DNA of 64,000 nucleotides from Antedon mediterranea (Eukaryota; Echinodermata; Crinoidea; Comatulida; Antedonidae), in NCBI RefSeq assembly GCF_964355755.1, contig NC_092674.1, positions 16,125,001-16,189,000 on the forward strand, read 5' to 3'. The position numbers and the translations under genes were made by a program. The notes under the pieces are model-generated. The model did no database searches. It was not told where the DNA came from and saw only the letters and a program-made list of their open reading frames with translations. Position 1 is the first letter of the stretch. The number at the start of each line of letters is the position of its first letter. Shown one piece after another: positions 1-64,000 of this stretch.

Positions 1-367
1 CTATACGTGTTGGTTCTTCAATAATCTGTTTTAGATTAAAATTTTCACTTAATTCAATTAGCTTCTTTGTGTACAATGAGGATTGTCAGACATAACGTCA
101 CAGTTTAAATCTCTCATCATCATCTGTGGAGTTGTAATCAAACTCAATACGAAGGAAATGGCGCCGATAATTTTGTCCGAGCTGGTGAATCGGAGACTTT
201 TTATAATAATCGCACGTATAGAATACTATGTGTCTTAAACGGAGAGGTAGAAGGGGTGGAAGACACTGTCGCAGACCCATACGGCCAGTCATTTCTCGAC
301 GGGTCTATCGGAGAAACAATGTACGTGGTACGAATCGAACCCTTGTCAATATTCCCCTCATTGATAC
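1..367. other. Unassigned stretch upstream of the LINE
   Basis: No convincing gene is seen. The short reading frames here are interrupted and have no recognisable domain. The stretch runs straight into LINE endonuclease coding sequence, so it may be the upstream part of that element (ORF1 or 5' UTR), but nothing in it proves this. Confidence 0.3.
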
Positions 368-1627
368 TTGAATAAGTTAAACGAATCAACACAACATAAT
401 CCTAAGCCTATTCCAACACGCATTTCGTTACCAATTCGTAGGCCCACCCCATGTACTAATTCGAAAGCAACGAACTTAACTAACATACAATTGACTGCAA
501 TGTCTGTGTGTAATAAAACAATAACAGTGTTCGATTATATTCTAGAATTTAATGTGGATATACTCCTAATTACGGAGACATGGATTAAAAATGGCGACTC
601 AGTAACCACCAAGGAATGTACACCTGATGGATATACATTCTTGAATGTCCCGCGCAAATCAGATCAAGATGAAGGTGGATTATTAATTATCTATAAGTCG
701 TACCTGAAATTTGTAAGTTCACCACTTAAATCCGATTTTACTACATTTGAACATGCGTGCTTAACCGACACATTGAAGACGTATCAGTTAGTCGCAGTAT
801 ACAGGCCCCCTCCATCGCAAAGGAATGGACTCAAAACCTGCACATTTATCAGAAGATTTTCTGCATGAAGTTTCGTGCCTGTCCGGAAATCCCATCATTA
901 TTGGAGATATAAATGTTCATGTGGACACTCCAGATAAATGGGATACTTAGATATCTTAACCTGATCCATGACCACAACTTTATCCAACTAGTAGATGGTC
1001 CAACACAGCAATCTGGTCACACTCTAGATCATGTTATCGTGCGAAAGGATGACGGAGCTGTTTTAAATTGTGTAATATCACCTAACACTTATGGATCAGA
1101 TCACAATATGATATCGTTTCGTCTACAAGCAGGTAACCCAGAAAAATCTTAATTAACTGTAACATCGCGTTGCTTTAAATGGGTAAACATAGAGTCGCTT
1201 AAAAAGGACCTCGAAGCAGAACTTTACCCTATACTCACAACTAATGACCCCAGCACACAAGTCAAACTTTATAATAAAGGAATTCGCTGTGTATTAGACA
1301 AGCATTAAAGGATTATTATGGATCAGATCACAATATGATATCGTTTCGTCTACAAGCAGGTAACCCAGAAAAATCTTAATTAACTGTAACATCGCGTTGC
1401 TTTAAATGGGTAAACATAGAGTCGCTTAAAAAGGACCTCGAAGCAGAACTTTACCCTATACTCACAACTAATGACCCCAGCACACAAGTCAAACTTTATA
1501 ATAAAGGAATTCGCTGTGTATTAGACAAGCATTAAAGGATTATCATAAAAAAAGTTTCACAAAACCCATTGTGGTTTACCGACGATGTTAAACGCGCCAG
1601 AATTGACCGTAGGAAAGCTGAGCGTAA
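368..1627 (+). pseudogene. LINE (CR1/L2-like) endonuclease half, broken
   Basis: This is the apurinic-like endonuclease part of a non-LTR retrotransposon ORF2. Visible motifs are DILLITETWI near 550-585, GDINVHVD near 905-925 in another frame, TLDHVIV near 1021-1040 and SDHNMI near 1095-1112, in the order of an exonuclease/endonuclease/phosphatase domain. The frame shifts at about 830-910, and a 227 bp tandem duplication follows. The last codons (WFTDDVKRARIDRRKAER) are the usual linker before the reverse transcriptase. They stop at the Harbinger insertion and resume in frame after 5637. The copy is dead. The clade call is from motif style only. Confidence 0.8.
1090..1543 (+). repeat. 227 bp tandem duplication inside the LINE
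   Basis: Positions 1090-1316 and 1317-1543 are two direct copies that look essentially identical. Both run from TATGGATCAGATCACAATAT to AAGCATTAAAGGATTAT. The near identity suggests a recent duplication. It lies in already decayed LINE sequence and duplicates the end of the endonuclease domain. Confidence 0.9.
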
Positions 1628-1676
1628 AGCCTATTTTACACTAGACGAATTTATTCGCGCGACGCGAATTATTTCG
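1628..1676 (+). repeat. Harbinger left terminal inverted repeat
   Basis: It begins AGCCTATTTTACACTAGACG and runs into CG-rich sequence with TTCGCGCGACGCG. Against the reverse complement of 5209-5257 I see one difference in 49 bases (A versus G at repeat position 18). Confidence 0.92.
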
Positions 1677-1783
1677 CCGCGAAAAAGTTCGCGCGATTGT
1701 ATATTTTATTTTACACTAGCAATTCGTGATTCGATTCGCTCGGTAGTTTTCGCGCCATTAGCGGTGATTAGCGCGAAATTAAA

Positions 1784-3115
1784 ATGGCTGCAGTGAATGT
1801 TAGACAACTTTTACTTATAAAATCACGATTATTAACTATGTTAATACTAAGGAGGAGACAACAGACACGGATGCAGCGATTTAGAAGAAGACGACGGTTT
1901 TGGGTAAGGAAGATATATGAAGAACGTGAGCAAAAGGGAGAATTCCATCTTCTCGTTCAGGAACTGAAACTGCACGATGCAGAATACTTCTTTCGGTGTT
2001 TTAGAAGGTCTCCAGAATTGTATGAACACCTCTTGAGTTTAGTAGGTCCACATATTCAGAAATCTACGACTAAAATGAGACAGCCCATCGGCCCAAGTGA
2101 ACGATTTACAGTTTGTCTGAGATACTTAGTGACTGGAGATGCACAAGTAACAATAGGTGCAAGTTACCGCATGAGCCCAGCAACAGTAGGAATTATAATA
2201 AATGAAACGTGTAATGTTCTCTGGACGGTCCTAAACCAGGAAGGTTATATAAAACACCCATCGTCAGAGGATGAATGGAAATGCATTGCCAAAGATTTTT
2301 CTGATCACTGGAATTTCCCAAACTGTCTGGGTGCCATAGATGGGAAACATGTTGTCTTGCAAGCACCAGCAAATTCTGGATCAGCCTATTTTAATTATAA
2401 GAAAACATTTAGCATCGTACTCATGGCAGTCTGTGATTCAAATTATCAATTTACTTTGGTAGATATTGGGGATAGCGGTCGGCAAAGCGATGGAAGTGTG
2501 TATAATAATAGTCATTTGGGGTATGCAATTGAAAATAATTTGTTACACATCCCAGGACCACGACGGCTCCCAAATTCAGACAAACGTCTTCCATTTGTAT
2601 TTATTGGAGACGATGCATTTGGATTGAAACCCCATATGATGAAACCATTTCCGTCACAGAATTTGTCTATGGATAAACGCGTCTTTAATTATCGGTTGTC
2701 TAGAGCAAGAAGGGTGATCGAGAACACTTTTGGAATAGCTGCAAGTAGATTCAGAATATTACGAAGGCCCATTATTGCCAGTGTACAAAAAGTAATCCTA
2801 ATCACAAAAGCCATTGTTGTACTTCATAACTTTTTGATGAAAACAAATGCAATTAATAATAACAATTATTGTCCACCAAACTTTGTTGACCGTGACGGAC
2901 CATCCGGATTTAGAGGAGGGGATTGGAGAAAAGACAACGATGCTATTGGGGGATTGCAACCTATGCAGCGACTTGGTTCTAACAATTATTCAAACAATGC
3001 TGCTACAGTCCGACAAGACTATATGCATTATTTCAATAATGAAGGGCAAGTAGAATGGCAATGGCAACTGGTGAATCGTACTGTAACTTCACGCGATGTG
3101 TCTTTAGATGAATGA
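1784..3115 (+). CDS. PIF/Harbinger transposase (HARBI1-like, DDE_Tnp_4)
   Basis: A 443-residue single-exon protein that should catalyse excision and integration of the element. The N-terminus (residues 25-45) is very arginine-rich, followed by the helical region common to HARBI1-type proteins. The catalytic triad is visible: D186 in GAIDGKHV, D276 in FIGDDAFGL and E313 in RRVIENTFG. The supporting motif SGRQSDGSVY is at 231-240. Length and order match the family. The start chosen is the ATG just after the left repeat, in the context AAAATGG. The partner gene lies on the opposite strand, with its 3' end about 530 bp away. No lesion is seen. Confidence 0.93.
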   Translation: MAAVNVRQLLLIKSRLLTMLILRRRQQTRMQRFRRRRRFWVRKIYEEREQKGEFHLLVQELKLHDAEYFFRCFRRSPELYEHLLSLVGPHIQKSTTKMRQPIGPSERFTVCLRYLVTGDAQVTIGASYRMSPATVGIIINETCNVLWTVLNQEGYIKHPSSEDEWKCIAKDFSDHWNFPNCLGAIDGKHVVLQAPANSGSAYFNYKKTFSIVLMAVCDSNYQFTLVDIGDSGRQSDGSVYNNSHLGYAIENNLLHIPGPRRLPNSDKRLPFVFIGDDAFGLKPHMMKPFPSQNLSMDKRVFNYRLSRARRVIENTFGIAASRFRILRRPIIASVQKVILITKAIVVLHNFLMKTNAINNNNYCPPNFVDRDGPSGFRGGDWRKDNDAIGGLQPMQRLGSNNYSNNAATVRQDYMHYFNNEGQVEWQWQLVNRTVTSRDVSLDE

Positions 3116-3648
3116 ACTACTGGAGAGTGATTTATCAACGTTGACAACTATTTTATTTTAACATGATACAATACAATACAAAACTAAACTCAATTGTGAC
3201 TACACTGGCATCAGTGAATGTTCATCACATTTACATTTAAGTATAGGAAAAATGGTTGCAGTACTCAAACTTTAACTAATTTTAAGAGTAAAATAAAAAC
3301 ATGAATGCTATAGCCTATAAAAGAGTAATTACATGCACAAATGTAACACTAAACTAACTAATTTCTATTGATTTACCATTTTGTATGTAATGTACAAGCT
3401 TCACAATTATTTGAAATAAAATGCATTGTATTCGAGGTTGTACCGATATGTTATTATTGTATATTGTATTTCAGGATCTTGTCTCGAGCAAGGGACAAGA
3501 CATCTGTTAACGATTGTGCAACAGGGTTTGATTAACCCAGTCCAACAGACATCAGTGAATTTTACTGAGGCCAAACCAAAACATTTGTTGCCAAATATAG
3601 ACATAATATGAAAGTTAATTAATGACATTCTATCTATAGGCCTACATG
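3116..3648. other. Harbinger internal spacer between convergent genes
   Basis: AT-rich sequence between the stop codons of the transposase and the MADF-like gene, presumably carrying both 3' UTRs. ORFs of 60-70 codons overlap each other on both strands around 3407-3628 and look like chance frames. Confidence 0.6.
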
Positions 3649-4966
3649 TTATTCAAAGTCAAATTCTAAGTCAAATAACAACTGGCTGACTTTGATCATC
3701 GCAAGTCTTCTTTTTCTTAACGGCAGTGACGAGATGATCGGAATGAGGCTTCTACAATACAAAGACACCTCGTTATCATTGTCTGGTTTTGTGGTCAGCG
3801 ACATTATCGCTTCATTTGTTGTTTCCAGGTTTTGTAGTAGAATTGTATTTAGTGGATCCGATGATTGACGCCCCTTTGACCCGTGTCTGTTTTTAGGAGG
3901 GGGTGCTGGTGTTTCAGTAATTTTTCGTTTGGCACAAACAATCGGATTGTTAATACTAGTATCACTGGACGTTGATGCAACATCTTCAATGATCCCTGGT
4001 TCTGGTTGAAGGTTGCTTTCGGTGGGTTTGTTAGCTGTGCGGTCATGTAAAAACCTCATTTGCTCGAAATACTTGCACTTTGGCAACACCGATGCGCCAG
4101 CACCAGATCTCGTCAGTTTGGTTCGCTTGTCTAGGCATTTCTTCAAACTGTCTTTGAGGTTCTTCATTTGTTTCTGCAAGAACTCAACTGAAAACAATTA
4201 AAAATGTATTTATTTACATTTTATTTGTTTAATACTTGAATGATCAAAATGGTTACTTATATAACTTATAGCAGTAAGCTGTCATTTATATTATACCATT
4301 ACCAGCTAAATATTAGTATTTATTATTATAATTCATATTATGGTTTATTTTACTGTTTACAATTTATTACATTTCTGGTCTGGATTATATTTTTTGCATA
4401 TATATTTTGCAATAAATATTGAAGAAATTTCACACAAAAAACATAATTAAAATGAGTTCTAGGAGGGATAGAATAGCAAATGTTTACTCTGTACACCTCG
4501 ACCGAGGGCCCTTTTGGCGGCCCCCTGGCCCCCCAGCCAACAATGGTGCTCGCTGCGCTTGCAACCTGACCACGCTACGGCCCTGATGATTAACCATCGT
4601 TTTCATATTAATCACAGACTGATATTTTTATTTACGAAACTAAAATTATAGAACAGTAGTATACCTAGGCCTAGGCTAGGCCTAGGCCTAGGCCTAGTAC
4701 TACTTACCGTCTTTGTTAAAGACTTGCCCTATTTTCACCCAGGCAGTTTGTTTCATCGGCCTGTTCTTATAGCCCTCACAGTGAGTGTCCCAGAGACATC
4801 TATATTTTCTGACCACTTCCAAGAACAGTTCCTTGTCAAATTCTAGTGCAAAATTTGGCTCTTCGATGTTTTCCTCGATATCAGTAGCATCAATTGTACT
4901 ACTATAAATTGAACTAGTAGTACTAGTATCACCGAACCATGACATATTATTATTATTTTCATCCAT
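3649..4966 (-). CDS. Harbinger second protein, MADF/Myb-SANT-like, two exons
   Basis: Two coding exons on the minus strand: 4966-4708 and 4187-3649. The donor is G|GTAAGT and the acceptor TTTTCAG|TT, joining in phase 1 to give about 265 residues. Exon 1 (86 codons) has an acidic start and then LFLEVVRKYRCLWD and AWVKIGQVF, the first helices of a MADF-type trihelix. Exon 2 continues it (EFLQKQMKNLKDSLKKCLDK). After a Ser/Pro-rich linker comes a hydrophobic C-terminus ending in acidic residues, possibly a BESS-like tail. In this superfamily such proteins bind subterminal DNA and help the transposase enter the nucleus. The reading frame is intact across the splice. Confidence 0.85.
4188..4707 (-). 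other. Intron of the Harbinger MADF-like gene
   Basis: A 520 bp intron with GT-AG ends. It contains a short TAGGCCTA-type run (about 4665-4697) and a GC-richer stretch at about 4495-4585. No further exon is evident. Confidence 0.75.
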
Positions 4967-4974
4967 TTTTTTCT

Positions 4975-4992
4975 CGGGGGGGGGGGGGGGGG
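4975..4992 (+). repeat. Poly(G) tract
   Basis: A run of about 17-18 G residues just upstream (minus-strand sense) of the MADF-like start codon. Such a run is prone to length change and sequencing error. It could sit in the 5' UTR. Confidence 0.9.
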
Positions 4993-5208
4993 ATGAGGAA
5001 TAAAAGGTCAGGTCTGGTCAGGTTACAAGTATGACGTCGAAATCTCTATCGATTTGATTGGCTTGCGCTTTATTTCGCTGCGACGATCAACGAAAAAGTT
5101 AAAACTGGTCGAACTCACTTTTTCGTCGCGGCGAAAAATTGCGAGCTGCTAGAGCGATGCAGCGAAGGTGACGTTTCAAGGAAAAAACAAACAGCGCATG
5201 CGTATCCT

Positions 5209-5257
5209 CGAAATAATTCGCGTCGCGCGAATAAATTCGCCTAGTGTAAAATAGGCT
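5209..5257 (-). repeat. Harbinger right terminal inverted repeat
   Basis: The reverse complement of the left end, finishing GTGTAAAATAGGCT, with the TAA target copy at 5258-5260. The CG-rich inner part matches the left end. Beyond 49 bases similarity drops. Confidence 0.92.
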
Positions 5258-5260
5258 TAA

Positions 5261-5637
5261 AGCCTATTTTCCACTAGGCGAATTTGTTCGCGCGAATCGA
5301 AAGCGTCATGCTCTGCGCATGCGTATTCGAGTTTCTGTCTGTCATACTCCCTTCTGCGACGAATTCTAGTTCCTTGATTTTTCGCTTCAGCGAAATTTAC
5401 TAGTTCGAATTGTTTCTACTTTTTGCGAAGCGAAATATTGCGCAACCAATCAGAGCTCAGGAAATGAGTTATGACGCTTTCATGAGCAGTCATGCGAATC
5501 GAAATGCTCAGCAACCACGCGAGGAACATGAACGTCGCAGCTTTTCGCTCATGTAGTGGAAAGAGAGTAGGCGATTTTTTTCTCTTCGAAACGTTTGATT
5601 CGCGCGAACAAATTCGCCTAGTGGAAAATCGGCTTAA
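5261..5637. mobile_element. Harbinger-type MITE directly abutting the full element
   Basis: The element is 5261-5634 (374 bp). Its terminal repeats start AGCCTATTTTCCACTAGGCG on the left and, as reverse complement, AGCCGATTTTCCACTAGGCG on the right, and stay similar for roughly 37 bases. TAA flanks both sides (5258-5260, shared with the big element, and 5635-5637). The termini are clearly related to the 3.63 kb element but not identical (CCACTAG versus ACACTAG, TTGTTCG versus TTATTCG). It has no transposase and is probably mobilised in trans. Confidence 0.9.
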
Positions 5638-6520
5638 GTGGCGGAAATCGAAGCAGCTAGCGGATAAAGTTATCTTCGACGAAAAGCAAATGTTTGTCAT
5701 CGAACTAATAAAGAAGGGGAAAACATTGTTGTATACGTCCACATTTGAAAATTGCGACGTTAAAACCATGTATCGGACTTTATATGGACTTTTAGGCAAA
5801 CCATCTCACACTTTACCCACGTTGAATATTTCTAACCATACTCTTTGTAACGAATTTGCCAAGTTTTTTAGTAGTAAGATTTTTAAGATCAGGGCACGCA
5901 TTGATGATCTATCCATGGATAATTTAGATGTTGTTCCTATCCTTAATATTAATAGATTTAATGATGATGACAATAATTGTTCCCCACTCGAAAGTCTTTC
6001 TCCAATTAATGAGGAGGATATCCGCTGTATTATTAGCAAAATACCTTCCAAGTCCAGTCCTCTTGATACCCTCCCTACGTGGCTGATGAAAGAATGTGTT
6101 GATCCACTGGTTCCTTTAATTACCCATATTGCTAACTGCTCTTATGTGTCGGGGGAGTTTCCCTCTGATCTAAGAATGGCAGCAATCAATCCTATAATTA
6201 AGAAACCATCTCTCGACAGTAACCAACTTAGTAACTATAGACCCGTATTGAATTTGCCAACGTTGAGTAAGATCATTGAACGTTCAATTGTTAAGCTATT
6301 TAATGATCATCTGCAGAAGAATAATTTAAATGAACCCCTCCAATCGGCGTACAAATTAGCACATAGTACCGAAACGTCTCTATTAAAAGTTAAGACTGAT
6401 ATTGTCAATGAATTTGATAAATCTCGCGTGCTATAGTTTTACAGATAGCACCTATGGACAGTAGCAGAATCGGGTGTTTTATTAGACATGTCTTCAGCAT
6501 TCGACACTGTAGATCACGCT
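5638..6520 (+). pseudogene. LINE reverse transcriptase, N-terminal part (continuation)
   Basis: Coding resumes exactly after the MITE and in frame with the sequence left of the Harbinger element (codon AAG spans the TAA site). The frame is open to 6436. It shows the LINE pre-RT and RT region: EEDIRCIISKIPSKSSPLD, IINPIIKK-like NPIIKKPSLD, NYRPVLNLPTLSKIIE and LQSAYKLAHSTETSLLKV. A frame change at about 6436 leads to LDMSSAFDTVDHATLI (RT motif A) at about 6487-6530. There a foreign segment interrupts it. This is the same element as 368-1627. Confidence 0.85.
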
Positions 6521-6801
6521 ACCCTGATTAAGATAAGATAAGATAAATTTTATTGAACAAACGCTTTTGTATCAGCGGCACACGTTTGTAAGACGTTTGT
6601 GCGTTCATTTACAAGGCAATGTAAAAACAAACAGAAAAGTATCAACAAATAACATTTAAGTCTTAACTAAGAAGCGAATTATACAAGTAAAATGATGAAA
6701 TAGTAAAAACAAGGTAATCTTACAGATCGAACAATACTTAACCTATATGATGGAGTTGATAGATTGAAAAATGATTTAATATTAGGTTCAAATCATATGT
6801 A
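6521..6801 (-). mobile_element. Insertion into the LINE RT, probably a LINE/SINE 3' end in reverse
   Basis: The segment begins with repeated GATAA and the sequence TTTTATTGAACAAACGC, then TATCAGCGGCACACG. Read on the minus strand this is a 3' end with a simple-repeat tail. The same block appears as CGTGTGCCGCTGATCCAAAA near 19131 and in the 37 bp satellite unit after 19301. The exact right boundary and target duplication are unclear. Confidence 0.55.
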
Positions 6802-7225
6802 GTGAAACGGTATTGCAAAGTTACCATACTGGGATCAGAATCAGAATGTAGGCCTACTCCTCTGGATCATGGAGTGCCGCAGGGATCGACTTTAAGTCCA
6901 TCATTGTTCACTGCATATACTAAACCAATCTCTGACATAATGCAATCACATCGTGTATCATACCATATATACGCGGATGATACCCAGATGTATGTCCGTT
7001 TTGATCCCAGAAAACCATGTGATTTGAACGCAGCAGTAAGCAGGCTGAATAAATGTATTGACGATGTAAGGAAATGGATGTGTCTTCTTCAATTATAATG
7101 TTCAAAAAACTCTTGAAAACACATCTTTTCCCGAAATAATTATGTTCACCAGATGATCGGTCATTGTAAAGCGCTTTGATCCTTGTAAAGGCGCTATATA
7201 AATTGAAATGTTATGTTATGTTATC
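6802..7225 (+). pseudogene. LINE reverse transcriptase C-terminal part and 3' tail
   Basis: RT motif B (HGVPQGSTLSPSLF) and the catalytic YADDTQMY (about 6970-6993) are present, followed by LNKCIDDVRKWM. The rest of ORF2 is deleted. The text jumps to the element's end at 7085-7140 (FKKLLKTHLFP in frame), followed by a 3' UTR (AAGCGCTTTGATCC, GGCGCTATATAA) and a short TTATG-repeat tail at about 7208-7222. It is the third piece of the LINE that starts at 368. Confidence 0.82.
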
Positions 7226-8369
7226 ATCATAACATCTTTGTTTTCCAGTTCAATCCTCTGAAATATATTTTGTAAATATTGAAAAAGAACAGCTGTAGTA
7301 TTTAGGGGTCTATACCACAATAGAACAATTAGATTTTTACATTTATCACGTACTATTTCAATAGATAGGAGTTCGAGTTCATTACACATTAGATCATTCC
7401 TAATTTTGTGGATGGTTTTTAGGTTTATAATAGAGATTGTACATACACTTTATGAACAATTAAAGACCAATTTTAAGTGTGTACGACCAGTAATTATATA
7501 ATACTATGAGGTCAGAGGTCAATATTTAAAAAATGACCTTTCCTGCAACACTTTTATTAGCAAATAGACTAAATGTAAGCAGGGTCCTAAATATGCCCCT
7601 GAATATCAGCTGGCCTGCGGGTTCAGCTGGAAGGGTTACCCTCTATAAATAAAGTTGAAATAAATAAAATAAAATAAAATGTATGTTGTAAACAAGCTGA
7701 GACCACATTTAGCGGTTGCCAAGATATACAATCATATTAATGTAATGATATAGATTTATAATTGAAAAATCAACCTTAGTTTTACAATCCAATTTACCCA
7801 GAAAGGTCCAGTGAAGGAATTATTCAGAAGTTTTAATGTCCATTAGGCATAATTAGTTCCCTAAAGAAACAGTTGATTTGACCTATGATCTCTCCCATCG
7901 TAAAACTATTAGTATTATATTATATTGACAGTTTTTAGCAGAGATTCGACAGGACCAATCCATTATCGGAGAACCTTATATATACAATTAATCAAACCCT
8001 CCAAAAAGTGCCTGGACAAACTTAGGACCAATGAGTAAGCCCAGAGATGATGTAATGACATATGCTAATGAACAGAAGCCAATATACCCACAAGTTTCAG
8101 AAGAGCCCAGACACACCTCACAGATACTTCTTCGAAGACACACCTTACCGACACTTCCTCAGAAGCACATCTACAGCCACGCCTCACTTACAGCATCATT
8201 TATACTTTGTTCCTGTTTCTTTATTACCGTATTGTGCTGTATTGTATTGTGTAATTTACCATATTACTGAATAAATAATATTTTAATCAACCAAGCGAGT
8301 ATAGTCTTTTATGCAGCAAAATCTCACACACATTATATTACATTAATTACAGTAGGCCATTTTTATCAA
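7226..8369. other. Non-coding stretch with a LINE 3' tail
   Basis: No supported gene. At about 7590-7680 the sequence GGGTTACCCTCTATAAATAA followed by repeated AAATA looks like the 3' tail of another CR1/L2-type LINE. Overlapping frames of 70-79 codons at 8031-8274 lack any recognisable feature. AATAAA-like signals at about 8268 may belong to an unidentified retroelement end. Confidence 0.45.
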
Positions 8370-9755
8370 ACATTTTGAATAAAAGAAAAACGCGTCTCGG
8401 ACCTCTCCTTTTCCTCATTTACATCAATGATATCCAACAAGCCTCAAGTTCTTTTTCTTATGTTCTTTTTGCCGACGATTCCAATATTTTCCTCTCCAAT
8501 CCCGACCTTAACCAATTAACTTCAACTTTTAATTCCGAAATTCACCACGTCTCAAACTGGTTCAAAACTAACAAACTCTCATTAAACATTGGTAAAACTA
8601 ACTTTATTCACTTCTCAAATAGTTAAAAATCTAATAAAAACCCCATCGAAATATTCATAGACGATGTTTTAATCAAACAAGTTGATCATACTCAATTCCT
8701 TGGAGTGACAATTGACAACAAACTGAACTGGAAGCGTCACATTAATACAATTTCCAACACAATCTCTCGATCTATAGGTATAATAAACAAACTCAAATTC
8801 ACTTCCCCACAAAACATTTTACTTTCCCTTTATAATACCCTTATCCTGCCACATCTTAATTATTGTAACATTGCTTGGGCTGTCACACATTCTAAACACC
8901 AAACACTTTGTCCATGGACTAGCACAGAAACAACAAGACTTGACAAACTTTTTAAACTACAAAAAAAGGCGATCCGCATCTGTACCCATTCCCAACACCT
9001 CACTCATTCCAAACACCTTTTCTACAAAGTAAAAACTCTTAACATCTTCGACATAAATAATTTACAGACTGCTTTGTTCATGCACAAATTTAGTAATCAG
9101 AAACTTCCTATCACATTTAATCGATTCTTTACAAAAAACAACGAAGTTCACAATTATAACACCCGCAACTCTAATAAATATATCCCAATCAATAACCATT
9201 CCACAGCAAGAAACTCAATTAAATCCACTGGCCCTATTTTATGGAATTCTTTTCACACCTCCCTAACTAACCGCTCTTTCGAATCCTTCAAGTTTAGCTA
9301 CAAATCATCGTTGGTATCAAAGTATTCAATCGATCTCCCCTAAGAATTCAGTCGTTATCCTCTAACCATGGAGGTATACTAACCCAGTTTTTTAACTCTT
9401 GTCCAGCGTCTTTGTCCCTTCTGTCCTCGTTCTGTCACGTGTTTTGTCCTGTGTCTTGTTGTGTGTATGTAGCTTAAATTGTTTATCATTTTGTCTTTAT
9501 TCTTGTTATTTATTTATTCATATTTTATTTTCATTTATTTATTTATTGACTACTTTGGAAACAATTATTATATATACTTTTTGAATTATTGTTTTTTTCT
9601 GGTGGAACTAGCCTTAAAGCCCTCTGGGCTTATTTATGTTTCTCCAGCATAAGTGCATTATAATTATAAAAAAAACACACTGTAATATTATTTCACAATG
9701 ATGTACCTTATGAAAATAAATTGAATTGAATTGAATTGAAAAATTGAATTGAAAA
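8370..9755 (+). pseudogene. LINE RT palm/thumb to 3' end, one nonsense codon
   Basis: The frame 8375-9343 is open apart from one in-frame TAA at 8624-8626. It starts inside the RT domain (LGPLLFLIYINDI), has the catalytic LFADDSNIFL, WFKTNKLSLNIGKTNF, FLGVTIDNKLNWKRHI and the C-terminal YNTLILPHLNYCNIAW and YNTRNSNKY motifs typical of CR1/Rex-like LINEs. It ends at 9343 and is followed by a 3' UTR (GCCTTAAAGCCCTCTGGGC near 9611) and a (GAATT)n tail at about 9720-9755. The 5' end is truncated, as is usual for LINE copies. Confidence 0.88.
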
Positions 9756-9910
9756 TGTTTTGTTGATGGATTTTTGTTGATTTTGGATATGTAATTAATA
9801 AAATTCCGCTTCCGAATTTTTCCGGGTAGGGCCCATATTTTTTTTTTAACTACTACCAGACTATCAACCACCAAGATTTCTATAATTATAATATAAACTA
9901 TGATCAGAGT

Positions 9911-10135
9911 GGAGTTGTGGCTTGGTGGTTATGATGCTTGGCTACCAACCTAAGGGTCCGGGTTCAAGTCCTGTCATATGTCAGGATTTTTTCTCATGAC
10001 AATTTGCAACTCTACTCTCATTGTAGAGCATCTTGTGTATATGTTTGTCGTGTGAACAGGGGAGTTATCTTTGAGAGAAGGACAGTGATGGAGTTCACTT
10101 GTGGTTATCCTTTACAATTTGCCTAAAATTGAATT
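9911..10135 (+). mobile_element. tRNA-derived SINE
   Basis: At 9918-9985 there is an A-box-like TGGCTTGGTGG and a B-box-like GGGTTCAAGTCC at RNA polymerase III spacing. The acceptor stem does not close, so this is a SINE head and not a working tRNA. A non-tRNA body follows to about 10135. No clear target duplication was found. Confidence 0.65.
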
Positions 10136-10384
10136 TTGTAAAAATCAGATCAAGCTCAAATGTCATTAGGGGCTGCGGTGGTATTTTTCTTTCACAACAG
10201 TGAATAGAAAGTCGGCCATTCTGAATAATTTAGTATAATTTTTAAAGTGGCCAGTCGTTCATAGATTTTGAGATCTAAATGTAGGGTCAATGGTCAAAAC
10301 ATGCATTTCTAGTCATTTTTACTTTTTTATATTATATATTAAAATGAATATAAAATATGGGCTTTAGACTATGCAATTGTTTCA
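10136..10384. other. Spacer between SINE and LINE tail
   Basis: AT-rich sequence with no recognisable element. Confidence 0.4.
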
Positions 10385-11285
10385 CAGGAAACAAAAGAGT
10401 TGGTGACTATGATTTCTCATATCTCAAAAACTATTTCTGCGTCGTCTTTTCACTTGCGAAACATTCGAAGGATTCGCAAGTTTATAAATGAGACAGCAGC
10501 TAAACAACTTGTTCATGCTTTTGTCACTTCACGACTAGATATGGGAAACTCTTTGCTATACGGGCTACCACAAAAACAACTCCACAGGCTCCAACTGATT
10601 CAAAATACAGCGGCACGAGTTGTTAAAAAATTACCAAGATATGGACACATATCAAATACTTTGGAAATATTGCATTGGCTCCCTGTTAGGTACCGCATTG
10701 TTTTTAAAATATTACTCTTTGTTTTTAAGTCTATAAATGGCATGGCTCCTGAGTATATTTCTGACATGCTTAGGCTGTATGTTCCCGGACGTAATCTGCG
10801 TTCTAGTGACTCGCTGCTTCTACATCAGCCTAAGTCTCACCACTCATGGGGTGACAGAGCATTCTCCGTTACTGCTCCTCGTCTGTGGAATGCTCTACCG
10901 AGCTCTATAAGATTTTGCAAAACTGTTGATACTTTTAAAAAATTATTAAAAACGCATTTATTCATTAAGGCATATGGAAATCATGAGGTTTCTTAAAGTT
11001 GTTTAGACTTAGAATTGTTTTGTATACCTTTTCCTGGCCAGCATTATCTTTGGGGTGCCTCTGTCTTGGTTGTTGTCTCTGAGCACCCGGTCGTCTGTGG
11101 CAAGGCAAATGTGTATCCTGCTCCTTTGTTTGGTCACCTAGGTAGGGGTCCGGGACCGCGACAGAACGACAACGGATGGGGAATTTGTCAGGAATTTGTA
11201 TGATTTATTTCTTTTTTATTTTTAAATGCGCCTTGAGCACTCTGGAGTGGTATGTGCGCTTTAAAAATCTTATTATTATTATTAT
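10385..11285 (+). pseudogene. CR1-like LINE C-terminal fragment and 3' UTR
   Basis: An open frame of 198 codons (10400-10996) carries the well-known LINE C-terminus: SRLDMGNSLLYGLPQ, LQLIQNTAARVV, LHWLPVRYRIVFKI, DRAFSVTAPRLWNALP and FKKLLKTHLF. A 3' UTR follows with CGCCTTGAGCACTCTGGAG and a short (TTA)n tail ending at about 11285. It is 5'-truncated inside the RT thumb. No stops are seen in the remaining frame, so the insertion may be fairly young. Confidence 0.9.
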
Positions 11286-11365
11286 GAACTAGGTGTATAT
11301 AATTATGGAAGTGATCGCAACTTGTTGATAGTAAATTGAATGGCAAACAATAATAATTACCAAGT

Positions 11366-12085
11366 ATGAAAACGAAATCAAATAAAAAACGATGGAACAT
11401 ACCTAAAGACTGGGGTGAATTTAGTAATTCAGTTAAAAATGAATTTGTCCACTGGGACCCTAATCTATTAAATGCTAATGATGCTTGGTTGGAGTGGAAA
11501 TATAAAGTAACTTTAGCTGCAGAAAGTACAATCGCTTATAAGAAAAAAACAGCCAATCAAAAAGGTATGATTTGATAAGGAATCAAAACAAGCAATAAAT
11601 CAGCGAAGAAATTCTTGTACAGCTCATGGTTTATGCTAAGAAAAAGAGTGACAGAGAAATCTACCGAGATAAACGAAAATTCTGTCGATCTTTTTTTAAG
11701 CGTAAAGTAATGCAGAAGAAATTATTTAACTGCTTAACAATTATGGAAAAAGGAGGGCCTCAATCCAAAGAATTCTGGAATGAACTTAAAGGAAGTGAAC
11801 GTCAACAAAATGTCGACGATTTGTCCAACCGATTCTGCTACTGTCCACAGGTGCTATCGGATGACAGCAACGGCAACATTCGAGAGAAGCTGCAAGAGCC
11901 TCTAAGATCACACCTGTATACAATGAATGATACTTCCCGGTCTTTGAAACATCTCTCCAAAGTTGAGTTCGCTTCCACCACCAAAGCAAATCATTCGCTA
12001 TCTTATGTACCAATAATGCCTGTGTGAGACAATTCAAAAGAGACAGAGGGAATACACTGCTTAATTTAGAATGAACAGAGTGTCT
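11366..12085 (+). pseudogene. LINE fragment, linker between endonuclease and RT
   Basis: Two frames (11366-11575 and 11626-12027) read as the endonuclease-RT linker of a LINE: WLEWKYKVTLAAESTIAYKK, then DREIYRDKRKFCRSFFKRK and KEFWNELKGS. Homology is lost after about 11815. From 11866 the sequence is one copy of the direct repeat also seen at 14768. The fragment is truncated on both sides. Confidence 0.6.
11866..11958 (+). repeat. Direct repeat, left copy
   Basis: About 93 bp starting GACAGCAACGGCAACATTC, matching 14768-14860 with roughly ten differences. The shared core includes GAGAAGCTGCAAGAGCCTCT. The pair encloses 2.8 kb with the 28-residue-repeat ORF. Confidence 0.85.
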
Positions 12086-12089
12086 GTTC

Positions 12090-12654
12090 ATTTTTAAAGG
12101 ACCACCTTTCCCGGTTTATTTTTGCCGGTTGCATTCAGCAACAACTTTTGTTTTAGTTTCTTTAAAATGATATTTTCGCAATAATGTTAACATAAAACTA
12201 TCCTATTAATTTAATTTAAACAGCTTACATTATCAACTTCGACAAACAATTGTTTCATACATTATTAAACAAAGGTGCAATCAACAAGTTCCTTGCTATA
12301 ATTTATAGTTTATATAGTGTAGGGGTATCGCGTTCGTTTAGGGGAGTTTAAGGGTGGGGAATAAATAATTGGTATACGATGTTCATGTACCAGAACCTCG
12401 ATTCTCGCATAAAACAATATATTGCGAGGGTCGAGGTTCTTTGGAGTCACTGGCTACAAAATTTGTTTGTTTGTTTACGTTGAGGAAAAAGTGTATTTTT
12501 TTTTTGTATGGAAGTATGATGTTATATACCATGCTATTATAGGAGTTTTTTAAAACGGAAATGTTAAGCTTTTGATTTTGGAATTATTTCCAGCTTCTTG
12601 TGTGTGAACAATAAAACTTAAAACTCGTTTTTCTATGAAATTTTGTTTAATTCA
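12090..12654. other. Non-coding stretch
   Basis: AT-rich with no ORF of note. It contains a short inverted-looking stretch around 12390-12440 (AACCTCGATTCTCGCATAAA and GCGAGGGTCGAGGTTC), which could be a small hairpin element. Confidence 0.4.
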
Positions 12655-13805
12655 CTATTGGTTGTCTGCTGCAGCATCTGGAATAGTTCTGCTGTTTCGC
12701 CGTCGATGCCTGCTTGCCCATCGCCAGATCCGTCGAAGCCACGGCACAAGAATTCGCCAACGGCGGCGGCGAGGTTGGGCAGTAGTAGTACCTTCCTGCT
12801 GATTCTTGCCTACTGTTGCGTTATCACCATCGATGGCTGGCGTCGTGGTCTCGTCACAATGTGCCATTACATCTCCTTGGTGTTGATTACTGCCTACTAT
12901 TGCGTTATCACCATCAATGGTTGGCGTCGTGTGGTCTCGTCACAATGTGCCATTACATCTCCTTGGTTTTGATTACTGCCAACTGTTGCGTTATGACCAT
13001 CGATGGCTGGCGTCGTGGTCTCGTCACAATGTGCCATTACATCTCCTTGGTGTTGATTACTGCCTACTATTGCGTTATCACCATCAATGATTGGCGTCGT
13101 GGTCTCGTCACAATGTGCCATTACATCTCCTTGGTTTTGATTACTGCCTACTGTTGCGTTATCACCATCGATGGCTGCCACCGTGGTCTCGTCACAATGT
13201 GCCATTACATCTCCTTGGTTTTGATTACTGCCTACTGTTGCGTTATCACCATCGATGGCTGCCGTCGTGGTCTCGTCACAATGTGCCATTACATCTCCTT
13301 GGTTTTGATTACTGCCTACTGTTGCGTTATCACCATCGATGGCTGCCGTCCTGGTCTCGTCACAATGTACCATTACATCTCCTTGGTGTTGATTACTGCC
13401 TACTGTTGCGTTATCACCATCGATGGCTGGCGTCGTGTTCTCGTCACCATGTGCCATTACATCTCCTTGGTGTTGGTTCGTAGCTCTATCACCAGCACTA
13501 TGATCCATTACTCTATTCCTATCTTCGTTCCCAAATAACTGTCGTCCAGTCAGTAACGCTTGTGATTCCTCATTTTGGCGGGAATTTCGTACTTCTTGAA
13601 CATCGGCTACACTATTAGCACGATTAAATTTACGTTGCCTGATTTCAACTATGTATTCGCATAGCTGTGCAAATTCTTCCTCCGCTTCGCGTTTCATTTT
13701 CATCCTCATTTCTTTTCTCAGAAAATATCTCTTTCTAAAACCGTCATCTGGGAAAATCTGTAAATTCTTCGCATTTTCATCTCGTTTTCTTGATTTTAAA
13801 CTCAT
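12655..13805 (-). CDS. Unrecognised protein with 28-residue repeats, probably frameshifted
   Basis: An ATG at 13805-13803 opens a 302-codon frame. The first ~95 residues are charged (basic start, then a possible helix with REAEEEFAQLCEYIVEI). From about residue 110 a 28-residue unit containing DGDNATVGSNQNQGDVMAHC repeats about seven times. At about 12930 an extra GT (CGTCGTGTGG where other copies read CGTCGTGG) throws the frame into a stop at 12897. The repeat resumes in another frame to 12655 and ends in an arginine-rich tail. I do not recognise the family. The upstream frame 14138-13848 may be another exon of the same gene. The plus-strand frames here are only the mirror of the repeat. Confidence 0.45.
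12800..13480 (-). repeat. 84 bp coding minisatellite (about 8-9 copies)
   Basis: The block CATTACATCTCCTTGG recurs at 12865, 12951, 13035, 13119, 13203, 13287, 13371 and 13455. The spacing is exactly 84 except for 86 across the GT insertion. As 84 is a multiple of three, copy-number change keeps the frame. Copies differ by a few bases. Confidence 0.95.
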
Positions 13806-13847
13806 TTCGTATGCGTGTGCACACCTCTGACGTGTGTTTTCATAATA

Positions 13848-14140
13848 TTATAGTATTTTTTCATCTATCGTTCTTCCGGAGAAATCAGCAGCCGGTGGTT
13901 CATCCCCTTGTATATTTGTAACTCGTCTATCGGCTAAGTCCACACAATCGGACATCAGATCAGTAAACCGTTGAATTTCAGAACGGGCACTTACTAGCAA
14001 GTTTCTGATTGTTCCAGCATCACAATCATTTGTTGAATTTACTGAAACTTGTTTAGGTCTTCTGAACGATGGCGGTAATTCGAGAGAGCGCTCTCGGTTG
14101 TTCGGTTTACGTCTACGGCGGGTCTCAGACTTATGCACAG
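13848..14140 (-). CDS. Possible exon upstream of the repeat protein
   Basis: An open frame on the minus strand with no ATG. It is preceded by TTTTTTATTAAG, which could serve as a 3' splice site at about 14146. The protein starts basic (HKSETRRRRKPNNRE) and has a plausible helix (IRNLLVSARSEIQRFTDL). It ends at a TAA at 13848, 43 bp before the ATG of the repeat ORF. It could be a separate exon or a decayed part of the same transcript. No family was recognised. Confidence 0.3.
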
Positions 14141-15240
14141 GACCTTAATAAAAAAATGAAGATGAATTGTTGTACAGTATAGGCCTAAATCAATTTAATA
14201 ATCAATGCAATTACAGTATTATACTATTATTAGAGCACAAAAATATTACATAAGTAAATTATCTTACCATTTGGCATATCCATTTATTAATTCTTTTAGA
14301 TTTCTAGGTAATAATAGCAGATGTGGTCAGCATAAACGATTTTTTCGTTTCAGCTGTTCAATTGAATGTTTATTATTTCTGTTTCCATAGTACATTTGAC
14401 CCGCATTCACTAGTAAAACGCGCGCGTACCAACACAGATCGGAAACGATGTGCGCGCGTGTCACAGTGCGTTGTGCAATTCGGAAATGGTTCAAATATGG
14501 AGGAGCGACACCAAATGCGCAGACAGAAAGTGGGGAAACACCGATGCAATACGTCTTGTTGAAGTTGCAAAGCTTCTTCAATAACGATTTGGAAGCAATG
14601 GACAGCATGTGTAGCGAGAAATGAAGGATTCTTAATAACAACGGAGCCGTCTGGACATTAAGTTTCAGTCGAGAAGACCCATTTACCCTCCTACCACTTG
14701 ATTGGTTTGCCATACATATCAGAGACAGCGAGTGTTGTTATAGAAGGATCTGATATTGTTTGTCTTTATGACAGCAATGGAAACATTCCAGAGAAGCTGC
14801 AAGAGCCTCTAAGATCACAGCTGATTACAATGAACGATACTCCCCGGTCTTTGAAACATATGGGTCGTTGATTTGTCCATAATTATTGCATTTTGCCGGA
14901 GATTCCCTATTATTTAAGTATTTCCGTATTTATCTTCATCTTATGTCCTAATATTGAGCAAAATTTTCGTAGAAATTACGAACGTTCCAAAGTTTTAAAT
15001 AAAAGTGTTTGCTTCTTTTTGCAAATTTCGATCATAGTTTATTTTCTTCGTTTAAGCAACGCTGATGTACAGTTTATAGTGGATAAATGAAAAATGAGCT
15101 TTGGAAATTGTGGTTTTACTGATTTATTGATCAAAATAATACAATTTAACGTTTTGCTTAATATATTTATAGCAGCAGCTTCAAGTATTTTGTATTCAAC
15201 TTTTTTAAATTAATAATTGATAATAATCATTAATTTGTAT
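14141..15240. other. Unassigned stretch with the second direct-repeat copy
   Basis: No gene is supported. 14768-14860 is the right copy of the 93 bp direct repeat and reads in one plus frame as a coding-like segment (DSNGNIPEKLQEPLRSQ). The rest is AT-rich and lacks recognisable motifs. Confidence 0.4.
14768..14860 (+). repeat. Direct repeat, right copy
   Basis: Matches 11866-11958 (GAGAAGCTGCAAGAGCCTCT and CCGGTCTTTGAAACAT are shared). Sequence on either side does not match. Confidence 0.85.
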
Positions 15241-15713
15241 TTATTGATTATAATTGCCAGAATTTATTAGCTTACTGGAAGTACATTCGTCGGGGACCTC
15301 TTCCGAAGTTAAATAATGTCGCGTGTGCTTTACCGGCGGAAAAATTAGGCGGCATACGATGGTATTATTGCTGTTTGGTAGCCCGATATAGAGTGTCATT
15401 TCCGACGAACTATAGGTGCGATTTATCGTGAATTTTACGTGCGGGATTACCATTTCCGGCCCTCTAGGGTGTAATTTAACAAAAATCGCTTCGCCACAGG
15501 CCTCTAAAAAATCGTTATCTACGGTCCTGACCTCGTGGGCAACCACCTTAAAATAGTTCTGCGACCGCTCCTGGTCGTTATCATATACACCAGACAAAGA
15601 TGATATGAAAAATTCATTGAAACTGCACTTTGGTAATATTGCAAATAACAGTAACGATAAAATGCACTCTCCAGATATAAGTAACAGCTAGTCATCAGCA
15701 AGCTTGTGATCAT
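15241..15713 (-). pseudogene. Possible small secreted protein, frame broken near the start
   Basis: A minus-strand frame ending at 15241 is open back to a TAG at about 15692 but lacks an ATG. Its beginning is strongly hydrophobic (GECILSLLLFAILPKC), like a signal peptide, followed by about 120 residues with a possible N-glycosylation site (NRTY). A frame with an ATG (MITSLLMTS at 15713) overlaps it in another register, so a one-base shift near 15690 would join them. Its base composition is more GC-rich than its surroundings. No family was recognised. Confidence 0.3.
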
Positions 15714-15779
15714 GGTTTAGATGATATAACTATTTCGTTTTGAGGATGTTGCTTATGTTCTATCAAAGGCTAAAATAAA

Positions 15780-16250
15780 TAAAAGTCCAGTCACCGATTC
15801 CATAACAAATGAAATGTTGAAACATGTATGTGATCTCATGACCTTATCTCTCCAAACATTATTTACCAGGATCATCCAAACTGAAAGAATCCAAATTGGC
15901 GCTTTGTTTTTTGCCGACGACGTTGTTTTAATTGGTGATAATGAATTAGAACTTGCAAAGCTCCTTAAAGTAGTTAGTAAGTATTCAAAAAAATGGAGGC
16001 TAGAATTTTTGAAAAATCAAATGTAGGCCTACTAATTACAGGATAAAGAGTAGAACATGGAATCTTGGTAAACATTATATTACGGAAAAAGAATCCTATA
16101 AATATCTTGGTGTTATAATCTCTAGGTCATATACTGATTCACATAATGTTAATGAAGTAATTAAAAAGGGAAATAGGATAATTGCTTATATTACGAACAA
16201 CCAGCAGGAAGATTTCAATAGGGTTTACTTTTTTTGTGGCGTAATCTACC
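15780..16250 (+). pseudogene. LINE reverse transcriptase fragment
   Basis: SPVTDSITNEMLKHV and then the catalytic motif LFFADDVVLIGDN (about 15903-15940), followed by LAKLLKVVSKYSKKWRLEF and, after a frame change, YKYLGVIISRSYTDSHNV. This is an RT palm fragment with internal deletions. It seems to continue at 18120 beyond an inserted minus-strand LINE. Confidence 0.75.
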
Positions 16251-16619
16251 ACATTTATTCGTTCATCATAATTATTATACATACATATTAACATATTACT
16301 CTCTTTTTTTCATTTTCTTGAATTTAGGATAGGCCTACTCAAAGTTATAATAAATAAAGTAAAAATGCATATAATAATGTTTACAATACAGTGTAATATA
16401 TATATTTGTATATCTAAAATTTCTATATAAAATATTTCATCAGGAGGTGGAAACACCATGAATGATTAATAAAAAGTATCTTATATATGGTAAATATATG
16501 ACTAGCACCATTTGCATTGCAGTTTTTTTTTTTCACTTTTGTTGTGTAACATAAACTGAATTTATTCAAAGTTACCGTAATTCATGCAATATAATTATGC
16601 TACATTGTATGGTAAAATA
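16251..16619. other. AT-rich junction between two LINE pieces
   Basis: No coding signal. Poly-T and AT-rich sequence precede the 3' end of the minus-strand LINE, so part of it may be that element's 3' UTR. Confidence 0.4.
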
Positions 16620-18050
16620 AATATAATAAAACACATTTAAATCAAACCTACGGCAGTCATATCAACATTAGATTTAAAGACCACCCATGGATTTTGACAA
16701 AACAGTTTTTTTAATTCATTATATATTTTGATTCTATATAGAATAGGTAGCGATTGTAATATAATTGTTTTTTTGTATAATTTCCACTGCCAAGAATCAA
16801 GAATGAGATCTTTAAAAGAGCTTTTACTACCATCAATATTTTTTTTAATGTCATCTATATTTCCCCATAATTTCTTGTTACCTGGACATTCAAAGAACAT
16901 GTGTTTTTCATCGTCTAAGGCATCACAATTATTGCATTTACTAGTACTCTTAATATTCCACAAATAATTGGTAACTATTGGTAGGAATAGTTCGATTCAA
17001 CAATTTATAATTAAATTGTGCATTTTTTGTTTTTTTTATTAAATACTTTTTGTTTCCAAACTTATATTTTATCGTATTTTTAAAAACATTTTCCCATTTA
17101 GGTATACATTGAGAAGGAATACAAATGCTTTTGTGGTCGTTTCTGTATCGATTACGTCACATTGTTTTTCTTAATTACATTTATCCATATTTTTGGAATT
17201 GCCTCAACAAGTGTAGTGTATTCACTAATCCAATTTCTTTCTATACACAAATTATTCTTTATTTCACTTGTGTTTAAAAAACGATTAAAGAAAACAACGT
17301 GTTTCACTTTTGTAAACCCTGATGAAACCGAATTTTTATCAAATAAAGCTTTGTTATTTATTTTAATATTCTTATTTCCCCATAAATATTTTACAACAAT
17401 CTGTTCATAATTACTGATTATCACAATTAAGTTAAAATATTCGATTGATGTAATGCAAAGGCAACAATTTCCACCTTACATGTTTTCTCGATAGGAGATT
17501 TCTTGCTCATTTATTGCTTTTACTTGTAGTGAGAAATCAGGCATGCCAATGCCTCCTTCTAACGGTTTACCAATTATAGTTTTTCTTTTTATTTTTTATT
17601 TTTTTCCATTCCATAAAAATTTATATAACAATTTATTTACTTTCGCGATAACATGGTTAGGTACATCTATAATTGAAACATTGTATACCAATTTTGACAA
17701 TGCGAGACTTTTTAAAATTGTCACCTTACATAATATGTTGATCTCTCATTTTCCAAGTATTCAGTAGTCTTTCAAAGTTTATCATTTTAGCGTCCACTTT
17801 TGCACAATCTGGTATTGTATCCAATATAGATTCCTAATATCTTAATTGGTTTATCTACCCAATTCAACTTACCAGGCTTCTCAATTCTATTTCTATTTTT
17901 ACCTATCCACATAGCGTTGGTTTTATGCTCATTTAAACACATACCAGACACTTTACAAAATTCTTTTACAATTTTTACACTCCTAGTTATACTTTTGTCA
18001 TTTCCGACAAACAACACCGTATCTTCAAGCTGCGCAATACGCACCTCTCA
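16620..18050 (-). pseudogene. Second LINE, minus strand, RT to zinc-binding C-terminus
   Basis: Read from 18044 downwards. 18044-17787 resembles the RT catalytic region, but the expected A-D-D is L-E-D (QLEDTVLFVG), followed by VSGMCLNEHKTNAMWIG and KILGIYIG. 17424-17152 is the middle part (VVKYLWGNKNIKIN). 16963-16637 is the reverse-transcriptase zinc-binding region (CNNCDALDDEKHMFFECP). Several frameshifts separate the blocks. It lies in the opposite orientation inside the plus-strand LINE (15780-19030), suggesting insertion into it. Confidence 0.78.
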
Positions 18051-18119
18051 AAACTACAATTTTTGTTAGGAACTGGTATTCCTTTTATATTAAATCAACA
18101 ATATATAAAAAGTCCATCT

Positions 18120-19030
18120 ACTCCAAGCCATTACTTCTGTTGTAAGGATAAATAGGATTTACTATGGCAATCTGTTATGGAGAACAATAGGGCTACCCGC
18201 CATTAATTATGCCTCTTCAATGTGGTTATGTAACTCTGTAAGCTCTTTTAGACAAATGAGAAAACCTTTAATATTAAATGGCCAAGAAATGTTGCCAACA
18301 TAGGCATTACTTGGGGATCTTGGTTGGGAACCAATCTATTATACCAAATAAGTTTAGATTGTCTTACTTTAATAGACTTTAAAATATGGATGATCAGAGA
18401 TGGCAAAACCATCTATGTAGGTCATTAATTGAGGTTCAAGATAACATTAAAAAGTGGATTAACCATATCAAAGAATTACTATATAATTTTGACTTAGATT
18501 CTGAATTTAATTTAAACCCGGAGAATCAGACGTGGCTCAAACATTTTAAATATGTTTTTAACTCTTTCGAAAATGCAAAGCAATGGTTTGAACGAGCAAA
18601 AAGCAAGTCAACTTTGTCTGACTACTAAATAAGCATAGACCTAAAGCGGAGATGTACCTATTTGATGTGGTTTATTTTGATCCTGTAAGTTTGAAATTTA
18701 AAGCAAGAAGTAACAATCTAGAACTAGAAGCCAAAAAGAGTACATGGTCGAAGTATAGGCCTACAGAGTCTGGTTTCTGCTATCTATGTAATAATAATAC
18801 AGTAGAAAATACAGACCTTATGATCTTATATATTTTGGTTATGATTCTGTTTGGGAAAATTGTTCTAAGGGTAATACTGATTATCAACGACATGTACTAC
18901 TTGATGACCTTTTAGTTGCTTTTGAAAAATTAGGTGAAATTATTGATTACCATTGTAAACATCACTTAACTGCTGCATGGAGGTATAGAAAGACTATACT
19001 TAAAGATTTGAAAAACACTTTGAGTTAAGT
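18120..19030 (+). pseudogene. LINE C-terminal region, continuation of the plus-strand element
   Basis: The segment reads NRIYYGNLLWRTIGLPAIN at about 18148, then the open frame 18386-18628, then FKARSNNLELEAKKSTWSK and GFCYLCNNNTVENTDL (about 18690-18820). This is the C-terminal zinc-binding region of an L1-like or related LINE. It ends near 19027. Frames are shifted at least three times. Confidence 0.72.
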
Positions 19031-19300
19031 ATTGGCTGTAATTATATTTTATATATTTAAATCTACTTGCTAAGTTAAATTTCTTCCTTTTTTTGTAACT
19101 GTATTGTTAATGTTAGAACGCACCGTTTTATAAACGTGTGCCGCTGATCCAAAAGCGTTAAGTTTGTCACTAGCGACAGAGCAAAATTGCAACCGTAGAT
19201 CGTAAATAGTAATTGCTGAAGCGCCATGCTATTGTTAAGGGGTCGTGCTAAAGACCGGAAGACAACGCTATACAGTATTATAATAATAACTTTATTGAAA
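19031..19300 (-). other. LINE 3' end-like block before the satellite
   Basis: Contains CGTGTGCCGCTGATCCAAAA (about 19133-19152), and the reverse complement of that motif leads into the satellite (TTTATTGAAACACTTTTGGATCAG at 19289 on). The block therefore shares its 3'-end sequence with the insertion at 6521-6801. Confidence 0.5.
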
Positions 19301-19930
19301 CACTTTTGGATCAGTGGCAACACACTCATTAGTAGTGCACTTTTGGATCAGTGGCAACACACTCATTAGTAGTGCACTTTTGGATCAGTGGCAACACACT
19401 CATTAGTAGTGCACTTTTGGATCAGTGGCAACACACTCATTAGTAGTGCACTTTTGGATCAGTGGCAACACACTCATTAGTAGTGCACTTTTGGATCAGT
19501 GGCAACACACTCATTAGTAGTGCACTTTTGGATCAGTGGCAACACACTCATTAGTAGTACACTTTTGGATCAGTGGCAACACACTCATTAGTAGTGCACT
19601 TTTGGATCAGTGGCAACACACTCATTAGTAGTGCACTTTTGGATCAGTGGCAACACACTCATTAGTAGTGCACTTTTGGATCAGTGGCAACACACTCATT
19701 AGTAGTGCACTTTTGGATCAGTGGCAACACACTCATTAGTAGTGCACTTTTGGATCAGTGGCAACACACTCATTAGTAGTGCACTTTTGGATCAGTGGCA
19801 ACACACTCATTAGTAGTGCACTTTTGGATCAGTGGCAACACACTCATTAGTAGTGCACTTTTGGATCAGTGGCAACACACTCATTAGTAGTGCACTTTTG
19901 GATCAGTGGCAACACACTCATTAGTAGTGC
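19301..19930 (+). repeat. 37 bp satellite, about 17 copies
   Basis: The unit starts CACTTTTGGATCAGTGGCAA and ends TTAGTAGTG, 37 bp long. The array is almost perfectly uniform. One visible variant (GTAGTACAC instead of GTAGTGCAC) lies near 19557. The array begins inside a LINE/SINE 3'-end motif, so the unit seems to derive from it. Confidence 0.97.
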
Positions 19931-20570
19931 GTCAACTTAAACTACATACAAATAAACGTTATAAACCAAACAAATTTTAAATGTACATTCAGCGATACAT
20001 ACATAAACATTAAATGCAATAGTAACAAAAAAACAAAACAATTGGTAAATAATAAACAAAATAAGAATAGGCCTAAACAAAATTAAATTAGCAACAATGC
20101 AAATTAGCTCTTTTTTAACTCAGATCTTTTTGCCCAGGCAACTTTAAGAAAATCTTTACAATATTTGTCAAATGCTGTCAATACAGCATTACTAAGGTCC
20201 ATGTTAATATTCCCCCAAAAACTAAAATTGGTTTTTATTAACATTAGCATTTATAAAATTGTCCCATGTTGCAGACTCATCCAAAATGTCAAGGTCATTA
20301 TTTAGCTTTACTAATTCAATCTCTCTTATAGTGCTAAGAGCTTGGCAATTAAATGAAAAATGTTGTATATTTTCTATTTCACCACTCTGACATATAGTGC
20401 ACTGGCCAGATATTTCTTCTTAGACCAATTACAGGTTCGTCCATCAAGAGGTAAAGTGTTCGATCTTAATTTAAATTTTAAGCTTGCACCTGTGAAATTG
20501 GTTTTATAATAGGGAGATAACTCCAAGGCTAGGACTTTCTTTTAGAATTTTATTTTTAAATTGATCTGTA
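19931..20570 (-). pseudogene. LINE C-terminal fragment, minus strand
   Basis: On the minus strand, sequence from about 20505 to 20400 reads FTGASLKFKLRSNTLPLDG followed by TCNWSK, closely like SLKFKARSNNLELEAKKSTW of the copy at 18690. The zinc-binding region and an AT-rich tail follow towards 19980. It is a second, more decayed copy of the same LINE family, with several stops. Confidence 0.6.
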
Positions 20571-20894
20571 AGATCATTTCCCACTTTAACCTTTGCTTTG
20601 ACATTACTATATAAGCATTTGATGATTTGCCACATAGACCGGCAGCCCAGAGACATTTGGTTAGATGAGCTAGGTACCAATATCTGACTATTTAAGTGTG
20701 TTGGGGGTCACTTGAAGTCAATGAAAATGGGAGTCTGCCGGGTACTCCCTGCTGCGTCTAGACCCAGGGGACCCCGAAAGGTGCTAAAAAATTGGCCCAG
20801 GTTAGATGAGAGAGATACCACCTAATTTTACCACCATGGGATGCCCATTGGCATCCTTATACCAGTATCACAAACGACAGACTTTTTGTCTGCT
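20571..20894. other. Unassigned stretch
   Basis: No gene or known element recognised. It joins LINE debris to a copy of the dispersed repeat. Confidence 0.35.
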
Positions 20895-21262
20895 GCAATA
20901 GGCCCGCCAGAAAAATTTCTTGTACACGTTAATATGTTGTTGCTGAGATAATTTCCTTCCGAAATTACTACATTCGAGTTTGATTTTGAAACCGTCAACA
21001 TGTTAAAAATTGGAATAAATAGCGGGTCCCGTAATTTCACCTATTCTACACTGTATGTGAATGTGATATGTATACAGATTATACTGTGTATACTTTATGA
21101 CACAAAATAACAGAATTCAGCAATAACAACATATCATATTCTTCAGTTCAGGTCATAATGCCATAATCTTTTTCTGTGTGCAATATTCCAACGTATGACG
21201 TGCACGTGGCGTTTGTCGTGCGGATAACTAACTCGTCAAAGTGACGAGTTACATGTCTAGTT
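20895..21262 (-). repeat. Copy of the window's dispersed repeat, minus orientation
   Basis: The reverse complement begins CTAGACATGTAACTCGTCAC at 21262 and matches 61104-61440 and 62630-62960 closely. Shared blocks include GGCATTATGACCTGAACTGA and AGGTGAAATTACGGGACC. The copy carries the palindrome AACTCGTCAAAGTGACGAGTT split at 21230-21250. It is truncated relative to the 1.5 kb unit. Confidence 0.85.
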
Positions 21263-21269
21263 TAATTTG

Positions 21270-21960
21270 TTTATATTGAATGGATAATCAGATGTCCATA
21301 ATACATTACCATACAGAACATGTGGTTGAAGAATAGTGTTATAGAGAGTAATGAGGATGTGTAGAGGGAAAATATGTGTTAATTTACAGAATAAACTGGT
21401 CAATTACTTTAGATACTTTACTTTAGTCCATCTTACATGTTCATTTATATATACACCAAGAAATAAAGTAGAACTCTTTCGATCAACACATTTACCATTA
21501 ATTTGTAAGAAAAGGTCAGTATTAACAATGTTATATAAGGAATTAATATCTTTGTGAGAGAAAATATTTGTTGTAGCATCAGCAAAGGATATGACCCGAA
21601 GTATTCACTTGATCTAGAAAGGTTGTTTACATAAATTAAAAATAAGAGGGGTTTTTAGACTGATCCTTGTGGCACACCGCAAGTCGCATACCTCACTGAT
21701 GATCGAGATGAACCTAAATCAACATATTGACTACGATTTTTTAAATAACTTTCAAACCAACTTAGAACTACTGGCCTAACTCCATAATTAGATAATTTAC
21801 GAAAAAGGATAGAGTAACTTATGACATCAAATGTTTTTGATAGATCAATGAATATAACTAGTAAAAACTTATTATTTTCAAATGAGTCAATAATGTTTTG
21901 TACAAGATCGAGGATGGCATGAGAAGTTGATACTTAAGAGAGATATGGGACAATAATTTG
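21270..21960 (-). pseudogene. LINE reverse transcriptase fragment, minus strand
   Basis: Read from about 21860 downwards: LVIFIDLSKTFDVISYSIL (RT motif A), VVLSWFESYLKNRSQYV, then CGVPQGSV followed by a stop (motif B), LFLIYVNNL, and after a frame change FADATTNIFS, where the second catalytic Asp of FADD is Ala. It is a decayed RT from a CR1/Jockey-type LINE. Confidence 0.8.
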
Positions 21961-22129
21961 AAACGTGATCTTTTGCACATTTTTAATTCTGGAAACACTT
22001 TGGCCTTTTTAAAAAAATTAGGAAATGTGGCAAATGAAAAAGAACAGTTAATAGCATGTGTAAATGGATTGATTATGGAAGTACTGTACTTGCTTCAACA
22101 TTATCACTCCCTGATCCTTTGTTAGGGTT

Positions 22130-22420
22130 TAAATTGTTAACATCGGCAGGGGTTCGAGGCTCACTCACTCCATGGTTCTGGTGGTAGAACGAGTCTTCTC
22201 GGATAAGGACTATAAACCGTAGGTCCAGTGTACACAACTTGCTCGTGTGCACTTTAAAGAACCTAGTACATCTTTCGAGACGAGTAGGGGGTTACCCCGG
22301 TGTACTAGTACATCACGGCCACTGATCACCAACTGGGCCCTCTGGGAGATCAGTCTTTGACTGAAGAGGTCACCCAGTATATAAAGATAAAACAAACAAA
22401 CAAACAAACAAACAAACTAT
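22130..22420 (+). mobile_element. SINE with (CAAA)n tail
   Basis: Near the start GGGGTTCGAGGCTC fits an RNA polymerase III B box. The body contains GAACGAGTCTTCTCGGATAA and ATAAACCGTAGGTCC, a kind of block widely seen in invertebrate SINEs. The element ends in AAACAAACAAAC repeats (about 22388-22418). No target duplication was identified. Confidence 0.75.
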
Positions 22421-22668
22421 ATTTAAAACCTCATCTTGAGTTACAGGACTTACAAAGAACGAGTTGAGCATTGGGTTAGGTAAGTAGGACATTGGATCAA
22501 TTTGTGATACAGGCATTTATTTTTGTAAAAGAAAACAGCAATGACACAAAAATTAAAAATATTTAGTGAAAATCATACTTAAAGCAATAATGTAACATTA
22601 AAAAGGATCAAATTAAAAACCTTACATAAAATAAATATGTTTTTTGTGCAATATTCAAAATTAAAACA

Positions 22669-22813
22669 CACCTGAGTAGATTCTTGTCATTTGAGGATTT
22701 GTGGGTCACATGATATTCAACTACTCCATTGAACACTTACGCCACCGAGAGTGCAATTCCATTATATGTGTACCCACAATCCTGCAATCAAATGACAAGA
22801 ATCTATTCAGGTG
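22669..22813. mobile_element. 145 bp MITE with P-element-like ends
   Basis: The terminal inverted repeats start CACCTGAGTAGATTCTTGTC (left) and CACCTGAATAGATTCTTGTC (right, reverse complement). The left ~60 bp resembles the left end of the P-superfamily element at 36624, including the inner block GTGGGTCACATG. It lies just past the 3' end of the beta-carbonic anhydrase coding region. No 8 bp direct duplication is evident: the flanks extend the inverted repeat. Confidence 0.8.
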
Positions 22814-22912
22814 TGTTATAAAGTTATTTAATAAATAGTATTAAAATAAGTTTTCAAATAAAATAAAATGAACCCGTTATACTTTATATGGCATTCTTCA
22901 TAACATATAGTA

Positions 22913-22918
22913 TTTAAT
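22913..22918 (-). terminator. Candidate polyadenylation signal ATTAAA
   Basis: ATTAAA on the minus strand, about 30 bp after the stop codon of the carbonic anhydrase gene. This is a common variant signal. A second AT-rich candidate lies further downstream. Confidence 0.35.
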
Positions 22919-22947
22919 AGTTTGAAAAGCATCATTGCTTTTGTATG

Positions 22948-23169
22948 TTAACTTTGTTGTTTTTTATCATTAATTTTCAATTGACATAAAAGATGGTCTA
23001 TTGTGTCTTCTCTTATTTCAACAAACCGTTGCAGCTCTGAACAAAAGATGAACATATTTCCAGATAAGATATCAAACCACATGGCATGGAGTCTGACTTG
23101 ACCCTTACACAGTTGATGTTTGATGAACTTGTGAGTGGAAAGATTAAGAAGTTGTTGCAGAGTATTAAC
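22948..23169 (-). CDS. Beta-CA exon 4 and stop
   Basis: 73 codons plus TAA from VNTLQQLLNLSTHKF. It includes the beta-CA C-terminal signature LHAMWFDILSG and LQRFVEIREDTI. The acceptor is GTTAATAG. Confidence 0.93.
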   Translation of the reverse strand, partial: VNTLQQLLNLSTHKFIKHQLCKGQVRLHAMWFDILSGNMFIFCSELQRFVEIREDTIDHLLCQLKINDKKQQS

Positions 23170-26100
23170 CTATTAACAAAATAAATAATGTCAGTGGTAC
23201 AGTATTATAATACAGGCTACGGCCTAGGTCCTAGGAATCCTAGCACTACTAAGAGGCCAGTCTTCATTCAGATAATTTAGGATGTTGGCTAGGTCTAGCC
23301 TTAGGTTACTCTTAAGGTGTTTCCAAGTTGCACTTTCATACCGGTCAATGAATTAAAATAGTACCGCACAAGTTTATACAATTTGTGAAGAGTTAGTCTA
23401 CTGGTGGGATTTCCCACCCATGTTGACATTAAAATGAAATCAAAAACTGCCTAGTGTTTACCAGCTGATACCCAACGAGGTATAATGATAAAAAGGTTTT
23501 AAAAAGAAAACAGAAACTGCGCAATAAGTTACCTGAGAAAGTCTGTCAATTAAGGTCAATTGTTTTTCAGGATCTATAAATGCATTAAAAGACAAGTTAG
23601 GAACTTCACTCTCAAAATACAATGCAGCTGATTTACGTTTACTGAGATCCTCAAACTTAACCAATGTAGGATTTCCTATTTGAAGAAGATATCGACTAAC
23701 AAGAGAATCGGAATCAACTCCATCATCCTTGGATTTCGCATGTGACTGTGAGTGTACTGCATGTAATGCATTCATTGCCTGTGAGAACAAAAAAGTTACT
23801 CATTATTTGTACAATCTGTGCTGAACAATAAATTGGCTGGCTGGGGGTCCACCATTCTAGTTGGTTATCCGCAACTTTGGTTGTCAGGATCTTTTTTTTC
23901 CACTTTATTCTTCTTTCTTTCCACGATTTTTGTGCACAGCCTATCTCAAAAACTTGTTGTAACTTTACCACAATTCAAACCTTTATCTGAAGATGTTGTA
24001 ATAAGGTTTCCATTAACGCCCAAGTTGCGCTGCGTAACGTATGTGTGATTTTATGAAATTTTATGATTGATCATGAATTCAGAACGATAAGTCATTTTTA
24101 TTGAAACTTAATAAAATCATAATTTATATAAGGGTCAACTTTGTATGGAATAAAAATGGCTTATTACACAAGAAATTACACGCGCACACACAATTAAAAT
24201 CTTATATTTCGAAAAATCAATTTCTCATTTTGAGCATTTCAAATTTTATATTTTTACATTGCATGCACATTTGCGCACGCAGCTCATAAGCAGCATGGAA
24301 AGGTCGTTTTTGCAATTTGTTTTTTTTATACTTTCTGTAGTAGATTGCATTCATTTTGAGGAACTTTAATTGCAAAATAACAACGCACGTGTACTTTAAT
24401 AATCATGTGTAAAAAAAGGGGTAACTAATGCAAATTTGTGAAAAAATATACTAATTTTAAATCACTTTAATTACCCCTATTTTTTATTTAAAATGTATTA
24501 TGGAAGCTGATGAGTTTTAGATATAATTTCATGTAAAATTTGTACCTACCGGATGTTCTGACATCACCATATGGCCACTTGAATTTAAAAAATAGAATTG
24601 TATAGAGCGCATTGCGCTAATGCGTTACTCGTTTTTTTTTCTAGATTTAAATACATGTTCTTGATAAATCAATTTTCTTTCACATGAGTTACAAAAATTT
24701 TAATTTTTATTATGTTATCATATAAAAAAATTAGAATAACGTGAGTTACTTAATTTAAATATCGATATGTTATAGATCATCAGAATGATAAGTTTAACCC
24801 ACATTATTAAAGCTTACTATAAAAGCTGTTGAATTGTAGATATGAATTCATGTAAAAATGTTGTCTATCGGATGTCGGATGTTGAATTCAAAAAGTCGGA
24901 TTTTTATCTCTTTCGTAAAAGTTTGTCGCGTTTGAAAGAGTGTCTTGCTTTTACGTGCCAGAAATTCTGCAATTTTTTATGAATGTAATTATTTAGATAA
25001 TTATCTTCTAAAATTATTAACTTCATGTTTCATTTTGATGACGTCATCATGTTAAAAATTGGAATAAAAGATTGGTCTCGCAATTTCTTCTATGCTACAC
25101 TGTATATTATTATATACAGTGTATTCTGTAAAAATACTGTATACTGTATGACTGTGTGAATCTGTTCATTTGAATAACAAGACACAAAAGGGAAACTCCC
25201 AAATCGACATTTACTGTGTGAATCTGTTCATTTAAATAACGAGACACAAAGGGAAACTCCCAAATCGACATTTACGTACTGGTGAATCTGTTCATTTGAA
25301 TGGCAAGACACAGAAAGGGAAACCCCCAAATCGACATTTACTGTGTGAATCTGTTTGAATAACAAGACGCAGAAAGGGAAACCCTCAAATCGACATTTAC
25401 TGGTGAATCTGTTCATTTGAATAACAAGACAAAAAAGGGAAACTCCCAAAATCAACATTTACTGGTGAATCTGTTCATTTGAATAACAAGACACAGAAAG
25501 GAAAACCCCCAAATCGACATTTACTGGTGAATCTGTTCATTTGAATAACAAGACAGAGAAGGGAAACCCCCAAATCAACATTTACTGGTGAATCTCTTCA
25601 TTTGAATAACAAGACACAAAAGGGAAACTCCCAAATCGACATTTACTGGTGAATCTGTTCATTTGAATAACAAGACACAGAAGGGAACCCCCCAAATCGA
25701 CATTTACTTGTGAATCTGTTCATTTGAATGGAGGGACACAAAAAGGAAAAACCCCCAAATCTACATTCACTGGTGAATCTGTTCATTTGAATGGCAAGAC
25801 ACAAAAAGGAAAACCACCAAATCGACATTTACTGTGTGAATCTGTTCAGAAAATGTTTTTCTTTATGTGATTTCACATTTAAAAAAACCTCACATGGACT
25901 ATAATGCGTCACTTTTCAACAGTGTTTATAGCATAGACTAACACATTTGTTTGATCTCACTGTTAATGCAGTCTTTCAGTTTCTTTTGTCTGTGTTAAAT
26001 TTCACATACTAACCTTACAATCAGAATGACCTAGTACAACAACATCTTGAACTTTTACTAAATTACAAGCCATATCCAAAGCTGCTGGTCCTTCTAAACA

Positions 26101-26437
26101 ATCACATTTGGAAGATAAATTATTTGGGGCAATCATATTTCCTGGATTACGAACATAAAATACATCACCAATGTCTGTTTGGGTAAATCTTGTTGGCAAC
26201 ATCCGGCTGTCCATGCAAGTGAATACAAGAGCTATTGGCTGCAAAACGAATTATGGAATGTATTGCTAAATTATTAGTAATCATTGCCAGCCATATTTTA
26301 GTTGGTAAAATCAATTTAAAATAATTATTTAAACTTACCTTTGGGTGATCAGTAACTGCCTTCATTTTCTGCACTATCCCAGGTTTCACAGTTGTCCTAT
26401 ACTTCATTACACCTTGTAAAATCTTTTTAATTCCCAT
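22948..26437 (-). CDS. Beta-class carbonic anhydrase, four coding exons
   Basis: The product interconverts CO2 and bicarbonate at a zinc centre. Coding exons (minus strand) are 26437-26339, 26238-26014, 23778-23533 and 23169-22948, all joined in phase 0 with GT-AG introns, giving 263 residues, the usual animal beta-CA length. Zinc and catalytic residues are C41 and D43 in FTCMDSRM and H104 and C107 in GHSDCK. VRNPGN and the C-terminal MWFDILSGNMFIF also fit the family. The start is the ATG at 26437 (MGIKKILQGVMKYR). No lesion is seen. Animal beta-CAs are often mitochondrial, but no targeting signal is proven here. The gene is divergent from TMCO3, 6.5 kb away. Confidence 0.95.
23533..23778 (-). 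CDS. Beta-CA exon 3
   Basis: 82 codons from AMNALHAVHSQ to LTLIDRLSQ. The acceptor is TTCTCACAG, the donor GTAACT. Confidence 0.92.
23779..26013 (-). other. Beta-CA intron 2 with repeats
   Basis: A 2.2 kb intron. 24080-25130 holds decayed pieces of the dispersed repeat (GACATCACCATATGGCCACT near 24560, GATGACGTCATCATG near 25040). 25135-25850 is a ~60 bp minisatellite. No other exon is seen. Confidence 0.8.
25135..25850 (+). repeat. ~60 bp minisatellite, about 12 copies
   Basis: The unit contains GTGAATCTGTTCATTTGAAT, AACAAGACACA and CCAAATCGACATTTACT. Unit length varies between about 58 and 63 bp by small indels, and copies differ by several substitutions, so the array is older than the 37 and 55 bp arrays. 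Small open frames across it are artefacts. Confidence 0.93.
26014..26238 (-). CDS. Beta-CA exon 2 (zinc site)
   Basis: 75 codons from PIALVFTCMDSR to GHSDCK. The acceptor is TTTTGCAG, the donor GTTAGT. It holds all four residues of the zinc and catalytic site. Confidence 0.95.
26339..26437 (-). CDS. Beta-CA exon 1
   Basis: 33 codons from ATG, ending KAVTDHPK before GTAAGT. The N-terminal helix region of the family. Confidence 0.9.
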
Positions 26438-26924
26438 ATTCAAATTGTCAGTTCAACAATCACTATTTAAAAAATAAGGTCTAAAATAATGCTAGTTTGT
26501 TAGCTGTCAATTGTAAATGGAGGGGAAAAGGTGGAATTTTGGTCAACCAATGGTGCATGTTTAGTATTTTCAATCAACACGGATTAACGCATCAAATTCC
26601 TCGTTTTCTTTCTATGTGCAAGGTTGACCATGTTCCATAATTATTGTCTTATCAGCACCAAGTACAAGGTGAACACGCTGATAGAAAACACGGTCAATCA
26701 TTCTGATTGAAAATAGTAAACTACATGCACATTTTTCCATGCTAATAGCCACTTTCCTTTAACTCAACAGAAATAAGAGGATCTGTATTACAGAAATGAG
26801 GATCGGAGAGTTAAAAAAGTTATCTATTTAGTCTGTTTATCCCCCGTCTGAATCCGCGCCAGATTATATCCATCCAAATAATTTCAGAAACTTAAAAATA
26901 AAACAAGAAACATTTTGATATACA
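26438..26924. promoter_or_regulatory. Upstream region of the beta-CA gene
   Basis: Lies directly 5' of the beta-CA start codon and should hold its 5' UTR and promoter. No TATA box or CpG-rich block is obvious. Confidence 0.3.
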
Positions 26925-27315
26925 GTATGCAGTACACCACGTATATTTAGTTCTGAAGAACTGTTGAATTTCTCGACTTTTTAATCAATATATTTTGATT
27001 TGATAATCCTGAGGAGTGAGAATGATCAAAGTACTGTATATTGATCGAAATGCAATGGCGTAATATAGAGACCTGAGGCCCCTGGTTTAGGAAACTAAGT
27101 GGCCCTCCAACGTTGAGGAGGGCATTTTTAGACTTTTTCAACATATTTTAATGCCTATTTTCTTCTCTAGGTACTGTACTACTCAGGGGCCCCCATAAGC
27201 TCCGGGGGCCCCTGGGTTCAACCAGTTAGTCCTCATAGCCATTACGTCACTGTAGAAATATCGAGAAACTCAACAGTACTTTTCAGAACTAAATATATGT
27301 GGTTTACTGTAAACT
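26925..27315. mobile_element. MITE-like element with ~40 bp inverted ends
   Basis: Left CCACGTATATTTAGTTCTGA (26938) and, as reverse complement, right CCACATATATTTAGTTCTGA (27302). Similarity continues for about 40 bases to TTTCTCGA. The interior includes a GC-rich GGCCC block. No coding capacity. The target duplication is unclear. Confidence 0.75.
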
Positions 27316-27770
27316 TTTTACAAGGATTTTCAAAAAACACAATACTTCGCATCGTAGGGTTTTATGATATAATATGTTATCAAGTACATGCTAACATAAT
27401 ATTTAATATTATACAGATATTGACTGCTTAGAGGTTAAATATAAGATTTGACATCCCCGAGGGAATAATATTATTTTCGAGGGAATATATATTTCCCAAA
27501 GCGCCAGCTGAGGGAAATATATAACCCTTCTCATTCTCACCGATTTTCTCATCTTTATCGTTAATTAATTAAATTTCAGTATATAACCGGGTGGTTTAGA
27601 ATTCATGTTCTGCGCCTGATGTGTTTATATATAATATATCTCTTCAGATATCCCACTTCGTGAATAAAAATATTGTAAAGATGAGGGTATATCAATTTGA
27701 TCTCTGGTGCGTGTGTGTACCGTACCATGTCTAGAGTGTTAAGGAGGTGCGATCCAATCGAGTTCCAACA
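27316..27770. other. Unassigned stretch
   Basis: AT-rich sequence with a short internal inverted pattern (GAGGGAATAATATT and GGGAATATATATTTCCC near 27460-27500). No gene seen. Confidence 0.35.
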
Positions 27771-27774
27771 ATAC

Positions 27775-27860
27775 CATAAAAGCCTCAGTGGTCTCAAATG
27801 GTTAGGACATCAAGCAGAAGATTCCGGGTTCAAATCTCGGTTGGGGGGACTTTTTCTTAA
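27775..27860 (+). mobile_element. tRNA-derived SINE head
   Basis: GCCTCAGTGGTCTCAAATGG (A-box-like) and GGGTTCAAATCTCGG (B box) at tRNA spacing. The acceptor stem does not close, so it is not a functional tRNA. The 3' extent is unclear. Confidence 0.6.
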
Positions 27861-28009
27861 TAACATGTACTCGACATCATTTTATATCATAAAACCGTAT
27901 CAGGCGATCTACCTGGCGATACCGATTAGCATTACCGTACACGGCAAAACTTATTTATGTCGCTGGCTTCGTTCACAACAACTACTGCAGGCCTGGGTAG
28001 GCTAGGCGG

Positions 28010-28245
28010 TTCCAGGATGATTTGGCCCTGAGACGATTCGGCCCGGGACTATTCGGCCCACTTTTGGTGGGACGGAACATCCCACTTTGTGTTTTTAAAG
28101 GTGTAACAATCCGTATTTTATTGATATTGACAATTTTGATATAGCCCAATATAAAATAAATTACTAAAAAAACTTAATATATTTTATATTTATTAGGCCT
28201 ACTTGAATCGTCTTAGGGCCGAATCGTCCCGCTACCAGGCTAGGC
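28010..28245. mobile_element. Small element with GATTCGGCCC inverted ends
   Basis: Left GGCCCTGAGACGATTCGGCC and right, reversed, GGCCCTAAGACGATTCAA with further GGGACGATTCGGCC on both sides. About 230 bp with an AT-rich interior and no coding frame: a MITE-like hairpin element. Confidence 0.65.
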
Positions 28246-28620
28246 CTACGCCCTAGCTAGCTAGGCCTACTAACTAAAAGAATACCCAACTAAAAAAGGT
28301 TAGGCCTAGGCCTACAGTAGGTCTGGGCTAGGCCTAGTAGTAGGCCTAGCTAGGCTAGTTTAGTTAGATTATTAAATGTTGGATGGTAATGCGTATAGTT
28401 TCCCCAAATCAATAATATTTATTGTCCACCATCATAAAAGATTTGTAGTGTATTGTAAATAAATCCAGATGGAAGACGTACATACCGGAAAATAGGCTAG
28501 CTAGGCCTAGGCTAGTTAGGATGCCTCTACTACTAGGCCTAGGCTAGTACTAACTACTGGGAACTATGGCCTAGGCCTCCTAGTACTAGCCTAGGCCTAG
28601 GCCTAGTAGTAGTAGGTGAA
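28230..28620. repeat. TAGGCCTA-rich island, left
   Basis: Dense overlapping copies of TAGGCCTA, CTAGGCTAG and TACTAG, all self-complementary. Not a clean tandem array. The same composition returns at 31255-31680, on the other side of the inverted arrays. Confidence 0.85.
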
Positions 28621-29015
28621 TCATGTGCGAGTCCTACAGTTACACTAAACTTTACACCACCAGATAGTAGTAATACCACCAGATACCAGATACCACCAGA
28701 ACAACAAATCCTACCACCAAAGAGCAGTCACCTGTTTGGAATTGATTATTAATAGTATATTACAAGTTTCAAAGGTTAATTTCTCACCGTCGCAATTCCA
28801 GAATCGAGTGCGTTCGATCTTTATAAATAACAGTAACGAAACGAACGCATTGTATTCAGCGGTTAACTTTGGTCAAAAAATCACTATAACATTTTCAAAA
28901 TAAATAACGCGTTTGTTACTCAGTCAACTGCTCTCACAGAATTTATTTGGTCAAATAAAATCAGAAATTCTTTTTGTACACTTTATTTAAAAATAAATAA
29001 CAAACTTAATGCAAC
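28621..29015. other. Unassigned stretch
   Basis: A short CCACCAGATA-type repeat at about 28655-28720 and AT-rich sequence. No gene seen. Confidence 0.35.
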
Positions 29016-29540
29016 ATCAGTTGCCAGTGGAGCACAGTGATATAGAATAGAAAAAAGTCACTGAATTTTAATATCATTTCGTATGTTAATAGTTAATACA
29101 CTGTGCTCAAGTGGACCCAATTTGGCGAAAGGAGAGCACAGTGATATAAAATATAGAAATAAGTCATTGAATGTTTATATATTTTCGTATGTTAATACAC
29201 TGTGCTCAAGTGGACCTAATATTTGGCGCCAGTGGAGCACAGTGATATAAAATGGAAAAAGTCACTGAATTTTAATATCTTTTCGTATTACACTATGCTC
29301 AAGTGGACCCGATTTGGAGCCAGGGGAGCACTGTGATATAAAATAGAAATAGCCTAAGTCACTGAATTTTAATATCTTTTCGTATGTTAATACACTGTGC
29401 TTACGTGGACCCAATTTGGCGCGCGCGCCAGTGAGCACAGTAATATAAAATAGAAAAAAGTCACTAAATTTTAATATCTTTTCGTCTGTTAATACACTGT
29501 GCTCAAGTGGACCCAATTTGGCACCAATGGGAGCACAGGG
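29016..29540 (+). repeat. Left tandem array, ~100 bp unit, about 5 copies
   Basis: The unit carries GGAGCACAGTGATATAAAAT, AAGTCACTGAATTTTAATAT, TTTTCGTATGTTAATACACT and GTGCTCAAGTGGACCCAA. The array is the reverse complement of 30190-30965. Each unit has its own inverted ends (GAGCACAGTG and CACTGTGCTC) and could fold as a hairpin. Confidence 0.92.
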
Positions 29541-29828
29541 AAATAGTCACATACAAAAACATCGAGAAAAAATACTTCTGGAATTTAAAAATATTTCATT
29601 CAAACTTGGTATATATGTTCAATATCGGTTACTCCATCAGTAAACCAAAAGAAAAAATGGTTTCAAGCCACATCAGTGATTTTAATAACTTGCCTTCGCT
29701 TAAGATAATACTTATGAAAAAACATACAATTCCGACACATATATTATGTTAAACTGTAATAATGATTTTGACAACAAAAAAAACGGTTAGGAATTCGATT
29801 TTTTCCCTGTAAATTGAGCAACTTAAAT

Positions 29829-29831
<3 letters not shown>
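29541..29831 (+). other. Spacer after the left array
   Basis: The part GGGAAATAGTCACATACAAA to TTCAATATCG (29538-29625) recurs at 30088-30186 in the same orientation, so a duplicated segment lies on both sides of the (TA)n tract. Confidence 0.7.

Positions 29832-29927
<96 letters not shown>
29832..29927 (+). repeat. (TA)n microsatellite, about 47 units
   Basis: An uninterrupted alternating TA tract of about 95 bp. It creates a meaningless Tyr-Ile frame on the minus strand. Confidence 0.98.
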
Positions 29928-29965
29928 TATTATCACAGATTTTCATCCACAAGATCTCATTCTCT

Positions 29966-30034
29966 AAAAAAAAAATACTCCTTGATATATATATATATAT
30001 GTATATATATATCAAGGAGTATTTTTTTTTAACA
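29966..30034 (+). repeat. Perfect hairpin around a second TA tract
   Basis: AAAAAATACTCCTTGATATA on the left is mirrored by TATATCAAGGAGTATTTTTT on the right, with TA repeats between them. Confidence 0.9.
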
Positions 30035-30965
30035 AAAGAAATGTTCGTATGTTAATACACTGTGCTCCAGTGGATCCAATTTGGCGCCAGTGGAGCACAG
30101 GGAAATAGTCACATACAAAAACTTCTAGAAAAAATATTTATCGAATTCAAAAATATTTCAAACTTGGTATATAAGTTCAATATCGTAACTAACATACAAA
30201 AAGATATTAACATTCAGTGACTTATTTCTATTTTATATCACTGTACTCCACTGGCTCCAAATTGAGTTCACTTGAGCACAGTGTATTAACATACGAAAAG
30301 ATATTAAAATTCAGTGACTTTTTTCTATTTTATATCAATGTGCTCCACTGGCTCCAAATTGGGTCCACTTGAGCACAGTGTATTAACATACGAAAAGATA
30401 TTAAAATTCAGTGACTTTTTTCTATTTTATATCACTGTGCTCCACTGGCTCCAGATTGGGTTTACTTGAGCACAGTGTATTAACATACGAAAATATATTA
30501 AAATTCAGTGACTTTTTTCTATTTTATATCACTGTGCTCCACTGGCTCCAGATTGGGTTCACTTGAGCACAGTGTATTAACTTACGAAAAGATACTAAAA
30601 ATCATTGACTTATTTCTATTTTATATCAATGTGCTCTCCTGGCTCCAAATTGGGTCCACTTGAGCACAGTGTATTAACATACGAAAAGATATTAAAATTC
30701 AGTGATTATTTTTATTTTATATCATTGTGCTCCCATGGCTCCAAATTCGGTCCACTTGAGCACAGTGTTATTAACATACGAAAAGATATTAAAATTCAGT
30801 GACTTATTTCTATTTTATATCACTGTGCTCCTCACTGGCGCCAAATTGTGTCCACTTGAGCACAGTGTATTTACATACGAAAAGATATTAAAATTAGTGA
30901 CTTATTTCTATTTTATATCACTGTGCTCCACCGCCGGTGCTAAATTTGGTCCACTGGAGCAGTTA
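30035..30965 (-). repeat. Right tandem array in inverse orientation, 97 bp unit, about 8 copies
   Basis: The mark GAGCACAGTG recurs at 30274, 30371, 30468, 30565, 30662, 30758 and 30858, so the period is 97 with small changes. The sequence is the reverse complement of the left array, apart from one partial unit in left orientation at 30040-30090. Copies differ by a few substitutions. Confidence 0.93.
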
Positions 30966-31254
30966 CCGTAGTACTATTTCTAATTCGGAAGTAAATAAAG
31001 GCATAAATGGCGCTCCGTAGAAGTAGATCGTCGAAATGACGCTCTGAAAAAAGGGAAAATACCTCCGATGATGGTGGTGGATGGGTGTCACGGTACGATG
31101 TGGAGCTAGAGAGAGGGAGGAGAGACGTCGTACGTGGATAAATTCAATTGTCTCGTTAAAAATCCCAGTTTTTGTACGACGCAACATCAATCAATGGTCT
31201 TTCTAGTACTGAAAGTTATATTAAGATATGAAGTTGCTAATGTCACAGACGGTG

Positions 31255-31680
31255 TCGGTTTCTAGTAGTACTAGCCTAGCCTAGGCCTAGTAGGCCTGGC
31301 CTGGTACTGGCCTACTACTAGGTCTAGGCCTACTACTACTAGGCTAGGCTAGGCCTGGCCCTAGGAGTACTAGGCCTAGGGTTAGGCCTAGCCTACTAGT
31401 AGTAGGCTAGGCCTATGCCTATCCCGAGGTAGTGCTACCCGAGGCCTAGTACCTTACTAAATGATTACCCTACTAAATACTACGGTTACTAGGGAGAGGG
31501 GCCTAGTACTAGGCCTAGCTAGGGAGCTAGCTAGGCCTACTACTAACTAGGCTAGGCCTAGTACTAGCCACCACTCTCTAGGCTACTATATTTTTATAGA
31601 CTAGGCCTAGGCCTAGCCCTAGTAGTAGTAGTACACTACAGTAGTTCGGCTATCCAGGGCCTAGCCTAGCTAAGCCTTGG
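31255..31680. repeat. TAGGCCTA-rich island, right
   Basis: About 400 bp dominated by TAGGCCTA, GGCCTAGC and TAGTAGTAG, all drawn from a small set of self-complementary words. It lies about 1.3 kb upstream of the TMCO3 start codon. Confidence 0.85.
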
Positions 31681-32954
31681 CGGCTTTTTAGTTAGGTCTA
31701 AGTAAGAGTAAGACCACCCATCCCAATTTCCCAGCACAGATCGTCGTATTTTATATTAATAATTAGGCCTCATAAATACTTTTATGAAGAAGAATCACAT
31801 AAAAACTAACAAATAATCCTTTAAATTGATGATTTTACAGACGTATTTCTCGTACACTGTTCGTGAATTTCGCATACCGTACTCAAAGTTCAATATTTTG
31901 TTTTTATGGAGCGCCAAAAGAGCAACTATAATAGAGGGTTAAAAACTCTGTTGAATGCATCTACTTTTAATGCATTTATTATGGAAATAAATGTTTAATT
32001 TCAATATAATTTGTCAATAAAAATTCTGTAACATGTTACTGCTGATAATGTGCAGTTTTCAAAGAATATCGATCAATCAATATCAAGGATATAATTTCGA
32101 TCATTGAGTTATAAACACTACATGTTATAATGATAAATTTGTTGATTTTTATTCATTAAAAGTTAGCAAAAACCGTGTACAATATCAACAGTAACATTTT
32201 AGTTAGATTTTCGTGCTACAGAAGCCATCTTGCAGAGATGAAAAACAGTCGTGACCAGCCGAGCAGAAAAAACAAAAATAACATAGCGTTTTCAGTGGAT
32301 TTTAGGACACTATGTTGATTGAAAAATCGTACCTTCTGTACGGAGGGTTGTATGAGAACAAAAATTACTGTAAAATTTTTTTTAAAGATCGCCCTACATA
32401 ACTGTATGATTGAAAAAAAATGTTTTCACGGCATTTTAGTGTTTCTTCGATGGATTGGTGGCGAAAACATTTTTATAATTTACCAACCGATTTGAATCAC
32501 GACTGAAATGATTTGTTACCAACTAGGCTACCCTCTAGTCTACTACTACTGGTAAGCTAGTCTAGAATAGTCTGGAGACATTTCTTTTTTTTGGGTGATG
32601 GTAAAATGCATTAATTAAATTAATAAATCAACAACATAATTAATATCAAGTGATAAAATACAGTAAAAATGCTTGGTAAATTGTAGATCATGAAATAAGT
32701 CAATGAATCCTAAGCTACAAATATAGAAATATACTGTATCTAATAATATTGTGTATTTATGCATGTGGCTGAGGCGTTTATTGGAGGGCGAGTTTTTCCT
32801 AAAAGATGTTTTATGAGGGTTTGGGGCGTTTATTTGAAAACTGTAAATACAGTATGAACATTTTGTTAATTGCAGGAAATGGAAGCTACCTTTGTTGTAT
32901 GCTTATGAAAGGATCATGATAAAATTGTAATTCCGTTTAGAATCTACCTTTAGG
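31681..32954 (+). promoter_or_regulatory. Upstream region of the TMCO3-like gene
   Basis: Should contain the promoter and 5' UTR. CTACCTTTAG just before the start codon could be a splice acceptor, which would put the first, non-coding exon further upstream. A less AT-rich block with GCCATCTTGCAGAGATG lies at about 32224. No TATA box can be assigned. Confidence 0.35.
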
Positions 32955-33629
32955 ATGACATCTAAATTATTTTTAACACTCATTGGACAGCTGATGTTGG
33001 GGTTTGTATTTTCCAATAGTTTAAAGGTTAAGCCAGTTATAAAAGACCTGGCTAATCATGAATTAAAACTGTATAGAGGGCGCTCGTTCCTCGAAAAGCT
33101 TCAAGACAAAGGACATACAGCATGGCTGGAAAACTCTTGTGAAAATATTCTTGGACTTCTTTTAATGAAGAAAAAAGTGATAAAAAAACTGGATATTGCA
33201 ATTAGTGAAGTTAAACAAAATCAGGAAATTGAGGCACCAGAAAGGCAATTTCAAGTACATACCTTTGAGATATTTCAAAAAGAGTTAAATGAGAGTGAGA
33301 ATTCAATATTTATGGCAATTAATTCTTTGAAAAGAGACTTGGAAGGAGATTACAAAGACATAATTAACATAAAAGACAGTAGTCTTGAGAGACTTGAGGC
33401 ATTAAGAGAGGCAACTTTAAGAGAGGAACAAGAGTTTAATGACTTATTGGCAGCTGAGAAGCATCAAGTTGAATATCAATTGCATTTAAAACAACTAGGA
33501 AATAAATCTTTTGGAGACAATCGAACAAAAGTTGATTTTATCTTGGATGAGATTTTGGCAGAGGTTGCTATAGCAGCAGATAATCTGGAAAATCGTATTG
33601 AAGATCATGCATTTGATCAATCAAAGCAG
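32955..33629 (+). CDS. TMCO3: TMCO3 exon: signal sequence and coiled coil
   Basis: 225 codons, phase 0 at the end. [20 protein letters not shown] is a likely signal sequence. The rest is charged and helical (for example [19 protein letters not shown]). The exon ends at HAFDQSKQ before GTAACA. Confidence 0.92.
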
Positions 33630-36600
33630 GTAACACAATTTTTGTTTGATAATAAACTAATAATGATTGTATATCATAAAACACAATCCATACTTTCACT
33701 AGAGATTCATTTAAGGCCCTGTTCACACTGATCAAGTGTTTTATTTATTGTAGTATTGGTACATTTTGTTATAGTTTGCTATCACGGTATCATATTTTAA
33801 AAGGCAGTGGGAAAACAATTTAGGTCATGAATATGTAACAATAATAGTCATGAATGTCGGAACTTCCGTTCTGTGTCTGAATTTATCAATAATCAAATAT
33901 GCACTGTATCCATTTTAGTCACGTGTAACCCGACACTACAGCTCACTATGTTGGTCGGTAAAAACTTGAGCACATGACTGCAGCCATATACAGTATATAG
34001 CCTTGTTTACCATTGTTTTTAAATTAATTTGAAAGAATCAAGAGTTTGTTCCAAGAAAGGATGCAACAAAAGAAAAAAGTGACCTTGCAATCAGTGTGAA
34101 TATAGCCTAGTCCTGAATATTTCAAGCCAAATGTTTTCTCTCGGTGACCAACTACCAACTTTTCACTCCCAAATGTTGGCAGGTATCCAAAATGGCACCA
34201 AATTGGACCAGTAGGTCAGAAATAAACGAAGAATGAATTGCACTGTATACAGAATCATCAATCATAATATCAGAATTGGCACATTCAAAGTTTTCATTAT
34301 ATATCTGTAGGTACGAGGTGCTTTTATTGAAGCAGTTGTTCGTTTAGATGAGAATGGTAGAAATATGAATAATTCAAATACACGACACAATCATCAAGAT
34401 ATTATGAGTTTGTTGGTTGACACTAATAATAATCAGTATGTTTTAACTAAACCTAAAGATACAACAGTTCCCCATGAAGACCATCATTTCATTCAGGTAA
34501 ACAAATTACTTTGATGATTATTATTATTTGACATTTCAAGCACAATCTTGCCAGGAACAAGAAAAGGTTAATTGAAGTATTTTTAATGATTATATTTTTG
34601 TATGCCAAAGTTCAAAAAGATATTTATAAATTAAATCGGCAGTCCAAAAAAATGCCTTGCTTACAGTAAAAACTAGTTCGTGTCCGTGAACATAGATAGG
34701 CTTTGAAGAATATAAAAAGTATACCTGGCTAGCTACTCAACTGATTAGAGATAAAATAAACCATCTCGGCCAAAGTCAAGTCAAAGTGAACTCAACCACA
34801 AATTAATAGGTCAAATCGGCCCCAATAAAGTATAGAATGAAAAAGTTGCAAACAAAGAGCATGGGGAATATAGCTGTTCAAGAAGACTTTTAAATGAATA
34901 ATTTTAGACTAGGAACAAAAATAATAAAGAATAACTTTATACTACAATAAATAAATATTTATTATTTTTCTTATACGTATACCGAAGTTTATGTGAGACC
35001 ACGGTGACTTGAGTTGCCGTGGGGATGAGTTGAAACAACTTGACTTTGGCCGCGATGGTTTAGGGACGACATCCGACATCCTAACCTACAACAGATTATT
35101 TGCAAATTCAAGTTTTGACAAATTTTGTCAAAAGTCTTTAAAAACATCTTGTTTTTATATGTTTTCAAAATACTGTAACTTGCGTACATTTATGTTTCTG
35201 TTTACTAGGATATCATCATTCTTATGATAGTGGCATTTGTCTGTGGATGGCTCTGTAACTCAATTCATTTACCAGCAATGTTTGGCTATATTATGGCAGG
35301 TGTAATTCTTGGGTCTTCAGGATTTGGAGCTATCAAGGTACAGTAATTACAAAATAACTATTTAAAATATTTTTTAATTTTTGCCCACTTGTATTAAACA
35401 AAAGAAGAAACAATATTGCCATGCATCTAGTTTGGGAATCGAATGGCGAGGTACACACCTTTGGGAGGTGGAACTAAATCTACTGGCCAATTCAAAACTT
35501 TAAAAACTAAGCATCTCTATCTAAAGATAGGTTGCCATTCAAAATAATTTGTATTACAAAAATTTTTTATTTCACTCATTTTTAGCTGCCTAGTTTTGTT
35601 GGGTTGATAAATGACGAATTTAATTCCAATACTAAAATTGAAAAGTCACTATGGACAAGTTAGGATATCCACCGCGCAAATGTGCACGTCATACGTCAAA
35701 ATATTGCGCAACGAAAAAAGATTATGCCATTGTGACCTGAAGAAAATAAAATGTTGTTACTGTGCTCTCTATTTTGTGTCTAAGTATATATACAGTATAC
35801 ACTATATACTGTATATACTACATATAGTGTAGCATAGGTGAAATTACCCGCCTTTTATTCCAATTTCATCAAAATGAAAAACGAACATAGCAATTTTGGA
35901 AGGGAATTATCTGAGAAACAATTCAGTAATTCATGCATTTGAACATGATATCATCAAAATTTTAAAAATGGTAAATCATGCAAAAGATAATTAATTGACC
36001 TAGACAATATCAAAATCTGGGGGAAAATGGAATACGGATAAGTGGAGATGCGCTCAGATATGATCAGCTATGAAGACAAATATCCTATATTTCATATTCA
36101 AGTGGCCATACGATGATGTCACAATATCCGGTTAGCCATATATCTACAACTCATCACCTTCCAGAATGTGTAATAAAAATAATTTTCATAATTTTTTTTA
36201 AAATACATCATTTTGACAAATTTGTGAACGTTTTCATCAAAAACGTGCGTGAATTGTTTAATTTGAAGTTATCGTATGATGTGATCTTATATCGGAATGG
36301 TTTAAAATTTGGTAAACTTTCTGTGAAACATGCCATTTTTTTCATTACAAAGTTAGCGCATGATATAAATTACACTTTTGCTAAGTTTCAATTTACCTAT
36401 GTTAAATACGCAAATTTTATAAAATCGTGTGTAAGGTCACGTTGCGCAATTGTAAACGACATGAAAATGTTAGCTGCACAACCTCACGTGAATGACGATT
36501 TGTTGAGAAAATTACGAAATGTTATGTTTGCAAATTTTAGAGATACGAGAGACACAAAAATTACAGAAAAAATAAAGATCTTTGACAATCACATAACTGT

Positions 36601-39600
36601 TGCAGATAACCAATTTTATATAACACCTAAATAAATTCCTGTCATTTGATTGGACGAATGTGGGTCACATGGCGTGTAATAGTACGCACTATTAAACGAT
36701 CGTTTAATAGTACTTTTTTAAACATTTTGTGTACGGAAAAAAAGACGTTTCGCTGATGAAAACAAATTTAGAATACATCATATAATGATGGATTAATGGG
36801 TTTAATAAAGACGTATTTTTTCATTGAGCAAATAATAAAAATAATTCTTTACTCCATGGTTTTTAGGGCCTAAGCCTACGAGTATAAAATTAGGCCTAAG
36901 TACGATCGTTGTAGATTAATCCTAATCTTGGTTGTATTTTATATGTTTTCAAAAATAAAAAAATACTTCAAATACAATCAAAATGACGCGTCCTAAGAAA
37001 ACTGCACAAGACGACCTTTACTACGAGTCCGACTTTTCCGATTTAGATTTTGAATTAGAAGATTTAAGCTTTAATTCCGGTGACGAAGATGTGACAGACG
37101 AGTTTAATTGTGTTTGTAAAGAAAAAGATGATGCAGAAATGATAGGGTGCGAAAATCCCAAATGTTTGAAATGGTACCATTTTCGTTGCGTTGGAGTAAC
37201 ACAAGACTCTCTACCGAAGGGCCAATGGAAATGTTACGTTTGCACCGAATCCGCCATTTCTACAGATAATTTGCACACCCAAAAACTAAAAAAAGGTAAG
37301 CTTTTATGATTGTAAAAAAGTAATGAATTCAACTACAGTATTCTGTTTAGCAGACATATACAAAACTCTTCAAATGTTGATATAAAACTATTAATTAGGC
37401 TTATATATTTTATTTGGATTGCCTTTTATTTTACGTGTAAATGAAATAAACTAATAAAACGACAACAAATAAATCAAAAATTTAAAAAAAAAGTGTATTT
37501 AAGATTAATTTTAATGGCTAAAAACGTCTAGTATAATAAATGGGGTGGGAAAACATAAGTGGGATATAAGTTTAAGCATGCCGATTTCCACTAATGTTTT
37601 GTGAAGCCTATAATTTATTTTCTTTACATTTATTTAGGTAAAATGAAACGCCCCAAAAACGGGTATAGCGGGGACGAGGCATTGGAGTTTGCCAACGAAA
37701 ATTTACGAACGTCTGTATTGTCAATCAAATCACATCCGATGTTCAGTGGCTCGTTTCCTAACGCCGAAATAGCGCAAGAAATAGCGGCACAGATCTTAAC
37801 AGATAATATGTCAACATTTGCAGAATTCGCTCGGAAAACAACAAGAAAGTTGTGGACTGTGGTTACCAGCGGTGACAATACATTTTTAGGACCAGAAGCT
37901 AATGAATGCATGTTCAGGGAGTTGAATTCACTTATATCTAAGGATGAAGACATTTTTTAACATTGGAAAACATTATGTGGCAGAAAATGTAGAGTATCAG
38001 ATATACTTTACAGTTATGTGATGAGGACAATGTACGCCAATATTGTGGCTGAACGGAACTGAGTCGAGAAACCGACAGAAACGGATAACCAGGATGAAGA
38101 TCTACTGACTTCCAAAGACGAACAAGTTATACGGTATGTTGCTGGCTACATTTCATTCGCGTTGATTAAACGGTTTAAAGGCACTAAAGCCTCTTCTCTC
38201 TGCCATATGCTCTCATCGTGGAAGGAAGGGGATCCGAAGGAAGGAGTTGAACCTGACGGAGATAACTTCTATACGTATTCAAAAAAATGGATTGACAAGC
38301 AAAGTAGAGGGGGACTGTTTAAAGTCAACCATAATGTTTATATCTTCTTTAGGAGGGTAGAAGTTTTGACTAGACGAGTACTACATGTTTCGAAAATATT
38401 AACATTCAAATCATTAAGCATGAATGACGAGATAATAAACATTGTTATTAACGACGCTATGATACAACAGTTGTGGTGCGCACTTGTCGACGGAAAGCTC
38501 CACGGTGCACCCAGTACACACTTCCTGACGACGGTGATAAAATACTTCGTTAAAATCCGTTGTACTGCGTTTGTCCGAGTAAACATGTTGATACTAAGAA
38601 AAAAAGAAGAAACAAAAACAAATAAGTCAGAAAAGCCTCTTAGAAAAAGACTACCTAAAAAGACAAATACAAAGAAATGAAATTAATACGCACAATGATT
38701 TTACATAATACTAATAACAATTGAATATAGCACGACATAAATTAGCCAATGTATATTTGGTTTTTCCTTGGCGATAAAATGTTTTCATGTTTTTTTATAT
38801 ATTTTAATATTAGGCTATGATGATGATGTTTTTTTTTTATTTACCAGTTTAATAAAATAAGTACGATGTTATTAGTCTTACTTTACTTCTTTTTCTTGGC
38901 CAAAGGTGTTCCATCAAGCAAGTTAGAGACTGATTCACCCTCTCTTCTTGTATTTCCTCTTTTTGCAGCTTTGATGCAACGTCCAGTAGCATGTAAAATT
39001 AAATAACTGGGTGATATCTGGATTTGTATTTTGCCCTCCAGCACTGCGTTGTTTAGAAAAATACTGTTCTAACGGATCCTGGTTGAACTTACGACTCAAA
39101 ATAAATTCTACTCCCGGTATTTCAAGCAACAACTTAGAGAGCTCAACAAAAGATTTCACTGTCAGAATTAAAAAGAAAATTAATTTAAATATTTTTATTT
39201 GTACATATATATAAAAATATATATTGTTGTTGACACAATTCAGGCTGTTAACGGGTCACGAACTTAATTATAATTGTTCATACCTGTTATCCGTAAGCCA
39301 GTAAGTGTTTGTTCACTAAGCAGCGTTTTGCGTTTCCCGTTCCCACTGTAGGCTGATTTTCCCAGTCGTCGATGTATTTCAAAAACACGTCTGTCAGCCA
39401 CTGAGAATATAAAATTATCAAATAAATGTCTGAATGTAGGTAGGCTGGCTTATCATTCATGATTACCGTACATATTTGAAAAGCCATTTCTTTTATAACA
39501 TGAAATAAATTTACTGTACCTACTATAATACAATAATGAGCAAATATAACTGCACTTTGTTTTATTTGAATAAAAAACTAGACATTATGACGAGGACCTA

Positions 39601-42600
39601 CCGTAAAGCGTTCGTCATTGGAGCTGCGGTATGGGTTAAGATCTGGATTTCTTTTATTCCTACCCTCGTAAGAATTCTTAACGTTCAAGCAATCGAAAAA
39701 ACGATTGAACATCCTAACAAATTGTACCGTTGAGGAAAGCTCGTCATCACCAAGTAGCTCTAAAGCGTTAGCAACAGTGCTACTAAGTACCTGTGAGAAA
39801 ACGTGTTAAAAAGTATTAAATGTCAAATCAGGATAGTAGGGTCGGTTGTGACATATAGGTTCATTAACATAGCTTTTGATCTCAATACCTGTGCAGCAAG
39901 GTACACTCACATCCGCAATGATGGTGTCAAGTAGATATGCTCGTTCTTTAGTTTATGTAAAATTCTTAGTCCAGGAGATTTCTGTTCAAGACCTATATCA
40001 TGTTCGTAGATTTTTACCAGATGCGACCATTTGATTGGTTTTCCTTTGTTCTGTGGACAAAAGAAGATTATTATTATTTGTTCTACAAAAAATAATGTAT
40101 TTAACCGGTTTAGATACGGTAACGTATACGGTAACTTACCATTAGCTTTCTTGAAGTTCTGCTGGACCAAGACTTCTCCCAATTGTTTTGTGTTGTCTTT
40201 ATAAGGTGCGGGACATCCGAGAAGAAATATATATCTCTATCGCGTGCATACAGGTTGACAGTCTTGTATTGCAGTCGGTCGTCGTCAGTGCTGTGTATTT
40301 TGAAAAATTTTCTGCAATAACTGCACGGACTTTTAAGCTTAAGAATTCTAGAGCTTCAACAATATTCCAGATAATTGGAAATAGTTGGTCCCCTGTCATT
40401 GCTCGACATGGGTAATATGCAATGGGTAGTCGGTGACTCGTAAAGATGCCCATCACCATGATTACTAGGACATGCGTTGCGCATTCACTTTGATTTCGTC
40501 CTTCTACTGACATTCGGAACGCTTTGAGTTCTTCATTCAGTGCTCCCAGTTCTGTCATACCGTCGATTTCCCCGGTTTTGTGATTATAAACCATCCCGCT
40601 CTTGATGTTCATTTCATCAATAGCAATAACAACATTCTGTTGCCACGTGTTTAAAATATCGGGATTTATACCAGGTACAGCATCTGTAAAGTGCTTGTAC
40701 CTGCTGATAGTGTTTATGTGTGGTAACACAAGCATCCCACACTTCTTTAAAAATTGGTAAGCGGCAGGAGATTTGGTGTGTAGGGCCATGCATAAGCGCA
40801 TTATAGCTGGGTGCCATCTTATTCCTTTCTTGTTTTGTAACGCTACTGCCTGCAGTTGTTGTTCAAAAAGTAGTTTTTCTGGAGATCTGTCAGGAAAGTT
40901 CAACGAACATTTAGACTCATCTAGAATAGTGCAAAATGCATCGTTTTGTTTGTCGTTTAACTTCACAGATTCCTTGTTTAGCATTTCTGCGATTTCATTT
41001 GTTAGTGTCTTGTTCCTTGCTGTGAGACGTTTTTTATCTTTCTTCATGTTCTGTAATCTTTTTTTCTTTTCTTCTTCGGAAAGAACGGAAAACGTCAAAT
41101 GTGACGATGATTCTGTTTTTAAGAAGTTTTTCGTTCTCTTGCGTGCATACGCCGTCATCGCTCTAACAGTAACATTTACTCCATACACGCGACAAACTTT
41201 ACATTGGCGACCGGTTGCTACAAAAACTTCGCACTTAACATGGATGATAATGTCATCTTCAACATAGGCAATTTCTTTCCCATTTGTACCCTTAAAAGAA
41301 GTTTTCATTTTCAAAGGGGCTGGAATCAGGTTACCACCACATAAAGGCATAGATATGAGATCTAGAAAAGTGCTAATGTTTTCGGTTTCCAAAACTTCTG
41401 GTATATCTGAAAGAAAGGCGCAGTTTTTATGATCTATTTTTTTACCTCGTATAACAATTTCCCAGTTACCGTTGCTTTGAATAGAAACGCATCGCTTATT
41501 TTGTAAAATGGCTGAATCAAATTCAATTAAAATTAGGCGTTTTTCTTCCTTTACTACAATGTAGCCTCGTTTTATGGATTCAATCTCCAGAACATCGCGG
41601 TTTAATGCAGCAGGACCACAAATTAAGCAATCAGAAGACGAATGTGCAATAAACGGCTTAACCTCAATTGAAACTGTTACGTGCATCTTTTTCTTTGCCC
41701 TATCACGCCAACTTCGCAATTTTCGTTCACATTTTGAGCATATATAAGGAGGGTGTACACTTTCGTCATCGTTGCTAACATCAATATTCAGCCATTTTGT
41801 GATAAGTTCACTGTATTACTCCTTTCTGAAAGGTAATGAACGATTTCGATGTTCCTCAGTCGTACCGTTACATTGACATAGCCGGCAAATATTTGCCAGA
41901 TTCAATTGATGTAATTCGTTCATTTAAACTGAAATAACGACATAAAAACAGTAATGAGTAGGGGCCTATAAATAATAAATTATTATAAATCTAAATTCTA
42001 TTTTCTTAAGTTAACAAAATAGGCCTACTTCTAATATTTATTTAGGCCTAAACAGGCGGAATAGCACAAAGACCTTTATCTAATGCAGATTGTTTTACTA
42101 ACCGCGATGTACTGAACTGTACATAATCCTTTTAAACAATGGCTTATAATTACAAAAGAGCATAGACTATATTTGTAATTGAATTTTAACCAACACATGT
42201 AATTTGTAGTTGTTGTTACGGGTTGATACAATGGAGTAACGATTTTTACTCCATGTTGATACTAAACGAATATTCTCGTAATATTTTATACCATATTTCA
42301 TAATAACGACTATCCGAAAACTAAAACCAATTGATTAATTTCTTCTTTAATAAAATATTACTACTAATACTATTTCTAACGTTATTACAATTATTAAATA
42401 TTAATAAAAAACGTATTGCTACTATTATTTATATTGTTTTTTATCACTATAGACGCGCCTATGCATTAACCTATTGATAGGCCTACCGGTTAAGGTATGC
42501 ACTAAATATGTCCATCATTATATGATGCAATTTATTAAATAATAATATATTACGAAAATATAGGCCTACTGTGTAGTAGGCTTGTCCACACATCGTTAAA

Positions 42601-45600
42601 CGATAGATAATTTAGTCCTACAATTTCACTGAACTCTAAGTTTCTGATCGTAAAAACCATATATTTTATGATATTAATTTAATTATACAATATCAGACTA
42701 AAATAAAAGAACTAAACAGTCATAATATAGACTGAAACATAAATTAAATGTCATGATAGTAATAAAAATAAGAAATTGTGTCGTTGGAATTCTACTATAC
42801 GTATATTTTTGAATATTCATGAGCTTAAATTATACAATTTTTTTCATGCGCGCATTTGCGCGCACTAAAATATAATTTTAAAATAAGTTAGTTAGAGTGT
42901 TTTATATGCTACAAAATGCACTAGGGTTCGTAAATTAAAAAGTTGTTTAAACGGTAAAATTTCGACTTACCAAATGATACGTCTATGGCTTGATAAAAAA
43001 TATGATTAATTTGTTAGCTGGTATAAAAACTGCGATATCTCCATGAAAAATTACTCGATTTTTAAACGTTTTTTTCGAGAAAAAAGCTCAAAGAACAATG
43101 AACAACTGCACAAAGGTCATGCTTCACTATGATGTATTAGAAACTACTGCGCAGCCTCTGTTTACTTTTCTTGTCACCGATGTCATGCCTGGCTTCTTCC
43201 TTAATTAGGGCGTTACGTAATCAGAGCCGACTCTGCAGCGAGCTGCACGGGTAAGCAGGATGTTCTTCAAAGGATCGTTATGGGAAGTTTATTACCCTAT
43301 GCTTAAGCACTACCGCACAGCGTGATACTAGTTCGATTAACTGGATAGCTAGGCCGAGTTGTGTCTCCTTTTATTCTTTACTCCATGATTCAAATGACAG
43401 GAATCTATTTAGATGTTATATAAAACAAATAATGAATGTTTTATATTCGTGTAATGGTACAAATAATGGCATTTGGTGAATGATGAAAGGTTATATTTGT
43501 ATAATATTGTATTCTTTATAGATTAAAGTATATATTAACTTAAAAAAGGGCAAAACGTTAACAAATCAGCATTTTTAGCGACTTCCGGAGCAGAGCGTTT
43601 AGCTGTTGCACTGGCCAAAAATATGTTTGTAATGGGTCAAATATAATTTATAGAAATTTCCCATGGTGCACATAGAGAAAGAAATTAAAATAATTTGGGA
43701 AACTGTGCATCAACTACAGTAATATAGTTGATTCAAAATGTAAAAACTGGAAAATTATTAATTTTAGCATTTTTAATATATATTTTGCATTGGGAAACAA
43801 TTAAACTGCATGTATATGTATTAAGGTAAACTTCTAATTGATTTACACTCTGAAAACCTCCTATGTCATCCCCATTTCATACTGATACAATTTTACTTGT
43901 GAAAATGCCAAAAAAAGTTTAATATTATCAATATCAGGTTGAATTTTCATTTTTTTTTAAATTTTCCTTTGTAGGCTGTTGTTCAAGTAGAAACATTAAG
44001 TGAGTTTGGTGCATTTTTCATATTGTTTTGTGTTGGATTGGAGTTTTCACCTGAAAAAATAAGAAAGGTATGTTTCTCTAAATAAATAGACATTTTGTCA
44101 TAACTACTGTTACAGAGGTCCCAACTTGGGAAAGTCCATTCGCAGGAGATTTTGTTGTAAACCTCATTCAATTCGTCGGGGCGTCGAAAGTCAACGCGCA
44201 GGGAAGTGAAAATCAACACGCGTGTTGTTTACATCTCTTAATTAACTTAATAATGCAACATAACATGGCATTTAATGATCAGACAAACAAATATACAACT
44301 TCTTGAAAACTTGTTATTTACAATATTTACAAATAGCAAGTTTTTTAAGTCTTTCATCCATCATGATCAGTATGTTACATACAATATTTACACATAAGTT
44401 GGCTTAATGTTTACATAAGTTTATCCATCAGTATTTTTATATATATTTTTTTTTATGGACACTTCCTCAGTACAAAGAATTAAAAAAATATATATTTTAA
44501 CTAAAATTCATGACATAACATAATTTAACTTAATTACATAATGTATAATATTCCCACATGATAGTATTGCCCAATAGAATTTAATACATTTTTTTAGGAA
44601 CAGACCTAGGCCTTCTACTTCTAGGCCCTAGCTACCATTTTTAAACCCAAAAACAATCAAGATTGAAATAAACTATTTCCGTCTTATATGCTACATTAAG
44701 CGAATTAACATATTATTTCAGATGAAAAACATTTAGTTTTATATTGTTTTATCCATACATAATTACACTGGCATTAAAGATATAAGAGTAAAATGTAGGC
44801 CGTTTATGAGCTATATATTTCGCCGATTTATTATCGCGGGGAAATTCCCCACCAGCGACATCGATCGATCGAGGAGTAGGCCTAGGCTAGAGGCCTAGCG
44901 TGCATGCCGGAATGGGTGGATTATTGCTATATAAATAACAAGTTTGAACAAAAGAGCTTACGACAATCTTAGGTACTACTTGCTTGGCGAATCCATACCT
45001 TTTAAATCATTTAACAAGTTCGTAATCGGATCGTACAGTAAAACCAAATAACACTGCCTCAACAACCTCGTGCGATCTGTTGTTCTTTGCAGCAGATCAA
45101 CATTGGTAGAGTCCATTAATTATGAGGGTGTTTAAAAATGTAATAACTATTAAAAACGTGTCTCAACCACTGTGTAATCAAAGCGTTTATTTAGTTAAAA
45201 CTTGGATCCTCTCAAAATTGATAATCGCGTATTCCGGTTACCACGTGATTGATTCACGGTTGGTTGCACGCTTCTTTTTTTTACACGTCCGGCGTGTAGT
45301 ACTGTGCATGTTTATATTATTGTTACGGTTTAACAAAGGCAGTGCATACAAATAAAAATACAATAATAGACCACGGAGACTGCATGAATAGACATTGTTT
45401 CAACATCCTGCCTCACTTTTGTCTGGTTATTGACTATTGTTGACCTGGGCTGAGCCTGGGTGTAACCGTAAATCAATTTGGCCAAAAATATGGAGAAATT
45501 TGAAAATGCGGTAGAAAACGTCGAGATATCGGTAGCACGGTAGATGGGTACTAAAAGCGGTAGACTACCGCGAGTAGCGGTAGACTTGGGACCCCAGCTG

Positions 45601-48600
45601 TTAGCTTTGGTATTTTTCCATGTAGTTGGTAATGTCATTCGTACAAAGATCACAATTGGGTTCGATGATATAAATAATACACGGTAATAGTACCTGTAGC
45701 AAAAGATACTGTAGCCAGGTATAGGTAGGCAATTTTAAAGCAAGGACCAATTGAAAGTATAGTCTGAACAGGGAGTTTAACAACTCCCTGGTCTGAATGC
45801 CATCTTGAAATGGGGTTTATTGGATGGACTGCTCGCTATTGTTAAGTCTATGGAGTAATGCTCACATACTGTATGTTTGTTCAGTGCAACTTACAGTATA
45901 TATATTTTTTTTATATCTCTACCAAGCAACCTTCTTTGTTTTCTACTCTTATTCAGACTCCACCCTGCCTCATTTTGTTGTATTTCTTTTATTCCTGTCC
46001 ACCCAGGCAGCACTTGCCAACTCTTATACAATGACGTTATCCAGATTCCTTCACTTGCACTGATGAAGGGCTAGTGTTGCCCGAAAGCCCTGCTTACTTT
46101 TCTGGCTGTTTTACTTATCATTTTGATTTAGCTTTTCCCTTTTTTTTTGTATCTCTATTGAGATTCAGCCACTGATACCCACAGCATTGTCATTTTTCAG
46201 TAATTTGCCTTTGGATTTATATATATGCTGTATATATATATATATAATAAATAAAATAACAGCAGAAAACTTGGTTACTTCATTGTTTTAATCACTACAA
46301 ATTTGTTTCGTACGACCAGCATGTAGCTGGCCGCACTCTTCATGTGAGCTATGCTCACTGAACCGTAAGAACGAGTTAGTCTCTACTTGTAGACATAGGA
46401 AAAAATTCTTACTAAATTTCAGATCCAAATAGTTTATCTAAAACAATAGGCTATTGTATATGACTTCCTGATGACTCACTTCTATTAAGCACTATGAGAC
46501 AACTGTGTCACTTATGTTTTATATTTCACCTGAAGAGTGTGGCCAGCTACATGCTGGTCGTACGAAACAAATTTGTAGTGATTAAAACAATGAAGTAACC
46601 AAGTTTTCTGCTGTTATTTTATTTATTTATGCTCTACCTTGGTATTGAGCACTCTATCCTAACGGTCTGATAATTTCAACCTGAATATATATGATGTTTG
46701 GTTCAATGTAACCGTCTAAAAAGTTCTCAATACAGTAAAGTAGAGCTGAAATATACGTTAAGTCATATTTATGCAAATATTGAGAAATGGGGTCAAGGGT
46801 CAAAATTTGGTACTTCCGGACATTTTTTTGTAAAATGTCTCATTAGAGCAAATATAAATATATATATTCTGAACCAGACTGTGCAAAAACAAACTCTACG
46901 ATTAGTAGTTTTTAAGATATGGTAACCCAGCAATTTCACCCTTATTTGCATATTTAAGCTAGTTTGCATACTTTCGGGATGAGTGACAGAGGTGTGATGC
47001 TAAAAAAATAATCACCTTATCATATGTAACCATTTAAAAAAAAAAATCTCTGTTTGCAATTTGTTTCACTCAAAATGCTAGATTGACTAGCCTAAGAGTA
47101 TTGTTCGGCAATTCTGAATGAGGATATGGAGTCATTTCTCCAATGCTTTTACCAGAAAGCTTTATTTTTTATTTTTCACCTCTCAAAATAAATGGGGTAC
47201 AGGATTATATCTGCCTATTAAACTGTCAAATTAAAATTGTACTCATATCATTGGTAAATACAGAACAAATTGTTTCACAATCTTAATGAATTTTAACTAA
47301 AATAAGCAAAACAAATTCAACCAGTTGAGACAGACCTGACATCAGTTAATTTATATAAAATGTTGCTAAATTATGTGCACTTTCTTTAAAGGTTTTACAT
47401 GTTGCGGTATTTGGAAGTATGTCTATGACTATGTTAATGGTGCTGTTTGGTCTGGTATGTGGTTATTTTCTTCATATTGCACCAAGTCAAAGTACCTTTA
47501 TTGCAGCCTGTCTTTCATTGTCTAGTACACCATTGGTGGTGAAGTTTCTAGGATCTACTCATAAACATGGAAAAGCTGAAGGTATACTATATATATATAC
47601 TATATTATTTATTGTTTGTACTAAAATAGGATAACTATAACTGAGTAGAAGTAAGATGTCCAGCAAAAATACAAATATTAAATAAAACTAATTGATTGAG
47701 CAAACATATAATAAAAAGTGGGAGAAATTGAGGTATGAATAGGCAAGATGCGCTCTATTTAATGCGATGAGCTATGACGAAAGAGACAAAAACAATATAT
47801 TTTATATTCGGGTGGCCATATGATGACATCATAACATCCGAGAGGTAACAATTTTGCATAAATTCATATCTACAACTTTCTGCTTGCAAAATAAGTTAAA
47901 CAAATTAGTGGTCACCTTTGATCATGAAGAGCTATGAAATAGGCATTATTTTGACATTTTTCAACTAAAATGCGCAGAAATTGTCAAATTCAACTTGTTT
48001 GCATGGCGTGCTTGAAAGTGGAAATTGGTCTTATTATTTATTTCAAACTGCTAGAAAAGGCTGGAAAAATATAATTCAAGTAAAAAAAAATGTTTTTTAC
48101 ATTCCATGTAAAAAAGTGTGTGCGTGGGAATTTTTGACATGCGTTAAATGCCATATTCGTGTAGAAAGTTGATTAAAAATTAATTTTGCGCATTTTGAAA
48201 TTTTAAATGCGTGTGCGCGCATAACTTTGTGTACAAAACGCCATTTTTTATCCACAGAAAATTTGCCATTGATATGAATTAAACTTTTACCAATTGTCAA
48301 TAAAAATTAAGTTTGGTTTTTATTCTATGATCAATCATAACAATTCTTATAATCGTGCTTTAGTCATGTTGCGCAACCATGCAAAAATAAGTGCACAACT
48401 TCACATAAATGTCCATAGGTTGACAAAGTTATGAAATGTTATGTTTTCACATTTCAGAGATAGGCAACTCACAAAAATTAATGAAAGAAAGACGACTAGA
48501 TTTGAACTCGTCACTTTGACGAGTTAGTTATCCGCATGACAAATCATGTGCACACCATAAGTTAGAATATTGCGCACAAAAAAGATTATGCTATTATGAC

Positions 48601-51600
48601 CTGACAAAAATGGAATGTTAGTGTGCTGTCTATTTTGTGTCTAAATATATATACAGTATACACTAAATTCTGTATACATATTACATACAGTGTAGCATAG
48701 GTAAAATTACGAGACCCGCCATTTATTCCTATTTTAAAAATGGTGACGTCATCAAAATGAAGCACATCACGATACGACAACATCCGATAAATTTGTACAT
48801 GAATTTGTATCTACAATTTAATATCATCTAGAATACGTTTTAATCACGAGTATCACTTTTTATTCTATAAAGAGCTTTAACAGATTGAAATTTACTGTAA
48901 AGATGAAAATAATTGACCCACATTATTTAAATTTTTAGACATGATATGTCTGTATGATAAAATATTTTTTAACTCATGCGAAAGATAGTTGATTAAACTA
49001 GTCAATATTAAAATATAATACAGGACTAACTAATATATAATACAGGAAAACAAATTTGATGATAAGTTTCAACAGTTATCCACCAAGGTGAACTAAAAAA
49101 ACAAATAACATTTTTAATTCTATTTTATATGCAGGTAATTCGACCACTAGTGTAATAAAACCTCTATTTGGTTTTTTGGCTTTTTTAACTTCTGCAATTT
49201 GCCTCTGTTTGCCTATGTTAAATATTTCTACCTTGGTAAAAGTGCTCATTATCTGCACTGAGGAAACAAATGGATGGTTAACGGTTAAGATTAATAGTGA
49301 TGTATGTTGCAAAATAGGGATCTGTTCTTTTCTAATCTCAAATGCAAGAACATACTAGAAAACATGAGAAATGGGAAAAAGGTAATTTATTATTAATGAA
49401 AATAGATGTATGGTAACAACAATATAAACAGCAACAAGAGTGTTGAAAAGTGTACAGATACACAGTAAGGGTACATTCACAGCTGCTCTGCCTCCTGGAA
49501 TGGAAAACAGTGGGCTGTCTGGTAAACAATTGAATATGGTATTGAACAATCAAACCCTCGTAGTTTATGTGAGTTCACAGGTTTAAATCATGGAACATAT
49601 GTTTCAATGGCAAGTAACTATACATTTAACTGTATCGGTGTTATCCACATGGTATTTATACATGGTACGGGTAGTGGGCCGACTTATATTTCACATTTTT
49701 ACCGTTTAAAGACGAAAAACTATCGCAGTAAGCCGGTATAGTAATTTCACGTAAAATACAGTTTGTGGCCGTAAATTAGATCGAAAAAATTTAAGGATTT
49801 AAATGTTAGCCAAATGATGGAGTCATAACAAAAAATGACAGCTCACTTGGTTTTCATTCAAGAAATGGAAATTGGCAATAAAAAAAAATAAAATTCTGAC
49901 ATCTGACCCTAGATAGATAAAATAATTTTAATATTTGTGTAAATTACATACTCCTGAGATACACTGCATATCAGGAGTTGTTTTGGGACATTCTGTGTGT
50001 CACCATGAAAATCATGAATGAACAATTTGGACCGAAGGTCTAGCTTCTGTCTTAGGTATGCAACAAAAGGGAGTCTCATACAACATGTACCGAATGCAAA
50101 ATCAATTTATTCTTCTATGATCAATTTCTTATCAAACGTGAACAAACACAAAATGATACAAACACAAAAACCATGGACCTCAAACAAGTGAGTGACCACA
50201 ATTGAGGGCAATAATTTAACCTTATGGATAATAAATCTACTTAAGTATGACCTGTCTCCAATTACCAGGACTCTTACAGTATGGTTCTTATCAATAACAT
50301 TAAATTTGTTATAAATCTGGATTAATATATTACGACGTAACCCGTCTCCAATTACCACCAGGGTGTCTTCAATGATATTACCCTTCTCAACAACTTTACA
50401 ATAATTGCCACTCAGGGCTTACAGAGTAAATACTAGCTCCAGTGTGGTACTTATGTGACTTAAGTGTCAACAATCAACTGTTATTACCTAATGCAATTCA
50501 AATAATATGGAAATATACTACTGCTTATTATTCTGATACTGTGGATTTACAACACCAAGTTATCTTTTCGAATGTCCAAGTGTAAGCTACAGTTCCACAC
50601 GCTAGCCGTCTCTTCTTCCAGTGGTTAACATGATTAAAATGGCTGTGGCTTTCAGACTTCCTCCGGTTGTACAAATTAACAGATTGTTAAGTGTAACCTC
50701 ATGTACTTGAACGTAGGTGACACTATATTTGAATCAGACATATATAAACAATACTAACAAATTCTATGGTGAACTTCAATTATCATAAGAAACATAAATT
50801 TTTATCAAGCGACTATTAGGTATAACTTATATACTCACAATGTCCACTGCCAAAGGCTGCTTAGACTATCATAGGAGACGACAAATTCCATGCACGTTCA
50901 GCTGGGAGCCTTGTCGGGAGTTTCAATCCGCGATACTGCGCTCACCCCAGTCCGTCGGTTTATAACTGAACTACAATAATATGAGCATCATGGTTCTACC
51001 AATTCTTATAAAAGGCCAGGCTTATACAGTTAGGTGCAACCAATGCACACTGCGCCCCACGATAAATAAGCTCTAAACAATCACTCCTAGATGTCCCGCA
51101 CAATTGGCTGTGGGAATTAATGACTCAATGCAGTGATGTCGAGCGATTGAGCGCCTAACATTTCGCAAACCACGCTAGACAACGCTTCGCCTCACCGGGC
51201 GAGCGATATGCAAATTTTGCCACCGCAACAATACCTTGAAATGACACTGTGTCTGTTAATTTGTAGAGAAATACCAACAATTCATCAAATGCTGTTATTA
51301 ATAAAGCTTGTATTTCCATTTTTTAGATAAAGAGGATACAGATTACAGCAGTACTTTGCTTAGTATTCTGGTGGTACAAGACATTCAACTAGGTTTGTTA
51401 GTGGCAATACTCCCAGCATTAGCAGGTGCTAATAACCAACTTGTGATTCATGAACATCACTCTTCATCTAAAGCTTTCAAGTTTTTTCATGTACTTATTT
51501 TGATATTTGAAATAGTTGCATGTAAGTTAAAACACAACAAACTAACAATCATAATGTGTATTTTAAATACAAATCGCAGTCAATAAAGACTGAATAGGAA

Positions 51601-52739
51601 TTATTTTTACATAGATATTAAAATTATTAAAAATGAAAAAAGAGAGCTTCAATCAATCAGTTTAGAGGAAGTACTGGGGAATTCCTGATAATTGTTTAGA
51701 ATTCATCCATATGTTTTTTTCATTTTCACACCAACGAATAGGTAAGAGGTTTAACAAAAAAAAAACAACACAAAAGGTAAATCCAAATGAAAAAAAACGA
51801 GCAAAATTATATTATTGTAGGTTTGGTCCCAAGTTGTGTATACTAAATAAAAGAAAGGTTTTTGTTTACATTTCACATGTTAAAGGTTTTCTAAGGCATT
51901 ATTTATGTTTCCAAGAACCATACGTGTACACTTACTAGAGGATGGGCATTAATAAATAAACTATTACAAGAACCATACGTGTACACTTACTAGAGGATGG
52001 GCATTAATAAATAAACTATTACAAGAACCATACGTGTACACTTACTAGAGGATGGGCATTAATAAATAAACTATTACAAGAACCATACGTGTACACTTAC
52101 TAGAGGATGGCCATTAATAAATAAACTATTACAAGAACCATACGTGTACACTTACTAGAGGATGGGCATTAATAAATAAACTATTACAAGAACCATACGT
52201 GTACACTTACTAGAGGATGGGCATTAATAAATAAACTATTACAAGAACCATACGTGTACACTTACTAGAGGATGGGCATTAATAAATAAACTATTACAAG
52301 AACCATACGTGTACACTTACTAGAGGATGGGCATTAATAAATAAACTATTACAAGAACCATACGTGTACACTTACTAGAGGATGGCCATTAATAAATAAA
52401 CTATTACAAGAACCATACGTGTACACTTACTAGAGGATGGGCATTAATAAATAAACTATTACAAGTATATTTTCTTCTTGAGTCTGCTTTTACAAGGCCT
52501 AAAAATCTTCAAGTTTCAGAACACTTTAAAGCACTTTAAGATTACAGAAGATATTTTATAAATAATGTATATTTCTAATCTTTGTATATTCTTTTTTGTT
52601 AGCTCTATGGTCAGTGTTGATGCTGAGTTTCTTCATTAGCCGATATTTAGTTTCACCTATATTTTACAGACTCAGAGGTGAGGCAAACAAGGAGCTATTG
52701 TTACTAGGGGCAGTATCATTGGCTTTTTTTATGCTTACG
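32955..52739 (+). CDS. TMCO3: TMCO3-like putative cation/proton antiporter, 5' seven coding exons
   Basis: A membrane protein of the CPA2 (KefB-like) monovalent cation/proton antiporter family. Coding exons are 32955-33629, 34311-34496, 35209-35337, 43975-44067, 47392-47581, 51327-51521 and 52603-52739. All splice sites are GT-AG and phases agree, giving 535 codons. Order: hydrophobic signal sequence (residues 1-20), long charged coiled-coil region (about 40-225), then membrane segments including [47 protein letters not shown] and [19 protein letters not shown]. Vertebrate TMCO3 is about 680 residues, so the last ~150-200 residues are missing and presumably lie beyond the window. The 8.6 kb intron 3 holds a whole P element. 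No lesion is seen. Confidence 0.93.
33630..35208 (+). other. TMCO3 introns 1 and 2
   Basis: Intron 1 (33630-34310) and intron 2 (34497-35208) are short and AT-rich. No embedded gene or clear repeat. Intron 2 has a weak palindromic run near 34990-35040. Confidence 0.7.
34311..34496 (+). CDS. TMCO3: TMCO3 exon: luminal linker
   Basis: 62 codons beginning [16 protein letters not shown] and rich in Asn and His. It ends DHHFIQ before GTAAAC. Confidence 0.88.
35209..35337 (+). CDS. TMCO3: TMCO3 exon: first antiporter helices
   Basis: 43 codons from [15 protein letters not shown] to GSSGFGAIK. Two membrane segments, with the family motif [15 protein letters not shown]. Confidence 0.93.
35640..36610 (+). 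repeat. Copy of the dispersed repeat in TMCO3 intron 3
   Basis: Shares blocks with the satellite at 61100-64000: TGCACGTCATACGT, GATTATGCCATTGTGACCTG, GTGTAGCATAGGTGAAATTA, AGTGGCCATACGATGATGTC and ATATCTACAACTCATCA. The 173-codon frame 36113-36634 lies wholly in this repeat and is not a gene. The P element is inserted at its right edge. Confidence 0.85.
36624..36649 (+). repeat. P-element left terminal inverted repeat
   Basis: CACCTAAATAAATTCCTGTC then ATTTGA. Further in, GTGGGTCACATGG matches the MITE at 22669-22813 but not this element's own right end. Confidence 0.9.
36688..36711. promoter_or_regulatory. 24 bp perfect palindrome near the P-element left end
   Basis: Arms ACTATTAAACGA and TCGTTTAATAGT meet without a spacer. 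It sits 64 bp inside the left end, where P-type elements often carry transposase or host-factor sites. The function is inferred from position only. Confidence 0.6.
36983..38680 (+). pseudogene. PHD-finger protein of the P element, two exons, two nonsense codons
   Basis: Exon 1 36983-37295 and exon 2 37638-38680 (donor G|GTAAGC, acceptor TTATTTAG|GT), about 451 codons. An acidic N-terminus precedes a complete C4HC3 PHD finger (C43, C45, C56, C61, H66, C69, C84, C87) resembling ING-type fingers that read histone H3 tails. Exon 2 encodes an unrecognised domain with [29 protein letters not shown] and a lysine-rich tail. In-frame stops TAA (37958-37960) and TGA (38060-38062) break it, yet the frame is otherwise kept, so decay is recent. 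It converges on the transposase, 200 bp between stops. A role in target choice is only a guess. Confidence 0.8.
38883..41923 (-). pseudogene. P-type transposase with RAG1-like N-terminal zinc module, five exons, inactive
   Basis: Inferred exons: 41923-40140, 40050-39889, 39790-39602, 39400-39284 and 39158-38883. The N-terminus has C13-x2-C16, then [10 protein letters not shown] and HPPYICSKC (C62, C65), then HSSSDCLIC (C99, C102), the pattern of the RAG1 N-terminal region and not a THAP domain. The P-type core follows: [19 protein letters not shown], first catalytic Asp about D436 in [50 protein letters not shown] and a DGTPL-type C-terminus. Lesions: TAA at 41816-41818, a frameshifting deletion at about 40312 where DG-x-x-x-N is expected, TGA at 39907-39909, and one frame change each in exons 4 and 5. 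Confidence 0.88.
41690..41923 (-). other. RAG1 N-terminal-like zinc-binding region of the transposase
   Basis: About 78 codons from ATG. Spacing of CRLC, an IDV-x2-D-x2-S-x-HP stretch and C-x2-C parallels the region upstream of the RING finger in RAG1. The next C-x2-C (C99-C102) lies just beyond. One nonsense codon interrupts it. The likeness is judged by eye against the remembered family pattern. Confidence 0.7.
41924..43389. other. P-element right non-coding part
   Basis: 1.47 kb between the transposase start and the right terminal repeat. AT-rich to about 42980, then more balanced. Contains GGAGTAA and TTTACTCCAT (42233-42255) and the same word near the right end (43379). Presumably promoter and subterminal binding sites. 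No ORF. Confidence 0.6.
43390..43415 (-). repeat. P-element right terminal inverted repeat
   Basis: Reads CAAATGACAGGAATCTATTT then AGATG on the plus strand, the reverse complement of the left end with two or three differences. Confidence 0.9.
43975..44067 (+). CDS. TMCO3: TMCO3 exon: [11 protein letters not shown] motif
   Basis: 31 codons beginning [15 protein letters not shown] and containing the highly conserved [15 protein letters not shown]. The acceptor is CTTTGTAG, the donor GTATGT. Confidence 0.94.
44068..47391 (+). other. TMCO3 intron 4
   Basis: 3.3 kb. Mostly unassigned AT-rich sequence. At about 46055-46100 GATGAAGGGCTAGTGTTGCC and CGAAAGCCCTG resemble the 3' region of Penelope-like elements. 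A long inverted-repeat element follows (46245-46630). Frames of 65-107 codons in this intron overlap each other and have no recognisable features. Confidence 0.6.
46245..46630. mobile_element. Inverted-repeat element, ~95 bp arms
   Basis: The left arm 46245-46343 contains AACAGCAGAAAACTTGGTTA and GTACGACCAGCATGTAGCTG. The right arm 46531-46630 is its reverse complement with almost no mismatch. A ~187 bp loop lies between. It follows Penelope-like sequence, so it could be that element's inverted terminal repeat or a separate MITE. Confidence 0.85.
47392..47581 (+). CDS. TMCO3: TMCO3 exon: [12 protein letters not shown] motif
   Basis: 63 codons plus one base from [16 protein letters not shown]. 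Two membrane segments. Ends phase 1 at HKHGKAE before GTATAC. Confidence 0.93.
47700..49030 (+). repeat. Dispersed repeat copy in TMCO3 intron 5
   Basis: Contains GGTGGCCATATGATGACATC, the palindrome AACTCGTCACTTTGACGAGTT (split arms at 48504-48524), GATTATGCTATTATGACCTG and GGTGACGTCATCAAAATG. Same order as in the satellite at 61100-64000. Confidence 0.85.
49680..49810 (+). repeat. Conserved dispersed block, plus copy
   Basis: CACATTTTTACCGTTTAAAG, then AAACTATCGCAGTAAGCCGG. It matches the reverse complement of 59925-60055. Confidence 0.7.
51327..51521 (+). CDS. TMCO3: TMCO3 exon: [10 protein letters not shown] motif
   Basis: The family motif [19 protein letters not shown] is at its start. 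It enters and leaves in phase 1. The acceptor is TTTTTAG, the donor GTAAGT. Confidence 0.93.
51522..52602 (+). other. TMCO3 intron 6 with minisatellite
   Basis: 1.1 kb, half of it the 55 bp array at 51913-52465. No exon inside. Confidence 0.85.
51913..52465 (+). repeat. 55 bp minisatellite, 10 copies
   Basis: The unit starts AAGAACCATACGTGTACACT and includes GAGGATGGGCATTAATAAAT. Exactly 55 bp apart (51913, 51968, 52023 and so on). Copies are identical except for GGCCATT in place of GGGCATT in two of them, so the array is young. Confidence 0.97.
52603..52739 (+). CDS. TMCO3: TMCO3 exon: last one visible
   Basis: Starts [15 protein letters not shown] and ends [13 protein letters not shown] before GTAAGA, phase 0. 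The next family block (a TELL-type helix) was not found up to 64000. Confidence 0.92.
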
Positions 52740-53499
52740 GTAAGAAATATCCTTATTATATAGAGTCCTCATTGATAGCTTGAACCTTCTATTAAGTGAA
52801 AATTAAGTGATGTATATTAGGTAGTTATTAAGAAATGAACATACTGTATATGCAAAACAATTATTTGGTTTATCTCAATTGGCAGAAACATATTCAGGGC
52901 CATAATCAGGTTCGATGGTGGGGTGGATCGTTTAAATTCTTTAGTGAAACCGCAAATCGTATTTCTGGCTATTCTCTTGTATTTCTGAACTATATAATTT
53001 GTAATTCACTATTTATAGAGCGTCATATGCCATTTTTGAAGATTGTGACACCGCCAGACATCCGAATGAGAGTATTGAAATAAAAAAAGTTTATTTAAGC
53101 CTACACACAACACACTCACATACACACACCACAGTTGATACGGCAACTCTTTGCTGTTATTGTTAAAAAGAGCTTCATAACTTTATAACCTGGCACTATA
53201 TACAAATTATTGATAATATTATTATAATAATCTATAGATCTACATGATGACTGTACGTTCATTCAAAAGACTCAATCAACAGTTTACAAATTCCATTTTT
53301 TAACTTCTTTAATTTCAGTATGTTTCAAAAACAACCTTTCATCTTTCAAAAACAGAAAACCAAACCTTTCATATTCATAGGTAGACACCGTTTTTGTATT
53401 GAATGTAATGCATTGTGTTTTTATGATAATGCTGATATTTAACACAGTGGTGTTATTATTATTATTACAGACAGTAAAATATTGCTTAAAAGGTTTGAC
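52740..53499 (+). other. Intronic or downstream sequence after the last visible TMCO3 exon
   Basis: No gene seen. AT-rich, with a short ACACACAC-like run at about 53100-53130. Confidence 0.5.
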
Positions 53500-54815
53500 T
53501 GTCTGTCTGTTTCATGATAAAGGACCTATTTACATTTTCCTCGGGTGCTGTTCAGCAAATATCTTCACCACTTCGTCCATATCTATCCTGTGGTCATAAT
53601 GAATTGTAAAGAGTGCCAAGCTCGACAGACACTTTTGACCCATGGAGGCGGGCAGATACGTATGCAACCGACGAATGGTACTAAACTGTGTTCGCATTCG
53701 CACGAAGTCATCGTTAATGTGCATTTTTAGTAAATCGTAGATGTTTGGAAACATTGACCTGTCGCATGCCTTTAATGCCTGAGCAAGGGAGCTCGGTGTT
53801 TCGATGTTCGAAACATTTCTGAATTTATGTTTCCATCGATCGAGTTGGGTGTTCACAAGATGTGGCGTCTGTAAATCATCTTCATACATGGCCACAGCAT
53901 CAGTGACATCAATGTTTGCCGTATGTAGACTCGACCTTTTAATGTAGTCGCTGTTGTTTGTAGACTAGAAAACATGGCGTCGAGCTCCTTTATAATGTGG
54001 TCTGTAAAGGGAATCATCAGGTTTCATTTGTAGTAATCCTTAACACTCTCTGCTGGGGCATTACTACGGTGCATCTAACGTGCTATAATACACGGTTTGG
54101 AGGAAACCAACCTTCAACGCCATCTCAACACATTTCGTATATATGTCGGCCATTACGTTGTCGATATTGTTTCTGCGCTCCACGAAATATTCCTTGAATT
54201 CTTGTACCCTTGTGTGAGCTTCTAAAATGTCCAAAGACGACTTTTGAAGCTTTACGGTGATTCCAACAAGATGTGCGAGTGAATAATAAACAATAGAAAA
54301 GGTGATAAGAAACCCAAATGACGTTATCGACTCGAGAATTGATGTAACGTCTTGTTTAGACTTTTCCTCCCATTTCGCTCTGAATTCTTCATTTATAGTA
54401 TCTTGATGCAGTTCATGTGCAATTATTTAACAATAACACTTTACTAAGCAAGTACTGATGCAAATCATTAAAATGCGACTTGTCGTTCTGCCCAGCGGTT
54501 CTTGCACAGGTCCAGTAACGGCTTGTGTTTAACGTTAGGCGCAGCTTTAGAAATAATATGCGCTAAGAGCCCCTGTCTCTTCGGACTATGTTTAAAGTAC
54601 AGAGTTACAGCTTTTATTTTATCTAGCATATTGCTAACATCGGTGTTGGAACACGCATGTCCTATAACCAAATTCAGGCAATGACCACTGCAATGCATTA
54701 TTGCTTTTGGGGTGTCATCTCGAATCAGTTTCTGTACACCAATACGCTTGCTGGACATCGCTGCTGCACCATCATACCCCTGGCCATGCATGTTAATGAT
54801 ATCAATTATTGTAAT
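53500..54815 (-). pseudogene. hAT transposase relic (DUF4371/ZMYM type), C-terminal part
   Basis: Minus-strand blocks in order: GQGYDGAAAMSSKRIGVQ and HCSGHCLNLVIGHACS (54791-54468), VGITVKLQKSSLDILEAH and YFVERRNNIDNVMADIY (about 54270-54130), FSTIRRLHTYLPASMGQ and the dimerisation end IDMDEVVKIFAEQHPRK (53895-53530). Stops and frame changes separate the blocks. The N-terminal part lies beyond an inserted LINE, at 55535-56030. Confidence 0.8.
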
Positions 54816-55530
54816 TCCAAAATTATTCTGTGCTATTGTAAGTCTGATTATTGAATATGGTATACCTGCATGGTTACCTTACCAAAAAGGACATCTCTAC
54901 TCATTGGAACAAGTCCATGAACGCCGAATGACTAAAACTTGTTTCTATGGGGATGATATTTCCTATGAACGGCATCTTAATGTTTTAGGATTAAGTTCAC
55001 TTGAAAAACATTTCCAACATTTATCCATGTCATTTATTGTCAAGTGTCTTTATGGCATATATACTGTGGATATTTTAAACCATATTTCAATCAACCCTCG
55101 TCACGGTGATCATCTCATATTCATACACCCTTTTGCTGGGACAAATTCTTTAAAATACTCAATTTTCCACATATTTCCCGGTGCATGGGAGGAACTACTG
55201 GAAGAATTAAATAAGAGATTTTATTCATTTTAAATATTGGTATTAAGACTTTTATAAATAAGCTTTAAATTTATTTTAACTAAGATTTTGCTATGTATTG
55301 ATGATTTTTAATGATATTGCAATATATTTTAATTTATTTTGATATAGTATTATATGCATTTTTTATGTTTATACAAATTATATTCTAAATGTTTTTTATA
55401 CAATCAGTGCAATAGAAGACCTACTAGATAGTGATTTAGTTCGCTTTTTAGGAATCCTGTCTCTATCTGGTTTTGTGTGATGTTTTCTTGTTCTTTGTCC
55501 ACGTTTTACGAGACAAATAAATGAAATGAA
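54816..55530 (+). pseudogene. LINE 3' fragment inserted in the hAT relic
   Basis: Plus-strand frame to 55233 with EYGIPAWLPYQKGHLYSLEQ, HERRMTKTCFYGDDISYERH and LGLSSLEKHFQHLSMSF, the C-terminus of a CR1-like ORF2. After an AT-rich 3' UTR it ends in AAATAAATGAAATGAA near 55533. hAT sequence resumes on the minus strand right after. Confidence 0.78.
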
Positions 55531-55534
55531 TTCC

Positions 55535-56030
55535 TAGGTCAGCTAAAATACACTTGATGTCATCTGCAATATGCTGTTTTAGAATAATGTCATCGCTTAT
55601 TACATTGATGACTTCATTTTGGATCTTTGCAGTATGTTGTGTTTTTCATAATTGGTAAATCTAGATGACATTTTAAAATCGTGTCATGATGGGCCAACAA
55701 TTTAAGGAGCGGCAGGAAGTTACCCGGGTTGCCGTCCGTATTCAAGTTTTCCTTGTCACCATGATTATACATTTCAATATGTGTCTATTTCATGTGATGT
55801 TCGCTTCTGGACTTTCGAAACTATGTATCAAACTCTCTGCTGCTTCCATCGCCCGGATATGGTATGCGCATTCTGCATGCGGATTCACCGTGTCCTTTTT
55901 CTTGTTCCATTCTTCCTGATCCTCATACCGTTTGAAGAATTTATCTAGAATCTATCTGACAGTTTACCGCTGCACGTTTTTGGTCGCATCTGCTCTGAGT
56001 GTCCCATGATTCGATTCCCTGTGTTTGAAA
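55535..56030 (-). pseudogene. hAT relic, N-terminal part
   Basis: On the minus strand GNFLPLLKLLAHHDTILKCH and NEVINVISDDIILKQHIADD (about 55740-55560) match the DUF4371 region that precedes the RNase H fold in hAT/ZMYM-type transposases. Further upstream there is decayed coding-like sequence. It is the continuation of 53500-54815. Confidence 0.7.
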
Positions 56031-57421
56031 GAATTATTAAGAATTGGCATGATTATTCCAAAGCCATTTTGTCCGCGAAACCGGGTCTCTCTTTATGCTA
56101 ATACAACATTTTGTTTTCTAATTATCAAACGTCCAAGACTTGTATTACTGTAGGCCTACTGGACAATATTCAAAAAGACGTTCGATCATAAAAAAATGAT
56201 AATAAAAGAAAAGTCAATCTTACCTTACAGAGGACAATGTAATAATAAGCACAAAATCGTTTGGTTTGGTTCATAAACTAGTATCTACTGACTGACCGCG
56301 CCAAATAGACTTACACGCCGTACACGCGAGAAGATCCATCTTTCCTGCGCGTACCATAACTTTTTTTTAAAGATCCAGACGTCTTGGTGTTTGGTAGCTC
56401 AAATTTATATTTTAAGCGTAAAACTAATAAGATAATTGATATTAACAATTGGTTTTGGTTGTAAAATATATTCGTATGTCGTTTGTTAATTGAATGACGA
56501 TTTAAATTAGTTAAATTTATTAAGGCTTGACTAGGCCTGTAGTAAACAAGCAAAAAAAAGTGGGAGGCCATGCGGAACTCTCTGTTCAGCGATCCCCCAC
56601 CCCTGGTTACGGGCCTGATATTCTTTACTTTTGTGATCTATTCAAGGCAAATGGTTTAAATTATTTTTTTTTTTTTAATCATGAATAATTATCATAATAA
56701 AATAATTAACTCAACTTGATTAGCATATTTGATTTCATTATGTAGTAAAAATCATAACCAAAAGTATGTACCGACTTTCTATACCATTGAGTACAAATTA
56801 TATTTTCTTGCGATTTACTGAAATTTTCCCTTACGTAAATGTATGTATAATTGAAGAATTTATTGTACTTGGAACAAGCAAGGTGGTACAAATCTGGAAA
56901 ATTCTGACCCCAGCGGACTGTACCATTTTTATGTAAAAAGGCTTAAAAATCTTGGTTTAAAACTTTTAAATTTTAGTTTAGAATATGCAAAGAAAATTAT
57001 TTAATAGAGGCATTTGATTTTAATTGTTTTACTAGTCTACACACCAGGCTGGACTTATGCCTTCTATAGCTAGTAGTGTAGACCATTAAAGCTGAAAGTG
57101 AAACTTATGTATACTAACTATGGGCGTAAATGCGTGTGTCACCTTTGGATAGCCTAAGCTATACTGTATCTAGGCATAAGGTTTAGAAAAGCTACAGACT
57201 AGGGACTTACGCATTATGATGGTAGATGAAAGAATACAGTCATTTACGCATGCGTAGCACAGTATACTCGACTCGGTTCCTTTATTTACAGGATTTAATT
57301 GTATATGCTCAATTTTACGTTTGGTATTCTAGGCAGAGCAAAGTTTATGACATAATTTTGAAACTTTTCAACAATAAAAAATAAGCGATGAATAATTCAT
57401 GTTTATTTAAGTTTTCATTCT
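56031..57421. other. Unassigned stretch
   Basis: No recognised gene or element. Frames of 61-86 codons lack motifs. Confidence 0.4.
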
Positions 57422-57504
57422 TAAGCACTGTCTACACTATCAAAGTTTGTGACAAAAAAATGTGATGTGTCACATAAAGTTTGATAGTGTAGACAGAGCT
57501 TTAG
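57422..57504. mobile_element. Short palindromic MITE
   Basis: AGCACTGTCTACACTATCAA on the left is mirrored by TTGATAGTGTAGACAGAGCT on the right. TTGTGACA and TGTCACAT complete the arms. About 83 bp, a compact hairpin element. Confidence 0.8.
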
Positions 57505-57904
57505 TTGTTGTTGAAACAAACGGTGCTGAAACAATGTATTTAAATCAAAAGTGAAAGTTTTAATCTTTTTTACGCTCCTTTTCCCGATTTTTTTTCCTTT
57601 ATGGTAGGATAATTTTTTTTTTTCCAGATTTATAGGGGGGGGGGGGGCGTGCGTGCATCCCAATGCATAAAGTTCTTACTGATGATTAGGAGATGACCTT
57701 TTGTTTGGATTTGACAATCAGTTATGAAATTCCATTCCTTTTAATTCTTTAGATGAAATGAATGGTTGCCAATATGCACTTTGGCTTTTTTTTACCAATA
57801 ATAGCATGCATGATTTATTTTGAATACTATGTGGCATGGAGAAGCATTTTTCCCCTACAGTGAATGCTAGATCCAGCATTCAGTCGAAGCTGATAAACCA
57901 CAAT

Positions 57905-58435
57905 GGATGTCGTGAATTTTGTTCAAAATTGAGAAATTTGTGTAAAAAATGGAGAAATATTTTGTCCAGAATAAGGACAAAATCGAAAAAATAGGGAAGT
58001 TGTCCAACATAGAAAAATCCGATTTGTCCAAAATGGGGAAATTCCTGTCCAGAATGGGGAAGTGCTGTGTCCAAAATAAGAAAGCTGTCTAATATAGAGA
58101 AATCCGATTTGTCCAGAATGGGAAAATTTCTGTCCAGAATAGAGAAGTGATGTGTCCAAAATAGAGAAATTGTCCAATATAAAGGGAAATCCGATTCGTC
58201 CAAAATGGGGAAGTGATGTGTCCACAACAGAGAAATTCAGATTTATCCAAAATGGGGAAATTTCTGTCCAGAATAGAGAAGTGCTGTGTCCAAAATAGAG
58301 AAGCTGTCCAATATATTGGGAAATCCGATTTGTCCAAAATTGAGAAATTTTGTCCAGAATAGAGAAATGATGTGTCCAAAATAGAGAAATTCAGATTTGT
58401 CCAAAATGGGAACATTTTCTCTAGAATTAGTAGGG
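57905..58435 (-). repeat. Minisatellite with ~17-20 bp core
   Basis: Built from variants of TGTCCAAAATAGAGAAAT and TGTCCAGAATGGGGAA, arranged in higher-order blocks that share AATCCGATTTGTCC (58016, 58105, 58190, 58323). Minus-strand frames of 100-124 codons across it are by-products of the repeat. Confidence 0.9.
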
Positions 58436-59394
58436 GTGTGAAAGATACGGAGGCTCTACCCACCTCGTAAATGTCCCGTGTTTCATGAACTTTCTTATCG
58501 AACTTGAGAAATAAAGTCTCTCATAGACCTGACCTAAACTGATTTACGCATCCAATCTTTCCATTTATTTAGGACCAAAATGTGTAGAATTATGAGAGAC
58601 GGTATCATCCATGTAAAAATCTTCAATTGGGTTTCCTGGACGAGCCTCCAATTTGTAACCCCGGTTCGAAAAGATAATAAAACTAGGATTCCAAATATTT
58701 ATATATTTATTCCGGAGTTTATTCCAATTGAAGTAGTGTTTATTCTGAAACTAAAAGAGAAAATACATACATGTATATAAGATAACTAACATACAAACAA
58801 TACAAAACAATGTGATATGGTATACTCGTGATCTCAAATTAATCCAAAATTGTCTTCATAATCAATAATATCGTAACAAAACATAAATGCTATAGCAATG
58901 GTAATTAAGTGAAAATTCAATATAAAACACGCTAATGCTTCATCACTTTATACATTTATTTACTAAGCCAAACATATTCCTTGGAGTATCTTTAACAATG
59001 CGGTAGCCTTTCATCTAAGCAATTACTTCTAATAATTAATGAAATTTGATGTACACTAAAATAATAACAACTAGATTTAATTCGTCACTATGACGAATTA
59101 TAGGTTATATGCATTGATTTAAATAAAGATAATTGATTGATTTAAGATATTTTGATTGATTGATTTTCTCAGAATCTTTAGTTATTTGTAATATATGATA
59201 GGATCTTGCTAACGCAAATACAATAGCCGGTATCATAATCCGATCAAAGATCCTTCTGCGTATATAATGTCATAAACCACATTTGTGTTTTTATCTAAAT
59301 TTCATTATAAATCATCTGTATAATCTATACACTAAGAAATACAGTACAATTGAACAAACAATACGGATAATAAAAAAATATCTTATTTCGTTTC
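58436..59394. other. Unassigned stretch
   Basis: AT-rich. A degenerate form of the dispersed-repeat palindrome (TTCGTCACTATGACGAAT) lies at about 59081-59100. No gene is supported. Confidence 0.4.
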
Positions 59395-59475
59395 GTTTCC
59401 CAAGGTGAGACTCGAACTCGGTACCTTGAATGCTAAAGACACGAGCAAAGACCACCGAGCCATACACAACTGACT
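59395..59475 (-). mobile_element. tRNA-derived SINE head, minus strand
   Basis: On the minus strand TATGGCTCGGTGGTCTTTGC (A box) and CGAGTTCGAGTCTCACC (B box). The acceptor arm does not pair well, so it is probably a SINE or tRNA pseudogene. Confidence 0.6.
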
Positions 59476-59924
59476 AAAAGTTATGGGAAGATTCCTCCGT
59501 GTATTTACTATGCAGTAACCACTTTGGTGCAGATAGATTATTACATACCGCAATGAATTATAATGTTTTACTATGATGACATCATTAAAAATTAAAAAAA
59601 ATGATGCACTGTCAAAGTATATACTTTTAACTTTAATATATGAACTTCATAAGGAAGAAAGTTAATGTTAAGTTTGTTATTTTGGCCTAAGAAAATGTTA
59701 TAATTTGTTTGATTGTCGAAATTAATTTTGTTAAATTTAATATGCCATTAATGATGACTTAATCAACTTTTGTTCTTCTAATTTCATAATAAATCATACA
59801 TATGATACATACACTTCAAGAAAATTAAATAAAAAATAGGTGTTCCCGAGCATTCTAACGATATATATTAATTTTAAAATTTAGCATATTTTCACCATTT
59901 TGTTAAAGCCCCATTCCCTACGTT

Positions 59925-60055
59925 TTTTAGATCTAATTTAAGATCACAAACTATATTTAATGTAAAAATAATACTATATGGTCCTATTGCGATAACTTTT
60001 TTCGTCTTTAAACGGTTAAAAATGTGAAAAATAAATCGATTTTAATAATTATAGC
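59925..60055 (-). repeat. Conserved dispersed block, minus copy
   Basis: Reverse complement of 49680-49810 with moderate divergence (TTTCGTCTTTAAACGG and GGTCCTATTGCGATAAC parts recognisable). Confidence 0.7.
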
Positions 60056-61103
60056 GGCCCGCTATAAATCCCAAAATGCATTGCGCGCGGATTGATATTG
60101 TTGTTTTTCACCTGTAATTCGCCCACTTTTCGATCGATCGCGTGAAGCCAAAACAAATGGAAGACTCCTAACTTTTCAGCGAAAATACCGGGTTTTCCCC
60201 AATTTGTATCAACGGAGTCTGGCAAAAATAGAAAGATAATTAATGCAGCAACTATACAACGTCAGGCTAGGTATATAGCTAGCGTACGATGTTCGTACGT
60301 TACCAATGTTTACCAGCTAGGCCTACAAAACTAAGCCTAGCTAGGCTAGGCCTGAGACCGTCCACGAGAGGTCGATCGCCGCGAGCTACTTAGGTAGTGC
60401 ATTGTTTCTCACTTTTTATCATAATTTACCATAAAACGTACATTTAAGACAAGGAATGACATGGTTTAATGTTTTTAAAGTGATATATATGTATTATTTT
60501 CCAAAAAACGTCCAAAATTGCAGGGAAGGGGTCTTTAACTTACACGTGCGTAGCCTGTCACTTTTGACATGCGCGTATAACGCTGTTTCGCATTGAAAAG
60601 TGAATAAAATATGATGATATTATTAAAGAAAGGTTATACAACAGTAATCGGACAAAAACAGTGCGCATTAACATTTGACGCGCAGTGCGCGTGCAAAAAT
60701 CTGCGCACTCATGGCAATTTTTTAAACGCTTAAAATTGCCTGAAACGTACTCTAATTTCATCGAAAATAAATTCTGACAATTTTCAACATTTTAAGCGCG
60801 CGTACGCATGCGTTATATGCACTACGCACGTAATTGTATTGCCATATGATGAAATATGACCTGAAATTTATGAGTACCAAATTTTGTTTAAAAGTGATTC
60901 ATGTTTGTGAAGATATGATTACAAATGTGATTTCGTTAAATCGCGCGTAGACCGCGTAATGTTTGATTGCGCACCCTGAAAACATAACCACATCGATTCC
61001 TGGCCATAAGGAATATACTCTGAAAAATTGACTTAGATAGATGAAACTGATATCAAGATAATTCACTGACAAAATAGTGCTAAGGAGAGAATAAATAAAC
61101 TAC
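60056..61103. other. Unassigned stretch, locally CpG-containing
   Basis: 60056-60400 has more CpG and a TAGGCCTA run than its surroundings and includes CCCAAAATGCATTGCGCGCG. It may be the 5' region of an unseen gene or of a repeat. 60540-61000 is rich in GCGCGC-type words shared with the satellite. Confidence 0.35.
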
Positions 61104-64000
61104 ACATGAAACTCGTCACTTTGACGAGTTAGTTATCCGCTCGACAAACGCCACGTGCACGTCATACGTTAGAATATTGCACCGAAAAATATTAAGGCAT
61201 TATGACCTGAACTGAAGAATATGATATGTTGTTATTTCTGAATTCTGTTATATTGTGTCATATAGTATACACAGTACAATCTGTATACATATCACAAACA
61301 GTGTAAAATAGGTGAAATTACGGGACCGGTATTTTATTGTAATTTTTAACATCTTGACGATTTCAAAATGAAATGCAAAAGTAGAAATTTCAGAATGAAA
61401 TTATCTCAGCAACAACATATTAACGTGTAGAAGAAATTTGAATACGTGAAATATTGATGCGCGCTCTTTTAAATGTAATAAAATATAACGCAAAAGACGA
61501 AAATACGACTTTTTTTATTTAACTGGCCATATGATGACGTCACAACATTCAATTGGCACAATTTTCACATGATTTTGTATCTACAATACAATAGCTTCCT
61601 GAAAACGTTTTAATCGTGATTATCACATTTTATTCTTACGAGCTATAACAGATTAAAATTTACTGTAAAGATGAAATTAATGATCAACGTAATTTAAATT
61701 TTTAGGCATGATGACGTTAAAAAAATAAAAAAAATTTTAATTCATGCAAAAGATAGTTGATTGACCTAGAATATATTAAAATCGGGGTGAAAATGGACAA
61801 CGAATAAGTGGAGATGCACTCTGTTAAATGTGATGAGCTATGACGAAAGAGACAAAAATCCTATATTTTATATTCGCGTGGCCATACGATGACGTCACAA
61901 TGTCCGGTTAGCCATATTAATGCAATAATCCGATATCTACAACTCATCAACTTCCAGAATATGTGATTAAAAAAAAGTTCTCTACGTAGTTTAGAATCTA
62001 TGACTGTTTAAAAATAGGCATAATTTTGACGAATTTTTGAACTTTTTCACCAAAAACTGGCGCAAATTATCTAATTCGACGTGCTCGTATGACGTAATTT
62101 TTAGTTGAAATTTTTTAAAAGTTGGTAACATTACTAGAAAAGGCTGAAAAAACATAAATCACGGGGGAAAAATAAGTTTTTAACGCTACGTGTGCACCGC
62201 GTGCGTAAAAATTTTCGCGCGCATGGGAATTTTTGACATGCTCAAAATGACATGAAACGCATAGAAAGTTGATTAGATGTTGATTTTTCGCATCCTAAAA
62301 TTTTAAACGCGCATGCGCGCGTAACTTTTTGTGAAACATGCACATATTTTTAATCCATAGAAAGTTTGCACTTGATATGAGTTAAATTTTCACAAAGTGT
62401 CAAAACAAAATTATGTTTGGTTTTTAGTCTATGATCAATCATTAAAATTCATAAAATCGCGCGTAAGTCACGTTGCGCAATTCTGACGGCATTCAAAAAT
62501 AGGAGGTGCACAAGTTCACGTAAATGTCGATATGTTGACAAAGTTACGATATGTTCTGTTTACACGTTTTAGAGAAACGCGACGCACAAAAATGACAGAA
62601 AGAAAGAAGTATAATACAGAAAAAACTAGACATGTAACTCGTCACTTTGACGAGTGCGCATGAAAAACGCCACGCGCACATCATACGTTTAAATTTTGCG
62701 CACGAAAAAAGATTATGGCATTATGACCTGAACTGAAGAATGTCATATGTTGTTAGTGCTGAATTCTATCAATTTTGTGTCATATAGTATATACAGTATA
62801 AACAGTATAATCTGTATGCGTATTACATACAGTGTAGAATAGGTGAAATTACGGGACCCCCCATTTATTCCTATTTTTAACATGGCGGCGGTATCAAAAT
62901 GAAACACTAAGATAGCAATTTTGGAAGCAAATGATCTCATCAACAACATATTACCGTGTAGAAGAAATTTGAATACGTCAAATATAGATACGCGCTCTTT
63001 TAAATGTGATGAACTATGACGCAAATTATGAAAATACGACTTTTTATATTCAACTGGCCATATGATGACGTCACAACATCTGATTGGCAAAATGTTCACA
63101 TGAATTCGTATCTACAATCCAATAGCTTCCATAAAACGTTTTGATCATGATTATCACTTTTTATTCTGACGAGCTATAACAGATTGAAATTTACTGTAAA
63201 GATGAAAATAGGTGAACGACGTTATTTACATTTTTAGACATGATGACGTCATAAAAATTAAAATATTTTTAACTCATGCGAAAGATAGTTGATGGACCTA
63301 GACAGTATTAAAATATATGAGGAAATGGAATACTGTACGTATAAGCAATATGCGCTCTATTTAATGTAATGAGCAATAGCGAAACAGTCAAAAATCCAAT
63401 ATTTTACATTCGTGTGGCCATACGATGACGTCATAACATCCGAGGGGTAAAGATTCTGCATGAATTCATATCTACAACATATCTGCTTACATATTAAATT
63501 AAAAAAATTGGGGGTAACGGTTGATCCTGAGGAGCTATAATAGATTCAAAGTAGGCATAATTTTGACAATATTTTGTCACTTTTGCAACTAAAACGCACG
63601 CAAATTGTCTAAATCAACGTGTTCGTATGACGTCATTTTAATTTGAAATGATGTAAATCTTTTTTAAAATGACTAGCAAAGGCTGGAAAATTACAATTCA
63701 AGAGAAAAAAACATGATTTTCGTACTCCGTGCGCACCATACGCGTCAATTCTTTCGCGCGCGGGGGAATTTTTGACATGCTTAAAATGTCATGATCAGCG
63801 TAGAAAGTTGATTATAAATTAATTTTGCGCATCTTGAAACTTCAAATGCGCGTGCGCGCGTAACTTCTTGTAAAACATGCCATTTTTAATCCATAGAAAG
63901 TTTGCCTTTGATATGACTTAAATATTCACCAAATGTCAATACAAAATGACTTTTATTTTTTATCCTATGATCAATCATTGAAATTCATAAAATCGTGCGT
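61104..64000 (+). repeat. ~1.5 kb tandem satellite, nearly two units, running off the window
   Basis: The palindrome AACTCGTCACTTTGACGAGTT marks unit starts at 61110 and 62636, 1526 bp apart. The following text is parallel throughout. Each unit holds two diverged internal blocks about 350 bp apart, each with GGCCATAYGATGACGTCA (about 61530, 61880, 63056 and 63416). The CRE-like octamer TGACGTCA is thus repeated. Further units probably follow beyond 64000. The 118-codon frame at 62743-63099 is inside the repeat and not a gene. Confidence 0.88.

Follow-up and report, generated by a model that had tools for sequence, protein, structure and literature searches.

The window, a 64,000-nucleotide stretch of the Antedon mediterranea genome, probably carries a dead, left-truncated, two-gene cut-and-paste transposon of the P superfamily, which combines a RAG1-type zinc module in its transposase with a PHD-finger partner gene and which has inserted into a MITE. 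We class the lineage in the P superfamily as a novel form of it. The original prediction, a P-type element combining both modules of the RAG pair, held for the P core and for the presence of both modules in one element, and failed for the ends of the element; for the partner gene, ancestry shared with RAG2 was not supported.

Comparison with a second copy of the same family (A2; C5, minus strand), which has a perfect 31-bp TIR (CATGGAGTAAAGAATAAGAGGAGACACAACT) and the TSD GTTGTAG, placed the window copy (A1) at 36781–43387 on the minus strand, with an approximate left border and with the left ~445 bp, including the left TIR, absent. The right TIR (CATGGAGTAAAGAATAAAAGGAGACACAACT; 43357–43387, minus strand) is 31 bp long, differs by 1 base from that of A2, and lies just inside the right end that had been predicted. 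Copy A1 is dead: its transposase contains an in-frame TAA (41818–41816) in exon 1 and a TGA in exon 2, the reading frame is broken in exons 1, 4 and 5, and the partner gene is interrupted by a TAA (37958–37960) and a TGA (38060–38062).

The transposon had been predicted to end in inverted repeats flanked by TTATATAA, and these sequences are indeed present, as inverted arms at 36614–36649 and 43390–43425 and as copies of TTATATAA at 36616–36623 and 43416–43423. They are, however, not the ends of the P element: positions 36616 and 43423 were rejected as such because A2 lacks these sequences and terminates in a 31-bp TIR of its own, and because the 26-bp inverted ends recur, with TTATATAA, on other elements of about 0.5–0.7 kb. 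Both ends with TTATATAA were found in four of the five MITE copies examined (L004–L008), and TTATATAA and the 26-bp inverted ends are thus a property of a MITE of roughly 700 bp. In the window, this MITE consists of its left target-site copy (36616–36623), a left part (36624–36777, plus strand, with the 26-bp TIR at 36624–36649) that has matches in about 38 other places (ending at query position 178), a right remnant with its 26-bp TIR (43388–43415, plus strand), and the right target-site copy (43416–43423). Copy A1 is nested in it, the P element having jumped into the MITE.

The five transposase exons predicted on the minus strand were confirmed at their GT/AG borders. Exon 1 (40140–41923) encodes the zinc module, an HTH and the N-terminal part of the RNase H domain, and a small deletion at about 40310 has removed the second catalytic Asp and shifted the frame. 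The TGA in exon 2 (39889–40050) corresponds to an R in copy A2, exon 3 (39602–39790) encodes the GTP-binding insertion domain, and exons 4 (39284–39400) and 5 (38883–39158; C-terminal part of the RNase H domain) are the two further exons with broken frames. In agreement with the predicted P-type core, the window pieces exceeded the Pfam cut-offs of PF21787 (64.4 bits), PF21788 (37.2 bits, exon 3) and PF21789 (32.4 bits, exon 5), while PF12017 remained marginally below its cut-off (21.8 versus 23 bits). A four-family profile searched against the PDB retrieved the Drosophila P transposase (6p5a) as best match (E=2.5e-15), with the FDEM, DGAS and DxPHL motifs aligning. An RNase H core with a GTP-binding insertion is therefore present, and the catalytic DDE is found at the family level, where alignment with Drosophila P recovers DxPHL and two Asp, and the third catalytic acid was assigned by eye only; the window copy lacks the second Asp. 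Since the core is P-type, it is not the RAG1/Transib catalytic core; PF12940 had no matches in the source genome, but likewise none in the control genomes.

The usual N-terminus of P transposases is a THAP domain, which we did not treat as defining. No N-terminal THAP was found, and by coordinates none of the genome's 75 THAP matches lies within 30 kb of the loci of families A to F. One THAP match adjoins the P core L027, about 1 kb away. In a core tree of 15 rows (fewer than half of the positions being filled in 7 of the rows, and several branches being long), L027, L035, L032, L036 and L037 split at 100/100 from the other ten, which include A, B, C, D, L020, F and L028; within the five-row side, only L027 has a THAP match nearby. 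A THAP match also lies 6 kb upstream of L028, which falls on the zinc-module side, and the clean split would be weakened if this match belongs to L028. We read the tree as weak support only.

In place of THAP, the transposase begins with the predicted zinc module (CRLC ... IHP.ICxxC ... CLIC; 41618–41887, minus strand). In Pfam profile searches, fragments of family A passed as a RAG1-type N-terminus, families B to E did not, and trimmed fragments of B and C passed zf-AD instead. As a fragment, the window module scored 27.3 bits on the Pfam profile RAG1_imp_bd (cut-off 23.3), and further family A fragments scored 26.6 and 27.6, whereas the whole A2 protein (621 aa) remained below the cut-off at 16.9 bits. 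A profile of the five families A to E, searched against the PDB, placed RAG1 (21wb) first (E=1.1e-5) and ZAD (7po9) second (E=0.0021). Likewise, hhalign of the module yielded 97.3% for family H (which is RING-bearing), 94.5% for RAG1 and 75.9% for ZAD, the match to RAG1 covering 64 columns and ending ahead of the third C-x2-C. By sequence, the module thus appears related to the RAG1 N-terminus, with ZAD a close second.

This proximity to ZAD might alternatively indicate that a ZAD-type finger of a host zinc-finger gene was captured to form the module, the likeness to RAG1 then reflecting no more than shared traits of ZAD-like treble-clef domains. Indeed, zf-AD (cut-off 28) matched all six P modules that were scored. 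Trimmed fragments of B (28.3 bits) and C (30.0 bits) passed it and not RAG1_imp_bd, although the corresponding whole proteins (25.8 and 25.3 bits) did not, and in families B to E the Pfam score of this insect domain was higher than that of RAG1_imp_bd (23.7 bits each for D and E, versus 7.1 and 6.2). Its matches in A, D and E, as well as in L020 (25.4 bits) and G (21.6 bits), were under the cut-off. Against such a capture, RAG1 ranks ahead of ZAD in both the profile search and hhalign, and family A does pass RAG1_imp_bd. Moreover, the module shares with RAG1 an IDV..D..(I/V)HP run that was not seen in the one ZAD chain aligned (a comparison over 68 residues of a single chain and not a test of the ZAD family), and its later C-x2-C follows after 30–33 residues in A, B, D and E, as compared to 31 in RAG1. 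We consequently regard capture of a host ZAD as rather unlikely. Because the RAG1 N-terminus itself weakly matches zf-AD (17.8 bits, cut-off 28), ZAD is better read as a relative than as an unrelated finger.

The predicted second gene with a PHD finger was recovered on the plus strand, convergent to the transposase. Its exon 1 (36983–37295) encodes an acidic N-terminus and a C4HC3 PHD finger (37109–37243; PF00628, 32.0 bits, cut-off 24), and exon 2 (37638–38680), which holds both stops of the window copy, encodes a conserved domain (RYVAGYI..RGGLF) for which sequence searches yielded neither a Pfam match over the cut-off nor a PDB match. The PHD of family B scored below the Pfam cut-off (14.3 bits), and that of family G was detected only with a local profile that itself included it.

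A PHD finger in convergent orientation, as in RAG loci, could suggest a genuine RAG2 relative. However, the finger is of the ING type, ING proteins making up the first 14 PDB rows, and RAG2 was neither among the best 60 of 72 rows nor among the 27 of a second search. In addition, the PHD is N-terminal, neither Pfam nor PDB sequence searches detected a kelch in the partner, so that the kelch propeller plus PHD of RAG2 was not recovered, and the second domain without database matches is also present in the partner of family F, in which no PHD was found. RAG2 ancestry of the partner gene was hence rejected as highly improbable; with a PHD nearest to ING proteins and no kelch found, the likeness to RAG2 looks parallel rather than homologous.

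Better-preserved relatives in the 354-Mb source genome, for which a search had been proposed, carry the PHD gene and the zinc module in one element. The complete element C (C11:13871856–13878179) is bounded by 32-bp TIRs and an exact 7-bp TSD (GATACCG), and contains within these TIRs a P transposase headed by the zinc module, together with a convergent PHD gene, with no stops in the exons read. Element G (2543 bp, TSD ATCAAAC) likewise holds zinc-module and PHD exons, and the arrangement of C recurs in families A, B and G. Since the window copy is truly nested in a MITE and its ends were misread, both module and PHD gene could in principle be host or unrelated sequence that a nested insertion placed between the ends. 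That the PHD gene came to lie there by chance or nesting was nevertheless rejected, because element C holds both genes within TIRs and an exact TSD, both modules also lie inside A2 and G, and the ends of family B (for which two copies each gave a single end) lie outside both genes. As far as sequence goes, nested insertion is refuted for element C, and for the lineage we give it almost no credence.

Family F has neither zinc module nor PHD, from which it seems that the two were gained or lost together. For families D and E, no partner domain was found by coordinates within 20 kb.

Exact 7-bp TSDs flank all six elements with both ends found, namely A2, F and G, whose ends were searched with a TSD required, and C, L047 and L048, whose ends were located by TIR alone; TSD-requiring searches found no ends for family B. 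The lineage thus has TIRs with TSDs of the 7–8 bp expected for the P superfamily, the window copy being without its left end. A-type TIRs occur 56 times in the genome, versus 0 for a reversed control, and form 21 facing pairs, with an exact 7-bp TSD in both of the copies read among these. Two B copies are 99.4% identical over 4172 aligned bases, and F copies are 99.5–99.6% alike. Beyond the source genome, no relatives were found in viral, phage and prokaryote-genome collections.

We infer that the zinc module would bind DNA or a partner near the CATGGAG ends, while the P core would cut and rejoin with 7-bp staggers. The PHD protein might read H3K4me3 and, possibly in contact with the transposase, steer or license transposition at open chromatin; the two proteins would share out the work as RAG1 and RAG2 do, an arrangement arrived at separately. 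It is conceivable, at somewhat less than even chances, that an entire P transposon clade independently built the accessory kit of the V(D)J recombinase, with a Chapa/RAG1-type zinc N-terminus on its nuclease and a histone-reading PHD on the convergent partner, and that the RAG1 N-terminus was traded between unrelated transposase superfamilies, the P forms linking ZAD to RAG1. If true, a Chapa-like module in a P clade would alter the origin story of the RAG1 N-terminus and tie it to ZAD, an insect zinc-finger domain, and the lineage would be an independent natural experiment for asking what leads DDE recombinases to combine a zinc N-terminus with a PHD-bearing partner.

Within the portions of the open-access literature compared (including PMC8355894, PMC7204232, PMC4411706, PMC8230255, PMC10983969, PMC4168063 and PMC11844651), no description was found of a zinc module, P core and PHD partner together; the combination may already stand described in Repbase Reports or in subscription journals, the former and most of the latter lying outside this scope.

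The lineage shares with Drosophila P, THAP9 and Galileo the RNase H core with GTP-binding insertion and the DxPHL motif, and differs from them by its RAG1/ZAD-type zinc module in the place of THAP and by its second, convergent PHD gene. TIRs of families A, B and C begin with CATG, as do those of Drosophila P. The 7-bp TSDs are as reported for Galileo (PMC4168063), and contrast with the 8 bp given for Drosophila P and Pdre2 (PMC10983969) and the 5 bp given for RAGL/RAG transposons (PMC8355894). With RAG1–RAG2 and RAGL, the lineage has in common a convergent gene pair in which the nuclease bears the zinc N-terminus and the partner the PHD, but its nuclease is P-type instead of Transib, its PHD is ING-type, and no kelch was found. 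The CRxCG ... IDV..D..(I/V)HP..C..C pattern resembles that of the RAG1 N-terminus and of Chapa in Chapaev and TransibSU (as far as described in PMC4411706), and a later C-x2-C follows it in A, B, D and E; the core is, in contrast, P and not Transib or Chapaev, and no RING was detected after the module, by eye or Pfam, in the scanned open frames of A to E. In the account of Kapitonov and Koonin (2015), Chapa and RING occur in no known mobile elements beyond Chapaev and the TransibSU/RAG group (PMC4411706). N-RAG-TP of Aplysia is likewise mobile and encodes a protein resembling the RAG1 N-terminus, but by its description it is composed wholly of RAG1 N-terminal-like sequence (PMC8355894), whereas here a P transposase follows the module. 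Two further families in the source genome, H and I, are seemingly nearer to N-RAG-TP or Chapaev.

The P-type transposase of the window was read as five minus-strand exons with GT/AG borders (41923-38883), in agreement with the original prediction, and Pfam analysis revealed three core domains above cut-off: the N-terminal part of RNase H (PF21787, 64.4 bits), the GTP-binding insertion (PF21788, 37.2 bits) and the C-terminal part of RNase H (PF21789, 32.4 bits), with the P HTH scoring slightly below its cut-off (21.8 bits vs 23). Convergent to this gene, a partner gene of two plus-strand exons (36983-37295 and 37638-38680) encodes the predicted PHD finger (32.0 bits vs a Pfam cut-off of 24), followed by a second domain that yielded neither a Pfam match above cut-off nor a PDB sequence match. 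The transposase carries stops and frame breaks, and a small deletion takes out the Asp of DGAS; this copy is dead.

Inverted arms flanked by TTATATAA are present at 36616 and 43423 as predicted, but they belong to a MITE (a ~700-bp element with 26-bp inverted ends) and not to the P transposon. Indeed, these ends recur on MITE copies, and a second copy of the P family (A2, also on C5), with pieces 92-98% alike to the window copy, terminates in a different, perfect 31-bp TIR (CATGGAGTAAAGAATAAGAGGAGACACAACT; TSD GTTGTAG). Using the left 2 kb as a DNA query against the genome revealed, beyond the window and A2, at least 43 rows in about 38 places that matched the left end only (lower bounds, since 40 of 1577 candidates were scored), and four of the five such copies that were read had both 26-bp ends with TTATATAA on either side, the fifth having one end. 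In the window, the 31-bp TIR of the P family lies at 43357-43387 and the 28 bases directly following it are the right end of the MITE; on the left side, MITE sequence extends up to 36777 and P sequence runs from about 36781, starting some 445 bp inward of the left end of A2. Compared with the ends of A2, these junctions suggest that the P element inserted into the MITE and lost its left border afterwards. A 145-bp element at 22669-22813 shares the 26-bp inverted ends of this MITE type, with 4 and 3 mismatches; no clear copy of TTATATAA flanks it.

The two-gene layout recurs, with ends and TSDs, in copies spread through the single genome on which the analysis rests (354 Mb, 18 contigs; the window being C5:16125001-16189000), where the P core protein had 28 matches. 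Some relatives are less broken than the window copy. A2 has open frames of 621 aa (first transposase exon) and 355 aa (partner exon), and the two copies of family B, 99.4% alike across 4172 aligned bases, have open frames of 617 and 342 aa. One of the B copies yielded the TIR on the PHD side, its counterpart the TIR on the zinc-module side. Element C (C11:13871856-13878179; 32-bp TIRs, TSD GATACCG) is complete in sequence as far as its exons were traced, with transposase exon 1 (590 aa), a PHD exon and a partner exon (350 aa) within its TIRs. The PHD gene and the RAG1-like module thus lie inside one element, as had been proposed. In element F (C1:2820999-2826549, TSD CGGACAC) the transposase and the partner domain are present (partner homology E=5e-7 in one comparison); zinc module and PHD were both looked for and neither was found. 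The small 2.5-kb element G (L042, C1:29252604-29255146; 2543 bp, 28-bp TIRs, TSD ATCAAAC) retains, in facing orientation, one exon for the zinc module and one for the PHD finger, and has none of the 28 core matches; its zinc-module exon occurs at six places in the genome (30.5-33.6 bits). Additional partner-domain copies are located at C11:6725463, C1:3221150 and C3:16180853.

The TSD was exactly 7 bp in all six elements with both ends found, the ends of A2, F and G coming from a script that required a TSD and those of C and loci L047 and L048 from a reading without such requirement. TSDs of Galileo are likewise described as 7 bp long (PMC4168063). The A-type TIR occurs 56 times in the genome (up to 3 mismatches) vs 0 times for the reversed control, and forms 21 facing pairs, 17 of them with 2.1-2.4 kb spacing.

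The N-terminal zinc module reads CRLC(G) ... ID(V/I)..D..(V/I)HP.(F)IC..C...L..W, and families A (that of the window), B, D and E have a third C-x2-C further along; family C is without both the H of HP and this third C-x2-C. The proposed resemblance to RAG1 held for the window fragment, which scored 27.3 bits with RAG1_imp_bd (cut-off 23.3) and 23.6 with zf-AD (cut-off 28), and RAG1 provided three of the four phmmer rows against the PDB at E up to 10 (best E=0.0057). A five-family profile ranked RAG1 (21wb, E=1.1e-5) over ZAD (7po9, 0.0021) at the top of its eight PDB rows at E up to 10, followed by full-length RAG1 (0.045), USP36 (0.068) and others, and hhalign of the P module gave 97.3% for family H, 94.5% for RAG1 and 75.9% for ZAD. 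Both rankings argue against the module being a ZAD-type finger. However, the resemblance did not extend evenly across families: zf-AD scored above RAG1_imp_bd in four out of five, trimmed fragments of B (28.3 bits) and C (30.0) passed the zf-AD cut-off, and RAG1_imp_bd reached 18.0 on trimmed B, 7.1 on D, 6.2 on E, nothing on C and only 16.9 on the whole A2 protein. Moreover, the hhalign match with RAG1 spans 64 columns and ends ahead of the third C-x2-C. This four-in-five count and the shortened RAG1 match slightly lower the odds of the best explanation, a two-gene P transposon with a RAG1-type zinc module and an ING-type PHD partner, which stays probable, and raise those of a ZAD-type finger, which stays rather unlikely.

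Because RAG1's own module weakly matches zf-AD (17.8 bits), ZAD, the RAG1 N-terminus and the P module can be read as members of a single domain superfamily in which the P form is intermediate. Kapitonov and Koonin use the name Chapa for the truncated N-terminus of RAG1, and according to them neither Chapa nor RING is encoded by known mobile elements beyond Chapaev and the TransibSU/RAG group (PMC4411706). The P module may itself be a Chapa domain. Families H and I (L043:4387-5280 and L044:3688-4158, minus strand) carry a zinc module and then a RING-like run in one exon, and were found at 7 and 4 places in the genome with similar scores. The run in H is below the Pfam cut-off, and DUF1280 matches above cut-off were obtained in H and I, with pieces downstream; these families are possibly Chapaev- or N-RAG-TP-like elements.

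Regarding the PHD finger of the window, ING proteins were the best PDB matches (ING4 E=7.9e-12; first 14 rows all ING), and RAG2 was absent from the best 60 of 72 rows. For the finger of family C (ING3 E=1e-15), ING proteins took the first 14 of 27 rows and RAG2 was absent from all 27. The finger passed the Pfam cut-off in A (32.0) and C (28.5) and fell below it in B (14.3), and that of G was detected solely by a local profile that included G's own finger. ING fingers bind H3K4me3. This target is shared with the RAG2 PHD finger, which reads H3K4me3 as well (PMC8355894).

THAP had 75 matches in the genome; by coordinates, families A to F have none closer than 30 kb, and one was located about 1 kb from another P core, L027. 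A core tree with sparse rows and long branches separated a five-row group including L027 from ten rows including the zinc-module families (split 100/100), and in the stretch C11:14816812-14823724 a THAP match lies 6 kb upstream of one of these ten cores, L028. The zinc module may replace THAP for end recognition or dimerisation, and the PHD partner would couple transposition to H3K4me3 chromatin. Truncated P products act as repressors in flies, KP being such a repressor-making derivative. Small derivatives such as G might similarly yield zinc-module-only products able to repress, and by analogy G could be a derivative comparable to KP.

No relatives were found in viral, phage and prokaryote collections, where an animal element is hardly expected. 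Elsewhere in the window, a 258-aa open reading frame (32955-33728, plus strand) matched nothing in Pfam at an E-value limit of 0.1, and a 443-aa open reading frame (1784-3112, plus strand) with a DDE_Tnp_4 domain (96.5 bits) can be read as a putative Harbinger-like transposase.
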